Assembly: GCA_902556205.1 (NCBI GenBank)
Contig: CACDVH010000002.1
Span: forward strand, 124,001 to 188,000
Direction of reading: 5' to 3'
Source: an uncultured Gammaproteobacteria bacterium
GTDB lineage: Bacteria; Pseudomonadota; Gammaproteobacteria; PS1; Pseudothioglobaceae
Length of the DNA stretch: 64,000 bases
Part shown: positions 1 through 64,000 of the stretch, piece by piece
Layout: every line of letters begins with the position of its first letter
How positions within the stretch are numbered: position 1 is the stretch's first letter
Program-made: the position numbers and the translations under genes
The notes under the pieces: model-generated
What the model was told of the DNA's origin: nothing
The model's input: only the letters and a program-made list of their open reading frames with translations
The model's database searches: none

Positions 1-910
1 TCTCAGAGGCTGATGCAGAGCCAACATTCATGAGCACAACGATAGGTGCCCCGTTCAATATATCACCAGGTTTGGTTGGAAACGACATGTTTGAGCTTGG
101 CGTTCTGCCTTCAGTGTAAACAACAATACCCGGCTCATCAATAAATAGATTTGAAATATCGATTGAAGAATCTAACAATCCACCAGGATTATTTCTTAGA
201 TCAATAATCAGTGAATCAAGATCTGCCTCATTCTTTTCTACTAAATCTCCAATAATCTTTTCAACTACCTCGGCTGTAGGTCTTTGGAATTGAGCAACCC
301 TAAGATATCCAATACCCTCTTCCAGAAGAAGTCCTTTTGCAGAAGTAACTGTTATGATCTCGCGCGTAATCTCTACAACGAATGGGGCAATATCTGGCCT
401 ACCTATAGTCAACTTAATTGTTGTTCCTGGTGCACCCCTCATTAACTTCACACCTTCTTCAAGATTGATTTGACTTACATTTTGGTCACCAATTTGTAGA
501 ATAATATCACCCGCCTTAAGACCCGCTCTATATGCCGGCGTGTCATCAATAGGCGAAACAACTTCAATGTAATCACCTTTGGTACCAATAACTATTCCAA
601 GGCCGCCAAATTTGCCCATAGTGCTCTCACTTACCTTTGATTGAGCAACAGGCTCAAGATAGCTTGAATGAGGATCTAAGCCCTCAATCAGACCCCTAAT
701 TGCATTATTAAATAGGGTTTCATCATCGATCTCATCAACATACATTTGTTTGATTTGAGAAAAAACCGCAGTAAACGTATTCAGCCCCTCGAAGAAAGAA
801 GGAGAATCAAGAGGTGAGTAATTGTCGTCATCAGCTATTGAAGGAGAAGACAAAATAACTAAACTTAGGGCAATGCAAAGGGCTTTAGAAATAAAATTTA
901 AATTAGTCAT
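1..910 (-). CDS. S41 carboxyl-terminal processing protease, N-terminal part (runs off window)
   Basis: Translating the minus strand from the ATG at 910-908 gives an open frame to the window edge (303 codons). A signal peptide ending near SPSIADDD is followed by a helical segment, a PDZ domain (about residues 95-175, with FGGLGIVIG and ...YRAGLKAGDIILQIG) and the start of the S41 peptidase domain with DLRNNPGGLLDSSI. The window ends inside GSASASE, the motif that holds the catalytic serine, so the C-terminal part lies outside. The family cleaves C-terminal tails of periplasmic proteins. It is divergent from the nuclease-like gene at 1075. The family call is secure; the choice between ctpA and prc subtypes is not made. 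Confidence 0.92.
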   Translation of the reverse strand, partial: MTNLNFISKALCIALSLVILSSPSIADDDNYSPLDSPSFFEGLNTFTAVFSQIKQMYVDEIDDETLFNNAIRGLIEGLDPHSSYLEPVAQSKVSESTMGKFGGLGIVIGTKGDYIEVVSPIDDTPAYRAGLKAGDIILQIGDQNVSQINLEEGVKLMRGAPGTTIKLTIGRPDIAPFVVEITREIITVTSAKGLLLEEGIGYLRVAQFQRPTAEVVEKIIGDLVEKNEADLDSLIIDLRNNPGGLLDSSIDISNLFIDEPGIVVYTEGRTPSSNMSFPTKPGDILNGAPIVVLMNVGSASASE

Positions 911-1074
911 CTGAAAAGTGATAAATTATTTAAGAAAGTTGAATTGTAATAATATTTTATTTATTAATTATGAAGAAATAATAGAGTTTTTATGAAGAGC
1001 ATTGTAACTTTTATAGAGTTCGATAAAATCGATAATTTAAATAAATTCTCAAAAATAGATCCTTACTAGTTCAA

Positions 1075-1509
1075 ATGATGCCTTTAAAAAAAATTTGTTT
1101 AACAACACTTTGTCTTTGTGTTCAGTCTTCTCTGGCTGCAAATCAATTTGGGTCAGTAATAGTATCCAAAGTCTTAAGTGTCTATGATGGCGATACTTTT
1201 AGAGTTGATATTGATTCACTATCTCCTATCGTTGGAAAAAATATTGCCATAAGGCTTGAAGGAGTAGACACCCCTGAAATTAAAGGGAAGTGTCAATATG
1301 AAAATGATTTGGCAATCCTAGCTAGGGATTTTGTTAGAGACAAGTTATTTGATGCTAAAGAAATAAAACTTAATGAAATTCAAAGAGGTAAATACTTTAG
1401 AGTTGTCGCCAAAGTGTTTATTGATGGAGTAAGCCTTGAGGAAGAACTCTTAGAAAATGATTTGGCTTACAGATATAAGGGCGGCAAAAAATCGAGTTGG
1501 TGCAAATAA
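1075..1509 (+). CDS. Secreted thermonuclease-fold (SNase) protein
   Basis: A 144-residue protein with a signal peptide (to about residue 21, ...QSSLA) and a single staphylococcal-nuclease domain. VYDGDTF and RLEGVDTPEIKG match the metal-binding and catalytic blocks of the family (equivalents of D21, R35, D40 and E43), and RGKYFRVVAKVF followed by LEEELLENDLAYRY matches the third block with the second catalytic arginine. SNase proteins cut DNA or RNA, usually with calcium; the signal peptide places it in the periplasm or outside. ATG codons lie at 1075 and 1078; either could be the start. It ends one base before the next gene, so the two are probably co-transcribed. Its substrate is unknown. 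Confidence 0.85.
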   Translation: MMPLKKICLTTLCLCVQSSLAANQFGSVIVSKVLSVYDGDTFRVDIDSLSPIVGKNIAIRLEGVDTPEIKGKCQYENDLAILARDFVRDKLFDAKEIKLNEIQRGKYFRVVAKVFIDGVSLEEELLENDLAYRYKGGKKSSWCK

Positions 1510-1510
1510 T

Positions 1511-2293
1511 ATGAAAAAAATAATACTACTTGTTTCTATTTTGGTCTCTTTTAACTCTTATGCTGATTGGACTAAAATTCTTCCAGGAAATAATGCCTCT
1601 TTATTTATTGATTTTGATACTTTAATAGAAAAAGATGGCTACATATATTGGTGGTATCTAGACTCTTGGGGCAAAGGCAGTGAGAAAACCTATGCCCAAG
1701 GTGACTGCAAGTTAAAGGGATTTAGAGTAATCAAGCGAACTAGATACTCTTTTCCAATGGGGGAGGGTGAAGGCTTAGAAAGAGAGGTCAACGGCGCGTG
1801 GGAGTACTACCAGCCCAATACTGGTTTTGAAGTACTACTCAACTTCATTTGCCAAATGTCTAGACTAAGCCCTGAGGAGAAAACTCTTCGAATTGAGGCT
1901 TTAACAAAAAGAAATGAAGCGCTTGAAAATGAGAGTAGTCTGAGTGCACTTCAGACAGATGATGTCGAGATGACTCCTGAACTAAAAGCTCTCAAGTCAT
2001 CTTATTTGAGAACTGTAAAAGAAAAAATTAGATCTTTTTGGCGTTATGATGATGCTGAAAAAAGCTGGTTTTGTGATGTTTTAATTAATCAGGCAGATAA
2101 TGGTGCAGTTGAGGCAGTCAAAATTTTAGGTTGCAGTTCTGGCAATACTGAGAATCAAACTCTGTCTAAAAGTATATCTCAGCCCTTTGGTAGCTCAATT
2201 AGGAGAGCCGTCTTTAAATCATCACCTATTCCTCTGCCCTCAAATGAGGCTTTGTTCAACAATGAGGTAAAAATTAGATTTACAGCGGACTAA
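1511..2293 (+). CDS. Secreted Adhesin_E-like protein with a TolA/TonB-type C-terminal domain
   Basis: The start is set at 1511 because it gives a clean signal peptide (MKKIILLVSILVSFNSYA), although the frame is open further upstream and overlaps the previous gene. Residues about 20-115 (WTKI...IDFDTLIEKDGYIYWWYLDSW) resemble surface-adhesin protein E domains. A charged linker follows. Residues about 165-260 resemble the TolA/TonB C-terminal fold: YLRTVKEKIRSFW, then a paired-cysteine core (WFCDVLINQ...ILGCSSGN), then AVFKSSPIPLPS. The product is probably periplasmic. Such C-terminal domains contact colicin-type or TonB-box partners in known systems; no partner is visible here. Function is unknown, and both domain assignments rest on motif recognition. 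Confidence 0.65.
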   Translation: MKKIILLVSILVSFNSYADWTKILPGNNASLFIDFDTLIEKDGYIYWWYLDSWGKGSEKTYAQGDCKLKGFRVIKRTRYSFPMGEGEGLEREVNGAWEYYQPNTGFEVLLNFICQMSRLSPEEKTLRIEALTKRNEALENESSLSALQTDDVEMTPELKALKSSYLRTVKEKIRSFWRYDDAEKSWFCDVLINQADNGAVEAVKILGCSSGNTENQTLSKSISQPFGSSIRRAVFKSSPIPLPSNEALFNNEVKIRFTAD

Positions 2294-2339
2294 CAATAAA
2301 CTCTAAACTTCGATTTAATGAATAAAATACAAAATATCA

Positions 2340-2627
2340 ATGAATAACAATTGGACAGAAGAGCAGACCAACCTATCTGTGATCAAGCAGAAGAAGACTC
2401 TATACTTCCTTTTACCTGTTCTAGTTGTTCTGTTTATCTACCTCAACGACCTTAAAGATAAATACTTTGTCAGTAATATGGAGGATGTGATTGAAGAGTA
2501 TTGCCAGGATACGGATTTCAGAAAATACCACTCATCTAGTTTTTGTGATATTGAAAACATACAAATAGAAAATCAGGGCGAGATTTATGTATTTAGCTGT
2601 GAGAATGAAGACACATGTTTGTCATAG
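2340..2627 (+). CDS. Small single-pass membrane protein, unknown
   Basis: 95 residues. A short polar N-terminus (about 20 residues with KQKK) is followed by one strong membrane segment, LYFLLPVLVVLFIYL, and an acidic C-terminal domain of about 55 residues with four cysteines, which could form disulphides if periplasmic. I do not recognise a family. It lies 46 bases after the preceding gene in the same direction and may share its transcript. Length, uninterrupted frame and membrane helix make a real gene likely but not certain. Confidence 0.5.
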   Translation: MNNNWTEEQTNLSVIKQKKTLYFLLPVLVVLFIYLNDLKDKYFVSNMEDVIEEYCQDTDFRKYHSSSFCDIENIQIENQGEIYVFSCENEDTCLS

Positions 2628-2703
2628 TTTTTATGAAGAAACTCAAAATGATTTTAAAAAAATTTATTGACAACATTAATAGTACATTTAAATCTTTTGA
2701 ACG

Positions 2704-2895
2704 ATGACGTATAAGTTAATTACCTGTTTCTTTTGTTTTGAACAGATTGAAGTTTCATTAGAAGTTAGAGCATCTTTTAACGGTAATAACTCAGAAATAT
2801 ATGATTGTGAAGTATGTTGTAACCCCAATAAACTTGATTATGAAGTTTATGAAGGTGAAATAAACATTAATCACGTTGGTGATGGAAATGAGTAA
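2704..2895 (+). CDS. CPXCG-motif cysteine-rich zinc-binding protein
   Basis: 63 residues with two cysteine pairs: CFFC near residue 9, in place of the usual CPYC, and DCEVCCNP near residue 35. The spacing and the words EQIE...EIYDCEVCC match the small CPXCG-motif family (PF14255), which is predicted to bind one metal ion and has no assigned function. The usual first motif CPxCG is altered to CFFCF here, so proline and glycine are lost but both metal-ligand cysteines remain. The start at 2704 fits the family length of about 60-65 residues. Confidence 0.75.
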   Translation: MTYKLITCFFCFEQIEVSLEVRASFNGNNSEIYDCEVCCNPNKLDYEVYEGEININHVGDGNE

Positions 2896-2934
2896 ACTCA
2901 TAAATCCAAATCAAAATATAGTTTTTCTAAGCAA

Positions 2935-3138
2935 ATGATAGACTTTCTTATTCCAACCCCATTTGCCATTGGTTTTTTGTTTGTACCTGTCCTTGGGCTA
3001 CTTCTAATCAAACTCACTAAGTTTCGTAGGGTCGGTACTGCGCTAGTAATAATTTTTTTTGGTTTTTTATTATGTGCTCTTTTAGGCTTTCTCCTATCAT
3101 TGCTATCAGCTGCAGTTTTTGATGCCCACCCAAGCTAA
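2935..3138 (+). CDS. Small two-helix membrane protein; possible N-terminal remnant of an ElyC/YdcF-type protein
   Basis: 67 residues with two hydrophobic segments: IPTPFAIGFLFVPVLGLLLI and ALVIIFFGFLLCALLGFLLSLLSAAVF, separated by KLTKFRRVG. This pattern of a helix, a basic turn and a second helix looks like the membrane N-terminus of ElyC/SanA/YdcF proteins, whose DUF218 domain would normally follow. No such domain follows here. It may be a truncated remnant or an independent small membrane protein. The similarity is weak, so the call is tentative. Confidence 0.4.
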   Translation: MIDFLIPTPFAIGFLFVPVLGLLLIKLTKFRRVGTALVIIFFGFLLCALLGFLLSLLSAAVFDAHPS

Positions 3139-3157
3139 GGGTTATATATCTGAAAAT

Positions 3158-3994
3158 ATGCTCAATAAATACTTAAAAACATTAGTACTTATTTTAATTT
3201 CATTAAATATCAACACGTTTGCTAATGAAGAGTCTGCAGGGTATATGAATAACGGCTTGCCCATTCATTTCAAATATATGAATGGAAAGACGCCAATATA
3301 TATTGAGTTTACAGATGTCATTCAAGATCGCTATCTAGTTGACGTAGAGTGGTTTCCAAATTGGGGTTTGGCGCCTCTTTTAACTGGTCCAGCCAACATC
3401 AACTTTAGAGTTAAAGATACTAACATTAAATTTACAATCAAATCTGAATTATTCCATATTGCACAGAGAATCTTTAGCTTTCCAAATTATCGAATGAATG
3501 CTGAGACTATCACCAAAAAAGAAGTTTTAAAAATGAAGTATTGGCATCTTGCAAACCCACCTTTTGCATTTGGAGACATGAACTTTGATGACATTAAAGA
3601 ACTAGTTATATCCGAGAAGCGAGGTGGGCAGAGAGGTCATGATGCCTATAAGATCTATCTCCTTCAAGAAATTGAGGACACGGAGTACTTTAATGTCGTT
3701 AATTTATCTAATGTGAAGCCCTATAAAGATATAGATCAAACCACCCAATTTGATTGGGATAACAAGACAATTAGAGTTATGTCATCTGGAGGTGCTTGTG
3801 GCTCTATGGAAGAACTTTATGAGAGAGTTTATAGTGACTTTCCAATGCAAGACTATAAGTTTAAATTGACTGAAAAGATCCAATATTTATCTTGGGATAA
3901 GGATGGAAATGATATACCTTGCACTATGAATGCTTATGATATAGTTGATGGTATTGAAGTTTTGAATAAAGCTAAATCAGGACCCATCAATTAG
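3158..3994 (+). CDS. Secreted protein with an FG-GAP/XAC2610-like region, unknown
   Basis: The ATG at 3158 is chosen because it opens directly into a signal peptide (MLNKYLKTLVLILISLNINTFA); an in-frame start at 3119 would overlap the previous gene and bury it. The mature part (about 255 residues) has FAFGDMNFDDIKELVISE near residue 133 and LSWDKDGNDIPC near residue 248, acidic loops of the kind seen in FG-GAP and XAC2610-type repeats that bind calcium. Cysteines occur in SGGACGSM and DIPCTM. Function is unknown; location is probably periplasmic or surface. It is the last gene before the tRNA. Confidence 0.6.
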   Translation: MLNKYLKTLVLILISLNINTFANEESAGYMNNGLPIHFKYMNGKTPIYIEFTDVIQDRYLVDVEWFPNWGLAPLLTGPANINFRVKDTNIKFTIKSELFHIAQRIFSFPNYRMNAETITKKEVLKMKYWHLANPPFAFGDMNFDDIKELVISEKRGGQRGHDAYKIYLLQEIEDTEYFNVVNLSNVKPYKDIDQTTQFDWDNKTIRVMSSGGACGSMEELYERVYSDFPMQDYKFKLTEKIQYLSWDKDGNDIPCTMNAYDIVDGIEVLNKAKSGPIN

Positions 3995-4155
3995 TGAGAA
4001 GCTTGATTTTGCTGCAAACCATAAATTTCATTCACTTAGGACTAAATGCCATCAAATACTGCATATAATCACACTCAAAGTTGATGTGTGATTTATATGA
4101 GCAAAAAATATAAAACCTTTAGTAATAATGAACTGCGGCGCATTAATTAATCATT

Positions 4156-4232
4156 GCGCTCGTAGCTCAGCTGGATAGAGTGTCGGCCTCCGAAGCCGAA
4201 TGTCGGGTGTTCGAATCACCTCGAGCGCACCA
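4156..4232 (+). tRNA. tRNA-Arg (anticodon CCG)
   Basis: The 77-base cloverleaf is complete. The acceptor stem GCGCTCG pairs with CGAGCGC; the D-arm is AGCTCAGCTGGATAGAGT; the anticodon stem TCGGC pairs with GCCGA around the loop CTCCGAA, giving anticodon CCG, which reads CGG; the T-arm is GGGTG TTCGAAT CACCT. The discriminator A and an encoded CCA end the gene. Its last 23 bases are repeated at 6758-6780, so the gene is also the left attachment site of an integrated element. Confidence 0.97.
4210..4232 (+). repeat. Left attachment repeat (attL), 3' end of tRNA-Arg
   Basis: This 23-base segment covers the T-loop, T-stem, 3' acceptor strand and CCA of the tRNA. It is identical to 6758-6780; the match stops at 4209 (g against t) and at 4233 (t against a). 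Confidence 0.9.
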
Positions 4233-4278
4233 TTTTTTAATAAAAATCAATAAGTTATATTTTTTCTTTTTTAGCTAA

Positions 4279-4308
4279 ATGCCTATAGATGCCTATAGAT
4301 GCCTATAG
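4279..4308 (+). repeat. Three tandem copies of a 10-bp unit beside attL
   Basis: The unit ATGCCTATAG occurs three times in perfect tandem, 47-76 bases inside the left attachment repeat. One unit is about one turn of DNA, so all copies present the same face to a protein. Tandem short repeats this close to an att core are typical of arm-type integrase or excisionase binding sites. No copy was seen at the right end. Confidence 0.8.
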
Positions 4309-4330
4309 GTTACCCTCAACTTATGAAAGA

Positions 4331-4341
4331 TTTATGAAAAC
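4331..4341 (+). repeat. 11-bp end repeat TTTATGAAAAC, left copy
   Basis: The same 11 bases occur at 6689-6699 and 6708-6718 near the right end, all in the same orientation. A shortened relative (TTATGAAAG) lies at 4321-4329. In AT-rich DNA part of this could be chance, but the placement at both ends of the element is suggestive of protein-binding sites. Confidence 0.55.
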
Positions 4342-4445
4342 TGTATCTAAAATTAATCATTTTCTACAAACTCCAAGAATTTTTGAGTTTTAGTACAGAG
4401 ATCCGTAAATTTGGACTTTAGTTCAAGTTGAAATATAATCCAATC

Positions 4446-6380
4446 ATGAAACTATCTTTATACCCAGACATAGTAAAAGATTGGCATCCAACTAAGAATG
4501 GAGAATTGACTCCTGATGATTTTACTCACGGTAGCCATACAAAAGTTTGGTGGAAGTGTCCAAAAGAATGCGATCATGAGTGGCATGCTCAAATAAATAG
4601 CAGAGTTAATGGGCGTGGATGTCCTTTTTGCTCAGGACACAAAGTTAGTCAATCAAATAGTTTTCTGATGAGATTTCCTAATATTGCTGCAGAATGGCAT
4701 CCTACCAACAATGGAGTTTTAAAACCAGAACAGTTTACTTCTGGGTCTGATAAAAAAGTATGGTGGAAGTGTCCAAAAGGAGATGACCACGAATGGGAAT
4801 CAATCATTGGCGATAGAAGTAGAGGTCATGGATGCCCATTTTGCGCTGGACAAAAAGTTAACAAATCAAATAGTTTTCTGGTGATGCATCCTAAGATTGC
4901 AGAAGAGTGGCATCCAACTAAAAATGGACTTTTAAAACCAGAGCAGTTTACTTCTGGTTCACAAAAAAAAGTATGGTGGAAGTGTCCTAAAGGCAATGAT
5001 CATGAATACCAGCAGATGATAAAACATAAAAGTAATAGTCATGGATGTCCTTTTTGCTCTGGAAAAAAAGTTAGTATGACAAATAATTTGCTAGCGGTTA
5101 ATCCAAAACTAGCAAGTGAATGGCATCCAACCAAAAATGAAGCTTTAAAACCAGAACAGTTTACATCTGGTGCTGGAAAAAAAGTATGGTGGAAGTGTCT
5201 AAAAGGGGATGACCATGAATGGGAAACATCTATTAAGCATAGAAGTAGTGGTAGAGGATGTCCTTTTTGCAGTGGAAAAAGACTAAGTATGACAAATAAT
5301 TTACTTGCAGTTAATCCAAAACTAGCGAGTGAATGGCATCCAACAAAAAATAATGATCTCAAGCCAGAACATTTTACTTCTGGAGTAAGTAAAAAAGTTT
5401 GGTGGCAATGTTCCAAAGTTGATGAGCACGAATGGCAAGCAAGAATCCTTAATAGGCACATTCAAGGAAATGGATGTCCTTTTTGTTCAGGGTCAGGAAC
5501 CTCTAAACCTGAAATTCGTATTCTTTCTGAGTTGAAATATTTATTTGGCTCTGAAATGGTTTTATGGAAGAGCAGAAAATATGGAATCGAGATAGATATT
5601 TTTATTAAAAAATATAATATCGGAATTGAATATGATGGTTCATACTGGCACAAGAAAAAGGTTCAGTCAGATACAGATAAAAATCAATTCTTTTCAAAAA
5701 AAGATATTGAGATAATAAGAGTTAGAGAGCGCCCTTTAAAAGTGATTTCAAAAAATGATTTGGTTGTATCAAGTAGATCTTTTACTAAGAATGACTTGAA
5801 TTCTCTAGTATTAAAAATAAAATCAATCATGATAAAACCAATAAAGATTGATTTTGAATCTTATATAGATAGTTCATCGTTCTGTAATAAAAAGGAGTTT
5901 AATAGATATATTAGCTACTTGCCATCGCCTCCACCAGAATTTTCTATTTTAAAAACTAATCCTGAAATCGCAGCTCAATGGCATTTTGATAAAAATAGTC
6001 CTCTTAAACCTGAAGACTTTACTCATGGCTCACATTCAAAAGTCTGGTGGAAATGCACTAAGGGAGATGATCATGAATGGAAGGCAATTATAAAAAATAG
6101 AATTCGAGGAGATGGTTGTCCCTTCTGTTCAGGAAGAAGAGCTCATAAGTCAAATAACTTTCTACTAAAGTGTCCAGCAATAGCAAGTGAATGGCATCCA
6201 ACAAAAAATAAAAATCTGAAACCAGACAACTTTACATTTAAGTCTAACAAAAAAGTCTGGTGGCAATGTCCCAAGCTGGATGAACACGAATGGCAAGCAA
6301 GAATAGCAGATAGGAGTGATGGTTCAAAATGCCCATATTGTTCAGGAACAAAAACTCTTAACTATGACTTATTTAAATAA
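4446..6380 (+). CDS. Zinc-ribbon repeat protein with an embedded PD-(D/E)XK (Vsr/DUF559-like) nuclease
   Basis: The ATG at 4446 opens just before the first repeat (a TTG at 4428 is possible), giving 644 residues. Seven repeats of about 70 residues match the probable zinc-ribbon family DUF4379 (PF14311): each has an EWHPTKN...LKPEQFT block, VWWKC, DHEW and GCPFCSG. Five precede and two follow a nuclease-like core (about residues 350-440) with E382, D384, E395, D397 and H402 in IEID and IEYDGSYWH, then RVRERPL. This resembles Vsr and DUF559 endonucleases. The zinc modules probably bind DNA. It is the main cargo of the tRNA-Arg element. Homing, defence and element maintenance are all possible roles; none is shown. 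Confidence 0.8.
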   Translation: MKLSLYPDIVKDWHPTKNGELTPDDFTHGSHTKVWWKCPKECDHEWHAQINSRVNGRGCPFCSGHKVSQSNSFLMRFPNIAAEWHPTNNGVLKPEQFTSGSDKKVWWKCPKGDDHEWESIIGDRSRGHGCPFCAGQKVNKSNSFLVMHPKIAEEWHPTKNGLLKPEQFTSGSQKKVWWKCPKGNDHEYQQMIKHKSNSHGCPFCSGKKVSMTNNLLAVNPKLASEWHPTKNEALKPEQFTSGAGKKVWWKCLKGDDHEWETSIKHRSSGRGCPFCSGKRLSMTNNLLAVNPKLASEWHPTKNNDLKPEHFTSGVSKKVWWQCSKVDEHEWQARILNRHIQGNGCPFCSGSGTSKPEIRILSELKYLFGSEMVLWKSRKYGIEIDIFIKKYNIGIEYDGSYWHKKKVQSDTDKNQFFSKKDIEIIRVRERPLKVISKNDLVVSSRSFTKNDLNSLVLKIKSIMIKPIKIDFESYIDSSSFCNKKEFNRYISYLPSPPPEFSILKTNPEIAAQWHFDKNSPLKPEDFTHGSHSKVWWKCTKGDDHEWKAIIKNRIRGDGCPFCSGRRAHKSNNFLLKCPAIASEWHPTKNKNLKPDNFTFKSNKKVWWQCPKLDEHEWQARIADRSDGSKCPYCSGTKTLNYDLFK

Positions 6381-6392
6381 TATAATTCAATC

Positions 6393-6671
6393 ATGGAAGA
6401 TGGATTGCCAGCTGGCGCTAATTTTATAATTCTTTTAGTTGTTGCCGTTATTATTGGCATTCTTTGGAATGGTGGAGTTAAGATGTTTTATAAGCACAAT
6501 ACTCTCTTAGTGGTAGCGTATATTATTTTTCTTTCTCCAATTGCAATGATTCATTTATTCTTTCTTGGTTTATTTGGAGATACAAAAAAACAGATGATGG
6601 AGAAAAAAGTAAAAGAACAAGCAAGATTTGAAACTCTTGTTGAAGAAGAAAAAGAAAATAATAAAAGATAG
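6393..6671 (+). CDS. Two-helix membrane protein of the integrated element, unknown
   Basis: 92 residues; the start lies 12 bases after the nuclease gene, so the two are probably co-transcribed. Two membrane segments (ANFIILLVVAVIIGILW and LLVVAYIIFLSPIAMIHLFFLGLF) flank a short basic loop, and the C-terminal 30 residues are a highly charged helix (KKQMMEKKVKEQ...). I do not recognise a family. By size and layout it could be an immunity, superinfection-exclusion or toxin-type membrane protein, but nothing in the sequence decides this. Confidence 0.55.
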   Translation: MEDGLPAGANFIILLVVAVIIGILWNGGVKMFYKHNTLLVVAYIIFLSPIAMIHLFFLGLFGDTKKQMMEKKVKEQARFETLVEEEKENNKR

Positions 6672-6688
6672 TTTTTTGGAGTAAATTT

Positions 6689-6718
6689 TTTATGAAAACA
6701 TGCCAATTTTATGAAAAC
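6689..6718 (+). repeat. Two right-end copies of the 11-bp repeat TTTATGAAAAC
   Basis: Copies lie at 6689-6699 and 6708-6718, 19 bases apart (close to two helical turns) and 39-69 bases inside the right attachment repeat. A third copy is at 4331-4341 near the left end. Confidence 0.55.
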
Positions 6719-6757
6719 TAGCGCTACAGGCCAGCTGTGACAAGGGGTTTTGAGTTT

Positions 6758-6780
6758 TTCGAATCACCTCGAGCGCACCA
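6758..6780 (+). repeat. Right attachment repeat (attR), displaced tRNA-Arg 3' end
   Basis: An exact 23-base copy of the tRNA-Arg 3' end including CCA, without the rest of a tRNA gene: the bases upstream cannot form the acceptor and anticodon stems. It ends 35 bases before the next gene, so in the uninserted chromosome the tRNA would have lain directly upstream of the MFS gene. Confidence 0.9.
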
Positions 6781-6815
6781 AACTTTATATTGACTAAAGT
6801 CAATCATTTATATAT

Positions 6816-8087
6816 ATGGATAATTACATCCTTCCAAGAAAACAAGTTATTACTGTTTTTATTGTGTTTGCATTTGGATATTTTTTGTCTTGCTTATTAA
6901 GAGCAATTACAGCTACTCTTTCTCCAGTTTTTACTCTAGAATTTGACTTAATGGCGGCTGATTTAGGATTGCTTGCCGGAGGTTATTTTTTGGGTTTTGC
7001 ATCTATGCAAATTCCCCTTGGGTATTTACTAGATAAGCTTGGACCCAAAAAAATTGTATCTATATTTCTATTAATTGCATTTATTGGAACAGTATCTTTT
7101 GCCCTTGCTCAAAGCTTTTCAGGTCTTCTAATTTCTAGGATATTAATAGGAGTGGGATCAAGCGCTTGTTTAATGGCTCCACTAACTGGTTATAGAATTT
7201 GGCTTAAAGAAAATCAACAGCAAAGAGCCAATTCTTGGATGTTTATGATGGCTTCATTAGGATTTTTATCATCAACATTACCTATTCAACTTCTGTTACC
7301 TTCATTAGGCTGGAGATGGGTATTTGGTGGGATTTCAGTATTACTCTTAATTAGCATAATTTTGATGTTAGCTTTCATTCCTAAGTGGGACCATCAAAAA
7401 GATAAATCTTTGAAAAACCCAATAAAATCAGATTCATTTGCTGATGTTTGGAAAAATAAATTCTTTATCAGTGTTATTCCAATGGGATTATTTAATTACG
7501 GTGGGTTAATGGCAATTCAAACTTTATGGGCAGGACCCTGGATGACTAGAGTTGCAGGATATACTCCACTTGAGAGTGCTACAGGTTTATTTTCGATAAA
7601 TATTACAATGCTTGTTTCATTTTTTTTGTGGGGTTATTTTTTACCTAAAATTACAGACCTTGGTTTTAACGCATTAAAAATATTAAAACTTGGTTTGCCA
7701 ATTAGTTTTTTGGTTATGTTAACTATAATTGTTTTAGGATCAAAAGCAGGTGCTTTATTTATTACATTATTTATCCTAACTTCGATTTTCTTGTCTGTAA
7801 TACAGCCAGCCGTGGGTTTATCTTTTCAAAGTCATTTGGCAGGTAAAGCGCTTACATCATTCAATTTATTAATATTCTTAGGAGCCTTTATAATGCAGTG
7901 GTTTATTGGCTTTGTAATCGATTTAATTAAAAGTCTTGGCTATACTGAAATAACAGGATTTCAAACAGCATTTTCAGTTTTCTTATTATTAAGTTTAATT
8001 TCTTATATATTCTTTTTCATTATTAATAAAAAGAATGAAAATTTAAAAAAACAAAAAAATCAACTGCATAGATTATGGAGAAACTAA
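6816..8087 (+). CDS. Major facilitator superfamily transporter
   Basis: 423 residues with about twelve hydrophobic segments in two halves. The loop between helices 2 and 3 has GYLLDKLGPKK, the MFS motif A (G-x3-D-x2-G-x-[RK]), and RILIGVGSSACLMAPLTGY fits helix 4 of the superfamily. A basic loop near residue 190-215 separates the halves. The substrate cannot be read from the sequence. It starts 35 bases after the right attachment repeat and ends directly against the convergent sulfotransferase-like gene. Confidence 0.85.
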   Translation: MDNYILPRKQVITVFIVFAFGYFLSCLLRAITATLSPVFTLEFDLMAADLGLLAGGYFLGFASMQIPLGYLLDKLGPKKIVSIFLLIAFIGTVSFALAQSFSGLLISRILIGVGSSACLMAPLTGYRIWLKENQQQRANSWMFMMASLGFLSSTLPIQLLLPSLGWRWVFGGISVLLLISIILMLAFIPKWDHQKDKSLKNPIKSDSFADVWKNKFFISVIPMGLFNYGGLMAIQTLWAGPWMTRVAGYTPLESATGLFSINITMLVSFFLWGYFLPKITDLGFNALKILKLGLPISFLVMLTIIVLGSKAGALFITLFILTSIFLSVIQPAVGLSFQSHLAGKALTSFNLLIFLGAFIMQWFIGFVIDLIKSLGYTEITGFQTAFSVFLLLSLISYIFFFIINKKNENLKKQKNQLHRLWRN

Positions 8088-8966
8088 CTAAACTTTGTTA
8101 CTGATTATTGGAAATCTTTCTAAAAATTTTTTATGCAATTCTTCTCTAGCTGGACCAATTAAACTTTGTCGGTATTCTACAAGTGGACCAAAAATTTTTT
8201 GATTTTGTGAATAAAATTCATTTGACATCTTGATTCCAAGGAAATTAGCAAGGTAGTTTATTTCAACTGTTTTGGAGTCAATTCGAGGATTTGCCTTATT
8301 TACTTGTTTTATTATTGACTCCCAAAAGATTATCTCTAAATTCTTATCGTCAATGATACTATTAATAATTTTATCCCCTATAAATTCATTCTCAACAAAG
8401 CTATCAAAAGTATAAAGAGATAAAGAGCCTGAAATATTTTCTAAAAATCTATCAAAAAATAAGTCATAGTCAAAAGCAAATTGCCACCTAAATGTTCCCG
8501 TACCTATTGAGATATAGCCATAATGAATGATGTCATGCCCCATAGCTGAATAATTAAGAGATGCCCCATCACTTGATAATTGAGCATACAATGAATTAAA
8601 GTAATCCCATTGGCTCCTAAGGACCCCCACCCAATGAACTTCAGAAAAGCCAACTTCACAAGCCAATTGTTCAAATTGATTGGCTCTATAATTCTCGATA
8701 AGGATTGTTTCAAAATCTTCTGAGGAAATGAAAACTGTTTCTATTTTGTTATTTGATGCTTCCTCAAAAGCCTTGTTTAAAAAATTCTTAACAAAATCCC
8801 AATCATTTTTTATTATTCCACTTGGTATTTGAAAATGACTTTTATCATTTTCAATTTTAGGATAAAAAACTCCCACATCTTGAAGGGCAGCTCTATTTAA
8901 ATATAAGAATGTTTGAAATGAGCTAGAGGCAGTTTTATGAAGACCAAAATGGATTACTATTTTCAT
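8088..8966 (-). CDS. Sulfotransferase-like protein
   Basis: 292 residues. The N-terminus MKIVIHFGLHKTASSSFQTFLYLN matches the 5'-phosphosulfate-binding loop of PAPS-dependent sulfotransferases (GxxKTGSTSLQ-type), and GVLRSQWDYFNSLYAQL at about residue 115 matches the 3'-phosphate-binding R...S block. Bacterial members often decorate surface glycans or lipids, but no glycan cluster is present here. It has no signal peptide and is probably cytoplasmic. It faces the MFS gene tail to tail with no gap. The fold call is good; the acceptor is unknown. Confidence 0.75.
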   Translation of the reverse strand: MKIVIHFGLHKTASSSFQTFLYLNRAALQDVGVFYPKIENDKSHFQIPSGIIKNDWDFVKNFLNKAFEEASNNKIETVFISSEDFETILIENYRANQFEQLACEVGFSEVHWVGVLRSQWDYFNSLYAQLSSDGASLNYSAMGHDIIHYGYISIGTGTFRWQFAFDYDLFFDRFLENISGSLSLYTFDSFVENEFIGDKIINSIIDDKNLEIIFWESIIKQVNKANPRIDSKTVEINYLANFLGIKMSNEFYSQNQKIFGPLVEYRQSLIGPAREELHKKFLERFPIISNKV

Positions 8967-9028
8967 AAAAACAATTCTAGTATTAAAATATAAATAAAAT
9001 TTAATTTTACTTAGGAATTTCCATAAAC

Positions 9029-9056
9029 ATGATTAAAAGTATTGTTTTTTAATCAT
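9029..9056. repeat. Perfect 10-bp inverted repeat between divergent genes
   Basis: ATGATTAAAA and TTTTAATCAT are perfect complements around the 8-base centre GTATTGTT. It lies between the divergent sulfotransferase-like gene (start 8966) and the cytochrome b561 gene (start 9190), so it cannot be a terminator for either. It could be an operator. The rest of 8967-9189 is AT-rich, and I see nothing else convincing in it. Confidence 0.5.
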
Positions 9057-9189
9057 AATCAATCTCTAAGGTTTAATTAATGCATCATAGCACTAGAATT
9101 AATCCTCCAATTTAGCCATATGAGTGTATATTGCTTGCTCAAATTAACTTATGCGTATAAATTCTAAAATAAAGTTAGATACTTAGAAT

Positions 9190-9711
9190 ATGGATAAAAA
9201 AAATCTCAATCCTGATCAAAAGTTTAGTTATACGGCCAGGCTAATGCATTGGGGCTTTGTACTTTTGTTTATCTATGCCTTACTTAAGCAGATAGATGAA
9301 CTTAATCAATTAGAGGATGTGGCTCTTCTAAGATTTGAAGTAATTTTTGCAGGAGTATTTGTTCTATTACTTTTGATTCGCTTTGTTTACATGAAAACAA
9401 CACAAAAATCATCACTTCCTGATTCAGCGCCAAAGTCACAAGTTCTAGCTGCTAAGGTTGTTCATTCTGGAATGTATATTTGTCTTGCATTAATTCCGCT
9501 AACTGGGCTATTAATTGGACTACTTTTTTGGTTGGGCTTAAAAGACGGGTTTTTAATTGATTTAGCTATTGGATTTCATGAGCTTTTAGTGTCGGTTATC
9601 TATTGGCTTATAGGTCTTCATATTTTAGCTGCCGTTTATCACCGCTTAAAAAGAGACGGGGTCTGGTCTTCAATGGTGCCATTTTTGAAAGAAGAAAATA
9701 ATGAAAAATAA
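9190..9711 (+). CDS. Cytochrome b561 (CybB-type) membrane di-haem protein
   Basis: 173 residues with four membrane helices. Histidines sit where the CybB family (PF01292) places its haem ligands: ARLMHWGF in helix 1, AAKVVHSGMY in helix 3, GFHELLVS and GLHILAAVYHRLKRDG in helix 4. The last block, with the basic RLKRDG following the helix, is characteristic. The family shuttles electrons in the inner membrane, with ubiquinol or superoxide proposed as donors. It is followed at once by the mutT-like gene. Confidence 0.88.
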   Translation: MDKKNLNPDQKFSYTARLMHWGFVLLFIYALLKQIDELNQLEDVALLRFEVIFAGVFVLLLLIRFVYMKTTQKSSLPDSAPKSQVLAAKVVHSGMYICLALIPLTGLLIGLLFWLGLKDGFLIDLAIGFHELLVSVIYWLIGLHILAAVYHRLKRDGVWSSMVPFLKEENNEK

Positions 9712-9747
9712 AGATTTGAGCTTTTTGTTTATTAGAGCAATTAATTG

Positions 9748-10134
9748 ATGCATCAAATGAATCCTATAGATGTTGTTGCTGCAATTATTAAAAGGGAGGA
9801 TTACTACCTTCTTGCTAAAAGGAATAAAGATAAATACATGGGTCTCAAATGGGAGTTTCCAGGCGGCAAGGTTGAGCAAAATGAAAGCTTTAAGGAGGCC
9901 TTGTCTAGAGAGATTCTTGAAGAGCTCAATGTCAACATACAGATTCATAGCAAAGTCGCTGAAGAGAGATACCAGGATGAAGAGATCAATATTACTTTGC
10001 ATTACTACATATGCTCACTAATTGATACAGATATTGTTTTGTCAGAACACGAAGCAATAGAATGGGTCAAAAAACAAGACTTTTTAAAGTATGAATTTGT
10101 TCCGGGTGATGGCGACATTACATCACTAATATAA
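9748..10134 (+). CDS. mutT: MutT-type Nudix hydrolase (8-oxo-dGTP diphosphatase)
   Basis: About 128 residues. The Nudix box is intact: GGKVEQNESFKEALSREILEEL fits G-x5-E-x7-R-E-x2-E-E. DVVAAIIKREDYYLLAKR and KWEFPGGK fit MutT, which hydrolyses oxidised guanine nucleotides so they are not built into DNA. The C-terminal half is short, ending ...VPGDGDITSLI. ATG codons at 9748 and 9757 and a TTG at 9745 are all possible starts; 9748 is used. Substrate is inferred from family similarity. Confidence 0.85.
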   Translation: MHQMNPIDVVAAIIKREDYYLLAKRNKDKYMGLKWEFPGGKVEQNESFKEALSREILEELNVNIQIHSKVAEERYQDEEINITLHYYICSLIDTDIVLSEHEAIEWVKKQDFLKYEFVPGDGDITSLI

Positions 10135-10167
10135 TCTCTTCCAAAAAATACCTTATCATTTAGGCTT

Positions 10168-10917
10168 ATGAGCTATCTATCTTATAAAAAAATAGGCAAA
10201 GGGAAGCCATTTGTTCTAGTCCATGGTTACCTTGGTGGTCAAAATATGTGGAAATTTCAGGAGGAGCTAAAAAATGATTTTGAGTTAATTATGCCTTCTC
10301 TTGCTGGTTATGGAGAGAGCGCTGAAATGACTGCACCTTCAACAATTAGAGAAAATGCCAATCTAGTTTACGAACTCCTTGATCATTTAAATATTGATCA
10401 GTTCTATTTGCTGGGTCACTCCATGGGCGGCATGATCGTTCAAGAGATGGCAGCGATGAAACCTGATCGAGTTGAGAAGCTGATTTGTCTTGGTACAGGA
10501 TCGATTGGCATCCTGCCAAATAGATTTGAAACTATAGAGGAGTCTAGAACAAAAATTAAAACTATCGGAATTAAAAAGACTCGAGAAAACATAGCAAAGA
10601 CTTGGTTTATTGATTATCTTAAAGCTGAAGGATATGAGCTATGTCTTCAAGAGGGTGCTAAAGCAACAACTCAAGCGGCCCTGGCAAGCCTTGATGCCTG
10701 GGATTGCTGGGATGGAAGAGGGCAGTTGTCAGAGATTACATCACCTACTTTAATTCTTTGGTCAAACAAAGATCGCTCTTATGATTTAAACCAACAAAAC
10801 ATTCTCATTCAAGGGATTAAAAATTCTCGATTAGAGATCATAAAAGACTGCGCGCATAATTCACATATGGAACAGCCTAAACTAGTAAATAATTCTATTA
10901 AACAGTTCCTCACTTAG
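10168..10917 (+). CDS. Alpha/beta-fold hydrolase
   Basis: 249 residues without signal peptide. HGYLGG near residue 19 is the oxyanion region, GHSMGGMIVQEMA carries the nucleophile serine, SNKDRSYDL probably provides the acid, and CAHNSHMEQP the catalytic histidine. The order and spacing fit a complete alpha/beta hydrolase with a short lid. Related proteins include esterases, BioH-like and haloperoxidase-like enzymes; the substrate cannot be read. It ends 60 bases before the promoter of the betaine transporter. Confidence 0.85.
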   Translation: MSYLSYKKIGKGKPFVLVHGYLGGQNMWKFQEELKNDFELIMPSLAGYGESAEMTAPSTIRENANLVYELLDHLNIDQFYLLGHSMGGMIVQEMAAMKPDRVEKLICLGTGSIGILPNRFETIEESRTKIKTIGIKKTRENIAKTWFIDYLKAEGYELCLQEGAKATTQAALASLDAWDCWDGRGQLSEITSPTLILWSNKDRSYDLNQQNILIQGIKNSRLEIIKDCAHNSHMEQPKLVNNSIKQFLT

Positions 10918-10976
10918 TAAAAAATCTTTGTTATGTTTCATTTTGAATTACATTTAATTTTTATAGACAATTAGTG

Positions 10977-11006
10977 TTGAAACATATATATTAATTGATG
11001 TATACT
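10977..11006 (+). promoter_or_regulatory. Sigma-70-type promoter of the betaine transporter
   Basis: A -35 box TTGAAA (10977-10982), an 18-base spacer and a -10 box TATACT (11001-11006) lie 68 bases upstream of the binding-protein start. Confidence 0.65.
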
Positions 11007-11074
11007 CAAGTCTTTCAAGCTGTAAATTTTATGACTGTCAGATTGAAAAATTACGTTAATCAAAGGAGAAAATA

Positions 11075-12037
11075 ATGAAAATAATGAAAAAAACAGCTAT
11101 TGCAGCTGTTGTGGCGCTTTCTGCCTCAATGACAACCTATGCTGAAAAAGTTAATATTGGTGATCCAGGTTGGACTGGTGCAACAGCAATTGCAAACCTA
11201 CTATCTGCTGTTATTACTGAAAAAATGGGTGGTGAGGTTGACTTGGTGCCTGGTAATAATACAGCCATCTATGGTGCAATCGATAGAAGCAAAGGCGAAA
11301 TTGAAGTTCATCCGGACATTTGGCTTCCAAATCAACAAGCCTACACAAATGATCTGGTTCCTAAAGGAACTTTGAAACTGAGTGATAAGAGCTACGAAGG
11401 TAACCAAGGTTACTGCGTCTCTCAAGCGTTTGCTAATGAAATGAACATTACATCAATTTTTGATCTTGGTAGACCTGAAGTAGTTGCCGCTATGGATAGT
11501 GATGGTAACGGAAAAGGTGAATTTTGGATTGGTGCGGATGGTTGGGCGTCAGCAAATGTTAACGAAGTTAAAGTCAGAGACTATAAATTGTTAGATGCTG
11601 GTATTGAGCCAATTAGAGCTGCTGAAGCTGTTAAAAATGCTCGTGTCCTTGACTCTATTAAAAAGGGTGAGGGTTACGCATTCTATTGCTATAAGCCACA
11701 TGCAATATGGGGTATGGCTGATGTTGTAATGTTAACTGAGCCAACTCATGACCCAGCGGCATACAAGATGATTCAACCTTCAGAAGATGCTGACTGGTAT
11801 GCAAAATCTTATGTTGCCTCTAAGGATGCCCTTAAGAACATTCAGATTGGATGGGGCACTTCACTGGAAGGCAAATCTCCTGCAATCGTTGAATTCTTTA
11901 ACAATTTTCAGTTGACGTCAGACGACGTATCCTGGTTAGCTTATGAAGTATCTGTTAACCAAAGAGATCCAGCTGAAGTTGCTAGAGACTGGATGTCACA
12001 GAACGAAGATACAGTTGATGGCTGGTTAGGTCTATAA
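11075..12037 (+). CDS. Glycine betaine/proline-type ABC transporter, periplasmic binding protein
   Basis: 320 residues. A signal peptide (MKIMKKTAIAAVVALSASMTTYA) precedes an OpuAC domain (PF04069): VNIGDPGWTGATAIANLLSAVI, then EVHPDIWLPNQ, and tryptophans spread along the sequence (GADGWASAN, AIWGMAD, VSWLAYEV) that in this family cage the trimethylammonium group. The start at 11075 is supported by AAAGGAG six bases upstream. A terminator at 12058-12088 separates it from the ATPase, so the binding protein can be made in excess. The ligand could be glycine betaine, proline betaine, choline or another quaternary amine. Confidence 0.9.
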   Translation: MKIMKKTAIAAVVALSASMTTYAEKVNIGDPGWTGATAIANLLSAVITEKMGGEVDLVPGNNTAIYGAIDRSKGEIEVHPDIWLPNQQAYTNDLVPKGTLKLSDKSYEGNQGYCVSQAFANEMNITSIFDLGRPEVVAAMDSDGNGKGEFWIGADGWASANVNEVKVRDYKLLDAGIEPIRAAEAVKNARVLDSIKKGEGYAFYCYKPHAIWGMADVVMLTEPTHDPAAYKMIQPSEDADWYAKSYVASKDALKNIQIGWGTSLEGKSPAIVEFFNNFQLTSDDVSWLAYEVSVNQRDPAEVARDWMSQNEDTVDGWLGL

Positions 12038-12057
12038 TCTAACTAGTTCGACCTAGA

Positions 12058-12088
12058 ACCGGCGTTTTATAGGCGCCGGTTTTTTTTC
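12058..12088 (+). terminator. Intrinsic terminator after the betaine-binding protein gene
   Basis: The stem ACCGGCG (12058-12064) pairs with CGCCGGT (12074-12080) around a 9-base loop, followed by an uninterrupted T run. It lies inside the operon, so it probably acts as a partial terminator that lowers expression of the downstream genes. Confidence 0.88.
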
Positions 12089-12104
12089 AATTAATAAATT
12101 TGCC

Positions 12105-13169
12105 ATGTCTACAGAAAATTCAGGTAGCTCTATACAGATTCAAAATGTCTCAAAGATCTTTGGAAATACCTCTAAAGAAGCCCTAGATGCTATAAATAAT
12201 AAGCTTGTTACAAAGCAAGAAGCTTTAGAAAAATACAATTCAGTTATTGGTGTTTCTGACGTTTCATTTGATATCAATCCTGGAGAAATCTTCTGCGTTA
12301 TGGGTTTGTCAGGAAGTGGCAAATCTACCCTTGTAAGACATATCAATAGACTACTGGAACCAACGATGGGAAAAATTCTAATCGATGGTCAAGATGTTAT
12401 GGCACTTGAGAAACAAGACCTACAAGATTTTAGAAACAAAAAAATAGGCATGGTTTTTCAAAATTTTGCATTGATGCCGCATCGGTCAGTAATAGATAAC
12501 ATTGCTATGCCTCTTGAAATTAGAGGGGTCAACAAAAATAACAGGTATGGAAAAGCTAACGAAATACTAAATATCGTAGAGTTGCAGGGCTGGGGAAATA
12601 AATACGCACACGAGCTGTCTGGCGGAATGCAGCAACGTGTTGGATTGGCTAGAGCTCTCGCAGCTGATCCAGAAATCCTATTAATGGATGAACCTTTTAG
12701 TGCACTTGACCCTCTTATTAGAAGGCAACTCCAAAAAGAATTCATTAAATTATCAAAACAATTAAAGAAAACAACAGTATTTATTACTCATGATTTAGAT
12801 GAGGCAGTAAAGGTTGGTCATCGTATTGCTATCATGCGAGATGGAATGGTTATTCAAGTTGGAACACCTGAAGAAATTGTTATGAATCCAAAGGACGACT
12901 ATGTTGCTGACTTTGTTAAAGGCATCTCAAGGCTTGAAGTGGTCAAAGCTAAATCAATCATGAAGTCAATTGATCAGTTTGTCCAAGAGAGTGGCGCTAT
13001 TCCCAATGAGGCTCTCAGAATGAATGAGAACGATGATCTAAGTAGCCTTATTGAGCATTCAGTATCAAGCAACAAACCTATAGTCATTTGTAATAAAGAA
13101 GGAAGTGAGCTTGGAGTAGTGACTCAAAAAGACCTTCTTGTATCTATAGTTGAGGGTCAAGATGAGTAA
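12105..13169 (+). CDS. Glycine betaine/proline-type ABC transporter, ATP-binding subunit
   Basis: 354 residues. The N-terminal 40 residues (IQIQNVSKIFG...KYNSVIGVSDVSF) are the extended start typical of ProV/OpuAA. Walker A is GLSGSGKST, the Q-loop VFQNFALMPH, the signature LSGGMQQR, Walker B ILLMDEPFSALDP and the switch histidine FITHD. About 85 residues follow the ATPase domain and include KPIVICNKEGSELGVVTQKDLL, like one CBS motif; ProV normally has two, so the regulatory tail looks shortened. It overlaps the permease gene by 8 bases. Confidence 0.9.
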   Translation: MSTENSGSSIQIQNVSKIFGNTSKEALDAINNKLVTKQEALEKYNSVIGVSDVSFDINPGEIFCVMGLSGSGKSTLVRHINRLLEPTMGKILIDGQDVMALEKQDLQDFRNKKIGMVFQNFALMPHRSVIDNIAMPLEIRGVNKNNRYGKANEILNIVELQGWGNKYAHELSGGMQQRVGLARALAADPEILLMDEPFSALDPLIRRQLQKEFIKLSKQLKKTTVFITHDLDEAVKVGHRIAIMRDGMVIQVGTPEEIVMNPKDDYVADFVKGISRLEVVKAKSIMKSIDQFVQESGAIPNEALRMNENDDLSSLIEHSVSSNKPIVICNKEGSELGVVTQKDLLVSIVEGQDE

Positions 13170-14658
13170 AGATAAATATATCAACACTGATCAAATTAGA
13201 AGCTTTGTAAAGACAAGTCACGACTACTATATTCATGAATTTGAAAAAATTAACAACAACTCTAAGTTTGTCTTATCATTCAATTTATTTGCCTTCTTGT
13301 TTGGGTCTATCTGGTTTGGTATCAGAAACATATGGAATTGGGCTCTAGCATTCCTCATTATTGAAACCTTTGCTATTGTTCAAATTGTCAGAGGTTTTTT
13401 TGGTAATATTAGTTCAGAAGCCTATATAAAAATTGATAAGATTCAGTCCACAATTGATTTTCGTGAGAAGCAACTTCAAGCTGCAATCGAGAAGAATTCA
13501 GACAAAGTGGAGATGTTCAAAAGAACGATTAAGTCTCTTGAGGATTCGATTGAAGGCTATTTACAGGAAGCTCAGGCTATTGAAGCTTCCGGAGTTTGGA
13601 TTGCAATTAGTGGCATAATTTTGTTTCTTTTTATTCGATTTGCTCAAGGCATTCTTGCTAATTCAATCTTAGAAAAAAGATTCTCAGAATGGCTTTCAAA
13701 TAAATTGATTAGCCCTGGAATGCAGTTTAAAAATTACTTATTGAGTATTTCTTTTTCTCTTGTTATCATTGTCTTTTCAGCGATTCATTATAGCTTTCCA
13801 ACGCTCATTCAAGTATTCTCCGACTTCCCTACGCATCCTGATATCAGGCTTGCATCTATTGATGGTGTTGAAAGAACTTTTGATTATGCAGTGATAAAGG
13901 GTGATGTCCTCTTTAGTGCTATTACTGTTGGTATTCGCTCAGTTCTTGACTCTTTAGAAATGCTCTTTGTTACAACTCCATGGATAGTTGTAATCAGTGC
14001 TATTGTGTTAATGACAGGACTCTCAGCTGGGCCTCGTGCAGCACTTTATTCTCTCTCATTTCTAGCATATATGGGCTTTTTAGGCTTCTGGATTAAGGCG
14101 ATGACCACTCTGGCTCTTTTAGGTACAGCAGCAATCCTTAGTATATCTATAGGCATCCCTCTCGGTATCTATTGCTCAACAAGACCAAGGTTTTATGCCT
14201 TTATTAGGCCGATTATGGACTTTATGCAAACTATGCCCGCGTTTGTATTTATGATTCCAGTCATTGCTTTTTTTGGAACAGGAAAGGTTTCAGCAGTTAT
14301 TATTACGATGATTTTCGGAGGCACGCCTGTTGTTAGGCTGACTGTTCTTGGGCTAAAAGGTGTTCCTGAGTCTATTAGAGAGGCTGCAATTGCCTATGGC
14401 GCCTCTAAATGGTATTTGCTGACAAAGGTTGATTTACCCTTAGCGATGCCAACGATTTTAGCTGGAGTTAATCAAACCGTTATGCTCAGCCTTGCAATGG
14501 TGGTGGTCGCTTCACTGATTGGAGCGAAAGGCTTAGGCCAAGATGTCTTAGAAGCTCTACAGTACGCCAATGTTGGTCAGGGAATTCTTGCTGGAATTGC
14601 AATCCTATTTTGTGCTCTAATCCTTGACAGGGTTATACAAGGAAAGAAAAAGGACTAA
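13162..14658 (+). CDS. Glycine betaine/proline-type ABC transporter permease with N-terminal extension
   Basis: The ATG at 13162 overlaps the ATPase gene end and is preferred over a TTG at 13150; it gives 498 residues. The C-terminal 230 residues are a ProW-type permease, with EAAIAYGASKWYLLTKVDLPLAMPTILAG as the coupling EAA loop. The N-terminal half is unusual: FVLSFNLFAFLFGSIWFGIRNIW (about 37-59) resembles the DUF2628 membrane segment, a charged coiled coil runs at about 88-140, and two more membrane segments follow. ProW of Escherichia coli is about 354 residues, so the extension is substantial. The core call is secure; the role of the extension is unknown. Confidence 0.88.
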   Translation: MSKDKYINTDQIRSFVKTSHDYYIHEFEKINNNSKFVLSFNLFAFLFGSIWFGIRNIWNWALAFLIIETFAIVQIVRGFFGNISSEAYIKIDKIQSTIDFREKQLQAAIEKNSDKVEMFKRTIKSLEDSIEGYLQEAQAIEASGVWIAISGIILFLFIRFAQGILANSILEKRFSEWLSNKLISPGMQFKNYLLSISFSLVIIVFSAIHYSFPTLIQVFSDFPTHPDIRLASIDGVERTFDYAVIKGDVLFSAITVGIRSVLDSLEMLFVTTPWIVVISAIVLMTGLSAGPRAALYSLSFLAYMGFLGFWIKAMTTLALLGTAAILSISIGIPLGIYCSTRPRFYAFIRPIMDFMQTMPAFVFMIPVIAFFGTGKVSAVIITMIFGGTPVVRLTVLGLKGVPESIREAAIAYGASKWYLLTKVDLPLAMPTILAGVNQTVMLSLAMVVVASLIGAKGLGQDVLEALQYANVGQGILAGIAILFCALILDRVIQGKKKD

Positions 14659-14667
14659 GTTAATTGC

Positions 14668-15651
14668 CTATTCAAAAGCCCATTCAAATGCTGGAATAGC
14701 GGCAGATCCTCCAGTATGAAGAAATAGAACCTTATCAGAAGGTTTGAAGAAGTTTGACTTGATTAATCCAATAAGTCCATCGAAAGCTTTGCCAGAGTAT
14801 ACAGGATCTAATAATATTCCTTCTTTGGTTGCCATCAAACTTAAAGCTTTTCTCATACCATCAGTTGGTTCTGCGTATCCAGGCCCAACGAAGCCATCCA
14901 TTATAATAACATCCTCTTTAGCAGGAGGGGACCCCATAACGTATTCGAGTGAATTAATTGCTAATTCAAATACTTTATCTTCTTGATCTTTTTTTGAACC
15001 TTTTATGCTTATTCCAATTACTTGAATATCACTTTTAAAAATAGTTTTACCTGCTATTAAACCAGCATGTGTTCCGCCACTTCCAGTTGCCAATATGATA
15101 TGGCTAAAAGCCTCTGAGTTTTGATCCTTAATAATTTCTCTGAAGCATTCAATATACCCAAGCTCTCCAAGATGATTGCTTCCACCTACTGGAATAAAAT
15201 AAGGATTTTCACCATTTTGTATTCTTTCTTCAATAATTTCATCAGCATATTCTTCGACAACTCTATCATTTGGGCACATAACCATCTCTGCACCAAAAAC
15301 TTTATTTAGGAAGACATTACCAGAGTTGTTATAAATATCTGGCGCATTTTTGAGTCTATGCTCAAGAATGATAAGGCACTTTAACCCTAGTTTTGCGCAT
15401 GCTGCTGCAGTTTGTCTGGCGTGATTAGACTGAATAGCTCCAACCGTCACTACAAGGCTGGCATTCTTATCTAAAGCATCAGCAAGGATAAATTCAAGTT
15501 TTCTTGTTTTATTACCCCCAGTTGCCAAGCCAGTACAGTCGTCTCTCTTGATGTATATCTGAGGTCCAGCTAGATAGTCAGAAATACTCTTTAAATGCTC
15601 TATAGGGGTAGGAAAGTGCCCTAGGTTTACTCTTTGAAAATTTTCAATCAT
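14668..15651 (-). CDS. PLP enzyme of the D-cysteine desulfhydrase / L-cysteate sulfo-lyase family
   Basis: 327 residues of the ACC deaminase/DcyD fold. IKRDDCTGLATGGNKTRKLEF contains the PLP-binding lysine, GAIQSNHARQTAAA holds the carboxylate-binding SNH block, and ATGSGGTHAGL the phosphate loop. The DDCTGLATGGNKTRK wording is closer, as I recall the families, to L-cysteate sulfo-lyase (CuyA) than to enterobacterial DcyD (DDVTPMAMGGNKLRK). CuyA releases sulfite, ammonia and pyruvate from L-cysteate; DcyD releases sulfide from D-cysteine. It converges on the betaine transporter with a 9-base gap. Family secure, substrate open. Confidence 0.82.
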   Translation of the reverse strand: MIENFQRVNLGHFPTPIEHLKSISDYLAGPQIYIKRDDCTGLATGGNKTRKLEFILADALDKNASLVVTVGAIQSNHARQTAAACAKLGLKCLIILEHRLKNAPDIYNNSGNVFLNKVFGAEMVMCPNDRVVEEYADEIIEERIQNGENPYFIPVGGSNHLGELGYIECFREIIKDQNSEAFSHIILATGSGGTHAGLIAGKTIFKSDIQVIGISIKGSKKDQEDKVFELAINSLEYVMGSPPAKEDVIIMDGFVGPGYAEPTDGMRKALSLMATKEGILLDPVYSGKAFDGLIGLIKSNFFKPSDKVLFLHTGGSAAIPAFEWAFE

Positions 15652-15713
15652 ATTAAGAGATTCATCTGAATAACTATTTTTAAATTGATTTTATAGTTAA
15701 ACTTTTAAAACAA

Positions 15714-16190
15714 ATGAAAATTATTAAAAAAAGTGCCGTTTTCTCGCCTTGTAAAAAATATAGATATTCTCTGTCAAGAGCATGGGATATCAATCAAAAA
15801 ATAATTTTATTTATTGGCCTAAACCCTTCAACAGCAGATGAAAGAAATGATGATCCAACAATAAGAAGGTGTCTTTTTTATGCCTCTAAATGGGGTTTTG
15901 GAGGTTTAATCATGGTCAATTTATTTGCTTACAGAGCGACACTACCAAAAGATTTAAAAATTGCAAAGCATCCAGTCGGTGATGACAACAATCAATTCAT
16001 CATCAATGCCCACAACGAAGCATCGAGAACTATTGTAGCTTGGGGCAATGATGGAAGTCTACACAAAAGGGATACTGAGGTGCTGGATATAATCTCAAAT
16101 CCAATGTGCCTGAAAATGAATAAAACTGGACAGCCCGCGCACCCACTCTATCAAAAAAAAGACATTAATCCAAAACCTTTTAGTAGTTAA
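15714..16190 (+). CDS. DUF1643 family protein
   Basis: 158 residues matching DUF1643 (PF07799): KIILFIGLNPSTADERNDDPTIRRCLFYASKWGFGGLIMVNLFAYRAT is the family hallmark, with the NPSTAD and DDPT blocks, and IVAWGNDGSLHKRDTEVL and TKTGQPAHPL-like (NKTGQPAHPLY) blocks follow. The family has no established function; the conserved asparagine, aspartate and histidine positions suggest an enzyme or nucleotide-binding protein. It is divergent from the PLP enzyme and stands alone before the lgt operon. Confidence 0.85.
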   Translation: MKIIKKSAVFSPCKKYRYSLSRAWDINQKIILFIGLNPSTADERNDDPTIRRCLFYASKWGFGGLIMVNLFAYRATLPKDLKIAKHPVGDDNNQFIINAHNEASRTIVAWGNDGSLHKRDTEVLDIISNPMCLKMNKTGQPAHPLYQKKDINPKPFSS

Positions 16191-16303
16191 ATAATTCTTT
16201 ATATCCCTTTGAGTTAGGTACATTAATTTATTAATAATGCATATAATTTATTAAACCTTAAATATCAGAAGAATCATCTTAGAATTAACGATAATCTTAA
16301 TCC

Positions 16304-17092
16304 ATGAAGTACATTGTTATTGATCCAGTAATAGCCGACTTAGGATTTGTCAAGGTTTATTGGTATGGAGTGATGTATCTTCTAGCTTTTTTATCGGCCT
16401 ACTTACTAGCAAGGTATCGAATCAAGTCAGAAGTATTATGGAATACGAAGCATGTCGATGACCTCATTTTTTATGGCGCCCTAGGTGCCGTTTTAGGCGG
16501 CAGATTAGGGTACTTGATGTTTTACAACTGGTCAGTTTTTATATCAAACCCACTCACTTTTTTCAATTTTCAAAACGGTGGAATGTCCTTTCATGGTGGG
16601 TTTCTGGGTGTTTTACTTGCAATGGTGATTTTTAATAAGAAGTATCAGTTTACTTTCTTTCAGACCACTGATTTTATAGCCCCATTAATTCCTCTAGGTC
16701 TGGGCTTTGGAAGGATAGGTAATTACATCAATGGTGAGCTCTGGGGAAGAGTGACTGACAGCTCATGGGGTATATTAGCGCCCGATCAGAGTGGACTATG
16801 GGAAAAACGCTTCCCAACTCAATTATATGAAGCCTTATTGGAAGGTTTCGTATTATTTTCTATATTGTGGCTATTTAGTAACAAGAAACCACAAGTCATG
16901 GCAACATCATCCTTATTCCTAATATTTTATGGCATCTTTAGATTTATAATTGAATTTGTAAGGGCTCCAGATTCACACATTGGATACCTCGCATTTGATT
17001 GGCTTACTATGGGGCAATTACTGAGCATTCCAATGATTTTTATCGGAATTTATTTGTTAATTAAATCTTATCGTTTAGAAGGAAGAACATGA
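16304..17092 (+). CDS. lgt: Prolipoprotein diacylglyceryl transferase
   Basis: 262 residues with seven membrane segments. The Lgt signature [16 protein letters not shown] is present near residue 140, together with [13 protein letters not shown] in helix 1, [11 protein letters not shown] and [10 protein letters not shown], which include the conserved arginine and histidine. Lgt transfers diacylglycerol from phosphatidylglycerol to the lipobox cysteine of lipoproteins such as BamD and Pal encoded nearby. The thyA start overlaps its last 4 bases (ATGA), as in many gammaproteobacteria. Confidence 0.96.
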
Positions 17093-17883
17093 AGCAATAT
17101 TTAGATTTTTTAAAACTTGTGAGAGACAACGGTGCAGAAAAAACCGATAGAACTGGCACTGGAACCAAAAGCATTTTTGGCCACCAGATGCGCTTCAATC
17201 TCTCAGAAGGCTTTCCAATCGTTACAACTAAGCGAGTTCATGTGCCTTCTGTTATTCATGAACTACTCTGGTTCTTGAAAGGAGACACCAACATTAAATA
17301 CCTTACCAAAAATAAGGTAAACATTTGGAATGAGTGGGCTGATGCAAATGGTGATTTAGGCCCAGTATATGGGGCCCAGTGGAGGAAATGGAAAAATGCA
17401 GAAGGAGTTGAAATTGACCAAATTAATAAAGCTGTCAATCTTATCAATAACTCTCCAGACTCAAGAAGAATTATTGTGTCAAGCTGGAATGTTGGCGAAT
17501 TAGAAAGCATGGCGCTGCAGCCTTGCCATGCTCTTTTTCAGTTCTATGTTGCTAATGGAAAGCTTTCCTGTCAGCTTTATCAGAGAAGTGCCGATATCTT
17601 TTTAGGTGTGCCATTTAATATTGCTTCTTATGCACTTCTAACTCATATGATTGCTCAGCAATGTAATCTGGATGTTGGAGATTTTGTTTGGAGTGGTGGT
17701 GACTGTCATATTTATACGAACCACTTTATGCAGGTTGATACGCAGCTTGCAAGGGATCCAAAAAAACTTCCAACACTTTCAATCAAGAGAAAGCCTGAGA
17801 GTATTTTTGGTTATGAATATGATGATTTTGAATTAATTGACTATGTCCATGACGAACCTATTAAAGCTCCAGTTGCAGTCTGA
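17089..17883 (+). CDS. thyA: Thymidylate synthase
   Basis: 264 residues, the same length as the Escherichia coli enzyme. DRTGTGT and [18 protein letters not shown] are in the N-terminal part; the nucleophile cysteine is in [32 protein letters not shown] and GDCHIYTNH bind dUMP and folate. It makes dTMP from dUMP with methylene-tetrahydrofolate, the essential route to thymidine. It overlaps lgt by 4 bases, and rnc follows within 3 bases, so this is one operon. Confidence 0.98.
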
Positions 17884-17886
17884 TTG

Positions 17887-18549
17887 ATGGAGAAACTTCA
17901 AAAAAATCTCTCTTATCAATTTAGTGACATTGAATTACTAACCAAAGCATTAACTCATCGCAGTGCCAGCAAGTACAATAATGAGCGACTTGAGTTTCTG
18001 GGCGATAGCGTTTTAGGTTCAATCATCTCAGAAGAGCTCTACTCCAGGCATTCAAATATCGATGAAGGACAATTATCAAGGCTTCGATCTCATTTGGTTA
18101 GGGGTAATACCTTAGCAAATTTAGCCAAAAAGCTGAATATTTCTGAAAACCTTAAGCTTGGTCAGGGAGAGTTAAAAAGCGGCGGATTTAGACGTGAGTC
18201 AATTTTAGCAGATACATTTGAGGCCATCTTAGGGGCGATTTTTCTAGATTCTGATTATTTGACTGTTAAAAAGGTTGTTTTGAATCTTTTTAGTGATCTT
18301 TTAAATGAAGCTGGGTCAGAAGGCTCCCTCAAGGATTTTAAGACTCAGCTACAGGAGCTGCTTCAAAAGAAAGGCTATGATCTTCCAAAATATGAACTAT
18401 TGCAAACTAGGGGCAAAGATCATAACGCTGTCTTTTATGTCAGTTGTCACGTTGAGGCGCTAAAAATTAAGGTAGAAAAAAATGCCAAAAGTATTAAGAG
18501 GGCTGAGCAGGCTTGTGCTCAGTCAATTTTAGAAGAGATTAAAACCTAA
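17887..18549 (+). CDS. rnc: Ribonuclease III
   Basis: 220 residues from the ATG at 17887 (a TTG at 17884 is also in frame). The RNase III signature ERLEFLGDSVL carries the catalytic acidic residues, DTFEAILGAIFLD the second pair, and the last 70 residues (KDFKTQLQELLQKKGYDLPKYELL...) are the double-stranded RNA-binding domain. It processes rRNA and structured transcripts. Its last base is shared with the era start, the classic rnc-era coupling. Confidence 0.97.
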   Translation: MEKLQKNLSYQFSDIELLTKALTHRSASKYNNERLEFLGDSVLGSIISEELYSRHSNIDEGQLSRLRSHLVRGNTLANLAKKLNISENLKLGQGELKSGGFRRESILADTFEAILGAIFLDSDYLTVKKVVLNLFSDLLNEAGSEGSLKDFKTQLQELLQKKGYDLPKYELLQTRGKDHNAVFYVSCHVEALKIKVEKNAKSIKRAEQACAQSILEEIKT

Positions 18550-19433
18550 TGAATTTTCAGTCAGGCTCTATTGCAGTTGTAGGTCGTCCAAACGTTGGAA
18601 AATCAACACTCGTGAATGAGTTGATTGGTCAAAAACTATCAATTACCTCTCATCGTCCACAAACCACTAGGCATCGTATCAATGCTATTGACACCCAAAA
18701 AACATATCAAATGGTCTTTGTAGATACACCAGGAATTCATATTGGCAATAATAAAGCTATCAATTCATACATGAATAGGGCGGCAAGCTCAAGCTTTAGC
18801 GAAGTTGATATAATCATATGGATTGTTGAAGTATTTAAATGGACGAAAGAGGATGCAAGAGTTTTGGAGCACCTTAGTAAAGTCAATATTCCAGTCCTAT
18901 TGTGTATTAATAAGATAGATAAAGCGAGCACAGTTGAAAAAATACTACCTTTTCTTGAGTCATTAGGTGAAAAATTTCAAGCAGATGAAGTTTTTCCTAT
19001 CTCAGCGTTTAATCGCTCAGATGTTAAAAAATTGCGAAATTTAATACTCAAATATTTGCCTGAGCAAGAGGCAATTTATGACGAAGAGTACATAACGGAT
19101 CGATCTCAAAAATTTGTAATCTCTGAATTTATTCGTGAAAAGCTCATGAGAAACTTATCAAATGAGTTACCGTACGATATTACTGTTGAAATTGAAAAAT
19201 TTGAACTCGATGGTAAGCTCTACAGAATAGCTGCACGCATCTTTGTTGATAAGGACTCTCAAAAAAGTATTGTCATTGGTCAGAATGGAGGCATGCTTAA
19301 GAAAATTGGCCAAGAATCAAGAGAATCAATCGAGGGTTTTTTAGAGGCAAAAGTGTTTTTAGAGTTATGGGTCAAAGTCAGACAGGGATGGTCTGATGAC
19401 AAGAGAGCTCTGGCATCACTAGGCTATGACTAA
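18549..19433 (+). CDS. era: GTPase Era
   Basis: 294 residues. The G domain has G1 GRPNVGKST, G2 TTRH, G3 DTPG and G4 NKID; the C-terminal KH domain has SIVIGQNGGMLKKIGQESR. Era binds the 3' end of 16S rRNA during 30S assembly and works with RNase III products. It starts on the last base of rnc and overlaps recO by 8 bases. Confidence 0.97.
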   Translation: MNFQSGSIAVVGRPNVGKSTLVNELIGQKLSITSHRPQTTRHRINAIDTQKTYQMVFVDTPGIHIGNNKAINSYMNRAASSSFSEVDIIIWIVEVFKWTKEDARVLEHLSKVNIPVLLCINKIDKASTVEKILPFLESLGEKFQADEVFPISAFNRSDVKKLRNLILKYLPEQEAIYDEEYITDRSQKFVISEFIREKLMRNLSNELPYDITVEIEKFELDGKLYRIAARIFVDKDSQKSIVIGQNGGMLKKIGQESRESIEGFLEAKVFLELWVKVRQGWSDDKRALASLGYD

Positions 19434-20070
19434 AATCGAGAATACACCAGCTTTTTTAATCCATCGCAGGATGTATCAGGGAAGCTCTCTTTTATTGGAT
19501 TTCTTTACAAAAGACTTTGGCAGGTTGAGATTAATTGCCAGAGGCGCTAGAAAAAGTAAAACATCACTGCAAATGTTCCAGTGCTTAAGCATCTCATTTA
19601 AAGGTAGGGGTGAGCTGAAAAGCCTCTCTCAGTGGGAAATAGCTGATCAGCCAAGGCGAATACTAGGAGATGACTTAATTCTAGCAATGTACGCTAACGA
19701 ACTTATCCTTAGATTACTCCCAGAAAATGATGAATATTCTCAGACTTTTAGCTCTTATTGGGCTTTCTTATCAAATCTAATTGATCTAGACTCCAATGAT
19801 AAGGAATTTGCGCTTCGAAACTTTGAAAATCAAATGCTAGAGGATTTGGGCTATGGTATAGACTTTGGCTTTGATATTAATAGTGAGCCAATCAATGAAG
19901 ATTTGCACTATGAATTTGATGAGCACCATGGTTTTTCAATAAATAGCAATGGCACTGTTCAAGGAAAAACTCTTCTCAATCTTTCAAAACATGAAACAAT
20001 CACTAATAAAATTGAGCTAAGTTTTCTAAAAAAAAATGAATCGAAAAAGATTAAAATCCCTCCTTGGTGA
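19426..20070 (+). CDS. recO: DNA repair protein RecO
   Basis: 214 residues, somewhat shorter than the roughly 240 of Escherichia coli. The N-terminal OB fold is recognised by AFLIHRRMYQGSSLLLDFFTKDFGRLRLIARGARKSK, and the helical part by ANELILRLLPENDEY and FENQMLEDLGYGIDF. RecO loads RecA with RecR at single-strand gaps. There are no zinc-binding cysteines, as in other gammaproteobacterial RecO. It overlaps era, and pdxJ follows after a 48-base gap. Confidence 0.93.
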   Translation: MTKIENTPAFLIHRRMYQGSSLLLDFFTKDFGRLRLIARGARKSKTSLQMFQCLSISFKGRGELKSLSQWEIADQPRRILGDDLILAMYANELILRLLPENDEYSQTFSSYWAFLSNLIDLDSNDKEFALRNFENQMLEDLGYGIDFGFDINSEPINEDLHYEFDEHHGFSINSNGTVQGKTLLNLSKHETITNKIELSFLKKNESKKIKIPPW

Positions 20071-20118
20071 CAAGCCACTCAAAAGTAAAGAGTTATTTTT
20101 TGTGAAATAGGTAAATTT

Positions 20119-20847
20119 ATGAGTATATTTTTAGGTGTCAATATTGACCACATAGCCACCCTAAGACAAGCTAGGGGCACAAAATATCCAAGCTTAATTA
20201 AGGCAGCCAGAATCTGTGAAGAATCTGGTGCAGACAGCATTACGCTTCATTTAAGAGAGGACAGAAGACATATTCAGGATGATGATGTTGAGGCATTAAA
20301 GCAATCACTCACTACAAAAATGAATCTTGAAATGGCGGCCACGGATGAAATGCTCAAAATTGCTACTAATATCTCTCCTGAGGACTGCTGCCTTGTTCCA
20401 GAAAAAAGACAAGAACTCACCACAGAAGGGGGCTTAGATGTAGTATCACAATTATCAAGGATGAAAGAAGTGTGTGCTGAGCTTAGTTCAAATCATATTA
20501 AAACTTCACTATTCATTGATGCTGACAAGGATCAAATTGATGCAGCCGTTGAGTGCGGTGCACCAATTATTGAGATTCATACGGGTCACTATGCAAATGC
20601 TTCTGATGGCGAAGAGCTGAATTTAGAGCTTCAAAGAATTATTAAGGCGAGTGAATACGCGCATAGCCTAGGATTGCAAGTGAATGCAGGTCATGGTCTA
20701 ACTATGGATAACACAAAAGCAATTGCAGCAATAAATGATATGGTTGAACTAAATATTGGGCACTCGATCATTGCCAGGTCTTTATTTGTTGGACTTGCAA
20801 ATGCAACATCTGAAATGAAACAACTACTCCAAGAGGCAAGAAGCTAG
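20119..20847 (+). CDS. pdxJ: Pyridoxine 5'-phosphate synthase
   Basis: 242 residues. [20 protein letters not shown] at the N-terminus, [17 protein letters not shown] and [11 protein letters not shown] near the C-terminus are PdxJ hallmarks, including the catalytic glutamate and histidines. It condenses 1-deoxyxylulose 5-phosphate with 3-amino-2-oxopropyl phosphate, the product of PdxA, which is encoded at 48072. The stop codon overlaps the acpS GTG start (TAGTG). Confidence 0.97.
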
Positions 20848-21242
20848 TGATTTATGGCGTTGGGACAGATATAGTTAGTATTAAGCGTATTCAAGAAATC
20901 CTAAACAAGAATAGGGATGGGTTTATTAATCGCGTTTTAACAGAACATGAAAGAGCTCTATTTGCAAACAAGTCAGATAGTGCGGCTTTTTGTGCCAAAA
21001 GGTTTGCAGCTAAAGAGGCGTTCTCTAAAGCTTTAGGAACTGGCATTGGAAGAGTTGTTAGCTTTCAAGACTTAACGGTAAGAAAAAATGAAAATGGAAA
21101 GCCTTACTTTATGCCTAGTGAAAAGTTAAGATTGTATCTTCAAGAAAAGGGGATAAAGCAAGGGCATTTAAGTATCTCTGATGAAAGTTTAAACGCTCTA
21201 GCCTTTGTTGTTCTGGAGTTTGAAACTGAACCTAGTGAATAA
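20847..21242 (+). CDS. acpS: Holo-[acyl-carrier-protein] synthase
   Basis: 131 residues from a GTG start that overlaps the pdxJ stop by one base. GVGTDIVSIKRIQEI provides the metal-binding aspartate and RFAAKEAFSKALGTGIG the second acidic block. It transfers phosphopantetheine from CoA to ACP. It is the last gene of the lgt-thyA-rnc-era-recO-pdxJ-acpS run and converges on ssb. Confidence 0.96.
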   Translation: MIYGVGTDIVSIKRIQEILNKNRDGFINRVLTEHERALFANKSDSAAFCAKRFAAKEAFSKALGTGIGRVVSFQDLTVRKNENGKPYFMPSEKLRLYLQEKGIKQGHLSISDESLNALAFVVLEFETEPSE

Positions 21243-21257
21243 CTCTTTTAAAAAAAA

Positions 21258-21725
21258 CTAGAAAGGAATATCATCCTCAAACTCATCTGAAGCAACGGGC
21301 GTTATAGCTGGTGCAGCTTGAGGAGCGCTTTTTGCATGAGGCTGTGATTGCTGAGATGGGGCACTTGAATTCATGTCATCCCTACGATCTAACATTTGAA
21401 GAGTTCCACTAAAACCGCTAATGACAACTTCGGTTGTATAACGATCTTGACCGTTCTGATCTTGCCATTTACGAGTCTGGAGCTTGCCCTCTACATAGAC
21501 TTTAGATCCTTTATCTAGATACTGTCCAGCGATTTCAGCTACTTTCCCAAACAAACTGACTCTATGCCACTCTGTCCTTTCTTGTTTTTGACCAGTACTT
21601 TTGTCAGTCCAAGATTCACTCGTTGCAACGGATAAATTACTAATAGCGTTTCCATTTGATGCATATTTAATTTCTGGTTTCGCACCTAAATTTCCTACCA
21701 AAATTACCTTATTTATCCCTGCCAT
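21258..21725 (-). CDS. ssb: Single-stranded DNA-binding protein
   Basis: 155 residues. The OB fold has [68 protein letters not shown]; a glutamine/proline/alanine-rich linker follows, and the protein ends in DEFEDDIPF, the acidic tip that recruits repair and replication partners. It lies 5 bases downstream of the MFS gene, the order seen in several gammaproteobacteria. Confidence 0.98.
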
Positions 21726-21730
21726 TGTAC

Positions 21731-22900
21731 TTATTTCTCCTTTGATGTTTTAGTTTTAAGTGGCATTAAAAGGATCAAAAACCACCAGATTAATGCGACA
21801 AATATTGTGAATAAGAATACACTATTTAAATCGTAAATGTCGTAAATCAAACCCCCAATTGCTCCTCCAAAAAATGTGCCTAAAAATTGAGATGTAGAGA
21901 AAATTCCCATAGCTAGACCTCTCTTTGCAGAGCTTGCTGTTCTTGATAATAATGATGGTAATAATGCCTCAACTGAATTAAATGCAATAAAAAAAATAGT
22001 TAAGGTTATTAAAAATAATTGAAAACTTAATGAGGCGTTTAAAAAAATAAATTGACTAATAATTAATAAGAGGATGCATAGCAATAAAATGTATTTTGTT
22101 TTTTTGAATTTTTCTGAAATGATAATTAGTGGAAGCATTCCTAGAAAAGACAGAAAAATAGCTGGCAGGTAGAGATGCCAATTGTTTACCATACTAACAA
22201 TCTGATTTTCAACTATTAAAATTGGCATAACAATAAATCCAGCAGCAAGTATTAAATGAAGACTAAAAATACTCAAATCTAATGCAACTAATTCTTTTGT
22301 AAATGTCTCTCTAAAAGCCTTAAAAGAAAGCTTGTAGTATGAAATAGGTTTTGATTGCTCAAGAGAAAATACAATCAGCATAGCAATTAAAGACAACAGG
22401 GCAATTGTCCAAAAAAGTCCCTGAAGGCCAACTTTAGAGCTTATTATCGGACCAATTAAAAGCGAAAGCATAAAGGCGACTCCAATCTGAAAACCAACAA
22501 AGGCGTTTGCCTTTGCTCTGTTCTCTTCATTTACTGAGTCTGCAAGGAATGCCATCAAAACGGCAGAAATAGCTCCACCGCCTTGGAGCGCTCTTCCTAA
22601 AACTACCAAAATTATATTTGAAGTATTTGCCGCCAAAACGCTTCCTAAAAAAAATATCAAAAGTCCAATAATTAAAATTGGCTTTCTTCCAAATCGGTCA
22701 GATAGATATCCAAAAGGAATTTGCAAAAGTGCTTGAGTAAGGCCGTAAATTCCAATTGCCATACCTATTAAAAAAGGAGTAGAGTTGTCATATTCGACTG
22801 CATAAATGCTCATCACAGGAAATAGCATGAATAATCCCAACATTCGAACTGACATGATGAGAGAAATCTTTAAAGCAAAAATTCTTTCTAAAGAATTCAT
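21731..22900 (-). CDS. MFS transporter upstream of ssb
   Basis: 389 residues, about twelve membrane segments. [20 protein letters not shown] is a textbook motif A between helices 2 and 3, and [23 protein letters not shown] is the helix 4-5 region of drug-exporter-like MFS proteins. Its position immediately before ssb is conserved in other gammaproteobacteria, but the substrate is not established. It is probably an efflux carrier. bamD ends upstream on the same strand with a 20-base gap. Confidence 0.9.
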
Positions 22901-22920
22901 AGGTTCAAAGTTTTAACTGA

Positions 22921-23691
22921 TTATTTAAGCGAATAGGAGGGAGAATAACTTGGAAAACTTGAGTTCAAAACTTTCCTAACATCTACTGCAAGATCATCAG
23001 CACCAATTACGCCATAGTTATAGGCCATAAGATGGAGCGCATCAGGAATAGTTGCACTATTTGGGTAATTTTCAATGATATATTTACTGCGATTAATGGC
23101 TGCAATATTAGAACTGATTTCAGTATAGTAAAGCGCGACATAAAATTCATGTCTGGCGAGCGTATTCCTTAAAACAGCTAACTTTGTCTTAGCATCTTCA
23201 GCGTACTTTGAGTTAGGGAAAACTTCAATTAATTCAATAAAATAGTCATACGCATCTCTGACACTTTCAACATCTCTTTGTGCGCTATCCGTTATCAATT
23301 TATCAAGAATTGAACTAGATTTCTTTTCAGCAGCCACTCCCCTTAGGTAGTACGCATAGGGTGTTGCTGGAATATCAGGGTATTTTTTAATAAACTGATT
23401 AAGCGTAGTTATTGATCGATTATATTTTTTTTGTTTAAGAAGATTAAACGCTATATCAAGTCTAGCTTGAATTGCATATTTAGATCCAGGATAGGAAGAT
23501 AAAATCATTTCATACTGATCAATGGCCTGTTCTATTGATCCTGCGTCGACCTTGTCTTCTGCTTGCTCATAGAGCTCTTTTGGTGTTAAACCATCTGCAA
23601 CAAGGTTTTTTGTATCTTTGTTACTGCCAAAAACAGAGCAGCCAGTCAAAAAACACATTAAAGCTAGAGTAAAAAGTAAGCGAAATTTCAT
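22921..23691 (-). CDS. bamD: Outer-membrane assembly lipoprotein BamD
   Basis: 256 residues. The lipobox FLTGC places the lipidated cysteine at residue 18. Tetratricopeptide repeats follow (TPKELYEQAEDKVDAGSIEQAIDQYEMILSSYPGSKYA, then KYNRSITTLNQFIKKYPDIPATPYAYYLRGVA), as in BamD of about 245 residues. It anchors to the inner leaflet of the outer membrane and works with BamA, encoded at 52347. It is divergent from spoT. Confidence 0.95.
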   Translation of the reverse strand: MKFRLLFTLALMCFLTGCSVFGSNKDTKNLVADGLTPKELYEQAEDKVDAGSIEQAIDQYEMILSSYPGSKYAIQARLDIAFNLLKQKKYNRSITTLNQFIKKYPDIPATPYAYYLRGVAAEKKSSSILDKLITDSAQRDVESVRDAYDYFIELIEVFPNSKYAEDAKTKLAVLRNTLARHEFYVALYYTEISSNIAAINRSKYIIENYPNSATIPDALHLMAYNYGVIGADDLAVDVRKVLNSSFPSYSPSYSLK

Positions 23692-23835
23692 TATAAGTAT
23701 TGAGATAATAACCTTGAAGAATCAGATTATACTATCGTGCACTTTATCTGGAAACCTTTATATAAAGAACTTAAAAGGACCTTCCGCATGATTATATAAT
23801 TATAAACAATATTAAAAAATGATTAATAAACATTA

Positions 23836-25941
23836 ATGGCTGCTAACTTATTTCAAATTAAATCTCAGATATCCTATCTTTGTAGTGTTTTAGAAGAATA
23901 CTTACCTAAAGAAGAGATTGAACTGGTTAAAAAAGCCCACAAAATTGCTGAAAAAGCACATTCAGGGCAATTTAGAAAGTCGGGTGAACCTTATATCAGT
24001 CATCCATTATCAGTGGCCCTGATAATTGCTGAACTAAAATTAGACTACTTATGCATTGTTGCAGCGATTCTTCATGATTGCATTGAAGACACATCAGTCA
24101 CTAAAGATGATGTTAAAGATCAGTTTGGAGAGCAAGTTGCACATATAGTAGAGGGAGTGTCAAAACTTACAAACCTTGAATTTACATCCAGCTCACAGAA
24201 GCAAGCTCAAAACTTTCAAAAATTGATACTGGCCATGTCAAAAGACATGAGAGTAATGATCATTAAGCTTGCTGACAGGCTACATAATATGAGAACTCTA
24301 GATTCAATGAGCGAAGAAAAAAAGATTCTCAAGGCCAAAGAAACTTCAGAGCTTCATGCTCCTATCGCACGGAGACTCGGTCTTCACAGTATTGGAGTAG
24401 AGCTTGATGATCTTTGTTTCAAAACGCTTCATCCAAGAAAACATATAGTTATTGAAAGAAAAATAAAAAAGCAGTACGGCAATCAAAAGAAAACCATCAA
24501 TCTTATCAAAACAGAAATAGAAAATAGATTGAAGTTTGAGCAAATTAATGCATCAGTCGAGGGTCGTCAAAAACCGCCATCCAGCGTTTTCAACAAAATG
24601 AAATCTAAATCACGAAAGTTTTCTGAAGTACTTGATATGCACGCTTTCCGAGTGGTGGTTGAAAATACAAATGCATGTTATCAAGCCTTAGGCCATATTC
24701 ATAGCCTTTATAAACCAATACCTCTAAAATTTAAGGATTATATTTCTGCTCCCAAGCCTAATGGATACCAATCTCTGCATACTGTTTTAATTGGACCCAG
24801 AAACATGTTTATTGAGGTTCAAATTCGATCCCAAGAGATGGATTTTATTTCAGAATATGGGATTGCTGCCCATTGGCATTATAAAAATACAGATAAAACG
24901 TCTACAAAGCTTGCCAGAAACTGGATGGGTTCATTGATTGATATCCAGCAAAATACAGACAGTTCAATTGATTTTTTAGAGAGCACAAAGTCAGATTTGT
25001 TTTCAGATGAGGTATTTGTATTCACACCTGCTGGAAAAATTATTCAGCTTCCTCTCAGGGCAACAGTGCTTGATTTTGCTTATGCTGTTCATACCAATAT
25101 TGGAAAAAAGGCTCAAAAAGCAACTGTTAATGGAATTGAATCTGAACTTTCTACACGTTTGAAATCAGGTCAAACTGTAGAAATTTTAACTGGTAGGTTT
25201 GTCAAACCAAAGCCTAGCTGGCTTGAGTTTGTTATTACCTCCAAAGCTAAAACTGCTATTAAAGCTCATCTTAAAGATAACTCCAAGGTTGAACTTGCAA
25301 GATTAGGGAAGCTTCTAATAGCGGATGCTCTTAAATTTCAAAAAATTAAAATTAATGATGTTCCTCTTGATAAATGGAATAAATGTTTTCAAGAGCTCAA
25401 TTGCCAAGATTTTCAAGATTTATATATCAAAGTTGGTCTTTCAGAAATTTTTGTTGCAGTAGTTGTGAATAAACTTCTTCAAGACATAAATAACGAAACA
25501 GTCAATAAGTTATCTATTACTAAGACAAAAGGTATGGCTATTAATTTTGCCCAGTGCTGCTATCCCATTCCTGGAGATGAAGTTACTGGCGTCTTAACTA
25601 CTATGCGGGGTTTGGTTCTCCATAGAACAAACTGCTCCCAACTTGAGCACATCAAAGAAAAGAACTCTCAATGGATGGAGGTCGACTGGCAGTCTGATGA
25701 TAGTGAGCAGTTTGAGGTGGGTATTAGCTGCATTGTTGAGAATCGAAGTGGAAGATTAGCAGCGATTGCCAATACTGTTGCTAATCTTGGAGTTAATATT
25801 GAAAACATTGAGCAGCAAAGAAGGCCTGACTCAACAAGACTATTTCACATAGTTGTTGTTGTTTCGAATATTATTGAACTTAATAACGTTTTGGATAAAC
25901 TCAATAATCTTGCTCATGTTGTGTCTGCTGGAAGACTTTAA
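23836..25941 (+). CDS. spoT: Bifunctional (p)ppGpp synthetase/hydrolase
   Basis: 701 residues with the full Rel/Spo layout. The HD hydrolase domain has its catalytic pair in AAILHDCIEDT (H80, D81) and is intact. The synthetase domain has LKFKDYISAPKPNGYQSLHT; the basic KFKD version marks bifunctional enzymes rather than RelA. A TGS domain (FTPAGKIIQLPLRATVLDFAYAVHTNIG), a zinc-finger-like region (AQCCYPIPGD...) and a C-terminal ACT domain (SGRLAAIANTVANLGVNIENIE) follow. It sets alarmone levels under starvation. The usual upstream rpoZ is absent here. Confidence 0.96.
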   Translation: MAANLFQIKSQISYLCSVLEEYLPKEEIELVKKAHKIAEKAHSGQFRKSGEPYISHPLSVALIIAELKLDYLCIVAAILHDCIEDTSVTKDDVKDQFGEQVAHIVEGVSKLTNLEFTSSSQKQAQNFQKLILAMSKDMRVMIIKLADRLHNMRTLDSMSEEKKILKAKETSELHAPIARRLGLHSIGVELDDLCFKTLHPRKHIVIERKIKKQYGNQKKTINLIKTEIENRLKFEQINASVEGRQKPPSSVFNKMKSKSRKFSEVLDMHAFRVVVENTNACYQALGHIHSLYKPIPLKFKDYISAPKPNGYQSLHTVLIGPRNMFIEVQIRSQEMDFISEYGIAAHWHYKNTDKTSTKLARNWMGSLIDIQQNTDSSIDFLESTKSDLFSDEVFVFTPAGKIIQLPLRATVLDFAYAVHTNIGKKAQKATVNGIESELSTRLKSGQTVEILTGRFVKPKPSWLEFVITSKAKTAIKAHLKDNSKVELARLGKLLIADALKFQKIKINDVPLDKWNKCFQELNCQDFQDLYIKVGLSEIFVAVVVNKLLQDINNETVNKLSITKTKGMAINFAQCCYPIPGDEVTGVLTTMRGLVLHRTNCSQLEHIKEKNSQWMEVDWQSDDSEQFEVGISCIVENRSGRLAAIANTVANLGVNIENIEQQRRPDSTRLFHIVVVVSNIIELNNVLDKLNNLAHVVSAGRL

Positions 25942-26016
25942 TTAGAAAAATTGTTTAATTAAAACCTCTGAATTGATTAAAATCAAATCATTCGATTTAA
26001 TTTGCTCTCAGAAATA

Positions 26017-26214
26017 ATGATTTGCTGGACCGACTCTTTAGAAATAGCAATTAATCTCTCTGACAAATTCCCTAATGTTGACCCTAAAACTATCAACTTT
26101 GTAGACTTAAGAAACATGGTTATGGACTTAGATGAATTTGAAGAAGGAGAGAGTAAATGCGGTGAGAGAGTTCTTGAGGCTATACAAATGAATTGGATTG
26201 AGGAAGTAGAGTGA
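26017..26214 (+). CDS. iscX: Iron-sulfur assembly adaptor IscX
   Basis: 65 residues from the ATG at 26017, matching the usual 66. CWTDSLEIAINLSDKFPNVDPKTINFVDLRNMVMDLDEFE and AIQMNWIEE match IscX (YfhJ) almost block for block. IscX is an acidic protein that binds IscS and iron and tunes cluster assembly. It normally closes the isc operon; here it sits alone before tolB and overlaps it by 4 bases. Confidence 0.93.
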   Translation: MICWTDSLEIAINLSDKFPNVDPKTINFVDLRNMVMDLDEFEEGESKCGERVLEAIQMNWIEEVE

Positions 26215-27488
26215 AATTAATTAGGTTATTAATCTTTTCTTCTGTTTTCATTTCACTTTCAGCGCATGCGCTTCTTGAGGTGAATGTTATTAAAACAAGA
26301 GAAGCTGCATTCCCTATAGTTATCGCACCATTTGAGGTTGTAGGGAGCTCAAATAGTGTTGATATAGCTAAAATTATCAGAAATAACTTAAATCGATCTG
26401 GCCAGTTTAATGCTTTAAGTACTGAAGCTTTAATAACCAACCAAATTGACTTTAATTTTTGGCAGGAGCATAAAAAAGATGCAGTTGTTTTTGGGAAAAT
26501 TGAACAAGTAAGCTCTAAGGTCTATAACGTTTATATCTACATTTATGATGTTTTTTCTGAAAAGAGCTTATATCAAAAGAAAATTAGGGTTCACAACAGT
26601 GGATTTAGGAGAATTGCTCATTTCTTAAGTGATAAGATTTATTATGTTCTTTTGGGTCAAAAAGGAGCTTTTGACACTAGGCTTTCTTATGTCACAGTGA
26701 CTGAGAATTCTAATGATGGCAGAACATACAAACTGCAAATTTCTGATTCTGATGGTTACAACCCTCAAACTGTTGTAAGGTCCTCGAACCCAATCCTATC
26801 TCCTGCATGGTCAAGAGATCAAAAAAAATTAGCCTATGTTTCATTTAAGAATAATAGATCTGAAGTTTTTGTAATGACACCATTTATGAAAACTGTGCCA
26901 ATAAAATTACCAAAATTTGATGGGATTGCTTCTTCTCCAACCTGGCATCCAAATGGGGAGAGCATTGCCTTAACTATCTCTAAGCAAGGAAATAAAGATA
27001 TCTATCTCTATGACTTTAAGTCAAAAAAACTAGAAAGATTAACAAAGAATATTTCTATCGATACTGAAGCTAGTTTTTCACCTGATGGTAGCAAAATAGC
27101 TTTCACCTCAAACAGAACAGGACAAGTTCAAGTTTATATTAAGGATTTAAAATCAGGAAAAATTTCAAGAGCTACATTTGAGGGTAGATACAATGCCAAA
27201 CCTGTTTTTTCACCAGATGGAAAAGATCTTGCATTAATCCATCGCGTAGGAAAAGACTATCGACTTGCATTGCTTGATATTGCATCAAGAGATTTAACAG
27301 TATTGACTCAAAATAAATCTGATGAGTCGCCATATTTTTCTCCAAATGGTGGTATGATTATTTATTCAACTAATAGAGACAACAAAGGAATTTTGTCTAT
27401 AATTTCACTCTATAACAACCAAGTTGTAGAATTGATGCAAAAAGAGGGCGAGGTAAGAGAGCCAAGCTGGTCAAACTATTCAAATTAA
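26211..27488 (+). CDS. tolB: Periplasmic Tol-Pal protein TolB
   Basis: 425 residues from a GTG that overlaps the iscX stop. A signal peptide (...SLSAHA) precedes the N-terminal domain (AAFPIVIAPFEVVG) and a six-bladed beta-propeller whose blades show SPAWSRDQKKLAYVSF, SPTWHPNGESIALT, EASFSPDGSKIAFTSNRTGQ and PVFSPDGKDLAL. TolB binds Pal and the TolA C-terminal domain and helps outer-membrane constriction at division. pal and cpoB follow; tolQRA are not in the window. Confidence 0.96.
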   Translation: MKLIRLLIFSSVFISLSAHALLEVNVIKTREAAFPIVIAPFEVVGSSNSVDIAKIIRNNLNRSGQFNALSTEALITNQIDFNFWQEHKKDAVVFGKIEQVSSKVYNVYIYIYDVFSEKSLYQKKIRVHNSGFRRIAHFLSDKIYYVLLGQKGAFDTRLSYVTVTENSNDGRTYKLQISDSDGYNPQTVVRSSNPILSPAWSRDQKKLAYVSFKNNRSEVFVMTPFMKTVPIKLPKFDGIASSPTWHPNGESIALTISKQGNKDIYLYDFKSKKLERLTKNISIDTEASFSPDGSKIAFTSNRTGQVQVYIKDLKSGKISRATFEGRYNAKPVFSPDGKDLALIHRVGKDYRLALLDIASRDLTVLTQNKSDESPYFSPNGGMIIYSTNRDNKGILSIISLYNNQVVELMQKEGEVREPSWSNYSN

Positions 27489-27500
27489 GGAAATCATAAA

Positions 27501-28349
27501 ATGTCAAAAAAAATTCTATTATTGTCAAGTGTAATTTTTCTGAGTTCATGTGCTACAACAAACATATCTGAGCTTGGTGATAAATTCTTAGACTTAATTA
27601 ATCCATCTGATGATGCTACTGAAGTCGCTATGTTGAGTGGAGAAGAAACCTTGGTTGCAATGGACCAAACTGGAGGCTTCACTATTGATGAACTAGAGGC
27701 ATTATCTAATGATGAGCTTATAGCAATTGCTAAAGAAAAAGGGCTTGAAGACTTAATCCTTCTTGATGAAGATGGCAATCTACTTAACAGAGACCAAATA
27801 ATTAATGCCATTGTTGAGAGCGCTGAACTCCTTGAAAGTAAATCAGATGAACTTGAGTCAATGTCAGATGATGAATTAATTGAAGTCGCTGTTGCTAAAG
27901 GCTTAAGTGAAGAGATAGTTCTTGATGCTGATGGTAACTTAGCTAATAGGGAAGAGCTTATAGAAACTCTACTAGAGGATGCTGCTGCAACTGAAGCTGC
28001 AATCAGTGAGTTTAGCAATAATGCTGATTCATTCACTTTATACTTTGCTTATGATGACACTGAAATTGACGAAGTAGCCACTAGAATTATCATTCAACAT
28101 GCAAACTTTATGCAAAGCAATCCATCAGTAAATCTTCGCCTGGAAGGGCATGCTGACGAAAGAGGAACTAGGGAATACAACTTAGCCCTTGGTGAAAATC
28201 GAGCCCTGAGCGTTAAAGAGGTTCTTGGTCTTTATAATTTAGATGATAGAATCATTGTTGTTAGCTATGGGGAAGAGCAGCCAATTCTTACTGGTAGCAA
28301 TGAAGAAGCCTGGGAAAAAAATAGAAGGGTAGAGCTCGTCTATTATTAA
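27501..28349 (+). CDS. pal: Peptidoglycan-associated lipoprotein (Pal-like) with a tandem-repeat insertion
   Basis: 282 residues; typical Pal is about 170. The lipobox FLSSC puts the lipid anchor at C17. The C-terminal OmpA domain (about 178-282) is intact: LYFAYDDTEIDE, then GHADERGTREYNLALGENRA. In between lie two tandem 45-residue repeats (about 64-108 and 117-161, offset 53), each with an ELIAIAKEKGL-like helix, a LDEDGN turn and a REELIETLLEDA-like helix, resembling short SAP/Rho-N-type helical modules. They would lengthen and acidify the tether between outer membrane and peptidoglycan. It follows tolB by 12 bases. Confidence 0.9.
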   Translation: MSKKILLLSSVIFLSSCATTNISELGDKFLDLINPSDDATEVAMLSGEETLVAMDQTGGFTIDELEALSNDELIAIAKEKGLEDLILLDEDGNLLNRDQIINAIVESAELLESKSDELESMSDDELIEVAVAKGLSEEIVLDADGNLANREELIETLLEDAAATEAAISEFSNNADSFTLYFAYDDTEIDEVATRIIIQHANFMQSNPSVNLRLEGHADERGTREYNLALGENRALSVKEVLGLYNLDDRIIVVSYGEEQPILTGSNEEAWEKNRRVELVYY

Positions 28350-28395
28350 ACAATAAGTTTCACTTTATTTTTAAAAATCACCTTTTTCTCGTGTG

Positions 28396-29052
28396 ATGAA
28401 AAAGATATTATTTAGATTTTGTTTATTTTTTAACTTACTAATCCTATCGTGTATTAGTGTATTTGCTAGTGAGGGCTTAAACCCAATTCTAGTGTTAAAC
28501 AAATTAGAGTATATTGAAAATAAATTTGAAAAAGAAATCCATTCTTTAAATGATGAGATTGAAATTCTTAGAGAAAATCAGAGATTAAACTCAGAAAAAA
28601 TTAATGAACTGCTTCAGATGATTGAAATAAATCAATCTAGCAACAAAAAAACTGTTCAGTCAGCTTCAACAACCCAAAATACAGAGCCAGTTAAATTCTT
28701 TGGTGATGGTAAAAATGCATTTGTTCTTGGTGATTATGAAAAATCAATTGAACTCTTTTTAGCTTACCTTGAAACCTCTCCAAGCTCGTTGAGAATAACA
28801 GACACTATGCTTTGGCTTGGTCGTGCCTATTTTTATAGTGAATCTTTTTTAGATTCTAAAGCCTCTTATCTGGAATATCAAGCAATGGGTCAAGATCATC
28901 CTAAATTTGCTGACTCTCTTTATGAATTATCTAAAGTTCTTATTGAGCTAGATGAGAATGTTCAAGCAAAACTATTATTAGATAAAATGCTTAGTGAATA
29001 TCCTGGTCATACTCTATCAAGTAAGGCATCTGCATTGCTTCAAAACCTTTAA
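28396..29052 (+). CDS. cpoB: Tol-Pal system protein CpoB (YbgF)
   Basis: About 218 residues from the ATG at 28396. Signal peptide to about residue 23, then a coiled coil (about 30-75, KLEYIENKFEKEIHSLNDEIEIL...) that trimerises in known CpoB, then tetratricopeptide repeats (FFGDGKNAFVLGDYEKSIELFLAYLETSPSS; DTMLWLGRAYFYSESFLDSKASYLEYQ). CpoB links outer-membrane constriction with peptidoglycan synthesis at the septum. It closes the tolB-pal-cpoB order and pabB follows within 3 bases. Confidence 0.93.
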   Translation: MKKILFRFCLFFNLLILSCISVFASEGLNPILVLNKLEYIENKFEKEIHSLNDEIEILRENQRLNSEKINELLQMIEINQSSNKKTVQSASTTQNTEPVKFFGDGKNAFVLGDYEKSIELFLAYLETSPSSLRITDTMLWLGRAYFYSESFLDSKASYLEYQAMGQDHPKFADSLYELSKVLIELDENVQAKLLLDKMLSEYPGHTLSSKASALLQNL

Positions 29053-29055
29053 AAA

Positions 29056-30345
29056 GTGGCAGTTCATGAGATACAAAAAGTTGATTTGGCTTCTTTTTGT
29101 TATAGTAATAAAGATAGATACCCATTTTTGCTAGAAAGCGTTAATCATAACGAAAATAATAGATACTCTTTATTGTTTGCCTTTCCGGGAGAAAGTGTAG
29201 TTTTAAACAATCTTTCAGACTTTAATTTCCTAAAGAAGCTTGATAATTATTGTATTCAAAATAATATCAACTCAGAGCTTCCTTTTACTGGTGGTTGGTT
29301 TGTTTATCTTTCTTACGAACTGATTGGTCAAATTGAACCAACATTAAAGCCTTTAAGCCACGATTCTAATTTGCCAATTGCCTATGCAGTAAAAATACCA
29401 ACAGTAATTTATACCGATCACAAGCTTGGAAAAACTTTCCTATATGATGAAGAAGATAATCAATCTCGTATTAGTCAAATATTAACTGATATAAATTCAT
29501 TAGTAAACGCTCCAAATCAGCCTATTAAGGGAAAAATTCGAGAAGAAAACGAAGAGAAGTTTATTGAAGGGGTTAAAGGTAGCCTAGACTACATTTTTGC
29601 TGGAGACGTTTTTCAAGTTAATTTGTCAAGACAGTGGAATTATGATCTTGATTCTAATCTTGATTCTTCTATTATTTACAGTAAGCTTAAAAAAGCTAAT
29701 CCAGCGCCATTTTCAGCTCTTATTCAATACAATGACTTTAGTATTATTTCATCTTCACCGGAGCGACTTTTTAGTGTTAATAAAGGCATTTTAGAGACTA
29801 GGCCAATTGCAGGAACACATCCTAGAGGTCAAGGCGATTCTGATCAAACTCAAAAAGAAAATTTGATAAGTCACCCTAAAGAAATTGCGGAGCACGTAAT
29901 GCTCTTAGACCTTGAAAGAAATGACATGGGTAGGGTGTGTGAATATGGGAGTGTTTATGTCAATGAAATTATGACATTAGAGACATATCCTTACGTTCAC
30001 CATATTGTATCCAATATAAAGGGAAACCTTCGAGAAAGCATTGGTATAAAGGGAATAGTTGAGTCGTTATTTCCTGGCGGAACAATAACAGGATGCCCTA
30101 AAGTTAGATGTATGGAAATAATTAGTGAACTTGAGCAAATGCCAAGAGAAGCTTACACAGGCTCAGTTGGGTATATAAGTAATAATGGAAAAATGGACTT
30201 CAACATACTTATTAGAAGCTTTACCAAACAAGACAAAACTCTTACATTTAGAGCTGGAGCAGGCATTGTCTATGACTCTATCCCAGAAAACGAGCTAGCT
30301 GAAACAAGACATAAGGCTCAAGGTCTTATAAAAGTTTTTCAATAA
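29056..30345 (+). CDS. pabB: Aminodeoxychorismate synthase component I
   Basis: 429 residues from a GTG start. The chorismate-binding domain has SSPERLF, ETRPIAGTHPRG, LDLERNDMGRV, LETYPYVHHIVSNIKG, SLFPGGTITGCPKVRCMEII and the final AGAGIVYDSIPENELAET. This set, with CPKVRCMEII, fits PabB-type proteins better than TrpE. It makes 4-amino-4-deoxychorismate for folate together with a PabA glutaminase not seen in the window. The residue equivalent to the active-site lysine of Escherichia coli PabB (RPIKGT) is alanine, as in a subset of the family; anthranilate synthase therefore remains a minor alternative. Confidence 0.85.
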   Translation: MAVHEIQKVDLASFCYSNKDRYPFLLESVNHNENNRYSLLFAFPGESVVLNNLSDFNFLKKLDNYCIQNNINSELPFTGGWFVYLSYELIGQIEPTLKPLSHDSNLPIAYAVKIPTVIYTDHKLGKTFLYDEEDNQSRISQILTDINSLVNAPNQPIKGKIREENEEKFIEGVKGSLDYIFAGDVFQVNLSRQWNYDLDSNLDSSIIYSKLKKANPAPFSALIQYNDFSIISSSPERLFSVNKGILETRPIAGTHPRGQGDSDQTQKENLISHPKEIAEHVMLLDLERNDMGRVCEYGSVYVNEIMTLETYPYVHHIVSNIKGNLRESIGIKGIVESLFPGGTITGCPKVRCMEIISELEQMPREAYTGSVGYISNNGKMDFNILIRSFTKQDKTLTFRAGAGIVYDSIPENELAETRHKAQGLIKVFQ

Positions 30346-30353
30346 ATTATTAT

Positions 30354-32237
30354 TTAAGGCTTGAAATTAGAGGTCATAGGATATCTTCTCTCTCTTCCAA
30401 AGGCATTACTACTAACCTTAGGGCCAGGAGCGGATTGACGTCTTTTGTATTCATTCCTAAGAATTAAAGAGGTAATTTTTTTGACGTTTTCAGGGCTATG
30501 CCCATGTGCAATAATTTCACTAACAGATTGCTTCTCCTCAACAAATCTTTTTAAAATATCGTCCAATATGTCATAGGGTGGAAGAGAATCTTGATCGACC
30601 TGATCAGGAGCAAGTTCAGCAGAAGGAGGTCTAGTAATAACCCTTGATGGGATAACTTCTGATATCGTGTTACGATATTTAGACAGTTTATACACCATAC
30701 TCTTAGAAATATCTTTGAGTGGAGCAAAACCGCCACACATATCTCCATAGAGTGTGGCATAACCAACCGCCATTTCAGACTTATTTCCTGTGGCAAGGAC
30801 AATTTTATGATGTTTATTCGAAAGAGCCATCAGTAAAGTTCCTCTAACTCTAGACTGAATATTTTCTTCAGTAGTATCAACAGAATTGTTCTGAAAAAAA
30901 TCAGATAAAGAAGTATTAAAAGAATCAACCATATTATGAATGTCTATATTTGAAAAGTGGACACCTTGAGTTCTTGCTTGCATCTCAGAATCAGTCAAAC
31001 TAATTTCAGATGTATATTCATAAGGCATCATTACGGCATGAACATTCTCAGCACCGATTGCATCAACTGCTATAGCAAGAGTTAAAGCTGAATCAATGCC
31101 TCCAGATAATCCTATTAAAGCACCGCCAAAAGAATTTTTAGTAATATAGTCTCTAGTAGCTAATACAAGCGCCGAGTATATAGATGATTCATCACTAGTA
31201 AGCATTGGCTTTAATGAGGAATCATTATAAGAGAGTGAAACTTCTTCAAAAGCAGGCATTTCAAAAATTAACTCGCCTTGATTGTCAATAACAAATGAAT
31301 TTCCATCAAAAACAACCTCATCTTGCCCACCAACCATATTGATGTAAACAAAAGAAATACCAAACTCTAGAGAATATTTTTGGCAAATAGATACTCTTTC
31401 AGAGTGCTTATTAAGTTGAAAAGGCGATGCATTTATAGAAATGACCATATCAATATTTTCCCTACAAGCTTTCTTGATAGGGCCATCAACCCATTGATCC
31501 TCACAAATTAGAACTCCAATCTTAGTGTTTTGACAGTCAAAAGTTAAAGACTCATTACCGGAGGTAAAATAACGTTTTTCATCAAAAACACCATAGTTAG
31601 GCAGTTCTTGCTTGTTATAAATGTGTTGAATTTTATTTTCTTGAATTAAATAAGCACTGTTGTATAAACTTTTATCAATTTGACTAGGCGCCCCAAAAAG
31701 AACATAAATACTAAAGGGGACCGATTCAGATAAACGATTAATTTCTTTATTCACTTGATTGATAAATCCATCTCGCAACAATAGATCTTCTGGGGGGTAC
31801 CCGGTTAGAGCAAGCTCAGGAAAAACAATAAGATGTGCACCATTCTCACTTGCGGCGATAGACAATTCAATAATTTTATTAGCATTAGATTGAATATCTC
31901 CAACAATAGGGTTAATTTGGGCGATTTGGATTTTGATTGGTAATGATTCAGAAAATATTTTATCTAGTTGCTCTTGCCAGAATTTGGCCTTCAAATTATT
32001 TCCCGTTGAAATTGCATGCTCTAATTTAGTATTGGCAACAATTTCAGCAGGATCAATATCAAGTATATTAGCAAAAAGCCAGGCATGAGTTTCACTCAAA
32101 GCAGCCTTTCCAGAGCTATATTTACTAAGGTTAGATTGGTTTATCTCATATTCTTTAGAGATCTTATAATCAGAAAAACCAGTCTTATTTCGCACCATAG
32201 CAAGGTATTCAGTTGTTTTAATATGCATAGGCTTCAT
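30354..32237 (-). CDS. nadE: Glutamine-dependent NAD+ synthetase with a fused N-terminal helix-turn-helix domain
   Basis: 627 residues. From about residue 101 it is an ordinary NadE: nitrilase-type glutaminase with E141 (FPELALTGYPPEDLL), K209 (YNKQELPNYG) and C245 (LICEDQW), then the synthetase P-loop LSGGIDS (378-383). The first 95 residues are not part of NadE: TTEYLAMVRNKTGFSDYKISKEYEIN, NLSKYSSGKAALS, then ILDIDPAEIVA, followed by a helix with FWQEQL, match phage-related HTH proteins of the DUF3693 type. No start codon lies between the two parts, so this looks like a true fusion. An inverted repeat just upstream (32254-32289) may be its operator. Confidence 0.93.
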   Translation of the reverse strand: MKPMHIKTTEYLAMVRNKTGFSDYKISKEYEINQSNLSKYSSGKAALSETHAWLFANILDIDPAEIVANTKLEHAISTGNNLKAKFWQEQLDKIFSESLPIKIQIAQINPIVGDIQSNANKIIELSIAASENGAHLIVFPELALTGYPPEDLLLRDGFINQVNKEINRLSESVPFSIYVLFGAPSQIDKSLYNSAYLIQENKIQHIYNKQELPNYGVFDEKRYFTSGNESLTFDCQNTKIGVLICEDQWVDGPIKKACRENIDMVISINASPFQLNKHSERVSICQKYSLEFGISFVYINMVGGQDEVVFDGNSFVIDNQGELIFEMPAFEEVSLSYNDSSLKPMLTSDESSIYSALVLATRDYITKNSFGGALIGLSGGIDSALTLAIAVDAIGAENVHAVMMPYEYTSEISLTDSEMQARTQGVHFSNIDIHNMVDSFNTSLSDFFQNNSVDTTEENIQSRVRGTLLMALSNKHHKIVLATGNKSEMAVGYATLYGDMCGGFAPLKDISKSMVYKLSKYRNTISEVIPSRVITRPPSAELAPDQVDQDSLPPYDILDDILKRFVEEKQSVSEIIAHGHSPENVKKITSLILRNEYKRRQSAPGPKVSSNAFGRERRYPMTSNFKP

Positions 32238-32253
32238 TAATTAAACTCAATAT

Positions 32254-32289
32254 TAGTTATTTTATACCACTATAGGTAAAAAATAACTA
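32254..32289. promoter_or_regulatory. Near-perfect inverted repeat upstream of nadE, candidate operator
   Basis: The arms TAGTTATTTTATACC (32254-32268) and GGTAAAAAATAACTA (32275-32289) match at 14 of 15 positions around the 6-base centre ACTATA. On the minus strand it overlaps a possible -10 box (TATAAA) and ends 17 bases before the nadE ATG. A dimeric HTH protein bound here would block transcription; the HTH domain of NadE itself is the obvious candidate. The remaining gap to 32664 is AT-rich with no gene; a TATACT at 32635-32640 lies close to the aapJ ribosome site, without a convincing -35. Confidence 0.65.
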
Positions 32290-32664
32290 TATATTACTAA
32301 ATTGATACAGAAAAATACATGTAAGAAATACCTAAAATTAGTATAACTTATTGATTTAAATGAATAAAATACTATTATTTAATTATGTTTTAATTCTGAT
32401 ATTCTCTTAATTAATAGTGCTTTGATGACTAAAGATGATCTATATTAGTAGAATCGTTAGTTGAATTAAATTCAATTTTATATAAGTTCAAAACTACAAA
32501 TATATTGTATTAATGGGATTAAATTAAAAAAGAAGGTTGAATTGATTTAAATTATTTTTTTACAAATTAATTGGTATTCTTTATTGAACTAGTGATAAAA
32601 TTTCTCTAATCCTCATTCAATTGTGAAGGATTGTTATACTTTGAAACTCATTAAGGAGATATAT

Positions 32665-33672
32665 ATGAAACAATTATTAAAATTGTCTGCTGCTTCATTG
32701 TTAGTTGTTGGCGCTCTTAGTGTCCAGGCTTCTACTTTAGGCGACGTTCAAGCAAAAGGCTACGTTTCTTGTGGCGTATCTAAAGGTCTTGCAGGATTTT
32801 CTTCTGCTGACTCTTCTGGTACTTGGACTGGTGTAGACGTTGACGTATGTCGTGCTGTTGCTGCTGCAACTCTTGGCGACGCACAAAAGGTTAAATTTGT
32901 ACCTTTAACAGCTAAAGAAAGATTTACTGCACTTCAATCTGGTGAAATCGACATGTTGTCTAGAAATACTACATGGACAATTACTCGTGATGCCTCTTTA
33001 GGATTGAACTTTGCTGGTGTTAACTACTATGATGGTCAAGGCTTCATGGTTAAATCTTCACTAGGCGTATCTAGTGCTATGGAATTAAGTGGTGCTGCTG
33101 TATGTATTCAGGCAGGTACAACTACTGAATTAAATCTAGCAGACTGGGGTAAAGCAAATGGTATCGAATACAACTCAGTTGTTTCTGACACAAATGCTCA
33201 AACTCTAACTAACTATGATGCTGGCCGTTGTGATGTATTAACAACTGACGCTTCTGGTCTATATTCAATGCGTGCTGCTGCTTCAGATCCTTCTGAGCAC
33301 GTAGTGCTTCCAGAAATCATTTCTAAAGAGCCTTTAGGCCCTGTTGTTCGTCAAGGTGACGACCAGTGGTTTAACATTGTAAGATGGTCTCTAAATGCTA
33401 TGATTACTGCTGAAGAGCTAGGTGTAACCAGCGCAACTGTTGACGATGTTTCAAACAACCCTGAGCGTGAGCGCTTAATGGGTCGTTCTGGTAGTACTCA
33501 TGAGTATGTTGGTCTGACTCCAGACTGGACTTACCAAATCGTTAAGCAAGTAGGTAACTATTCTGAAAGCTTTGAGCGTAATATTGGTATTAATACTCCA
33601 ATTGGTATTGCTCGTGGTGTTAACGCACTATGGACTGACGGTGGTATCTTATACTCACCTCCATTTAGATAA
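32665..33672 (+). CDS. aapJ: General L-amino-acid ABC transporter, periplasmic binding protein
   Basis: 335 residues from the ATG at 32665, which follows TTAAGGAGAT; an in-frame upstream GTG would add residues before the signal peptide and is rejected. Signal peptide ends ...ALSVQA. The SBP_bac_3 fold shows KGYVSCGVSKGLAGFSSADSSGTWTGVDVDVCRAVAAA, EIDMLSRNTTWTITRD and DWTYQIVKQVGNY, all typical of AapJ. Arginine codons are mostly CGT here but AGA in neighbouring genes, a sign of high expression. A strong terminator follows, so the binding protein is probably made in large excess over the membrane subunits. Confidence 0.94.
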   Translation: MKQLLKLSAASLLVVGALSVQASTLGDVQAKGYVSCGVSKGLAGFSSADSSGTWTGVDVDVCRAVAAATLGDAQKVKFVPLTAKERFTALQSGEIDMLSRNTTWTITRDASLGLNFAGVNYYDGQGFMVKSSLGVSSAMELSGAAVCIQAGTTTELNLADWGKANGIEYNSVVSDTNAQTLTNYDAGRCDVLTTDASGLYSMRAAASDPSEHVVLPEIISKEPLGPVVRQGDDQWFNIVRWSLNAMITAEELGVTSATVDDVSNNPERERLMGRSGSTHEYVGLTPDWTYQIVKQVGNYSESFERNIGINTPIGIARGVNALWTDGGILYSPPFR

Positions 33673-33694
33673 GCAATTATCTAGTTAGAACCTA

Positions 33695-33727
33695 AACCAG
33701 CCTGCTTTTAGCAGGCTGGTTTTTTTA
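33695..33727 (+). terminator. Intrinsic terminator after aapJ
   Basis: An 11-base perfect stem, AACCAGCCTGC with GCAGGCTGGTT, around the loop TTTTA, followed by a run of T. It sits between aapJ and the permease genes, as in the betaine transporter operon of this window. Confidence 0.92.
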
Positions 33728-33786
33728 TACTTTTTTTTATTCTCAAATGCTCATTTTTAGTAAAATGAGCTGATTAATATCGTTTA

Positions 33787-35013
33787 ATGTATATGAAAAA
33801 AATAATCCTCGACTCTTTAGGCAAATCTCAACACAGAGGGTTAAACTTTCGTGACATGCTTTATAACAATGAGGCAAGAGCATTTTTCTTCCAAATTGTT
33901 ACCTTTGTCCTTGTCGTGGGACTATTCTACACAGCAATTGGAAACCTCTTTCAAAATATTGATGAGAGGGGAATTAATACAGGCTTCACGTTTCTAAAAA
34001 ATAGAGCTGGATTTGATATTCTTCCTTTTCTAGGCAACTATGTTGTTGACTACACGCCCGAATCCTCAAATTTCAGCGTTTTTTATGTCGGACTTGTAAA
34101 TACCCTAGTCGTTGCATTTGTTGGAATTATCTTATCTACCCTGATCGGTCTCCTCATTGGTATCGCTAGACTTTCAAACAATTATCTAGTTGCGAAGCTT
34201 GCAGGTGGATATATAGAACTTTTTCGAAATGTACCCATACTTCTACAAATTCTTTTTTGGTACAACTTATTTATCAATCTTTTTCCTCACCCTAAACAGA
34301 GCTTTGCTTTCTTTGACATAATGTTTCTCAATCAAAGAGGGCTTTATCTTCCAAAGCCAATTCCTGAGGATGGTTTTATGCTGGCTGCCATATCATTATT
34401 ATTGGGCATAATCGCTTCTTATTTTGTTAAAAAATACTACAAGAAGAAGCATGAATTGACTGGGATACATACCAGCACTTGGCCTTTTTCAATAGCTCTA
34501 ATTCTTGGCCTACCAATTATTGTTTTTCTTATTCTAGGATCACCTCTTCAGTTCGACATAGCTGTATTAGGAAAATTTAACTTAAGAGGGGGGATGAATG
34601 TTGTCCCAGAATTCTTGGCTTTAACTTTTGCTTTGAGCGTTTATACTGCGACTTACATTGCAGAGGCAATTAGATCAGGTATTGAGGCAGTAGACAAAGG
34701 CCAAAAAGAGGCCGCTGCAGCAATTGGGCTAACACCAACTCAATCGCTCAAATTAATTATTTTGCCTCAAGCATTAAGAGTAGCAATACCGCCAACAATT
34801 AATCAGTATCTGAATCTGACAAAGAACTCATCCCTTGCTACAGCAATTGGGTACCCAGAGCTTATGAGTGCTTTTGGAGGCACAGTTCTTAATCAGGTTG
34901 GTCAGGCTGTTGAAATTTTAGCAATGGCGATGCTAGTTTATCTGGTGATATCCCTATTTATATCCTTGTTGCTAAACTATGTAAATAATAAAATGGCTAT
35001 CCAGGGAAGATAA
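33787..35013 (+). CDS. aapQ: General L-amino-acid ABC transporter permease
   Basis: 408 residues (ATG codons at 33787 and 33793). NIDERGINTGFTFLKNRAGFDI near residue 60 is characteristic of AapQ, as is the long segment between the first permease helices (about 175-265). The HisM-type coupling region EAIRSGIEAVDKGQKEAAAAIGLTPTQSLKLIILPQALRVAIPP is intact. It forms the inner-membrane channel with AapM; the next gene starts 2 bases after its stop. Confidence 0.93.
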   Translation: MYMKKIILDSLGKSQHRGLNFRDMLYNNEARAFFFQIVTFVLVVGLFYTAIGNLFQNIDERGINTGFTFLKNRAGFDILPFLGNYVVDYTPESSNFSVFYVGLVNTLVVAFVGIILSTLIGLLIGIARLSNNYLVAKLAGGYIELFRNVPILLQILFWYNLFINLFPHPKQSFAFFDIMFLNQRGLYLPKPIPEDGFMLAAISLLLGIIASYFVKKYYKKKHELTGIHTSTWPFSIALILGLPIIVFLILGSPLQFDIAVLGKFNLRGGMNVVPEFLALTFALSVYTATYIAEAIRSGIEAVDKGQKEAAAAIGLTPTQSLKLIILPQALRVAIPPTINQYLNLTKNSSLATAIGYPELMSAFGGTVLNQVGQAVEILAMAMLVYLVISLFISLLLNYVNNKMAIQGR

Positions 35014-35015
35014 CT

Positions 35016-36164
35016 ATGCCAGTATTCGATCAACAAGAAACAAGGAAGCCACCAATATCTCAAATTGGAGCTGTACTTTGGCTTAAAACAAATCTCTTTT
35101 CAAGCTGGATCAACTCTATCCTTACATTCGCTTCTCTATACTTGCTCTATATCATGATTCCACCTTTGCTGAATTGGATGATATTTGATGCAAGCTTCAG
35201 CTTTGGCACTATTAATTTCTTCGGTTTTGAAATTAAGTTTAGTGAGGAAATGGCTACAAATGATAATTGTGGAAGGGTAGGCGCATGTTGGCCATACATC
35301 TACGAAAAACTCTATATGTACACCTATGGTTTCTACCCAAGAACAGAGACCTGGAGACCCAACACAGTATTCGCTCTTACAGGATTGCTATTTGTAATAG
35401 TTCCTCTTATTAAAAATTATAAATATAAGAACAGGGTGACTTTATCTCTAATCATTTTATACCCACTCATTTCTTATGTTCTGATTGCTGGAGGGTTTGG
35501 CCTGCTTACACCAGTTGATACTGATCAGTGGGGAGGCCTACTACTTACATTGATTATTGCATCAGTAGGCATTATCGTTTCTTTTCCTATTGGAGTTCTT
35601 TTAGCCCTTGGAAGACAATCAAACCTCAAAGTAATCAAGCTATTCTCAACTCTTTTTATTGAGTTTATCAGGGCTGTTCCATTAATTACCATACTATTTA
35701 TGGCATCTTTTGTATTGCCACTGTTTTTAGAGTCAGGAAATTATTTTGATAAACTCTTAAGAGCGCTTATAGGAATAGCTCTTTTTCAGGCAGCATATTT
35801 TGCAGAAGTAGTTAGAGGCGGACTTCAAGCAATTCCTCGAGGTCAATATGAAGCTGCAGATGCTATAGGGCTGAGCTATTTTCAAAAAAATGTTCTAATC
35901 ATTCTGCCCCAAGCTTTAAAAATATCAATACCTAACATTGTTGGATCATCAATATCATTGTTTAAGGATACAACACTTGTACTCATTATTGGACTATTCG
36001 ATATGCTTGCAATGGTGAATCTAACTAGTAATGACCCATACTGGCTAGGAAGAGAAACAGAAGGCTTTGTCTTTGTAACTATGGTTATGTGGGCTATACT
36101 ATATACAATGTCACGCTATTCAAGGAAATTGGAGCTTCGCTTTAATACGGAAAACAAAAACTAA
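35016..36164 (+). CDS. aapM: General L-amino-acid ABC transporter permease
   Basis: 382 residues. Membrane segments at the N-terminus, a periplasmic part with NDNCGRVGACWPYIYEKLYMYTYGFYP (typical of AapM), and the permease core with AEVVRGGLQAIPRGQYEAADAIGLSYFQKNVLIILPQALKISIPNIV as the EAA loop. It pairs with AapQ; the ATPase gene follows after 12 bases. Confidence 0.93.
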   Translation: MPVFDQQETRKPPISQIGAVLWLKTNLFSSWINSILTFASLYLLYIMIPPLLNWMIFDASFSFGTINFFGFEIKFSEEMATNDNCGRVGACWPYIYEKLYMYTYGFYPRTETWRPNTVFALTGLLFVIVPLIKNYKYKNRVTLSLIILYPLISYVLIAGGFGLLTPVDTDQWGGLLLTLIIASVGIIVSFPIGVLLALGRQSNLKVIKLFSTLFIEFIRAVPLITILFMASFVLPLFLESGNYFDKLLRALIGIALFQAAYFAEVVRGGLQAIPRGQYEAADAIGLSYFQKNVLIILPQALKISIPNIVGSSISLFKDTTLVLIIGLFDMLAMVNLTSNDPYWLGRETEGFVFVTMVMWAILYTMSRYSRKLELRFNTENKN

Positions 36165-36176
36165 AGGTTATAAAAT

Positions 36177-36926
36177 ATGAGTGATAATAAAACAAATATC
36201 ATTGAAATATCTGAATTAAATAAGTGGTATGGAGACTTTCATGCGCTTAAAAACATCAATTTAGATATAAAAGAGGGTGAAATAATCGTCGTATGTGGCC
36301 CGTCAGGCAGTGGTAAATCTACATTAATACGTTGTGTTAACTTTCTTGAGAAGTTCCAAGAAGGATCAATTTTAGTCTCAGGAACAGAACTAACAGATGA
36401 TGCTCAAAAGATAAGAAAGATCAGAAGTGAGGTTTCTATGGTTTTTCAACACTTTAATTTGTTTCCTCATCTAACCATAGTAGACAATTTAACACTAGCT
36501 CCAATATGGGTTCATAATGAAACAAAGCAAGAGGCTAGAGAGAAAGCTTTGAAGCTATTAGATAGAGTGGGTATTAAAGATCAGGCAGAAAAGTATCCAA
36601 ATCAGCTCAGCGGTGGACAGCAACAAAGGGTTGCAATAGCAAGATCTTTGTGCACAAATCCTAAAATAATGCTATTTGATGAGCCTACATCAGCTCTCGA
36701 TCCAGAAATGATTTCAGAAGTATTAGATGTAATGATTGAGCTTGCCAGAGAGGGAATTACAATGATTTGCGTGACCCATGAGATGGGGTTTGCTAGAAAA
36801 GTAGCTAATAGGATTATATTTATGGATGATGGGCAAATTGTAGAAGAAAATGATCCTGAAAACTTCTTTAATAACGCAGAATCAGAAAGGTTGCAGCTGT
36901 TCTTAAACCAAATTTTAACGCATTAA
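36177..36926 (+). CDS. aapP: General L-amino-acid ABC transporter, ATP-binding subunit
   Basis: 249 residues. Walker A GPSGSGKST, Q-loop VFQHFNLFPHL, signature LSGGQQQR, Walker B IMLFDEPTSALDP and switch CVTHEMGFARKVANRIIFMDDGQIVEE, the usual ending of the polar-amino-acid ATPases (HisP/GlnQ/AapP). It powers uptake by AapJQM and is the last gene of the cluster. Confidence 0.95.
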   Translation: MSDNKTNIIEISELNKWYGDFHALKNINLDIKEGEIIVVCGPSGSGKSTLIRCVNFLEKFQEGSILVSGTELTDDAQKIRKIRSEVSMVFQHFNLFPHLTIVDNLTLAPIWVHNETKQEAREKALKLLDRVGIKDQAEKYPNQLSGGQQQRVAIARSLCTNPKIMLFDEPTSALDPEMISEVLDVMIELAREGITMICVTHEMGFARKVANRIIFMDDGQIVEENDPENFFNNAESERLQLFLNQILTH

Positions 36927-37027
36927 AATCAGCAAAATAGCATTTCAATTACTTATACTGAATAATGATAGTTAGAGGATTCGGAATAAGTTTATAATTT
37001 TAGTGACAACTAATAATCTAATCACAA

Positions 37028-37441
37028 ATGTTTAAGTTCTTAAAAAAAGAGAATCTACAGCAAGAAGAAATAGAAGAAGTCATCCAAACAGAGGACTGGA
37101 CAAAAGATATTAAACGAAGCAAGAAGATAGGTAAAGAAGTTGAGCAATTATCATTTTTATATGACTCTGAAAGCATAAATGAGGATATAGGGACTAAGAA
37201 GGGACTAAGTAGGGACCATCTTAAAATTCTAAAAAAATGCAAAGAAGAAAGTACAGCTTTAGAGTTAATGAAAATTTTAAAGCGAACAAATAAATCTAAA
37301 TTCAAAACAGCAATTATTAATCCATTAATTGATCATCAGTTTTTAGAACTTACAATTCCTGGAAGTCCAAGAAGTCCTAGTCAAAAATATAGACTTACAG
37401 GTAAATTTGTAAGGAGAAGAGTAATAGATTTAGACTCATAG
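37028..37441 (+). CDS. Small protein with a Fic-like C-terminal winged helix, orphan
   Basis: 137 residues. The N-terminal half is highly charged and unrecognised. The C-terminal part (about 75-130: ALELMKILKRTNKSKFKTAIINPLIDHQFLELTIPGSPRSPSQKYRLT) matches the winged-helix domain found at the end of Fic proteins and AlbA/AAA_4-type ATP-binding regulators, where the ELTIP...S.NQKYRLT wording is typical. The catalytic domain normally attached is missing, so this may be a decayed remnant or a stand-alone DNA-binding protein. It is isolated between aapP and the EamA exporter. Confidence 0.55.
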   Translation: MFKFLKKENLQQEEIEEVIQTEDWTKDIKRSKKIGKEVEQLSFLYDSESINEDIGTKKGLSRDHLKILKKCKEESTALELMKILKRTNKSKFKTAIINPLIDHQFLELTIPGSPRSPSQKYRLTGKFVRRRVIDLDS

Positions 37442-37783
37442 ATTCAATTTTGAGTAATAATTAGCTACAAAACACCCTTTTGCTTTAAATTTTGAATATA
37501 AGCGACCTTTTCAATTATTTCTATTCACGTTCTGTCTCTACCAAGAATAGTTGCTAAATTGAAGAATTTCGAACCCTTTGTGTAAGTCATTGTTTTTTAT
37601 CAACTTATTCACTAATTTAGCTCTTTTTGTTCATATTTAATTCGTATAATTTATATTATGTTAAATAATATTAATATTTACATTTTATTATCAGTTTTAC
37701 AAAAATATGGATAATGTAAATCTTAGTCCCGCCCTATTATGTAGTCTAATGGGTCTTTAATCACTTGGTCCCACTAGTTTTAT
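37442..37783. other. Intergenic stretch without a clear gene
   Basis: 342 AT-rich bases between the orphan winged-helix gene and the EamA exporter. A TATAAT lies near 37652 without a good -35 partner. On the minus strand a short frame (about 37590 down to 37470) would encode a helix-turn-helix-like peptide interrupted by one TGA; it may be gene debris. I see no RNA gene or repeat. Confidence 0.4.
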
Positions 37784-38659
37784 ATGTCAGAGAATAAAAG
37801 AAATTACTTCCTTCTTGCTTCACTAATTATGATTTGGGGGTCATCATTTCTTCTTACAGATCGATCATTACTTTTTTTTTCACCTGAGCAAGTTGTGACT
37901 TATCGACTGACTATTGGTGCACTTACTATGCTTGTAATTTCGATTGTATTTAGTAGAAAGCTTTTTCTTCCCTTACGCTCCTGGTTTCATTTTTCTATTT
38001 ATGCAGTAATTGGTAATATATTGCCCTATTTACTTATCTCAATAGGTCAAACTACCATTACATCAGGAATGGCTGGCCTACTTATGGCCTTTATGCCACT
38101 TGTTACATTAGTATTAGCTCATTTCTTTCTTCCAAATGATAAACTGAATATTTATAAAGTTTTTGGATTTGTCATTGGAATTTCTGGTGTGCTTGTTATT
38201 CTTGGTCCATCTATAAATAATGACTCCAATGCTACATTTGGGATATTTTTAGTTCTTGGGGCTGCTTGTGCATATTCTATTAATACAATTATTGCTGCGC
38301 GTTTAACTTCTTATGATCCTATTATTTCTAGTACTTGTGTCTTAATCTTGGCTTCTGTTTTGTCATTTATGATTTGGCCTGAAACATTAATGCTTAATTT
38401 TAGTGATATTCCTCTGTTAAGTGGATCTGCTATTATTTTATTAGGGGTATTGCCAACAGGTATTGCAGCATATATTTATTTCATAATAATTAATGCAGCT
38501 GGTGCAACCTTTCTTTCAAATATCAACTATTTAATTCCAGTTGTTGCTTTTTTTCTTGGGGCAATTCTCCTTGGAGAGGAAATCCTTGTGCAAAATATAA
38601 TAGCATTAATTTTTATCATTTCTGGCATTTTTATTTCACGCAAAAAATCAAAACAATAA
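37784..38659 (+). CDS. EamA/DMT-family transporter
   Basis: 291 residues with ten membrane segments in two EamA repeats: FLLASLIMIWGSSFLLTDRSL at the start of the first, and GIFLVLGAACAYSINTIIAARL at the start of the second. The last helix of the second repeat ends in basic residues (ISRKKSKQ). The family exports amino acids, purines or other metabolites; the substrate is not readable. No convincing ribosome site precedes the ATG. It stands alone, upstream of the nrd promoter. Confidence 0.88.
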   Translation: MSENKRNYFLLASLIMIWGSSFLLTDRSLLFFSPEQVVTYRLTIGALTMLVISIVFSRKLFLPLRSWFHFSIYAVIGNILPYLLISIGQTTITSGMAGLLMAFMPLVTLVLAHFFLPNDKLNIYKVFGFVIGISGVLVILGPSINNDSNATFGIFLVLGAACAYSINTIIAARLTSYDPIISSTCVLILASVLSFMIWPETLMLNFSDIPLLSGSAIILLGVLPTGIAAYIYFIIINAAGATFLSNINYLIPVVAFFLGAILLGEEILVQNIIALIFIISGIFISRKKSKQ

Positions 38660-38753
38660 AAAAAATTTACAATTAAATTCTTCTTTTTTATCAAATAGTT
38701 AGACTTAATTTTTGATTATATTTTATAAATACAATTGCATCTATTTTAATTAT

Positions 38754-38769
38754 ATTCTATATTTAGTGT
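38754..38769. promoter_or_regulatory. NrdR box 1 upstream of nrdAB
   Basis: ATTCTATATTTAGTGT matches the NrdR consensus (ACACTATATATAGTGT) at 13 of 16 positions. The second box starts exactly 32 bases downstream, the three-turn spacing known for NrdR pairs. Confidence 0.75.
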
Positions 38770-38785
38770 ATATTTACCTACGTAA

Positions 38786-38801
38786 GCACTAAATGTAGTG
38801 T
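38786..38801. promoter_or_regulatory. NrdR box 2 upstream of nrdAB
   Basis: GCACTAAATGTAGTGT is a near-palindrome matching the NrdR consensus (13 of 16). It lies 18 bases upstream of the nrdA start codon and just before the ribosome site AGGAG. A bound repressor would cover the promoter. nrdR itself is not in the window. Confidence 0.8.
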
Positions 38802-38819
38802 AGTTTTTAGGAGTTGAGT

Positions 38820-41132
38820 TTGAATCAAGAAATCCAGGCAGTAAAGGATAGTGCTGTCGACCAAGAAATTTTAGTTACCAAAAGAGATGGCTCGAAAGAA
38901 TCAATAGACTTAGAAAAAATTCATCGTGTTGTTCACTGGGCTTCTCAAGATCTTGATAATATTTCTGTTTCTCAGGTTGAAATTAACGCTCAACTTGCTT
39001 TTTTTGACGGTATTAAAACTGAAGATATTCATGAGACTATCATAAAGTCAGCTGCTGATTTAATTTCAACTGATGTTCCTGATTATCAATATTTGGCAGC
39101 TCGCCTTGCCATTTTTCATTTAAGAAAAAAGGCGTTTAAATCATTCACGCCCCCTCCCCTAATTGATCACGTAAAAAAACTTACTGATTTAGGGATTTAT
39201 GATAAAGACATTCTTAAGAAATATAACGCTTCTGAATTTAAAGAACTTGATAATTACATAGATCATTGGCGTGATATGAACTTTTCATATGCCGCTGTAA
39301 AGCAACTTGAAGGTAAGTATCTAGTTCAAAATCGTGTAACTGGAGAGATCCATGAGTCTCCTCAAATACTGTACATGCTTGTTGGTATGTGCTTGTTTCA
39401 GGAATACAAGGGTAAATCAAGGTTAAGTATAGTCAAGCGTTTTTATGATGCTGCTTCAAACTTTAAAATTTCTTTACCAACGCCGATTATGGCTGGTGTT
39501 AGAACTCCAACTCGCCAATTTTCTTCTTGCGTTTTAATTGAAACTGATGATGATCTTGATTCAATTAGTGCAGCATCAGGAGCTATTGTTAAATATGTTT
39601 CTCAACGAGCAGGAATTGGAATTAATGCTGGAAAAATTCGCGCCCTAGGCAGTCCAATTAGAGGCGGCGAAGCTACACATACTGGATGTATTCCATTCTT
39701 TAAGCACTTCCATACAGCTGTTAAATCTTGCTCTCAAGGCGGAGTCCGTGGCGGTGCAGCCACACTATTCTATCCATTGTGGCATCTTGAAGTTGAAAGC
39801 TTAGTAGTCTTAAAGAATAATACAGGAACTGATGAAAATAGAATTAGACATTTAGATTATGGTGTTCAATTCAATGGTTTGATGTATGAGCGTTTTTTAA
39901 AGGATGAAGATATTACGTTGTTTTCTCCAAATGACGCTCCTGGGCTTTATGATGCCTTCTTTGCTGATCAGTCAAAGTTTAAGAAGCTTTATGAAAAATA
40001 TGAGAAAGATGACTCTATTCGTAAGCAACAAATCAATGCACGCGAATTATTCGCCTTATTTATGAAAGAAAGAGCTAATACTGGCCGTATTTATCTTCAG
40101 AACGTAGATCACTGTAATACACATGGCGCTTTTGATCCAGCCCAGGCTCCAATAAAACAGTCCAATCTATGTATGGAAATTACACTCCCAACAAAACCGC
40201 TTTATTCCGTACAAGATGATTCTGGAGAGGTTGCTTTATGTACACTTTCAGCGGTAAATTTAGGGGCTCTTGATAGTCTTGATGAATTAGAAGATATTAC
40301 CGATATTATTGTTCGATCACTAGACTCATTACTAGACTACCAGGACTACCCATTAAAGTCTGCAGAGATTACAAGTAACAACAGAAGAACATTGGGTATT
40401 GGAGTAACGAATTTGGCCTACTATTTGGCTAAGAATGATGCTAAATATTCTGATGGATCAGGAAATGACTTGATTCATAAAACGTTTGAAGCGCTGCAAT
40501 ACTACTCACTTAAAGCATCTAATGAGATTGCTCAAGAGTTTGGCCCCTGCCCTCTTTTCTCAGAAACTCAGTATGCAAAAGGCATAATGCCAATTGATAG
40601 CTATAAAAAAGATATTGATAAATTTTGTAATACTAAGCTTGAATTAGATTGGGATACATTGAGAAAAAATATTCAAGAAAAAGGCCTTAGAAACTCCACT
40701 CTGACAGCACTTATGCCTTGTGAGAGCTCATCTCAGATCTCTAATTCTACTAATGGTATTGAGCCTCCAAGAGGCTTTATATCGGTTAAGCAATCTAAAG
40801 ATGGCATACTTAAACAAGTAGTCCCAGAATACGAAAAGCTGCATAAAAAATACGAGCTTTTGTGGGATATAAAAGATAACGAAGGTTATCTTCAGTTGTG
40901 CGCAATTATGCAAAAATTTGTAGACCAATCTATTTCAACAAATACTCACTATGACCCATCCCAATATGATGGAAATAGAGTTCCAATGAAGCTCTTTCTT
41001 ATGGATCTTCTTAAAGCTTACAAATATGGTATCAAAACACTTTATTACCATACAACAAGAGATGGAGCTAGTGATGAGAGCATCGAAAAGAAAGGGGACG
41101 ATGATTGTGAAGATGGGGTTTGTAAACTTTAA
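38820..41132 (+). CDS. nrdA: Class Ia ribonucleotide reductase, large subunit
   Basis: 770 residues from the TTG at 38820, which stands 6 bases after AGGAG (38809-38813); a TTG at 38814 abuts that site and is less likely. An N-terminal ATP cone (VTKRDGSKESIDLEKIHRVVHWA) gives overall activity control. Active-site cysteines lie in FSSCVLIETDDD, SNLCMEI and VALCTLSAVNLG, the substrate loop in MPCESSSQISNSTNGIEPPRG, and the redox-shuttle pair in the tail DDCEDGVCKL. It reduces ribonucleoside diphosphates with NrdB. Two NrdR boxes lie directly upstream. Confidence 0.97.
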   Translation: MNQEIQAVKDSAVDQEILVTKRDGSKESIDLEKIHRVVHWASQDLDNISVSQVEINAQLAFFDGIKTEDIHETIIKSAADLISTDVPDYQYLAARLAIFHLRKKAFKSFTPPPLIDHVKKLTDLGIYDKDILKKYNASEFKELDNYIDHWRDMNFSYAAVKQLEGKYLVQNRVTGEIHESPQILYMLVGMCLFQEYKGKSRLSIVKRFYDAASNFKISLPTPIMAGVRTPTRQFSSCVLIETDDDLDSISAASGAIVKYVSQRAGIGINAGKIRALGSPIRGGEATHTGCIPFFKHFHTAVKSCSQGGVRGGAATLFYPLWHLEVESLVVLKNNTGTDENRIRHLDYGVQFNGLMYERFLKDEDITLFSPNDAPGLYDAFFADQSKFKKLYEKYEKDDSIRKQQINARELFALFMKERANTGRIYLQNVDHCNTHGAFDPAQAPIKQSNLCMEITLPTKPLYSVQDDSGEVALCTLSAVNLGALDSLDELEDITDIIVRSLDSLLDYQDYPLKSAEITSNNRRTLGIGVTNLAYYLAKNDAKYSDGSGNDLIHKTFEALQYYSLKASNEIAQEFGPCPLFSETQYAKGIMPIDSYKKDIDKFCNTKLELDWDTLRKNIQEKGLRNSTLTALMPCESSSQISNSTNGIEPPRGFISVKQSKDGILKQVVPEYEKLHKKYELLWDIKDNEGYLQLCAIMQKFVDQSISTNTHYDPSQYDGNRVPMKLFLMDLLKAYKYGIKTLYYHTTRDGASDESIEKKGDDDCEDGVCKL

Positions 41133-41144
41133 TTTAAACTAATT

Positions 41145-42281
41145 ATGGCCTATAGTATATTTAATCAAGAAATTAATGACACTCTCAAAGAACCTATGTT
41201 TTTTGGTGATTCAGTGAATGTTGCCCGCTTTGATCAGCAAAAGTTTGAAATGTTTGAAAAGTTGACTGAAAAGCAGCTCTCATTTTTTTGGCGACCGGAA
41301 GAAATTGATGTATCAAAAGATAAAATTGATTTTGGTAAATTGCTGCCAAATGAAAAACATATATTCATTTCAAATCTTCAATATCAAATCTTATTAGATT
41401 CAGTTCAGGGTCGCTCACCTAACATTGCGTTTCTTCCAATTGTCTCTTTACCTGAGCTCGAAAATTGGGTTGAGACTTGGGCCTTTTCAGAAACAATCCA
41501 TTCCCGCTCTTATACCCATATTATTAGAGCTATTGTTAATGAACCTGGTGCTGTTTTTGATGAAATCATGAAGACTGAAGAGATTATTCAAAGAGCTACA
41601 AGCGTTTCGAAACACTATGATAAGTTAATTAAGCATACTCAGGCATACCTCCTAAATGGTGAGGGTGAGCAGCAAATTGATGGAAAAATTATTACTATTA
41701 ATATGTACTCTCTTAAGAGATTATTGTATTTAACTTTAATGTCTGTCAATATACTAGAAGCAATCCGCTTCTATGTCAGCTTTGCCTGTTCGTTTGCATT
41801 TGCAGAAAGAAAAGTAATGGAAGGTAATGCAAAGATTATTAAGCTAATTGCTAGAGATGAAGCGCTTCATCTAACTGGCACGCAGCATATGCTAAACTTA
41901 ATGCGTGATGGCAAAGATGATCCAGATATGCAGGCGATTGCTATTGAGTGTGAAGCAGAAGTAATTCAGATGTTCAAAGATGCAGCAGAGCAAGAGAAAG
42001 AATGGGCTGAATATCTCTTTAAGGACGGGTCAATGATTGGTCTAAATGCTCAAATCTTAAAGCAATATCTTGAATATATTACAAATATTCGTATGTCAGC
42101 ATTAAACATGCAGCCAATATTTGAACAGACCACTAACCCACTGCCATGGCTGAATCATTGGCTTGATTCAGATAACGTTCAGGTTGCCCCACAAGAAACT
42201 GAAATTACCTCCTATCTTGTGAGCGCTATCGACAACACTATTGATTCTGAAGACGAAGATTTTAGCGATTTTAAGCTCTAG
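41145..42281 (+). CDS. nrdB: Class Ia ribonucleotide reductase, small subunit
   Basis: 378 residues, highly similar to the Escherichia coli protein: [41 protein letters not shown]. The radical tyrosine is in [13 protein letters not shown], and iron ligands fall in [12 protein letters not shown] and [15 protein letters not shown]. The presence of the tyrosine marks the diiron-tyrosyl (Ia) type rather than Ic. It starts 12 bases after nrdA and is followed by its cofactor-maintenance ferredoxin. Confidence 0.97.
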
Positions 42282-42295
42282 CAGCTTAGCATCAA

Positions 42296-42559
42296 ATGTT
42301 TAAGATTGATGTTGACAATATTAATGGCAAGACAGAGTCACTCTATGTCTATGGTGAAGCTTCAATACTGAGCGAACTGGAAGCCAATAATGTGCTTGTA
42401 AACCACAGTTGTAGGCAAGGCCATTGTGGTAGCTGCATTTTAAAACTTGTCAAAGGAGATGTGGTTCATCAAGAGTGTCTAGTGCCCCTGTCTCAAGGGG
42501 AAATTCTCGCCTGTCAATCAAGACCCGTATCAGACATAGAGATAACAACTAAGATTTAA
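42296..42559 (+). CDS. yfaE: 2Fe-2S ferredoxin (YfaE-like) of the nrd operon
   Basis: 87 residues. NHSCRQGHCGSCILKLVKGDV...LACQSRP carries the four cluster cysteines of plant-type ferredoxins (C-x4-C-x2-C plus a distant C). YfaE in Escherichia coli supplies electrons to rebuild the diferric-tyrosyl cofactor of NrdB, and the operon position here, 14 bases after nrdB, is the same. Its 3' end overlaps the convergent mnmH gene by 11 bases. Confidence 0.93.
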   Translation: MFKIDVDNINGKTESLYVYGEASILSELEANNVLVNHSCRQGHCGSCILKLVKGDVVHQECLVPLSQGEILACQSRPVSDIEITTKI

Positions 42560-43643
42560 ATTCCTGCAAATAATTCTTTACTTCTTCGAAGTTTCCTTCA
42601 TATATAACTCTATGTTTTTTATTACTAATTTGAAAGTCATACATTGGATCGTAGTAATCCACAAGTAGAGACTCTATAAGTGGAAGAAAGCCACTGGAAT
42701 CGCTATTATTTTTGTATTTGTTAAGGGCAAGATTTAAGTGTTTTAGAAGTGATTGATATCGAACTCCGCCAAGTCTTTTCTGAATTTTAGAAAGACTATT
42801 AAGCCAATAGCTTGAAAATTGTTCAAACCCATTTACCGGGTCTCGAATTATAAAATGTTTAGTCATATCAATAACATATGCCTGAAGACTAATCTCAATT
42901 CTCTCCTCTAATAAGGCTCGCAAAATCACAATTTTCGACTCCCTAGCTTTCTCTTTAATAGGTTCAGGAACATAAATCGTTCCAATATTATTCCCCTCAT
43001 CTTCAATTAATAAATAATTAAAAGATTCTTTTTTAATTAAGTTTGTAATCAGTCGATTTTCAAAATCAATTTGCTTTGGCTGCGGAGTAACGTTATTACC
43101 AAAAGCAGACCCCCTATGATTTGCAAAACCCTCAAGATCCAAACTGTTGTCAAACTTATTAAGCAAAATGGTTTTTCCACAACCCGTTTGACCACCAATT
43201 ACTAAAAAATTCACTTTAGAGGATATGCGTTGCATTTCATCAATAAGAAAAGCTCTTAGTGCTTTGTATCCACCCTTAATTCTTGGATAGGAGACACCAG
43301 AATGCTCATAAATCCATTCTTGAGATATCTTTGAACGTAGTCCACCCCTAAAACAATAAAGTGCTCCTTTTGGATATTTTTTAACGAATTTGGACCATTG
43401 ATCAATTCTTTGAGCTTTAGTTTTTCCACTTACGAGCTCATGACCCAGGCTAATAGCAGACTTTTGACCATGTTCTTTGTAGCGAATACCAATTTGATGC
43501 CTTTCACTATCACTCATTAATGGAAAGTTATAGGCGTTAGGAAAAGAACCCTCTATGTACTCTATTGGCGCTCTTACATCGAGCAAGGGAGTATTTGATC
43601 TTAAGATTTCGGAAAAATTATCAATTTCTTTAAGATGTATCAT
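42549..43643 (-). CDS. mnmH: tRNA 2-selenouridine synthase
   Basis: 364 residues. The N-terminal rhodanese domain has LLDVRAPIEYIEGSFPNAYNFP and the catalytic cysteine in ALYCFRGGLRSKISQEWI; the P-loop GGQTGCGKTILLNKFD lies in the C-terminal half. MnmH (SelU/YbbB) replaces sulfur by selenium at the wobble uridine of Lys, Glu and Gln tRNAs, using selenophosphate from SelD. It overlaps the selD stop by 4 bases, so the two form one unit. Confidence 0.95.
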   Translation of the reverse strand: MIHLKEIDNFSEILRSNTPLLDVRAPIEYIEGSFPNAYNFPLMSDSERHQIGIRYKEHGQKSAISLGHELVSGKTKAQRIDQWSKFVKKYPKGALYCFRGGLRSKISQEWIYEHSGVSYPRIKGGYKALRAFLIDEMQRISSKVNFLVIGGQTGCGKTILLNKFDNSLDLEGFANHRGSAFGNNVTPQPKQIDFENRLITNLIKKESFNYLLIEDEGNNIGTIYVPEPIKEKARESKIVILRALLEERIEISLQAYVIDMTKHFIIRDPVNGFEQFSSYWLNSLSKIQKRLGGVRYQSLLKHLNLALNKYKNNSDSSGFLPLIESLLVDYYDPMYDFQISNKKHRVIYEGNFEEVKNYLQEFKS

Positions 43644-44677
43644 TTGATGATAATTTTATTTTCATCCGAATAATCCAAAATTTTCCCAATAGGTTGAAGA
43701 TCAAGAGCGTTGTACCTAATAAGATCATAGAAGTCTTCCAACCCATCATGAGAAACTGAAACAAGAAGTCCGCCACTGGTCTGAGGATCACAAACAATAG
43801 ATTTTTCAATTTCTGATAAATTGCCCAGATCACTACCATAACTCTCAAAGTTTCTGATAGTGCCCCCTGGAACGCAGTCATTTTCAATATATTTAAGGAT
43901 GTTAGGCAATAAAGGCAGCTTTTCAAAATAAATCTCAGCAGAAACTTTGCTCCCTTTGCAAACCTCTAAAAGGTGTCCCGCTAGGCCAAAGCCTGTAACA
44001 TCGGTGACCGCATTTATACCATCAATACTTGAAAGCTTGGCACCAATATCATTCAGTGCACACATCTGATTAACTGCAAGTTTATGATCACTTTCAGTGA
44101 CAACTTTCTTTTTTTGTGCAGTAGATAGAACTCCTATTCCTAGGGGTTTTGTCAGGAATAAATTGTCACCAGGCCGGGCACCAATATTTTTTTTAAGATT
44201 TTTTATTTCAACTATGCCAGAAACCGATAGGCCAAAAATCGGCTCTGGGGAATCAATGCTATGACCACCTGCAAGAGCAATCCCCGCATGATTACAAATC
44301 TTACGACCTCCATCGATAACTTTTGCCCCAATCTCAGCTGAAAGTAGATTAATGGGCCATCCAAATATTGAGATAGCCATCAAGGGCATACCACCCATTG
44401 CATATACGTCACTTAGCGCATTGCTGCCAGCTATCATTCCAAAGTGAAAGGGGTCATCAACGATTGGCATAAAGAAATCTGTAGTACTGATCAGAGCCCT
44501 TCCATCCCCAAGGTCATAGACAGCAGCATCATCACTCGACTCATGCCCCACAAGCAGTTTTGAATCTAAGTTTTCATAACTATTGCCTAAAATTTCTTTT
44601 AAAACTTTAGGAGATATTTTGCATCCACAGCCAGCGCCATGGCTAAATTCAGTTAATTTAATGTCATTAATATTCAT
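43640..44677 (-). CDS. selD: Selenide, water dikinase (selenophosphate synthase)
   Basis: 345 residues. HGAGCGCKISPKVL holds the catalytic C17 and K20; cysteine, not selenocysteine, is at position 17. DDAAVYDLGDGRALISTTDFFMPIVDDP and TDVTGFGLAGHLLE bind ATP and metal; PQTSGGLLVSV is the C-terminal signature. It makes selenophosphate for MnmH, encoded next. Nothing of the selenocysteine machinery (selA, selB, selC) is visible in the window. Confidence 0.97.
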   Translation of the reverse strand: MNINDIKLTEFSHGAGCGCKISPKVLKEILGNSYENLDSKLLVGHESSDDAAVYDLGDGRALISTTDFFMPIVDDPFHFGMIAGSNALSDVYAMGGMPLMAISIFGWPINLLSAEIGAKVIDGGRKICNHAGIALAGGHSIDSPEPIFGLSVSGIVEIKNLKKNIGARPGDNLFLTKPLGIGVLSTAQKKKVVTESDHKLAVNQMCALNDIGAKLSSIDGINAVTDVTGFGLAGHLLEVCKGSKVSAEIYFEKLPLLPNILKYIENDCVPGGTIRNFESYGSDLGNLSEIEKSIVCDPQTSGGLLVSVSHDGLEDFYDLIRYNALDLQPIGKILDYSDENKIIIK

Positions 44678-44682
44678 TAGAT

Positions 44683-45336
44683 TTATTTAAGATTAGAGTA
44701 CTCAGAGCTAAGTTTGCTATATAAATCTTCAGGAGAGATCTTAGGGTTCTTATCCATAATTTCAAAAGCAACTACATTATCTTCAACGCCACCCCAATTC
44801 TTTCTATAAGACCCATCTTTATAGCCATTTTTTTGTCTGAAAGTATTTAGTTGATTCTTGACAACATAACGTTTATACAAATCCTCAACATCAATGTCTA
44901 GATGAGAAATAATTGCAAAGAATAAATCAGTTATTTGCCTGATATTATTAATCTTGGGATTGATACTTGATGAGACTGATAATTGGAGCATGTTTTCGAG
45001 CAATGAAACCAAGATGTCGCCATCTAAGTCACCCTTTGCAGTTATCTCAAGATGCTTGTTTGCATAGGCCTGGTCATCAATTCGAATGGATTCAGACATA
45101 ATAAAATGCCATATATCAACCAATTCAACCTTGATATTATCCCAATCTGGCTGATCATTAATATTTTTCCAGTGTTTCCAGTTAAAAGAATCAATAGCTT
45201 CAGCAACCTCCATATAAATGCCTCTATACCATGAAATTTTTCTATTTTCTTTCGTTATTCCTTCTATCCAAATCACCCCATTGGTCTCGTCATTTAATTG
45301 CTTTTGGAGGGCAAACATTTGTTCAATTTGATTCAT
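44683..45336 (-). CDS. All-alpha dimeric dUTP diphosphatase (MazG-like superfamily)
   Basis: 217 residues of the dUTPase_2 family (PF08761): the metal-binding acidic pairs lie in EVAEAIDSFNWKHWK and VELVDIWHFIMSE, and FRQKNGYKDGSYRKNW near the C-terminus fits the nucleotide-binding end. It hydrolyses dUTP (and dUDP) to dUMP, feeding ThyA. This fold is unrelated to trimeric Dut, the more common form in gammaproteobacteria. It lies 5 bases upstream of selD on the same strand. Confidence 0.85.
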   Translation of the reverse strand: MNQIEQMFALQKQLNDETNGVIWIEGITKENRKISWYRGIYMEVAEAIDSFNWKHWKNINDQPDWDNIKVELVDIWHFIMSESIRIDDQAYANKHLEITAKGDLDGDILVSLLENMLQLSVSSSINPKINNIRQITDLFFAIISHLDIDVEDLYKRYVVKNQLNTFRQKNGYKDGSYRKNWGGVEDNVVAFEIMDKNPKISPEDLYSKLSSEYSNLK

Positions 45337-45398
45337 TTGATTATTTTTTTATAGAAATACAAAAATTGTAGAGATAATGTAAAAACCAGAATTAGAAC

Positions 45399-45716
45399 TT
45401 AATATCTTTCAACACTATCATCTATCTCTCTGGACCAGGCATCTATACCGCCTTGTAAGTTGAACAAAGATTGAAAGCCTTTAGATAATAGGAAGTTTGC
45501 CACCTGCATAGAGCGCATCCCATGATGACAATAGATTGAATAGCTTAATTCTGGGTCTAATTCAGAAAATGTTTCTGTAATTGAGCTCATAGGCATATTG
45601 ACAGCACCCTCAATTTTGCAGATGTCTAGCTCCCATTTTTCTCTTACATCAATGATTGTGTTTCCATCTTTGGTTAAATTGTCTTGAAATTCTTGAGGAT
45701 TAAGGTCTTCTAACAT
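45399..45716 (-). CDS. Rhodanese-like sulfurtransferase (single domain)
   Basis: 105 residues. IIDVREKWELDICKIEGAVNMPM is the rhodanese entry motif, and the active loop is YCHHGMRSMQVANFL, with cysteine at about residue 64. The protein ends QGGIDAWSREID as in single-domain rhodaneses (GlpE/PspE-like). It carries sulfur as persulfide; the donor and acceptor are not known. Placement near mnmH, itself a rhodanese-domain enzyme, may be coincidental. Confidence 0.9.
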   Translation of the reverse strand: MLEDLNPQEFQDNLTKDGNTIIDVREKWELDICKIEGAVNMPMSSITETFSELDPELSYSIYCHHGMRSMQVANFLLSKGFQSLFNLQGGIDAWSREIDDSVERY

Positions 45717-45795
45717 CTTTTAAATTTTTAATTAAAAACTGTATTTTATTATTAACAATTGCTAATGAGTAAGTTTAATGGGTAAAATTTAGATT

Positions 45796-46065
45796 GTGAG
45801 TGAAAGTAATGACGACATCTTCAAATTCCCTTGTGAATACCCAATAAAAGTTTTCGGATTAAAGCAGCCTAATCTAGAAGAATCTATCTGCTCAATAATT
45901 GAAAATTATGTTGGAAAACTGCACAAAAACCAAATTTCAATTAAGAACAGCTCTAAGGGTAAATATGTCTCGATCACTATTAGAATTATTGCGACTAGTC
46001 GACAACAATTAGACTCAATAAACGCCGATCTTCAGAAATCCCCTCTTGTATCTTACCTTTTATAA
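45796..46065 (+). CDS. ybeD: UPF0250/DUF493 protein YbeD
   Basis: 89 residues from a GTG start. FKFPCEYPIKVFGLKQPNLEESICSIIENYVGKL and YVSITIRIIATSRQQLDSINADL match the YbeD family, small ferredoxin-like-fold proteins. Its place directly before lipB is conserved in enterobacteria and suggests a link to lipoate metabolism, but the role is unproven. lipB begins 6 bases after its stop. Confidence 0.93.
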   Translation: MSESNDDIFKFPCEYPIKVFGLKQPNLEESICSIIENYVGKLHKNQISIKNSSKGKYVSITIRIIATSRQQLDSINADLQKSPLVSYLL

Positions 46066-46071
46066 CTCTTG

Positions 46072-46683
46072 ATGATAAAAATAAAGGAAAAGGGTCTTCA
46101 AGATTACAACTCAACTTGGCAGGAGATGGTCTCTTTCACTGAAAATAGAGATAATCATACTGAAGATGAGTTATGGACTCTAGAACACAGAAGTGTTTTT
46201 ACTCAGGGGCTTAGTGGAAAGCCAGAGCATCTACTTAGAGAAACTGAGATAGAGGTCATTAAGTCGGATAGAGGTGGTCAAATTACTTATCACGGTCCTG
46301 GCCAACTGATTGTGTATTGCTTAATTGATATCAAAAGACTCGGTATTGGAGTCAAGCAAATGGTAAGTATTATTGAAAAGTCCATTATAGAATTATTGAG
46401 CGATTTCTCGATCTCGTCCCATAAGATTCCTGGCGCGCCAGGGGTATATGTTGATGGCTCTAAAATTGCTGCTCTAGGCCTAAAAGTCAAGCGAGGCAAA
46501 ACCTATCACGGTCTTAGCCTTAATGTCGATATGAATCTTTCACCCTATAACCTTATTAACCCCTGTGGATACAAGGATTTAAAGATAACCCAAATATCTA
46601 ATCTCACGGATAATAAGCCTGATTTAGATAAAATTAAAAAACAATTAACAAAAAATCTCGCTAAATATGTCTCAAGAAGTTGA
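46072..46683 (+). CDS. lipB: Lipoyl(octanoyl) transferase
   Basis: 203 residues from the ATG at 46072. [21 protein letters not shown] and [28 protein letters not shown] contain the histidine and lysine of the active site, and INPCGYKDL the acyl-carrying cysteine. LipB moves octanoate from ACP to the lipoyl domains, and LipA, whose gene overlaps it by 17 bases, inserts the sulfurs. Confidence 0.96.
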
Positions 46684-47614
46684 AATAAAGGCGCTTAAAG
46701 GCGAATCTAAGGTTAGTCGACTCAAGATTAGGCCTGATGCAGAGAGAAAACCAATAAAGAAACCCAACTGGATTCGAATTAGGCATGCAAATTCAAGCAA
46801 GGTCAATGAATTAAAAAAAACACTCAGAAGTCAGGAGCTTTATACTGTCTGTGAAGAGGCACAATGTCCTAACCTGAGCGAGTGCTTTAATCATGGAACT
46901 GCAACCTTTATGATTATGGGTCAAATCTGTACACGAAGATGCCCATTTTGTGATGTAGCCCATGGCAGACCTAAACCTTTAGATATAAATGAACCTGAAC
47001 ATCTAGCAGATACAATCTCAAAAATGGCACTTAAGTATGTTGTCATAACATCTGTTGACCGAGATGATTTAAGAGATGGAGGAGCAAGTCACTTTAAAGA
47101 TTGTATCGATAATATTAGAAAAAAAACACCACTTGTAAAAATTGAGATATTGACGCCTGACTTCAGAGGTCGAGTTGAAAAAGCATTAAATATTTTTGAT
47201 GATTGTGCTCCTGATGTTTTTAATCATAATTTAGAGACTGTGCCCAGCTTATATCCAAAAGTAAGGCCAGGCTCAGATTATGAACAGTCACTTGATTTAC
47301 TTAAAAACTTCAAAGAAAGACATCCTCTTGTCAAAACTAAATCTGGATTAATGCTGGGAGTTGGAGAGACCCAAACTCAAGTTATTAATGTGCTTAAAGA
47401 CCTTAGGGAGCATAAAGTTGATATGCTGACCCTAGGTCAATATTTACAACCAAGTCGACACCACCTTGCAGTTGAAGAATACATTACTCCTGAGCAGTTT
47501 GATGAATACAAGATGATTGCAAATGACCTTGGTTTTTCTCAAGTTGCAAGTGGTCCAATGGTTAGGTCTTCCTATCATGCGGATCTTCAAGCTAAGGGCG
47601 AGCTGGTAAATTAA
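46667..47614 (+). CDS. lipA: Lipoyl synthase
   Basis: 315 residues. The auxiliary iron-sulfur cluster motif is [12 protein letters not shown] and the radical-SAM motif [27 protein letters not shown] and [19 protein letters not shown] are further LipA blocks, and the C-terminal RSSYHA carries the conserved serine. It inserts two sulfur atoms into octanoyl groups, sacrificing its auxiliary cluster. Confidence 0.97.
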
Positions 47615-47679
47615 ATGTTAGTTTTAAAGTATCATTGATAAAATAAATCTCATTTTCTGCCTAAAGGTATCCTAATATT

Positions 47680-48063
47680 ATGATTAAAACATTCTTTATC
47701 GCCCTACTATTCTTTTTTATTATTGATGTGTTTTGGATTTATTTTGTAGCCACGCCGATGTACAAGCAAGAGGTTGGCTCACTTATGGAGCTTAAAGTTC
47801 CACCCGCACTTATTTTTTATGTTGTTTTCCTTCTTGGCTTAATCTTTTTCGTAATAAATCCCAACCAGAGCAATACCCTTTTAAATGTCTTTTTAATTGG
47901 TGCTTTTTTTGGACTGGTCACATATGGAACCTATGATTTAACTGTTTATGCATCCATGAATATTTTTAGTTTAAAGCTTGTCATTGCTGATATTCTTTGG
48001 GGAATGTTTCTATCAGGAGCTGTAGCTGCCTTGACAGTATTCACAATCAATAAGATTAATTAA
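47680..48063 (+). CDS. DUF2177 membrane protein
   Basis: 127 residues with four membrane segments. FFIIDVFWIYFVATPMYKQEVGSLM at the N-terminus and ALIFYVVFLLGLIFFVINP, then GAFFGLVTYGTYDLTVYASM, are the hallmarks of DUF2177 (PF09945). Function is unknown. It lies between lipA and pdxA in the same direction; pdxA starts 8 bases after its stop. Confidence 0.88.
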   Translation: MIKTFFIALLFFFIIDVFWIYFVATPMYKQEVGSLMELKVPPALIFYVVFLLGLIFFVINPNQSNTLLNVFLIGAFFGLVTYGTYDLTVYASMNIFSLKLVIADILWGMFLSGAVAALTVFTINKIN

Positions 48064-48071
48064 TAAACTTA

Positions 48072-49037
48072 ATGGAGTCTATTGCATATACATCTGGTGA
48101 ACCCTCTGGAATTGGACCAGATATTGCAGTCATCTATGCACAGAAAGAAAGGGATGTGAATCTTCAAGTTTATTGCGATCCTGACGTCTTATTAAAAAGG
48201 GCTAAACTTCTTAATTTACCCCTTTCTTTAACTGAAAATCCTACACAAAATATAGGCGAATTATCAATCTTTCCAGTCAAAGCCACGCAGGAGGTAGTAC
48301 CTGGAAAGCTTGATCCAAATAATGCCGAATATGTATTGTCTTTGCTTCAGGAAGCCACAGAAAATACTTTAGAAAAGCGAACGAGAGGGATTTTGACTGG
48401 CCCTATTAATAAAGCAGTTATTAATGAAGCTGGGATTGAATTTAGCGGACATACAGAATATTTTGCAGAACTATCCAACTGCTCCAAGACTGTCATGCTA
48501 TTAGCTACTTCAAAGCTCAAGGTTGCTCTTGCCACAACTCACCTTGCGCTGAAAGATGTCCCTAAAAATATTTCCAGAGAGTCTCTTATTGAGGTGATTA
48601 ATATTATTAATAACGACTTTAAGTTTTTTGATATAGAAAATCCAAGAATTTTAGTTTGTGGACTTAACCCCCATGCTGGAGAAAATGGATACCTTGGTGA
48701 TGAGGAAATTACTACAATTGGTCCTGTGATTGATGACTTAAATCAAAAAAACTTTAATCTTATTGGTCCAGTTCCAGCTGATACAGCTTTTACATCAGAT
48801 TCTTTAAACAATATTGATGTTGTTCTTGCAATGTACCATGACCAGGGCCTTCCCGTATTAAAAGCAAATGGTTTTAAGAACGCTGCTAATATTACTCTAG
48901 GACTTCCATTTATTAGAACTTCTGTAGATCATGGGACTGCGCTATATCTTGCGGGTACAGGAAAAATTGATCTAGGAAGCTTTAAATGTGCGTTATCTTT
49001 TTTTAAAAAAATAAGTAAAAATGGCTCACACGCCTAG
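48072..49037 (+). CDS. pdxA: 4-hydroxythreonine-4-phosphate dehydrogenase
   Basis: 321 residues. SGEPSGIGPDIA opens the protein; FSGHTEYFAEL, LATTHLALKDVP, GLNPHAGENGYLGDEE and VLAMYHDQGLPVLK provide metal-binding histidines and the active site, and FIRTSVDHGTALYLAGTGKID closes it. Its product feeds PdxJ (20119). It overlaps rsmA by 17 bases, the usual pdxA-rsmA-apaG-apaH order. Confidence 0.97.
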   Translation: MESIAYTSGEPSGIGPDIAVIYAQKERDVNLQVYCDPDVLLKRAKLLNLPLSLTENPTQNIGELSIFPVKATQEVVPGKLDPNNAEYVLSLLQEATENTLEKRTRGILTGPINKAVINEAGIEFSGHTEYFAELSNCSKTVMLLATSKLKVALATTHLALKDVPKNISRESLIEVINIINNDFKFFDIENPRILVCGLNPHAGENGYLGDEEITTIGPVIDDLNQKNFNLIGPVPADTAFTSDSLNNIDVVLAMYHDQGLPVLKANGFKNAANITLGLPFIRTSVDHGTALYLAGTGKIDLGSFKCALSFFKKISKNGSHA

Positions 49038-49782
49038 AAAAAGATTTGGTCAAAACTTTCTGATTGATGATCAAGTAATAAATCAGATCATCTCCACTAT
49101 AGCTCCAAAAACTGATGATAATATTATTGAAATAGGTCCTGGAAAAGGAGCTTTAACTTTTCCTATTGCTGAATATCTTGATCATCTGAATGTTATTGAA
49201 ATCGATCATGATTTAATTTCAATTCTAAATGCTCAAAATAACAATAACATTACTATTTTCAATGCTGACGCCCTAACTTTTGATTTCAATCATTTTCCAA
49301 CTAATATGCGGATTATTGGGAACCTGCCTTACAATATTTCATCGCCCCTGTTATTTCATTTGCTGAACTATAGGGAAAATATAATTGATATGACATTTAT
49401 GCTTCAAAAAGAGGTGGTAGATCGCATTGTGGCAACTCCAGGAACTAAGACATATGGCAGAATAAGCGTAGTAATTCAAGCTTTCTTTGATACTGAACTC
49501 ATGTTTATTGTGCCTAGGAAATCTTTCAATCCTCAGCCTAAAATTGAATCTGCTATACTCTATTTAAAAACAAAGAGTGTTCCTTTAGTTCAAAATTTAA
49601 AGCCACTTGAAGAAATAGTTAAATTAGCATTTTCACAAAGAAGAAAGACACTAAAGAATTGTTTAAAGTCTGTGCTTGATCAATCTCAAACCCAAATTGA
49701 TTTATCACAACGAGCAGAGATGCTAAGTCTTGATAATTTTGTAACCCTGATGAATGATTATGAAAAACAATATCGAAATTAA
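49021..49782 (+). CDS. rsmA: 16S rRNA dimethyladenosine transferase
   Basis: 253 residues. KRFGQNFLIDDQVI at the start, SAM-binding VIEIGPGKGALT-type motif (IIEIGPGKGALTFPIAEYL), catalytic NLPYNIS, and FNPQPKIESAILYL near the C-terminus identify RsmA (KsgA). It dimethylates two adenines in helix 45 of 16S rRNA late in 30S assembly. Its gene overlaps both pdxA and apaG. Confidence 0.97.
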   Translation: MAHTPRKRFGQNFLIDDQVINQIISTIAPKTDDNIIEIGPGKGALTFPIAEYLDHLNVIEIDHDLISILNAQNNNNITIFNADALTFDFNHFPTNMRIIGNLPYNISSPLLFHLLNYRENIIDMTFMLQKEVVDRIVATPGTKTYGRISVVIQAFFDTELMFIVPRKSFNPQPKIESAILYLKTKSVPLVQNLKPLEEIVKLAFSQRRKTLKNCLKSVLDQSQTQIDLSQRAEMLSLDNFVTLMNDYEKQYRN

Positions 49783-50131
49783 TGTAGAGGTCACATATCT
49801 GTCTGATCAATCAGACGTTTTAAATAAACAATATGCCTATGCATACACCATAACAATAACTAATCAAGGTAATGTTGGAGCACAGCTCAGAACAAGGCGC
49901 TGGCTTATTCAAGACGAATCAGGACAAACTGAAGAAGTTATCGGAGAGGGGGTTATTGGTCAACAGCCTCACCTTTCACCTGGAGAGAGTTTTCAATATA
50001 GCTCTGGAGCCATCATTAATACCGAAACTGGAACAATGAAGGGCTCTTATGGAATGATTAGTGACTCAGGCCATAGGTTTGATGCAGAAATACCTGAATT
50101 TACTTTGAGTGAGCCGCGAACTCTGCATTGA
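49754..50131 (+). CDS. apaG: ApaG (DUF525) protein
   Basis: 125 residues from the ATG at 49754, exactly the Escherichia coli length (an ATG at 49760 is also possible). YAYTITITNQGNVGAQLRTRRWLIQDESGQTEEVIGEGVIGQQPHLSPGESFQYSSGAIINTETGTMKGSYGM matches the family along its length. It is an immunoglobulin-like fold with no settled function. It overlaps rsmA by 29 bases and precedes apaH. Confidence 0.95.
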   Translation: MIMKNNIEINVEVTYLSDQSDVLNKQYAYAYTITITNQGNVGAQLRTRRWLIQDESGQTEEVIGEGVIGQQPHLSPGESFQYSSGAIINTETGTMKGSYGMISDSGHRFDAEIPEFTLSEPRTLH

Positions 50132-50140
50132 TAAAGATTT

Positions 50141-50941
50141 ATGGATTATGCAATTGGTGATGTCCAGGGCTGCTTTAAAACCCTCCAAGCTTTACTTAAA
50201 AAGATCCAGTTTAGGTTAGATAGTGATCGACTATTTTTCCTTGGTGATGTTGTTAACCGAGGACGTAATTCTCTAGAAGTTCTCAGATTGATCTACTCAA
50301 ATAGAGATAACATGCAAATGGTTTTGGGAAATCATGATTTTCATCTTCTTGTATGTGCTATGACTGAGAGAAGCCCAAATAAAAAAGATACCTTTCAAGA
50401 TATACTTGCAGCTTCTGATAAAGCTACATTACTAGATTATCTTCTTGAAAGGCCCCTTGCAATTGAGAATGATAACGCCCTTCTAGTTCATGCAGGTGTC
50501 CCACCTCAATGGGGCATTAATGACGTTTTAGAAAATAGTAAATTAGTTGAAAAAAATCTTAAATCTATAGATGTTCAAAATTTTTTATCTAAGATGTATA
50601 GTAATAGTCCCTTTACTTGGCATGATCAACTCACAAATGAAGAAAAATTGCGTTACACCATAAATGCTTTAATGAGAATGAGGTTCTGTAAAAGTAATGG
50701 TGAACTTGAGTTTACACATAAAAATTTTGATCAACCTCCACCTAATTATTTTCCATGGTTTACGCATAAGAAAAGACAAATGAAGAATCAAAAGATTTTC
50801 TTTGGACACTGGTCAACACTTCAAGATGTAAAAACTGATAATATTTATCCTTTGGATCATGGATGTATTTGGGGAGGTAAGCTTTCTGCATTCAATTTAA
50901 CTAAAAATGTAACTATTTCTCAACAGTCATTAGAGCATTAG
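50141..50941 (+). CDS. apaH: Bis(5'-nucleosyl)-tetraphosphatase, symmetrical
   Basis: 266 residues. Metallophosphatase motifs are present in order: GDVQGC, FFLGDVVNRGRNSLEVL, VLGNHDFHLL and the histidine blocks VHAGVPPQW and FGHWS; LDHGCIWGGKLSA closes the protein. It splits Ap4A to two ADP and also removes Np4 caps from RNA. It ends convergently with dapF, overlapping by 4 bases. Confidence 0.96.
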   Translation: MDYAIGDVQGCFKTLQALLKKIQFRLDSDRLFFLGDVVNRGRNSLEVLRLIYSNRDNMQMVLGNHDFHLLVCAMTERSPNKKDTFQDILAASDKATLLDYLLERPLAIENDNALLVHAGVPPQWGINDVLENSKLVEKNLKSIDVQNFLSKMYSNSPFTWHDQLTNEEKLRYTINALMRMRFCKSNGELEFTHKNFDQPPPNYFPWFTHKKRQMKNQKIFFGHWSTLQDVKTDNIYPLDHGCIWGGKLSAFNLTKNVTISQQSLEH

Positions 50942-51756
50942 GTAGAGCCACTTCTTAGATTTACTGAGCCCTCATAAACAAACTCTCCAGGACCTGTTAA
51001 AAAAATCTTATCTCCATCAAAATAAACATTCGCATCTCCCCCATTTAGATGCACAGTTACTCTAGAATCAAGGATTCCGTTCTTCACACCATAAATAACA
51101 GCAGCACATGCTCCAGAGCCACATGCAAGGGTTTCACCAACACCTCTTTCAACAACTCTTAACTTGACTTCTTCTCTATTTATTACTTGCATAAACCCAA
51201 CATTCACACCCTCAGGAAAAACAGCACTGGATTGAATTTTTGAGGCTATTTTTTCAATATCATTAATTTCATCTTGAATTAAAATAGCATGTGGATTTCC
51301 AATTGATAGTGACCCAACCTCATACCCTTCAACCAAATATACTAAAGATTCTTTATCAAAATTTAAAGGTATTTTTGAAGGCTCAAAGTTAGCATCTCCC
51401 ATATCAACAGTAACTGAATTATTGCTATTAATATTTAGAGTTAATAGCCCGGCATTCGTTTCAACAATTAAAGTATTTTTGTATGAGAGGTTTTTCTTTT
51501 GGATATAAAGTGCAAAACATCTTGCGCCATTACCGCATTGATCCACTTCTGTGCCATCAGCATTAAAAATTACATAACGGAAGTCAGCCTCTTTAGAAGT
51601 AGGGCTCTCCACCATCAATAATTGATCAAAACCAACACCAAAACGACGATCTGCAAGCTTACGAATTTCATCTATTGATAGAGAAATATCTCCATTTATG
51701 TTATTCATGACAACAAAGTCATTGCCAAGGCCATGCATTTTTGTAAAATTAATCAT
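50938..51756 (-). CDS. dapF: Diaminopimelate epimerase
   Basis: 272 residues. The two catalytic cysteines lie in DQCGNGARC and ETLACGSGACAA; FTKMHGLGNDFVVMN opens the protein. It converts LL- to meso-diaminopimelate for lysine and peptidoglycan. It is the only minus-strand gene in this part of the window and is divergent from the DUF971 gene. Confidence 0.97.
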   Translation of the reverse strand: MINFTKMHGLGNDFVVMNNINGDISLSIDEIRKLADRRFGVGFDQLLMVESPTSKEADFRYVIFNADGTEVDQCGNGARCFALYIQKKNLSYKNTLIVETNAGLLTLNINSNNSVTVDMGDANFEPSKIPLNFDKESLVYLVEGYEVGSLSIGNPHAILIQDEINDIEKIASKIQSSAVFPEGVNVGFMQVINREEVKLRVVERGVGETLACGSGACAAVIYGVKNGILDSRVTVHLNGGDANVYFDGDKIFLTGPGEFVYEGSVNLRSGST

Positions 51757-51838
51757 ACGTATATTTTAACCTTTAGTGTTTGAATTTATTTGACTACTGC
51801 TATGTTAAAATTTACTCAATCTAAATACTAGGATCTTC

Positions 51839-52207
51839 ATGACTCCTCCAACAAATATAACTTTAAGTAAAAATAAAAAGTTACTTACAGTGTCTTTTGA
51901 AAATAATGATTTTGCTCTAAGCAGCGAATTCCTGAGAGTTTATTCACCTTCAGCAGAGGTCAGAGGTCATGGCCCTGGCCAGGAAACCCTTCAATTAAAT
52001 AAACAGGATGTGACTATCAGCTATCTAGCTCCAATGGGAAACTATGCAATTGCAATTCATTTTAGTGATGGACATACAACGGGCATCTACTCTTGGAGTT
52101 ATCTTAATCACCTAGGTAATGACAAAGAAGAGCTTTGGAAAGATTACTGTGACCGCGTAGAAAAAAACAATATTAACAAGCAAAACTTCCATGAAGTTTC
52201 AATTTAA
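51839..52207 (+). CDS. DUF971 protein (gamma-butyrobetaine hydroxylase-like N-terminal domain)
   Basis: 122 residues. FALSSEFLRVYSPSAEVRGHGPGQETLQLNKQDVTI and YAIAIHFSDGHTTGIYSWSYLNHLG match DUF971 (PF06155), a small domain that also occurs at the N-terminus of gamma-butyrobetaine hydroxylase. Stand-alone members are linked in the literature to iron-sulfur or cofactor handling without a firm function. It lies between dapF and bamA. Confidence 0.9.
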   Translation: MTPPTNITLSKNKKLLTVSFENNDFALSSEFLRVYSPSAEVRGHGPGQETLQLNKQDVTISYLAPMGNYAIAIHFSDGHTTGIYSWSYLNHLGNDKEELWKDYCDRVEKNNINKQNFHEVSI

Positions 52208-52346
52208 ATTTATTATCTAAAGAGTATTATTTATTGTTAGTTCAACAACTACTGAAGTTATTTTGTTAAAATGCAAATAAACTTATACAGTTAATTGTAT
52301 TAATAGTTTTATTAGCTCAAAAAAATTAACTATCAAAGGTGAAAAA

Positions 52347-54662
52347 ATGAAAAATAAATTAAGAATTCTAGCTTCAGTTCTTTTCTTCTTTTTTACTACC
52401 CAGTCCTTCTCAAGCCCAATTAGCAAAATTAATTTTATTGGACTAAATAATGCTCCTGAAGAGTCTCTTTTGCAATTAATTCCTTTTAAAGCTGGCCAAG
52501 AATATACGAGCGCTTCAAGTGATGGCATTATAGAATCTCTGTTTGAAACTGGGCTTTTTTCTGATATAAGTATCTCTAACAATGAAAATAGCTTAAATAT
52601 AACTCTAAAAGAAAATCCAATAATCAAGTACTTTGATATCAGTCTAGACTCAGGCTCAGGCTTTACGAATTGGCTTAAAGGCGAAAAAATGTTAATACCT
52701 AAAGACCTCCTTGACGAAGAAATTATCAATAATATGCTTTCTGCGGGAAATCCTTATACTCAAAGAAAGCTTGATAATTTTATTCTTATGCTTGAATCAA
52801 AGTATGGAGAATCTGGCTATTACAATGCGAAAATCATCCCAAATGTTTCTATTGACCCACAAAACCGTGCCGGAATAGATCTCTCTATCCAGCAAGGTGA
52901 TAGAGTTAAAATTGAGAGCTTTATAATTTCAGGTGCTGAGAAACTTTCTGAGGCATCATTATTAAAATTATTCAAAATTGGTGAATCTGACATGTTCATA
53001 ATGAATTACTTTACAAATAAAGACCAGTTTACCGAGGCCGAATTCAAGCAAGGAATAGACTTAATGACTAATGCCTATTTTGATTCGGGCTACCTGGACT
53101 TTCAAATTCTCAATATAGACTCTCAACTTGATGAAAATAAAGAAAAAATTTCAATTGATATTAATATTTCTGAAGGTATACAGTATCAATTAGGAAAAAT
53201 CACTTTTGAAGGTGAGACTGAAGTTATTGGTATTGAAGTTTTAGAAAATGCCATCAGTATGACTGAGGGAGATATTTTTAATCGTAATATAGTAATTAAA
53301 GATATTCAAATATTAACTGACATGTTTGCTGACAAAGGTTATGCTTTTGTGAACATAAATCCGATCACCTCTGAGTTTTTAAATTCTGTAAATATTAATT
53401 TTGATATTTCATTAAATAAAAAGGTTTATATAAACCGTATTTCCATTTCAGGCAATACTCGCACTCAAGATGAGGTAGTTAGAAGAGAAATTGGTATATC
53501 TGAAGGTGGTTTGTACTCAAGGAGCATCCTTAGAAATTCGTTAAATAAATTAAGAAGACTTGGCTATTTCTCTAATGTGCAGATTGCCACATCTGAGGTC
53601 AAAGGCATGCCAGATAAAATTGATATAAGTTTTGAAGTTGAAGAAACTCAAACTGGCTCAGTAAGTTTTTCAGTTTCTCATAGCAATAATTATGGTATTT
53701 CTTTTGGTGCAGGCATTGAAGAAAAAAATATTTTTGGCTCAGGAAATACACTAAACGCGAACTTAAATGTTTCTGAATCTTACAACAGGGTTAGTTTTTA
53801 CTTTATGAATCCTAATTATAATGATGAGGGCCATAGTTTTAGTTTAGGAGCTTTTAAAAGTGAAATCAATGATGATGATATAGCAACGGATTCATACGAA
53901 ATTGATACAACCGGATTTTCTTTAGGCTATGGAATTCCACTAAGTAATAATTCAAGAATCAATACTGAATTTGAATACTCCAATAATGAAATCAAATGCA
54001 GTACACTTTTCTCCGGGTCTGGATATGAATCTAGTCAGTGCTCTAACAAGGAAAGAGATGAGTTTAAGATTAATACTAATTGGAGTAGAAATACACTTAA
54101 TGATTACCTATATCCAACTAATGGTGTAAATAACTCATTATCAGCTAGCGTTTCCATTCCACCTGGAGATTACAAATACTTCAATGTGAATGCTGATCAT
54201 AAGAGCTATAGACCCTTAAATGACTCTGTTACTTTGAAGCTTACGGGCAATATTAATTTATCTCAAGGTTATAGTGACGAAGAACTGCCATTTCACAAAA
54301 GGCATTTTGGAGGAGGTAGTGGCTCTGTCAGAGGCTTTGGCAACAAAACATTGGGCCCTTTGTACCCCAATGGTAAAGCCAAAGGTGGTGAAATTTCAAT
54401 ACTTGGCAGTGCTAACTTAATTACGCCAGCGTTCTTTTTTGATAATAATGAAAAAATGAGAATGAGTGCTTTTATTGATGCAGGTAATATTTTTGAAAAA
54501 AGCTCAAATATTAAGCTTGATGATTTAAGAATGTCTACTGGTCTTGGATTTGCTTATTTAAGCCCAATTGGTTCTATTGGTGCATTTATTTCAACACCAA
54601 TTCTTAAAAAAGATGGTGATATTATTGAAGACTTTGGCTTCTCATTAGGAACTGGCTTCTAA
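52347..54662 (+). CDS. bamA: Outer-membrane protein assembly factor BamA
   Basis: 771 residues, preceded by AAAGGTG. Signal peptide to ...QSFS, then five POTRA domains (about 22-420; e.g. RISISGNTRTQDEVVRREIGISEGGLYSR in POTRA 5), then the 16-strand barrel. HFGGGSGSVRGFGNKTLGP contains the conserved VRGF/Y lid motif, and the protein ends in ...SLGTGF with the terminal phenylalanine of the beta-signal. It inserts barrel proteins with BamD. The usual upstream rseP is missing here. Confidence 0.96.
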   Translation: MKNKLRILASVLFFFFTTQSFSSPISKINFIGLNNAPEESLLQLIPFKAGQEYTSASSDGIIESLFETGLFSDISISNNENSLNITLKENPIIKYFDISLDSGSGFTNWLKGEKMLIPKDLLDEEIINNMLSAGNPYTQRKLDNFILMLESKYGESGYYNAKIIPNVSIDPQNRAGIDLSIQQGDRVKIESFIISGAEKLSEASLLKLFKIGESDMFIMNYFTNKDQFTEAEFKQGIDLMTNAYFDSGYLDFQILNIDSQLDENKEKISIDINISEGIQYQLGKITFEGETEVIGIEVLENAISMTEGDIFNRNIVIKDIQILTDMFADKGYAFVNINPITSEFLNSVNINFDISLNKKVYINRISISGNTRTQDEVVRREIGISEGGLYSRSILRNSLNKLRRLGYFSNVQIATSEVKGMPDKIDISFEVEETQTGSVSFSVSHSNNYGISFGAGIEEKNIFGSGNTLNANLNVSESYNRVSFYFMNPNYNDEGHSFSLGAFKSEINDDDIATDSYEIDTTGFSLGYGIPLSNNSRINTEFEYSNNEIKCSTLFSGSGYESSQCSNKERDEFKINTNWSRNTLNDYLYPTNGVNNSLSASVSIPPGDYKYFNVNADHKSYRPLNDSVTLKLTGNINLSQGYSDEELPFHKRHFGGGSGSVRGFGNKTLGPLYPNGKAKGGEISILGSANLITPAFFFDNNEKMRMSAFIDAGNIFEKSSNIKLDDLRMSTGLGFAYLSPIGSIGAFISTPILKKDGDIIEDFGFSLGTGF

Positions 54663-54669
54663 TTCCTCT

Positions 54670-55161
54670 ATGAAGGTTTTAGTAATATTTTTTTTTTGTT
54701 TTCTGTGCTTTTCGACAAATGCTGAAAATATCAAAATTGGTTTTATTGATACTAATCAAGTTGTAACTAACTTATCTCAATACAAAGCAAGCATCGATGA
54801 AATTTCAAGTGAATTTGAACCTAAGAAACAAGAGCTATTAGATTTATATAATCATATTGAATTAGTTAGAACAAAGATTGATGAAATTCTTAAATCTGAT
54901 TCAAATAAATCTATTGAGGATGAATTAATAAAACTTTCAAACTTAGAGCAAAGCTTTAGGAAGGAAACTGAGTTTTGGCAAAATACCATGAATAATAAAA
55001 AAATTGATTTACTTAAAGAAATTGAAATTCTTGTAAATCAAACTATTAATGAGTATGCAAAGAGAGAGAATTATGATCTCATTCTTTATGAAAATATAGC
55101 TTTTGCAAGTGATAAGGTGGATATATCAAAAGAAATAATTGCTGAAATTGAAAAACTATGA
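54670..55161 (+). CDS. skp: OmpH/Skp family periplasmic chaperone
   Basis: 163 residues. Signal peptide to about residue 18 (...STNAE), then IKIGFIDTNQVVTNLSQYKASIDEISSEFEPKKQELLDLYNHIE, the N-terminal strand and the start of a long charged coiled coil, and a C-terminal YAKRENYDLILYENIAFASDKVDIS strand region. This is the jellyfish-like Skp layout. It guards unfolded barrel proteins on their way to BamA, the preceding gene, and overlaps lpxD by 4 bases. Confidence 0.92.
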   Translation: MKVLVIFFFCFLCFSTNAENIKIGFIDTNQVVTNLSQYKASIDEISSEFEPKKQELLDLYNHIELVRTKIDEILKSDSNKSIEDELIKLSNLEQSFRKETEFWQNTMNNKKIDLLKEIEILVNQTINEYAKRENYDLILYENIAFASDKVDISKEIIAEIEKL

Positions 55162-56153
55162 AGCTTACATTACAAGAAATTGCTAATTTGATTGATGGCT
55201 TAATTGAAGGGGATAATACTAAAGAAATCTGTGGACTTAACTCTCTAGCAAACGCAGACTCTAATCAGATTTCATATGCAGTCAGTTTAAAGTACAAAGA
55301 TGCCTTGATTGACTCAAAAGCGGGTGCAATTATTTTAAATGATGGGCTTAAACAGCTCTGTAATACAAATGCAATTGTTGTTAGGGACGCTTATCTTGCC
55401 TACTCAATACTTTCTCATAGATTTAAGCAAAGCCAAAGTGTTAATAATTTAAGTTTTGGAAATGCGGTTAATTTTCCTAATACTCAAATTGCCTCAAGCT
55501 CTTTAATTGGCAAAGATGTTGAGATTGGCACTAAAACAATAATTCATCATAATTGTGTAATAGAAGATAATACCTCTATAGGTGAAGGCTGTTTGATTGA
55601 ATCAAACGTCACAATTCAACAAGGCAGCGTAATTGGAGACAACTGCATCATATCTCCTGGAGCAGTAATAGGTTCAGAAGGTTTTGGAAATGCAAGAAAC
55701 AATAAAAAATGGAGCTCTATAGCTCATTTGGGAAATGTATCCATTGGAAACAATGTGTCAATTGGTGCTAACACTACGATAGACCGAGGGTCAATATCAA
55801 ATACCGAAATTCATGATGGTGTAAAGATTGACAACCTCATACATATTGCCCACAATGTAGTCATTGGAGAAGATACAGCGATTGCAGCAAAAACTGGCAT
55901 TGCTGGATCAACAAAAATTGGTAAACGATGTATGATTGGAGGCGCTGTAGGGATTGTTGGTCATCTAAATATTGCTGATGATGTTGTCATTAATGCAACA
56001 AGTACGGTGAATCGTAATATTTCAAAGCCTGGCATTTACACTGGCTTTATGCCTATCATGCTTCACTCTGAATGGAAAAAGGTTGGGATGTGGTTATCAA
56101 AACTTGATAAAATTGCCAGTTTCCTGAAGATTAAATTGAAAAACATTAGGTAA
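55158..56153 (+). CDS. lpxD: UDP-3-O-acylglucosamine N-acyltransferase
   Basis: 331 residues. An N-terminal uridine-binding domain (about 1-95, AVSLKYKDALIDSKAGAIIL) precedes left-handed beta-helix hexapeptide repeats (IGKDVEIGTKTIIHHNCVI...). The catalytic histidine lies in HIAHNVVIGE. It adds the second acyl chain in lipid A synthesis. skp, lpxD, fabZ and lpxA are separated by no more than 4 bases. Confidence 0.96.
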   Translation: MKLTLQEIANLIDGLIEGDNTKEICGLNSLANADSNQISYAVSLKYKDALIDSKAGAIILNDGLKQLCNTNAIVVRDAYLAYSILSHRFKQSQSVNNLSFGNAVNFPNTQIASSSLIGKDVEIGTKTIIHHNCVIEDNTSIGEGCLIESNVTIQQGSVIGDNCIISPGAVIGSEGFGNARNNKKWSSIAHLGNVSIGNNVSIGANTTIDRGSISNTEIHDGVKIDNLIHIAHNVVIGEDTAIAAKTGIAGSTKIGKRCMIGGAVGIVGHLNIADDVVINATSTVNRNISKPGIYTGFMPIMLHSEWKKVGMWLSKLDKIASFLKIKLKNIR

Positions 56154-56157
56154 GCTT

Positions 56158-56604
56158 ATGGAAATGAATATTAACGAGGTAAAGAACTTTCTTCCTCATC
56201 GCTACCCTTTTTTACTTATTGACAGGGTAATTAGCTTTGAATCAGGCAAGAATTTAACTGCCATCAAAAACGTCTCCTTTAATGAGCCCCAATTTACTGG
56301 GCACTTTCCTGATCAGCCCATTATGCCTGGAGTCCTTATTATTGAGGCAATGGCTCAGGCAACGGGTATATTAGCCTTTAAATCAGAAGTAGGCAGACCA
56401 GAAATTGGACAGATTTATATGTTGGTTGGTGTTGATAAAGTTCGCTTCAAAAGAATAGTTGAACCAGGTGATCAGCTTGAAATTTATGCTGAAGTTATTA
56501 CAGTTAAGCGCGGAATGTGGAAGTTTAGCTGCACCGCTAAAGTAGAAGGCGGACTTGTGACTTCTGCTGATATTTTATGCACACAAAAAAAAGCGGATAG
56601 CTGA
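56158..56604 (+). CDS. fabZ: 3-hydroxyacyl-ACP dehydratase
   Basis: 148 residues. The hot-dog fold has the catalytic histidine in GHFPDQPIMPGVLIIEAMAQATG and the glutamate in the same block; LPHRYPFLLIDRV opens the protein. It dehydrates hydroxyacyl-ACP and so competes with LpxA and LpxD for the same substrate, which explains its place between their genes. Confidence 0.97.
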   Translation: MEMNINEVKNFLPHRYPFLLIDRVISFESGKNLTAIKNVSFNEPQFTGHFPDQPIMPGVLIIEAMAQATGILAFKSEVGRPEIGQIYMLVGVDKVRFKRIVEPGDQLEIYAEVITVKRGMWKFSCTAKVEGGLVTSADILCTQKKADS

Positions 56605-56606
56605 CA

Positions 56607-57404
56607 ATGTCTATTGATCCATCGGCAATAGTTCATGAAAGTGCTAAGATACATAAGAGTGCAATTATTGCAGCCTATGCAATGATTGGTGCTCATGTTG
56701 AAATTGGTCCAGGTACAGTCGTTGACTCTCACGCTGTTATTGAAGGTCCAACAAAGATTGGCAAAAATAACCACATTTATTCTTTCGCTTCAATTGGAGG
56801 TGATCCTCAAGACATAACTTATCAAGATGGTCAAGAGAGCAATCTTGTGATTGGTGATGACAATCTTATTAGAGAATTTTGCACAATTAATAGGGGTACT
56901 GAAAAGGAAAACTCTTTAACTAGAATTGGCTCCAACAACATGCTTATGTCTTATGTTCATATTGCTCATGATTGCCAGCTGGGTGACCATATCATTATGT
57001 CAAATAATGCCTCACTTGCTGGACACGTAAGAATTTCTGACTGGGCCATATTAAATGGTTTTGTTCTGGTTAAGCAGTTTTGTAGTATCGGAAGACATGC
57101 CTATGCAGCGATGGGATGTCAAATCAATAAAGATATACCGGACTATATGGTTGCTGCTGGCATTAACCCAAGAATTAGAAGTATCAATACAGTAGGTTTG
57201 AAACGAAGAGGTTTTAGTGCAAGCTCAATCTCTTCTATCAAGCGCGCATTTAAAGTTGTTTATAGAGACTCTCAAGGTAGACTTCTAGATCAGGCTCTCA
57301 AGGAGCTTGAAGCATCAGAATCCGATAGCGCTGAAGTAATGCAATTTGTCAAATGTATTCGAAATTCAAGAGTGGGCATCATGCGTGGCCCAGTAGATGA
57401 GTAG
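56607..57404 (+). CDS. lpxA: UDP-N-acetylglucosamine acyltransferase
   Basis: 265 residues. Hexapeptide repeats at the N-terminus (IDPSAIVHESAKIHKSAIIAAYAMIGAHVEIGPGTVV), catalytic histidine in YVHIAHDCQLGDH, and a helical C-terminus with GLKRRGFSASSISSIKRAFKVVYR. It performs the first step of lipid A synthesis. lpxB, which often follows, is replaced here by murJ. Confidence 0.97.
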   Translation: MSIDPSAIVHESAKIHKSAIIAAYAMIGAHVEIGPGTVVDSHAVIEGPTKIGKNNHIYSFASIGGDPQDITYQDGQESNLVIGDDNLIREFCTINRGTEKENSLTRIGSNNMLMSYVHIAHDCQLGDHIIMSNNASLAGHVRISDWAILNGFVLVKQFCSIGRHAYAAMGCQINKDIPDYMVAAGINPRIRSINTVGLKRRGFSASSISSIKRAFKVVYRDSQGRLLDQALKELEASESDSAEVMQFVKCIRNSRVGIMRGPVDE

Positions 57405-57421
57405 ATAATTTCAATTAAGTC

Positions 57422-58951
57422 ATGTCCAAGTCATTTATAAGGTCAAGCAGTATTGTCTCTGCAATGACCTTTATATCAAGGATTTTAGGTTTAATCAGAG
57501 ACTTTATAATTGCGCGCTTATTTGGAGCTAATGAGCTTACTGATGCCTTTTTAGTAGCATTCAGAATCCCTAATTTCTTTAGGCGCTTGTTTGCCGAAGG
57601 AGCCTTTTCTCAGGCTTTTCTTCCTATCCTAGCTGAAACTAAGGCGAATGAAAACGACATAGAAGTTCAGTTAGTAATTAATCATATGGCTACAAAACTT
57701 TTAAGTGTGCTAATGATTATTACACTTATTGCAGTTATGGCTGCCCCTTTAGTGATCTTTATTTTTGCATGGGGTTTTTACTTTAAGGCTGATCCTTATC
57801 AATTTCATTTGGCTTCAGATATGTTGAGAATTACCTTTCCATACCTCCTATTGATTTCATTAACAGCATTATCAGGATCAATTTTGAACACTTATGATAA
57901 TTTTACTGTACCTGCATTTACTCCAGTACTACTTAATATCTCATTAATTATTAGTGCCATTTTTTTATCACAATTTCTTAGTAATCCTATTATGGCTCTT
58001 GCATGGGGAGTTTTAATTGGAGGAATACTTCAACTTGCTTTTCAGATTCCTTTTTTAAGAAAAATAAAAAAATTACCAAAATTGCAATTTGGACATCATA
58101 AGACGCTTAGTACTCTAAAAAAGAGAATGCTGCCCGCTCTTTTTGGAGTGTCAGTTTCTCAAATCAACCTTCTTATAGACACTATGATTGCCTCCACTCT
58201 AATTGCTGGAAGTGTTTCATGGCTATACTACTCAGACAGGCTCCTAGAATTACCCTTAGCCCTCATAGGTATTGCTCTTGCTACAGTAGCACTTGCTAAA
58301 CTCAGCAATTATCATGCACTTAAGGATACTGAGAACTTTGTTAAAACCATTAATAAAGCATTATTAATAGCTTTAATTTTGGGATTTCCAGCGTGTCTAG
58401 GCCTTATTCTCTTATCTAAAGAGCTAATTATTACCCTTTTTCAATATGGCGAATTTAGTTTAGATTCAGCTATTAAAACTTCACTGAGTCTTCAGGCCTA
58501 TGGCTCAGGGCTAATGGCATTTATTGCAATTAAGATTTTTGCTCCTGTATTCCTATCAAGAGGTGATACAAAAACTCCTGTTAAAGCTGGAATTGTAGCA
58601 ATGGTATCAAATATTATTTTAAACCTAATACTCGTTCAATTTTATGGTCATATTGGGCTTGCAGCAGCTACCTCACTGTCTGCATTATTGAATGCTTCAA
58701 TACTTTACTTCTATATGATTAAACAATCCATCTTTAAGTTTGATGCTGCTTTCTATAAAATGCTAACTAAAGTCTTATTTGCGGTGACTTTGATGTCATC
58801 ATATATTATGTTTTTTGATACAAATATCGAAGCTTATTTTAATTCTTCAATATTTGATAGATGCTGGTTATTATTCAAGTCCATAGCTATATCAGCGTCT
58901 ATTTATTTTTTATCATTATTTGTTTTTGGAGTAAGGTTTAAAGATCTATGA
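57422..58951 (+). CDS. murJ: Lipid II flippase MurJ
   Basis: 509 residues, about fourteen membrane segments. [67 protein letters not shown] is the N-terminal MurJ signature, with the charged residues that line the cavity (R in RIPNFFRR, D in LTDAF). It moves lipid II across the inner membrane. It overlaps yggX by 4 bases. Confidence 0.96.
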
Positions 58952-59217
58952 ATACAGTTAACTGCATCAAATTGAATAAAAAGCTTGAAGGTTTAGATAG
59001 AGCGCCCTATCCTGGAGAGCTTGGAAAAAGAATATTAGAATCAGTCTCAAAAGAAGCTTGGCAACAATGGCTTGATTATCAAACAATGCTAATTAATGAA
59101 AATAGTTTGAATCTTTTTGATGAATCCTCACAAAGCTATCTCAAGCAACAAATGGAAAATTACTTTTTCTCTGAGGGAGGTGATGTGGATAAGATTAAGG
59201 GCTACACGCCTAAATAG
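58948..59217 (+). CDS. yggX: Iron-trafficking / oxidative damage protection protein YggX
   Basis: 89 residues. [55 protein letters not shown] and GYTPK match YggX from end to end. Its single conserved cysteine is in NCIKL. YggX protects iron-sulfur proteins from oxidation. It usually neighbours mutY; here it follows murJ. Confidence 0.94.
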
Positions 59218-59231
59218 CTCAACTAAAATAA

Positions 59232-59883
<652 letters not shown>

Positions 59884-59914
59884 TTAGGCCTAATTTATCG
59901 TACTAAGGAAGTTA

Positions 59915-60742
59915 ATGAGTGATTTTGCATTATCGATAAACAATGTATCTAGAGATCTAGAGGTACAGAAGTACCCACCTATTCTTACGCCAGAAGAAGA
60001 ATACGATTTAGCCATTCAACTCTATGAAAATGGGAGTCTCTCTGCTGCAAAGAAGCTCGTTATGTCTCATATGCGTTTCGTTGCTTTTATTGCTCATGGC
60101 TATAAAGGCTATGGATTAGAGCAAGCGGACTTAATCCAGGAAGGAACAATTGGTTTAATGAAAGCCGTTAAAAGGTTTAATCCTCACAAAAAAGTTAGAT
60201 TGTCATCATTTGCTGTCTATTGGATTCGTGCTGAGATTCATGAATATATTTTCAAAAACTGGAAAATAGTTAAAGTTGCAACAACAAAAGCTCAAAGAAA
60301 ACTTTTCTTTAAGCTCAAGAAAGCAAAATCTAATATCTTTCAGTCACTAACCAATGAGCAAGCAAAAGTGATTGCTGATGACCTTGGCGTTAAAGAAAAA
60401 GATGTCATTGAAATGGAATCAAGGCTTCAGCTGAACGATGTTGCCTTTGAAGTTAATGATGATGAAGATGCTTACACGCCAGAACATTATGTTGCAGATC
60501 CTGGTAAAAATCCTGAGCAATTAGTTCTTAGTGATAAAAGTCAAGAAGACCAACACAAAAGGCTTTATCAAGCACTTTCTTCCTTAGATCAAAGAAGTAT
60601 CGAAATTTTACAATCAAGGTACTTGAAAGAAGAAAAAGAGACCCTACATACTTTAGCAGACAAGTATGGTGTTTCCGCTGAAAGGGTACGTCAACTTGAA
60701 AACAAAGCTATAAAGAAGCTTAAAGAACGTCTAGAAGAATAA
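59915..60742 (+). CDS. rpoH: RNA polymerase heat-shock sigma factor (sigma-32)
   Basis: 275 residues, preceded by AAGGAAG. Region 2 has HMRFVAFIAHGYKGYGLEQADLIQEGTIGLMKAVKRFNP and VRLSSFAVYWIRAEIHEYIFKNW; the RpoH box QRKLFFKLKKAK separates sigma-32 from other sigma factors; region 4 ends with YGVSAERVRQLENKAIKKLKERL. It directs transcription of chaperone genes, here placed directly downstream (groES starts 42 bases later). Confidence 0.97.
   Translation: MSDFALSINNVSRDLEVQKYPPILTPEEEYDLAIQLYENGSLSAAKKLVMSHMRFVAFIAHGYKGYGLEQADLIQEGTIGLMKAVKRFNPHKKVRLSSFAVYWIRAEIHEYIFKNWKIVKVATTKAQRKLFFKLKKAKSNIFQSLTNEQAKVIADDLGVKEKDVIEMESRLQLNDVAFEVNDDEDAYTPEHYVADPGKNPEQLVLSDKSQEDQHKRLYQALSSLDQRSIEILQSRYLKEEKETLHTLADKYGVSAERVRQLENKAIKKLKERLEE
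60622..60649 (+). promoter_or_regulatory. Possible sigma-32-type promoter for groESL inside rpoH
   Basis: CTTGAA (60622-60627), 14 bases, then CCCTACAT, which keeps 5 of the 7 specified positions of the sigma-32 -10 consensus CCCCATNT. It lies in coding sequence 136 bases upstream of the groES start. A chance match within the region 4 codons is quite possible. Confidence 0.3.
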
Positions 60743-60784
60743 TTTTTTTCTACGACATTTTTTTTTGTAATACCAGGAGAAAAC

Positions 60785-61075
60785 ATGGAAATCCGTCCCC
60801 TTCACGATCGCGTAATCGTTCGTAGAGTAGAAGAAAAGAAGACTACTGCTAGTGGTCTAATAATCCCTGATTCATCAACTGAAAAACCATCTAGAGGTGA
60901 AGTTGTTGCTGCAGGAAATGGAAGAATAAGTGCACAAGGAGACTTAATCCCTTTGGATGTTAAGGTTGGTGACACAGTAATGTTTGGACAATATTCAGGT
61001 TCAGAAATCACAGTAGGAGAAGAAAAACTTCTCGTGATGAGTGAAGATGAGATTGTTGCAGTAATTGAAGAATAA
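60785..61075 (+). CDS. groES: Co-chaperonin GroES
   Basis: 96 residues, preceded by [37 protein letters not shown] and the mobile loop, then [34 protein letters not shown], are standard. It caps GroEL. groEL starts 12 bases after its stop. Confidence 0.98.
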
Positions 61076-62728
<1,653 letters not shown>

Positions 62729-62746
62729 ATCTGCTGATTTGGAGAG

Positions 62747-62775
62747 AAAAGCCCCATTTTTTGGGGCTTTTTTTT
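62747..62775 (+). terminator. Intrinsic terminator after groEL
   Basis: A 10-base perfect stem, AAAAGCCCCA (62747-62756) with TGGGGCTTTT (62762-62771), a five-T loop and a T run after the stem. Confidence 0.93.
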
Positions 62776-62810
62776 GGTATTATGATTGCCAATTAAATCT
62801 TTCATAAACT

Positions 62811-64000
62811 ATGTCAAATTACGACGCATCCTCGATAGAAGTCTTAACTGGCCTGGAGCCAGTCAAAAAACGTCCAGGGATGTATACAGACACAGAAAAT
62901 CCTAATCATCTCGCGCAAGAGGTTATAGATAATAGTGTCGATGAGGCGGTCTCTGGATACGCAACTCAAATCAACGTTACTCTGCATAAAGACAACTCGA
63001 TGTCGGTTGAGGATAATGGCAGAGGAATACCAATAGATATTCATCCAAAAGAAGGCACTCCTGCTGTTGAAGTTATACTCACAAAACTTCATGCGGGTGG
63101 TAAGTTTTCTAATGATTCATACCAGTTCTCTGGCGGTCTTCATGGTGTTGGAATTTCCGTTGTTAATGCCCTTTCAAGCTCTATCGAAGTATGGATTAAA
63201 AGGGATGCTAAACACTACTTTATGAAGTTTGAATCTAGCGTTAAGTCAAATGATTTAGAAGAAATAGGAACGGTTGGAAAGCGCAATACAGGGACGTTAA
63301 TCAAGTTTATGCCTGATGCACAGTTCTTTGATTCTGTTAAATTCTCTATTAAAAAATTAAGACATAATCTTAGGTCTAAAGCGGTACTTTGTCCTGGACT
63401 TGCAGTTAACTTTAAAAATGAAATTGATGAATCTGAGGATAATTGGATTTTTGAGGATGGAATTAAGGATTACCTACTAGCCTCTTTAGATGGGTTAGAT
63501 TGCGTGCCAAACACCCCTTTTGTTATTTCATTTGGAACCAAAGAGGAGCAGCTAGATTGTGCCCTAACCTGGACTGAAAACACAAGCAATACGACAGCGG
63601 AAAGTTTTGTAAATTTAATCCCTACGATTGGAGGTGGAACGCATGTTAATGGACTCAGATCTGGTTTAACTGAAGCGCTCAAAGAGTTTTGTGAATTCAG
63701 AAACCTTATTCCAAAAAACATCAAACTAACTCCTGATGATGTTTGGCAAAGAATTGCATTTGTTTTATCCATTAAAATTTTAGACCCACAATTTTCTGGA
63801 CAAACTAAGGAAAGGCTCTCATCTCGTGAGAGCGCTTCATTCGTGTCAGGTGTTGTAAAGGATTCATTTAGCCTATGGCTTAACCAGCATACAGACATTG
63901 CTGAAAAAATTGCAGAGTTAGCTATTCTCAATGCTCAATCAAGATTAAAGACAGCTAAGAAAGTTGTTCGAAAGAAAATAGTGAGTGGCCCCGCCCTTCC
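62811..64000 (+). CDS. parE: DNA topoisomerase IV subunit B, N-terminal part (runs off window)
   Basis: Open from the ATG at 62811 to the window end (396 codons). DASSIEVLTGLEPVKKRPGMYTDTENPNHLAQEVIDNSVDEAVSGYA is the ParE rather than GyrB wording; the GHKL ATPase motifs DNGRGIPIDIHP and FSGGLHGVGISVVNALS are intact, and the transducer domain (about 225-390) includes LIPTIGGGTHVNGLRSGL. With ParC it decatenates replicated chromosomes. The TOPRIM and C-terminal parts lie beyond the window. Confidence 0.97.
   Translation, partial: MSNYDASSIEVLTGLEPVKKRPGMYTDTENPNHLAQEVIDNSVDEAVSGYATQINVTLHKDNSMSVEDNGRGIPIDIHPKEGTPAVEVILTKLHAGGKFSNDSYQFSGGLHGVGISVVNALSSSIEVWIKRDAKHYFMKFESSVKSNDLEEIGTVGKRNTGTLIKFMPDAQFFDSVKFSIKKLRHNLRSKAVLCPGLAVNFKNEIDESEDNWIFEDGIKDYLLASLDGLDCVPNTPFVISFGTKEEQLDCALTWTENTSNTTAESFVNLIPTIGGGTHVNGLRSGLTEALKEFCEFRNLIPKNIKLTPDDVWQRIAFVLSIKILDPQFSGQTKERLSSRESASFVSGVVKDSFSLWLNQHTDIAEKIAELAILNAQSRLKTAKKVVRKKIVSGPAL

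Follow-up and report, generated by a model that had tools for sequence, protein, structure and literature searches.

Four kinds of repressor of NAD genes, NadR, NiaR, NrtR and NadQ, are named in the introduction of a 2025 paper, which makes no mention there of a NadE fusion (PMC12421817). NadR of enteric bacteria combines a helix-turn-helix (HTH) domain with NMN adenylyltransferase and ribosylnicotinamide kinase; its N-terminal HTH represses NAD genes, the targets being nadB, nadA, pnuC and pncB, and NrtR, NiaR and NadQ are described as repressors of NAD genes too (PMC12421817). A further enzyme with an N-terminal HTH repressor is BirA, the group II biotin protein ligase. NrtR, NiaR and NadQ are, to our knowledge, not NadE fusions, and no HTH-NadE fusion was found described in the literature searched, which consisted of open-licence PMC articles and in which absence is no proof.

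Such a fusion is encoded in the genome of an uncultured gammaproteobacterium, within a stretch of 64,000 nucleotides that is referred to here as the window. Like NadR, the protein is an NAD-pathway enzyme with an N-terminal HTH; the enzyme is a different one, however, as the HTH is joined to NadE, which carries out the last step of NAD synthesis, and the conserved sites lie at nadE itself. The protein is thus not a NadR. In the window's genome no NadR match exceeds the cut-off, the profile TIGR01526 being matched over its first 69 positions only (20.9 bits versus 341), and the NrtR winged-helix family was not found. With BirA the protein shares the design of an enzyme preceded by an HTH, but the enzymes are unrelated and BirA acts on biotin synthesis and transport genes, whereas the presumptive target here is the protein's own gene. 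On sequence grounds, NadE-HTH would work in the manner of NadR and BirA while belonging to neither. The features of the fused protein are as follows.

30354..32237, minus strand: nadE with N-terminal HTH, a 627-residue fused protein with an ATG start (reading frame and domain searches)
31947..32228, minus strand: XRE/lambda-repressor-like HTH domain, residues 4-97 (domain searches and model)
32112..32138, minus strand: recognition helix, residues 34-42, QSNLSKYSS (helix 31-39 in the numbering of the model; near-invariance)
31236..31925, minus strand: glutaminase (CN_hydrolase) domain, residues 105-334 (Pfam; E141, K209 and C245 kept)
30435..31178, minus strand: NAD synthase (NAD_synthase) domain, residues 354-601 (Pfam; SGGIDS P-loop from residue 378)

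An earlier note, made from the letters of the DNA, had described a 627-residue frame in which an HTH is followed in frame by a full NadE, and this is borne out by the reading frame together with NF010588, Pfam and PHROG searches. Residues 101-626 score 738.9 bits with the profile NF010588 (NAD+ synthase, PRK13981; cut-off 479), which identifies this part of the protein as a complete glutamine-dependent NAD+ synthetase. No NAD synthetase besides the fused one was found in the window's genome (92% complete), where the second match is a CN-hydrolase-like stretch of 25% identity. A stop codon sits two codons ahead of the nadE ATG, with one codon between, and so precludes any upstream extension of the frame. 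No in-frame ATG, GTG or TTG occurs after residue 82 (itself a TTG) and before residue 125, and the synthetase, from about residue 101, therefore has no separate start codon where it would naturally begin, as the note had held in stating that no internal start codon separates the two parts.

The HTH-NadE fusion is real and is conserved across one gammaproteobacterial family, by record titles that of Ca. Thioglobus, SUP05 and mussel symbionts; titles include Ca. Thioglobus, SUP05, Bathymodiolus heckerae thiotrophic symbiont and Ca. Thiodubiliella. Since independent genomes from 11 genera share it, the fusion is no assembly artefact. Translation beginning near residue 100, or relatives with the HTH as a separate gene and the present frame a sequencing artefact, were the outcomes named beforehand as contrary to the fusion; the window shows no start codon near residue 100, and no family genome examined has the HTH and the synthetase as two intact genes. 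The family survey comprised 83 genomes, and an order-level search gave the same 83. NadE was detected at E<=1e-30 in 72 of them and the HTH in 71; in the remaining one, G003, the match (298-627) starts at base 1 of a contig, and the HTH is missing because the contig end cuts the gene. All 49 good-quality genomes (at least 90% complete, at most 5% contaminated) contain the HTH, including the draft G055, in which it is split over two reading frames. Among further drafts, G066, outside the 49, has a stop codon inside the HTH, and G023 and G049 show breaks in the synthetase part.

Beyond the family, the class survey covered 369 genomes, 4 of them family members, and the phylum survey 398, the window's genome being the only one seen from the family. 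Among the matches listed, which form part of either match table, no other NadE with this HTH was encountered; an unrelated HTH joined to NadE would escape such a search. Non-family NadE matches among those listed begin at query position 79 or later, the exceptions being G238, from position 59 (from 101 in a separate alignment), and G699 and G609, from 49 and 66, both of which are interrupted by internal stops. The HTH profile matched no NadE in the 365 non-family genomes of the class; outside the family it gave three weak matches in two class genomes (two in G086, one in G415), in short open frames of 94-126 residues.

The isolated N-terminus matches the PHROG family phrog_4441, 'HTH DNA binding protein' (protein 7-93, profile 4-88 of 98, E 3.3e-11), over a span that takes in the C-terminal tail of the HTH, and phrog_638 matches it as well. 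Of an N-terminal alignment of 27 members, one of them a stand-alone paralogue, all 27 match phrog_4441 and 25 match phrog_638, with the tail helix covered. The likeness to both families extends over nearly the whole N-terminal domain, tail helix included; they are phage protein families and not enzyme fusions, unlike NadE-HTH. A phage-type HTH complete with its C-terminal tail, as had been proposed, is thus what the PHROG match shows, covering most of the profile and the tail. The label DUF3693-like is not supported: Pfam DUF3693 is absent at E<=1 for the window protein and absent at E<=0.01 among the families matched by the 27 members. Pfam HTH_3 scores 21.6-21.8 bits on the window domain, just below its cut-off of 23, and is matched by 24 of the 27 members at E<=0.01 (best 1.2e-7).

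The model of the HTH has a pLDDT of 95.6 and displays six helices, the sixth being the C-terminal tail, and its Foldseek neighbours include lambda cI, ImmR, the C-protein C.AhdI and HigA, with weak E-values (best 0.11). Model and nearest folds (fold E at least 0.11) point to the lambda-repressor fold, from which the assignment of residues 34-42 as the predicted recognition helix follows. The full-length model is poorer (pLDDT 81) and no argument is drawn from it. Named matches of the HTH in the viral library are mostly HTH proteins and repressors, again weak (best 0.017). A close phage parent, or a recent capture, was rejected: no phage record matches the HTH by tblastn at E<=0.01, no viral contig encoding a relative was found, and one plasmid HTH gives a weak match at 30%. 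Since neither a tblastn phage match nor a viral contig with a relative turned up, any phage origin must be distant. Genome G044 encodes a stand-alone HTH paralogue of 84 residues (L115:4007-4261), 45% identical and directly upstream of a ribonucleotide-reductase-like gene (named by eye), with a one-mismatch operator-type site ahead of its own start; it is perhaps a relative of the domain's ancestor.

Conservation was assessed in 68 family proteins, which comprise those of 67 of the 71 genomes and one named record; G055 and G066, which are broken, and G068 and G074 were left out. The glutaminase residues E141 and K209 are present in 68/68 proteins, and C245 and S378 in 67/68, the remaining row having a gap there; these belong to the E-K-C glutaminase triad and the SGGxDS ATP loop. 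An independent start for the synthetase was rejected, as an in-frame start codon at residues 86-105 occurs in 5 of the 68 proteins and in none of the other 63. The HTH (7-66) is the most constrained part, with a mean entropy of 0.56 bits versus 1.20 in the glutaminase part and 0.73 in the synthetase part, and the linker 92-101 is loose at 1.68 bits. Seven putative contact positions within the recognition helix and at its beginning (33-36, 38, 39 and 42), presumed by analogy to lambda cI, average 0.016 bits, against 0.858 at 25 other polar HTH positions. So low a value is reached in 1e-5 of random draws among polar positions and in 1.1e-4 among all 60, figures that ignore phylogeny and serve as a guide only. 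Polar residues frozen on the predicted DNA-reading face are what would be expected of a DNA-binding protein with an unchanged target.

Candidate target sites lie directly upstream of the gene, where the following features were recognized.

32256..32268, minus strand: putative proximal operator O1, GGTATAAAATAAC (motif search and family conservation)
32269..32274, minus strand: TATAGT, a candidate -10 hexamer flanked by O1 and O2 (most other-genus regions have TATAAT at the equivalent position)
32275..32287, minus strand: putative operator O2, GTTATTTTTTACC, 19 bp from O1 (motif search and family conservation)
32320..32332, minus strand: distal operator-like site, GGTATTTCTTACA (two mismatches to the consensus)
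32344..32356, minus strand: IHF-like site, WATCAANNNNTTR (consensus match)

The operator consensus is the 13-bp pseudo-palindrome GKTAWWWWWTAMC, which was searched for up to 200 bp upstream of nadE in 69 regions. The palindrome pointed out beforehand at this locus proves to be family-wide: all 69 regions contain it within one mismatch, in one to four copies, and 65 of them in at least two, while an exact copy is present in 56 and lacking in 13. Sites within one mismatch average 2.74 per region versus 0.21 in first-order shuffles, and exact sites 1.41 versus 0.01; because the family sequences are related, such shuffles, like the random draws above, are guides and not probabilities. When the window is compared with same-genus relatives (20 comparisons), the operators show an identity of 0.93, versus 0.52 for the other upstream DNA and 0.44 for fourfold sites. 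A spacing of 19 bp occurs in 22 cases in the window's genus, other genera showing 4 cases of 19 bp and 14 of 20 bp, and a spacing of 36 bp recurs outside the window's genus (27 cases). The distal operator-like site is nearer to the consensus in same-genus relatives, at -104/-105. Four genomes of 1.0 Mb from one genus, G033, G034, G037 and G042, keep the fused HTH at lower profile scores (142-150 bits), and their operators tend to be weaker (L108, L109, L111, L113); this perhaps reflects relaxed regulation in symbionts, a trend that four genomes of a single genus render suggestive only.

The sites are closely associated with a presumed promoter. The sequence TAACTATAAT, in which an operator end abuts a TATAAT -10 element, is found in 40 of 47 other-genus regions versus 0.9% of shuffles, and all seven regions without it belong to genus g8. 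In the window's genus, represented by 22 regions of which one was assigned by similarity, the -10 elements are weaker: the hexamer is TATAGT in this frame in nine regions, and nine have TGTAGTGG (hexamer TGTAGT). A consensus promoter scan reported no promoter upstream of the window's nadE and did not call TATAGT. The IHF-like sequence WATCAANNNNTTR, which we take to be the IHF consensus, is present in exact form within 220 bp in 49 of the 69 regions versus 1.7% of shuffles, mostly 107-142 bp before the start. The upstream neighbour of nadE varies among 15 representative loci, being an amino-acid-binding protein, a Sel1-like gene, argF (on the same strand) or a hemH-like gene (named by eye). 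As the neighbours change and the sites stay, the operators go with nadE and not with the neighbouring gene.

Elsewhere in the genomes, the single site is not generally commoner than a reversed control: the window's genome has four exact GGTAWWWWWTAAC sites, including two at nadE, versus 15 occurrences of the control. What stands out, given this lack of general enrichment, is clustering at nadE: among the rows listed, 15 genomes have sites less than 120 bp apart, and in all 15 these lie at nadE (positions compared by hand). A regulon search in six genomes yielded 31 exact GGTAWWWWWTAAC sites, of which the 30 with loci were placed against open reading frames of at least 90 residues; nine lie at nadE, 13 inside a reading frame and eight in intergenic DNA, the last two groups making up the other 21. 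Two intergenic pairs are shared between genomes. The pair in G007 and G008 (L146 and L128, of the window's genus) is situated between a GntR-family regulator gene and a hexosaminidase-like gene (named by eye), in a stretch with conserved TTGGTAT-type repeats. These repeats beside the GntR-family gene led to this site being set aside as a NadE-HTH target; it is probably the GntR-type regulator's own operator. The site shared by G039 and G033 sits in a stretch that is 87% identical between both genomes. Among 47 upstream regions of nadE genes without the HTH, none has an exact site and one has a site within one mismatch, a control that is weak because the family's upstream DNA has 16-31% GC, a range shared by only one of the 47 (25% GC, no site). 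Genome G043 (genus g5) harbours 28 exact GGTAWWWWWTAAC sites, 14 per strand, compared with 2-7 in the other 11 genomes of its genus; the excess is possibly a repeated element.

An HTH joined to a complete enzyme, and operator-like sites at the promoter of that enzyme's gene, are the features expected of an autoregulatory enzyme, and NadE-HTH is accordingly likely, judged from sequence, to be bifunctional and to repress its own gene nadE. In the mechanism proposed, the N-terminal lambda-repressor-like domain would bind the 13-bp GKTAWWWWWTAMC pseudo-palindromes as a dimer, at operators that come in pairs, frequently spaced by 19-20 bp, on and next to the nadE promoter; binding at the operator pair would lower nadE transcription. 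Synthetases of the NadE type are oligomers, and oligomerization of the synthetase might supply the paired HTHs. The output would be homeostasis of NadE and hence of NAD. We infer binding of the sites, repression by binding and this output from the conserved sites and the frozen residues of the presumed DNA-reading face, which lend support to the proposal that the enzyme represses its own gene, raised in the earlier note along with the fusion, the phage-type HTH and the palindrome; the DUF3693 name in that note is not supported. Autorepression agrees with the position of the sites at the presumed promoter, with the type of fold and with the geometry of the sites. Counting against it are the 13 of 69 regions without an exact site, the weak -10 in the window's genus and the lack of a called promoter.

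Different roles for the domain or for the sites have to be weighed against autorepression. The HTH might be a structural or protein-interaction module with no part in DNA binding, as in HppE and MPnS: in these phosphonate enzymes the HTH fold is part of the enzyme, the HTH model matches MPnS chains (6b9s, 6b9t) in fold, and the domain is kept in the 1.0-Mb genomes G033, G034, G037 and G042, genomes of a size at which regulation is often lost. Such a module, however, would be under no need to keep the polar residues of its recognition helix frozen or to be accompanied by a conserved set of operators at its own gene, and this explanation appears very unlikely. It is just as improbable that the upstream sites are genuine but bound by a different regulator, with the fused HTH acting elsewhere. 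The assignment of the sites to NadE-HTH is deduced from sequence, and the genome contains further HTH genes, for instance at G000:C6, where the HTH part of the NadR profile gives a short match. Yet close pairs occur only at nadE among the rows listed, as would be expected if the regulator acts locally, and it is the fused HTH that is linked to nadE; in the window's genome the NrtR winged helix was not found and no NadR exceeds the cut-off, and sites are absent at nadE genes without the HTH save for one single-mismatch match, in a control weakened by GC content.

The least probable of these readings has NadE-HTH activating nadE or the upstream gene instead of repressing nadE. Lambda-type HTHs are able to activate, and the distal sites and the IHF-like site lie upstream of the promoter, but the proximal sites abut or flank the presumed -10 region, a position typical of a repressor, and the upstream gene differs between genera, with argF on the same strand in one. 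Autorepression of nadE thus stays the preferred reading, and a simple concentration-dependent form of it would explain everything seen. If autoregulation is right, the prospect that occupancy by substrate or product (NaAD, ATP, NAD+) alters DNA binding is slightly less than even. More doubtful, and put forward tentatively, is the complete scheme in which NAD status is sensed by way of the synthetase's own catalytic cycle: occupancy by NaAD/ATP or NAD+ would shift the spacing of the paired HTHs, and the enzyme would so gate its own promoter; in that version IHF perhaps bends the upstream DNA.

Should autoregulation hold, a regulator would be placed on the last step of NAD synthesis, and SUP05, Thioglobus and their mussel-symbiont kin would possess a route of NAD control in a setting where, as far as the window's genome is concerned, neither the NrtR winged helix nor a NadR above the cut-off was found. 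The NAD-sensing version, if true, would add a further kind of NAD regulator, with homeostasis achieved through one self-reading enzyme. The locus would also provide a compact example of a housekeeping enzyme that has captured a phage-type repressor domain along with the operators of that domain.

Elsewhere in the window, positions 4428-6380 encode a 650-residue protein with many repeated WWKCP...HEW units that, by eye, resemble zinc ribbons.
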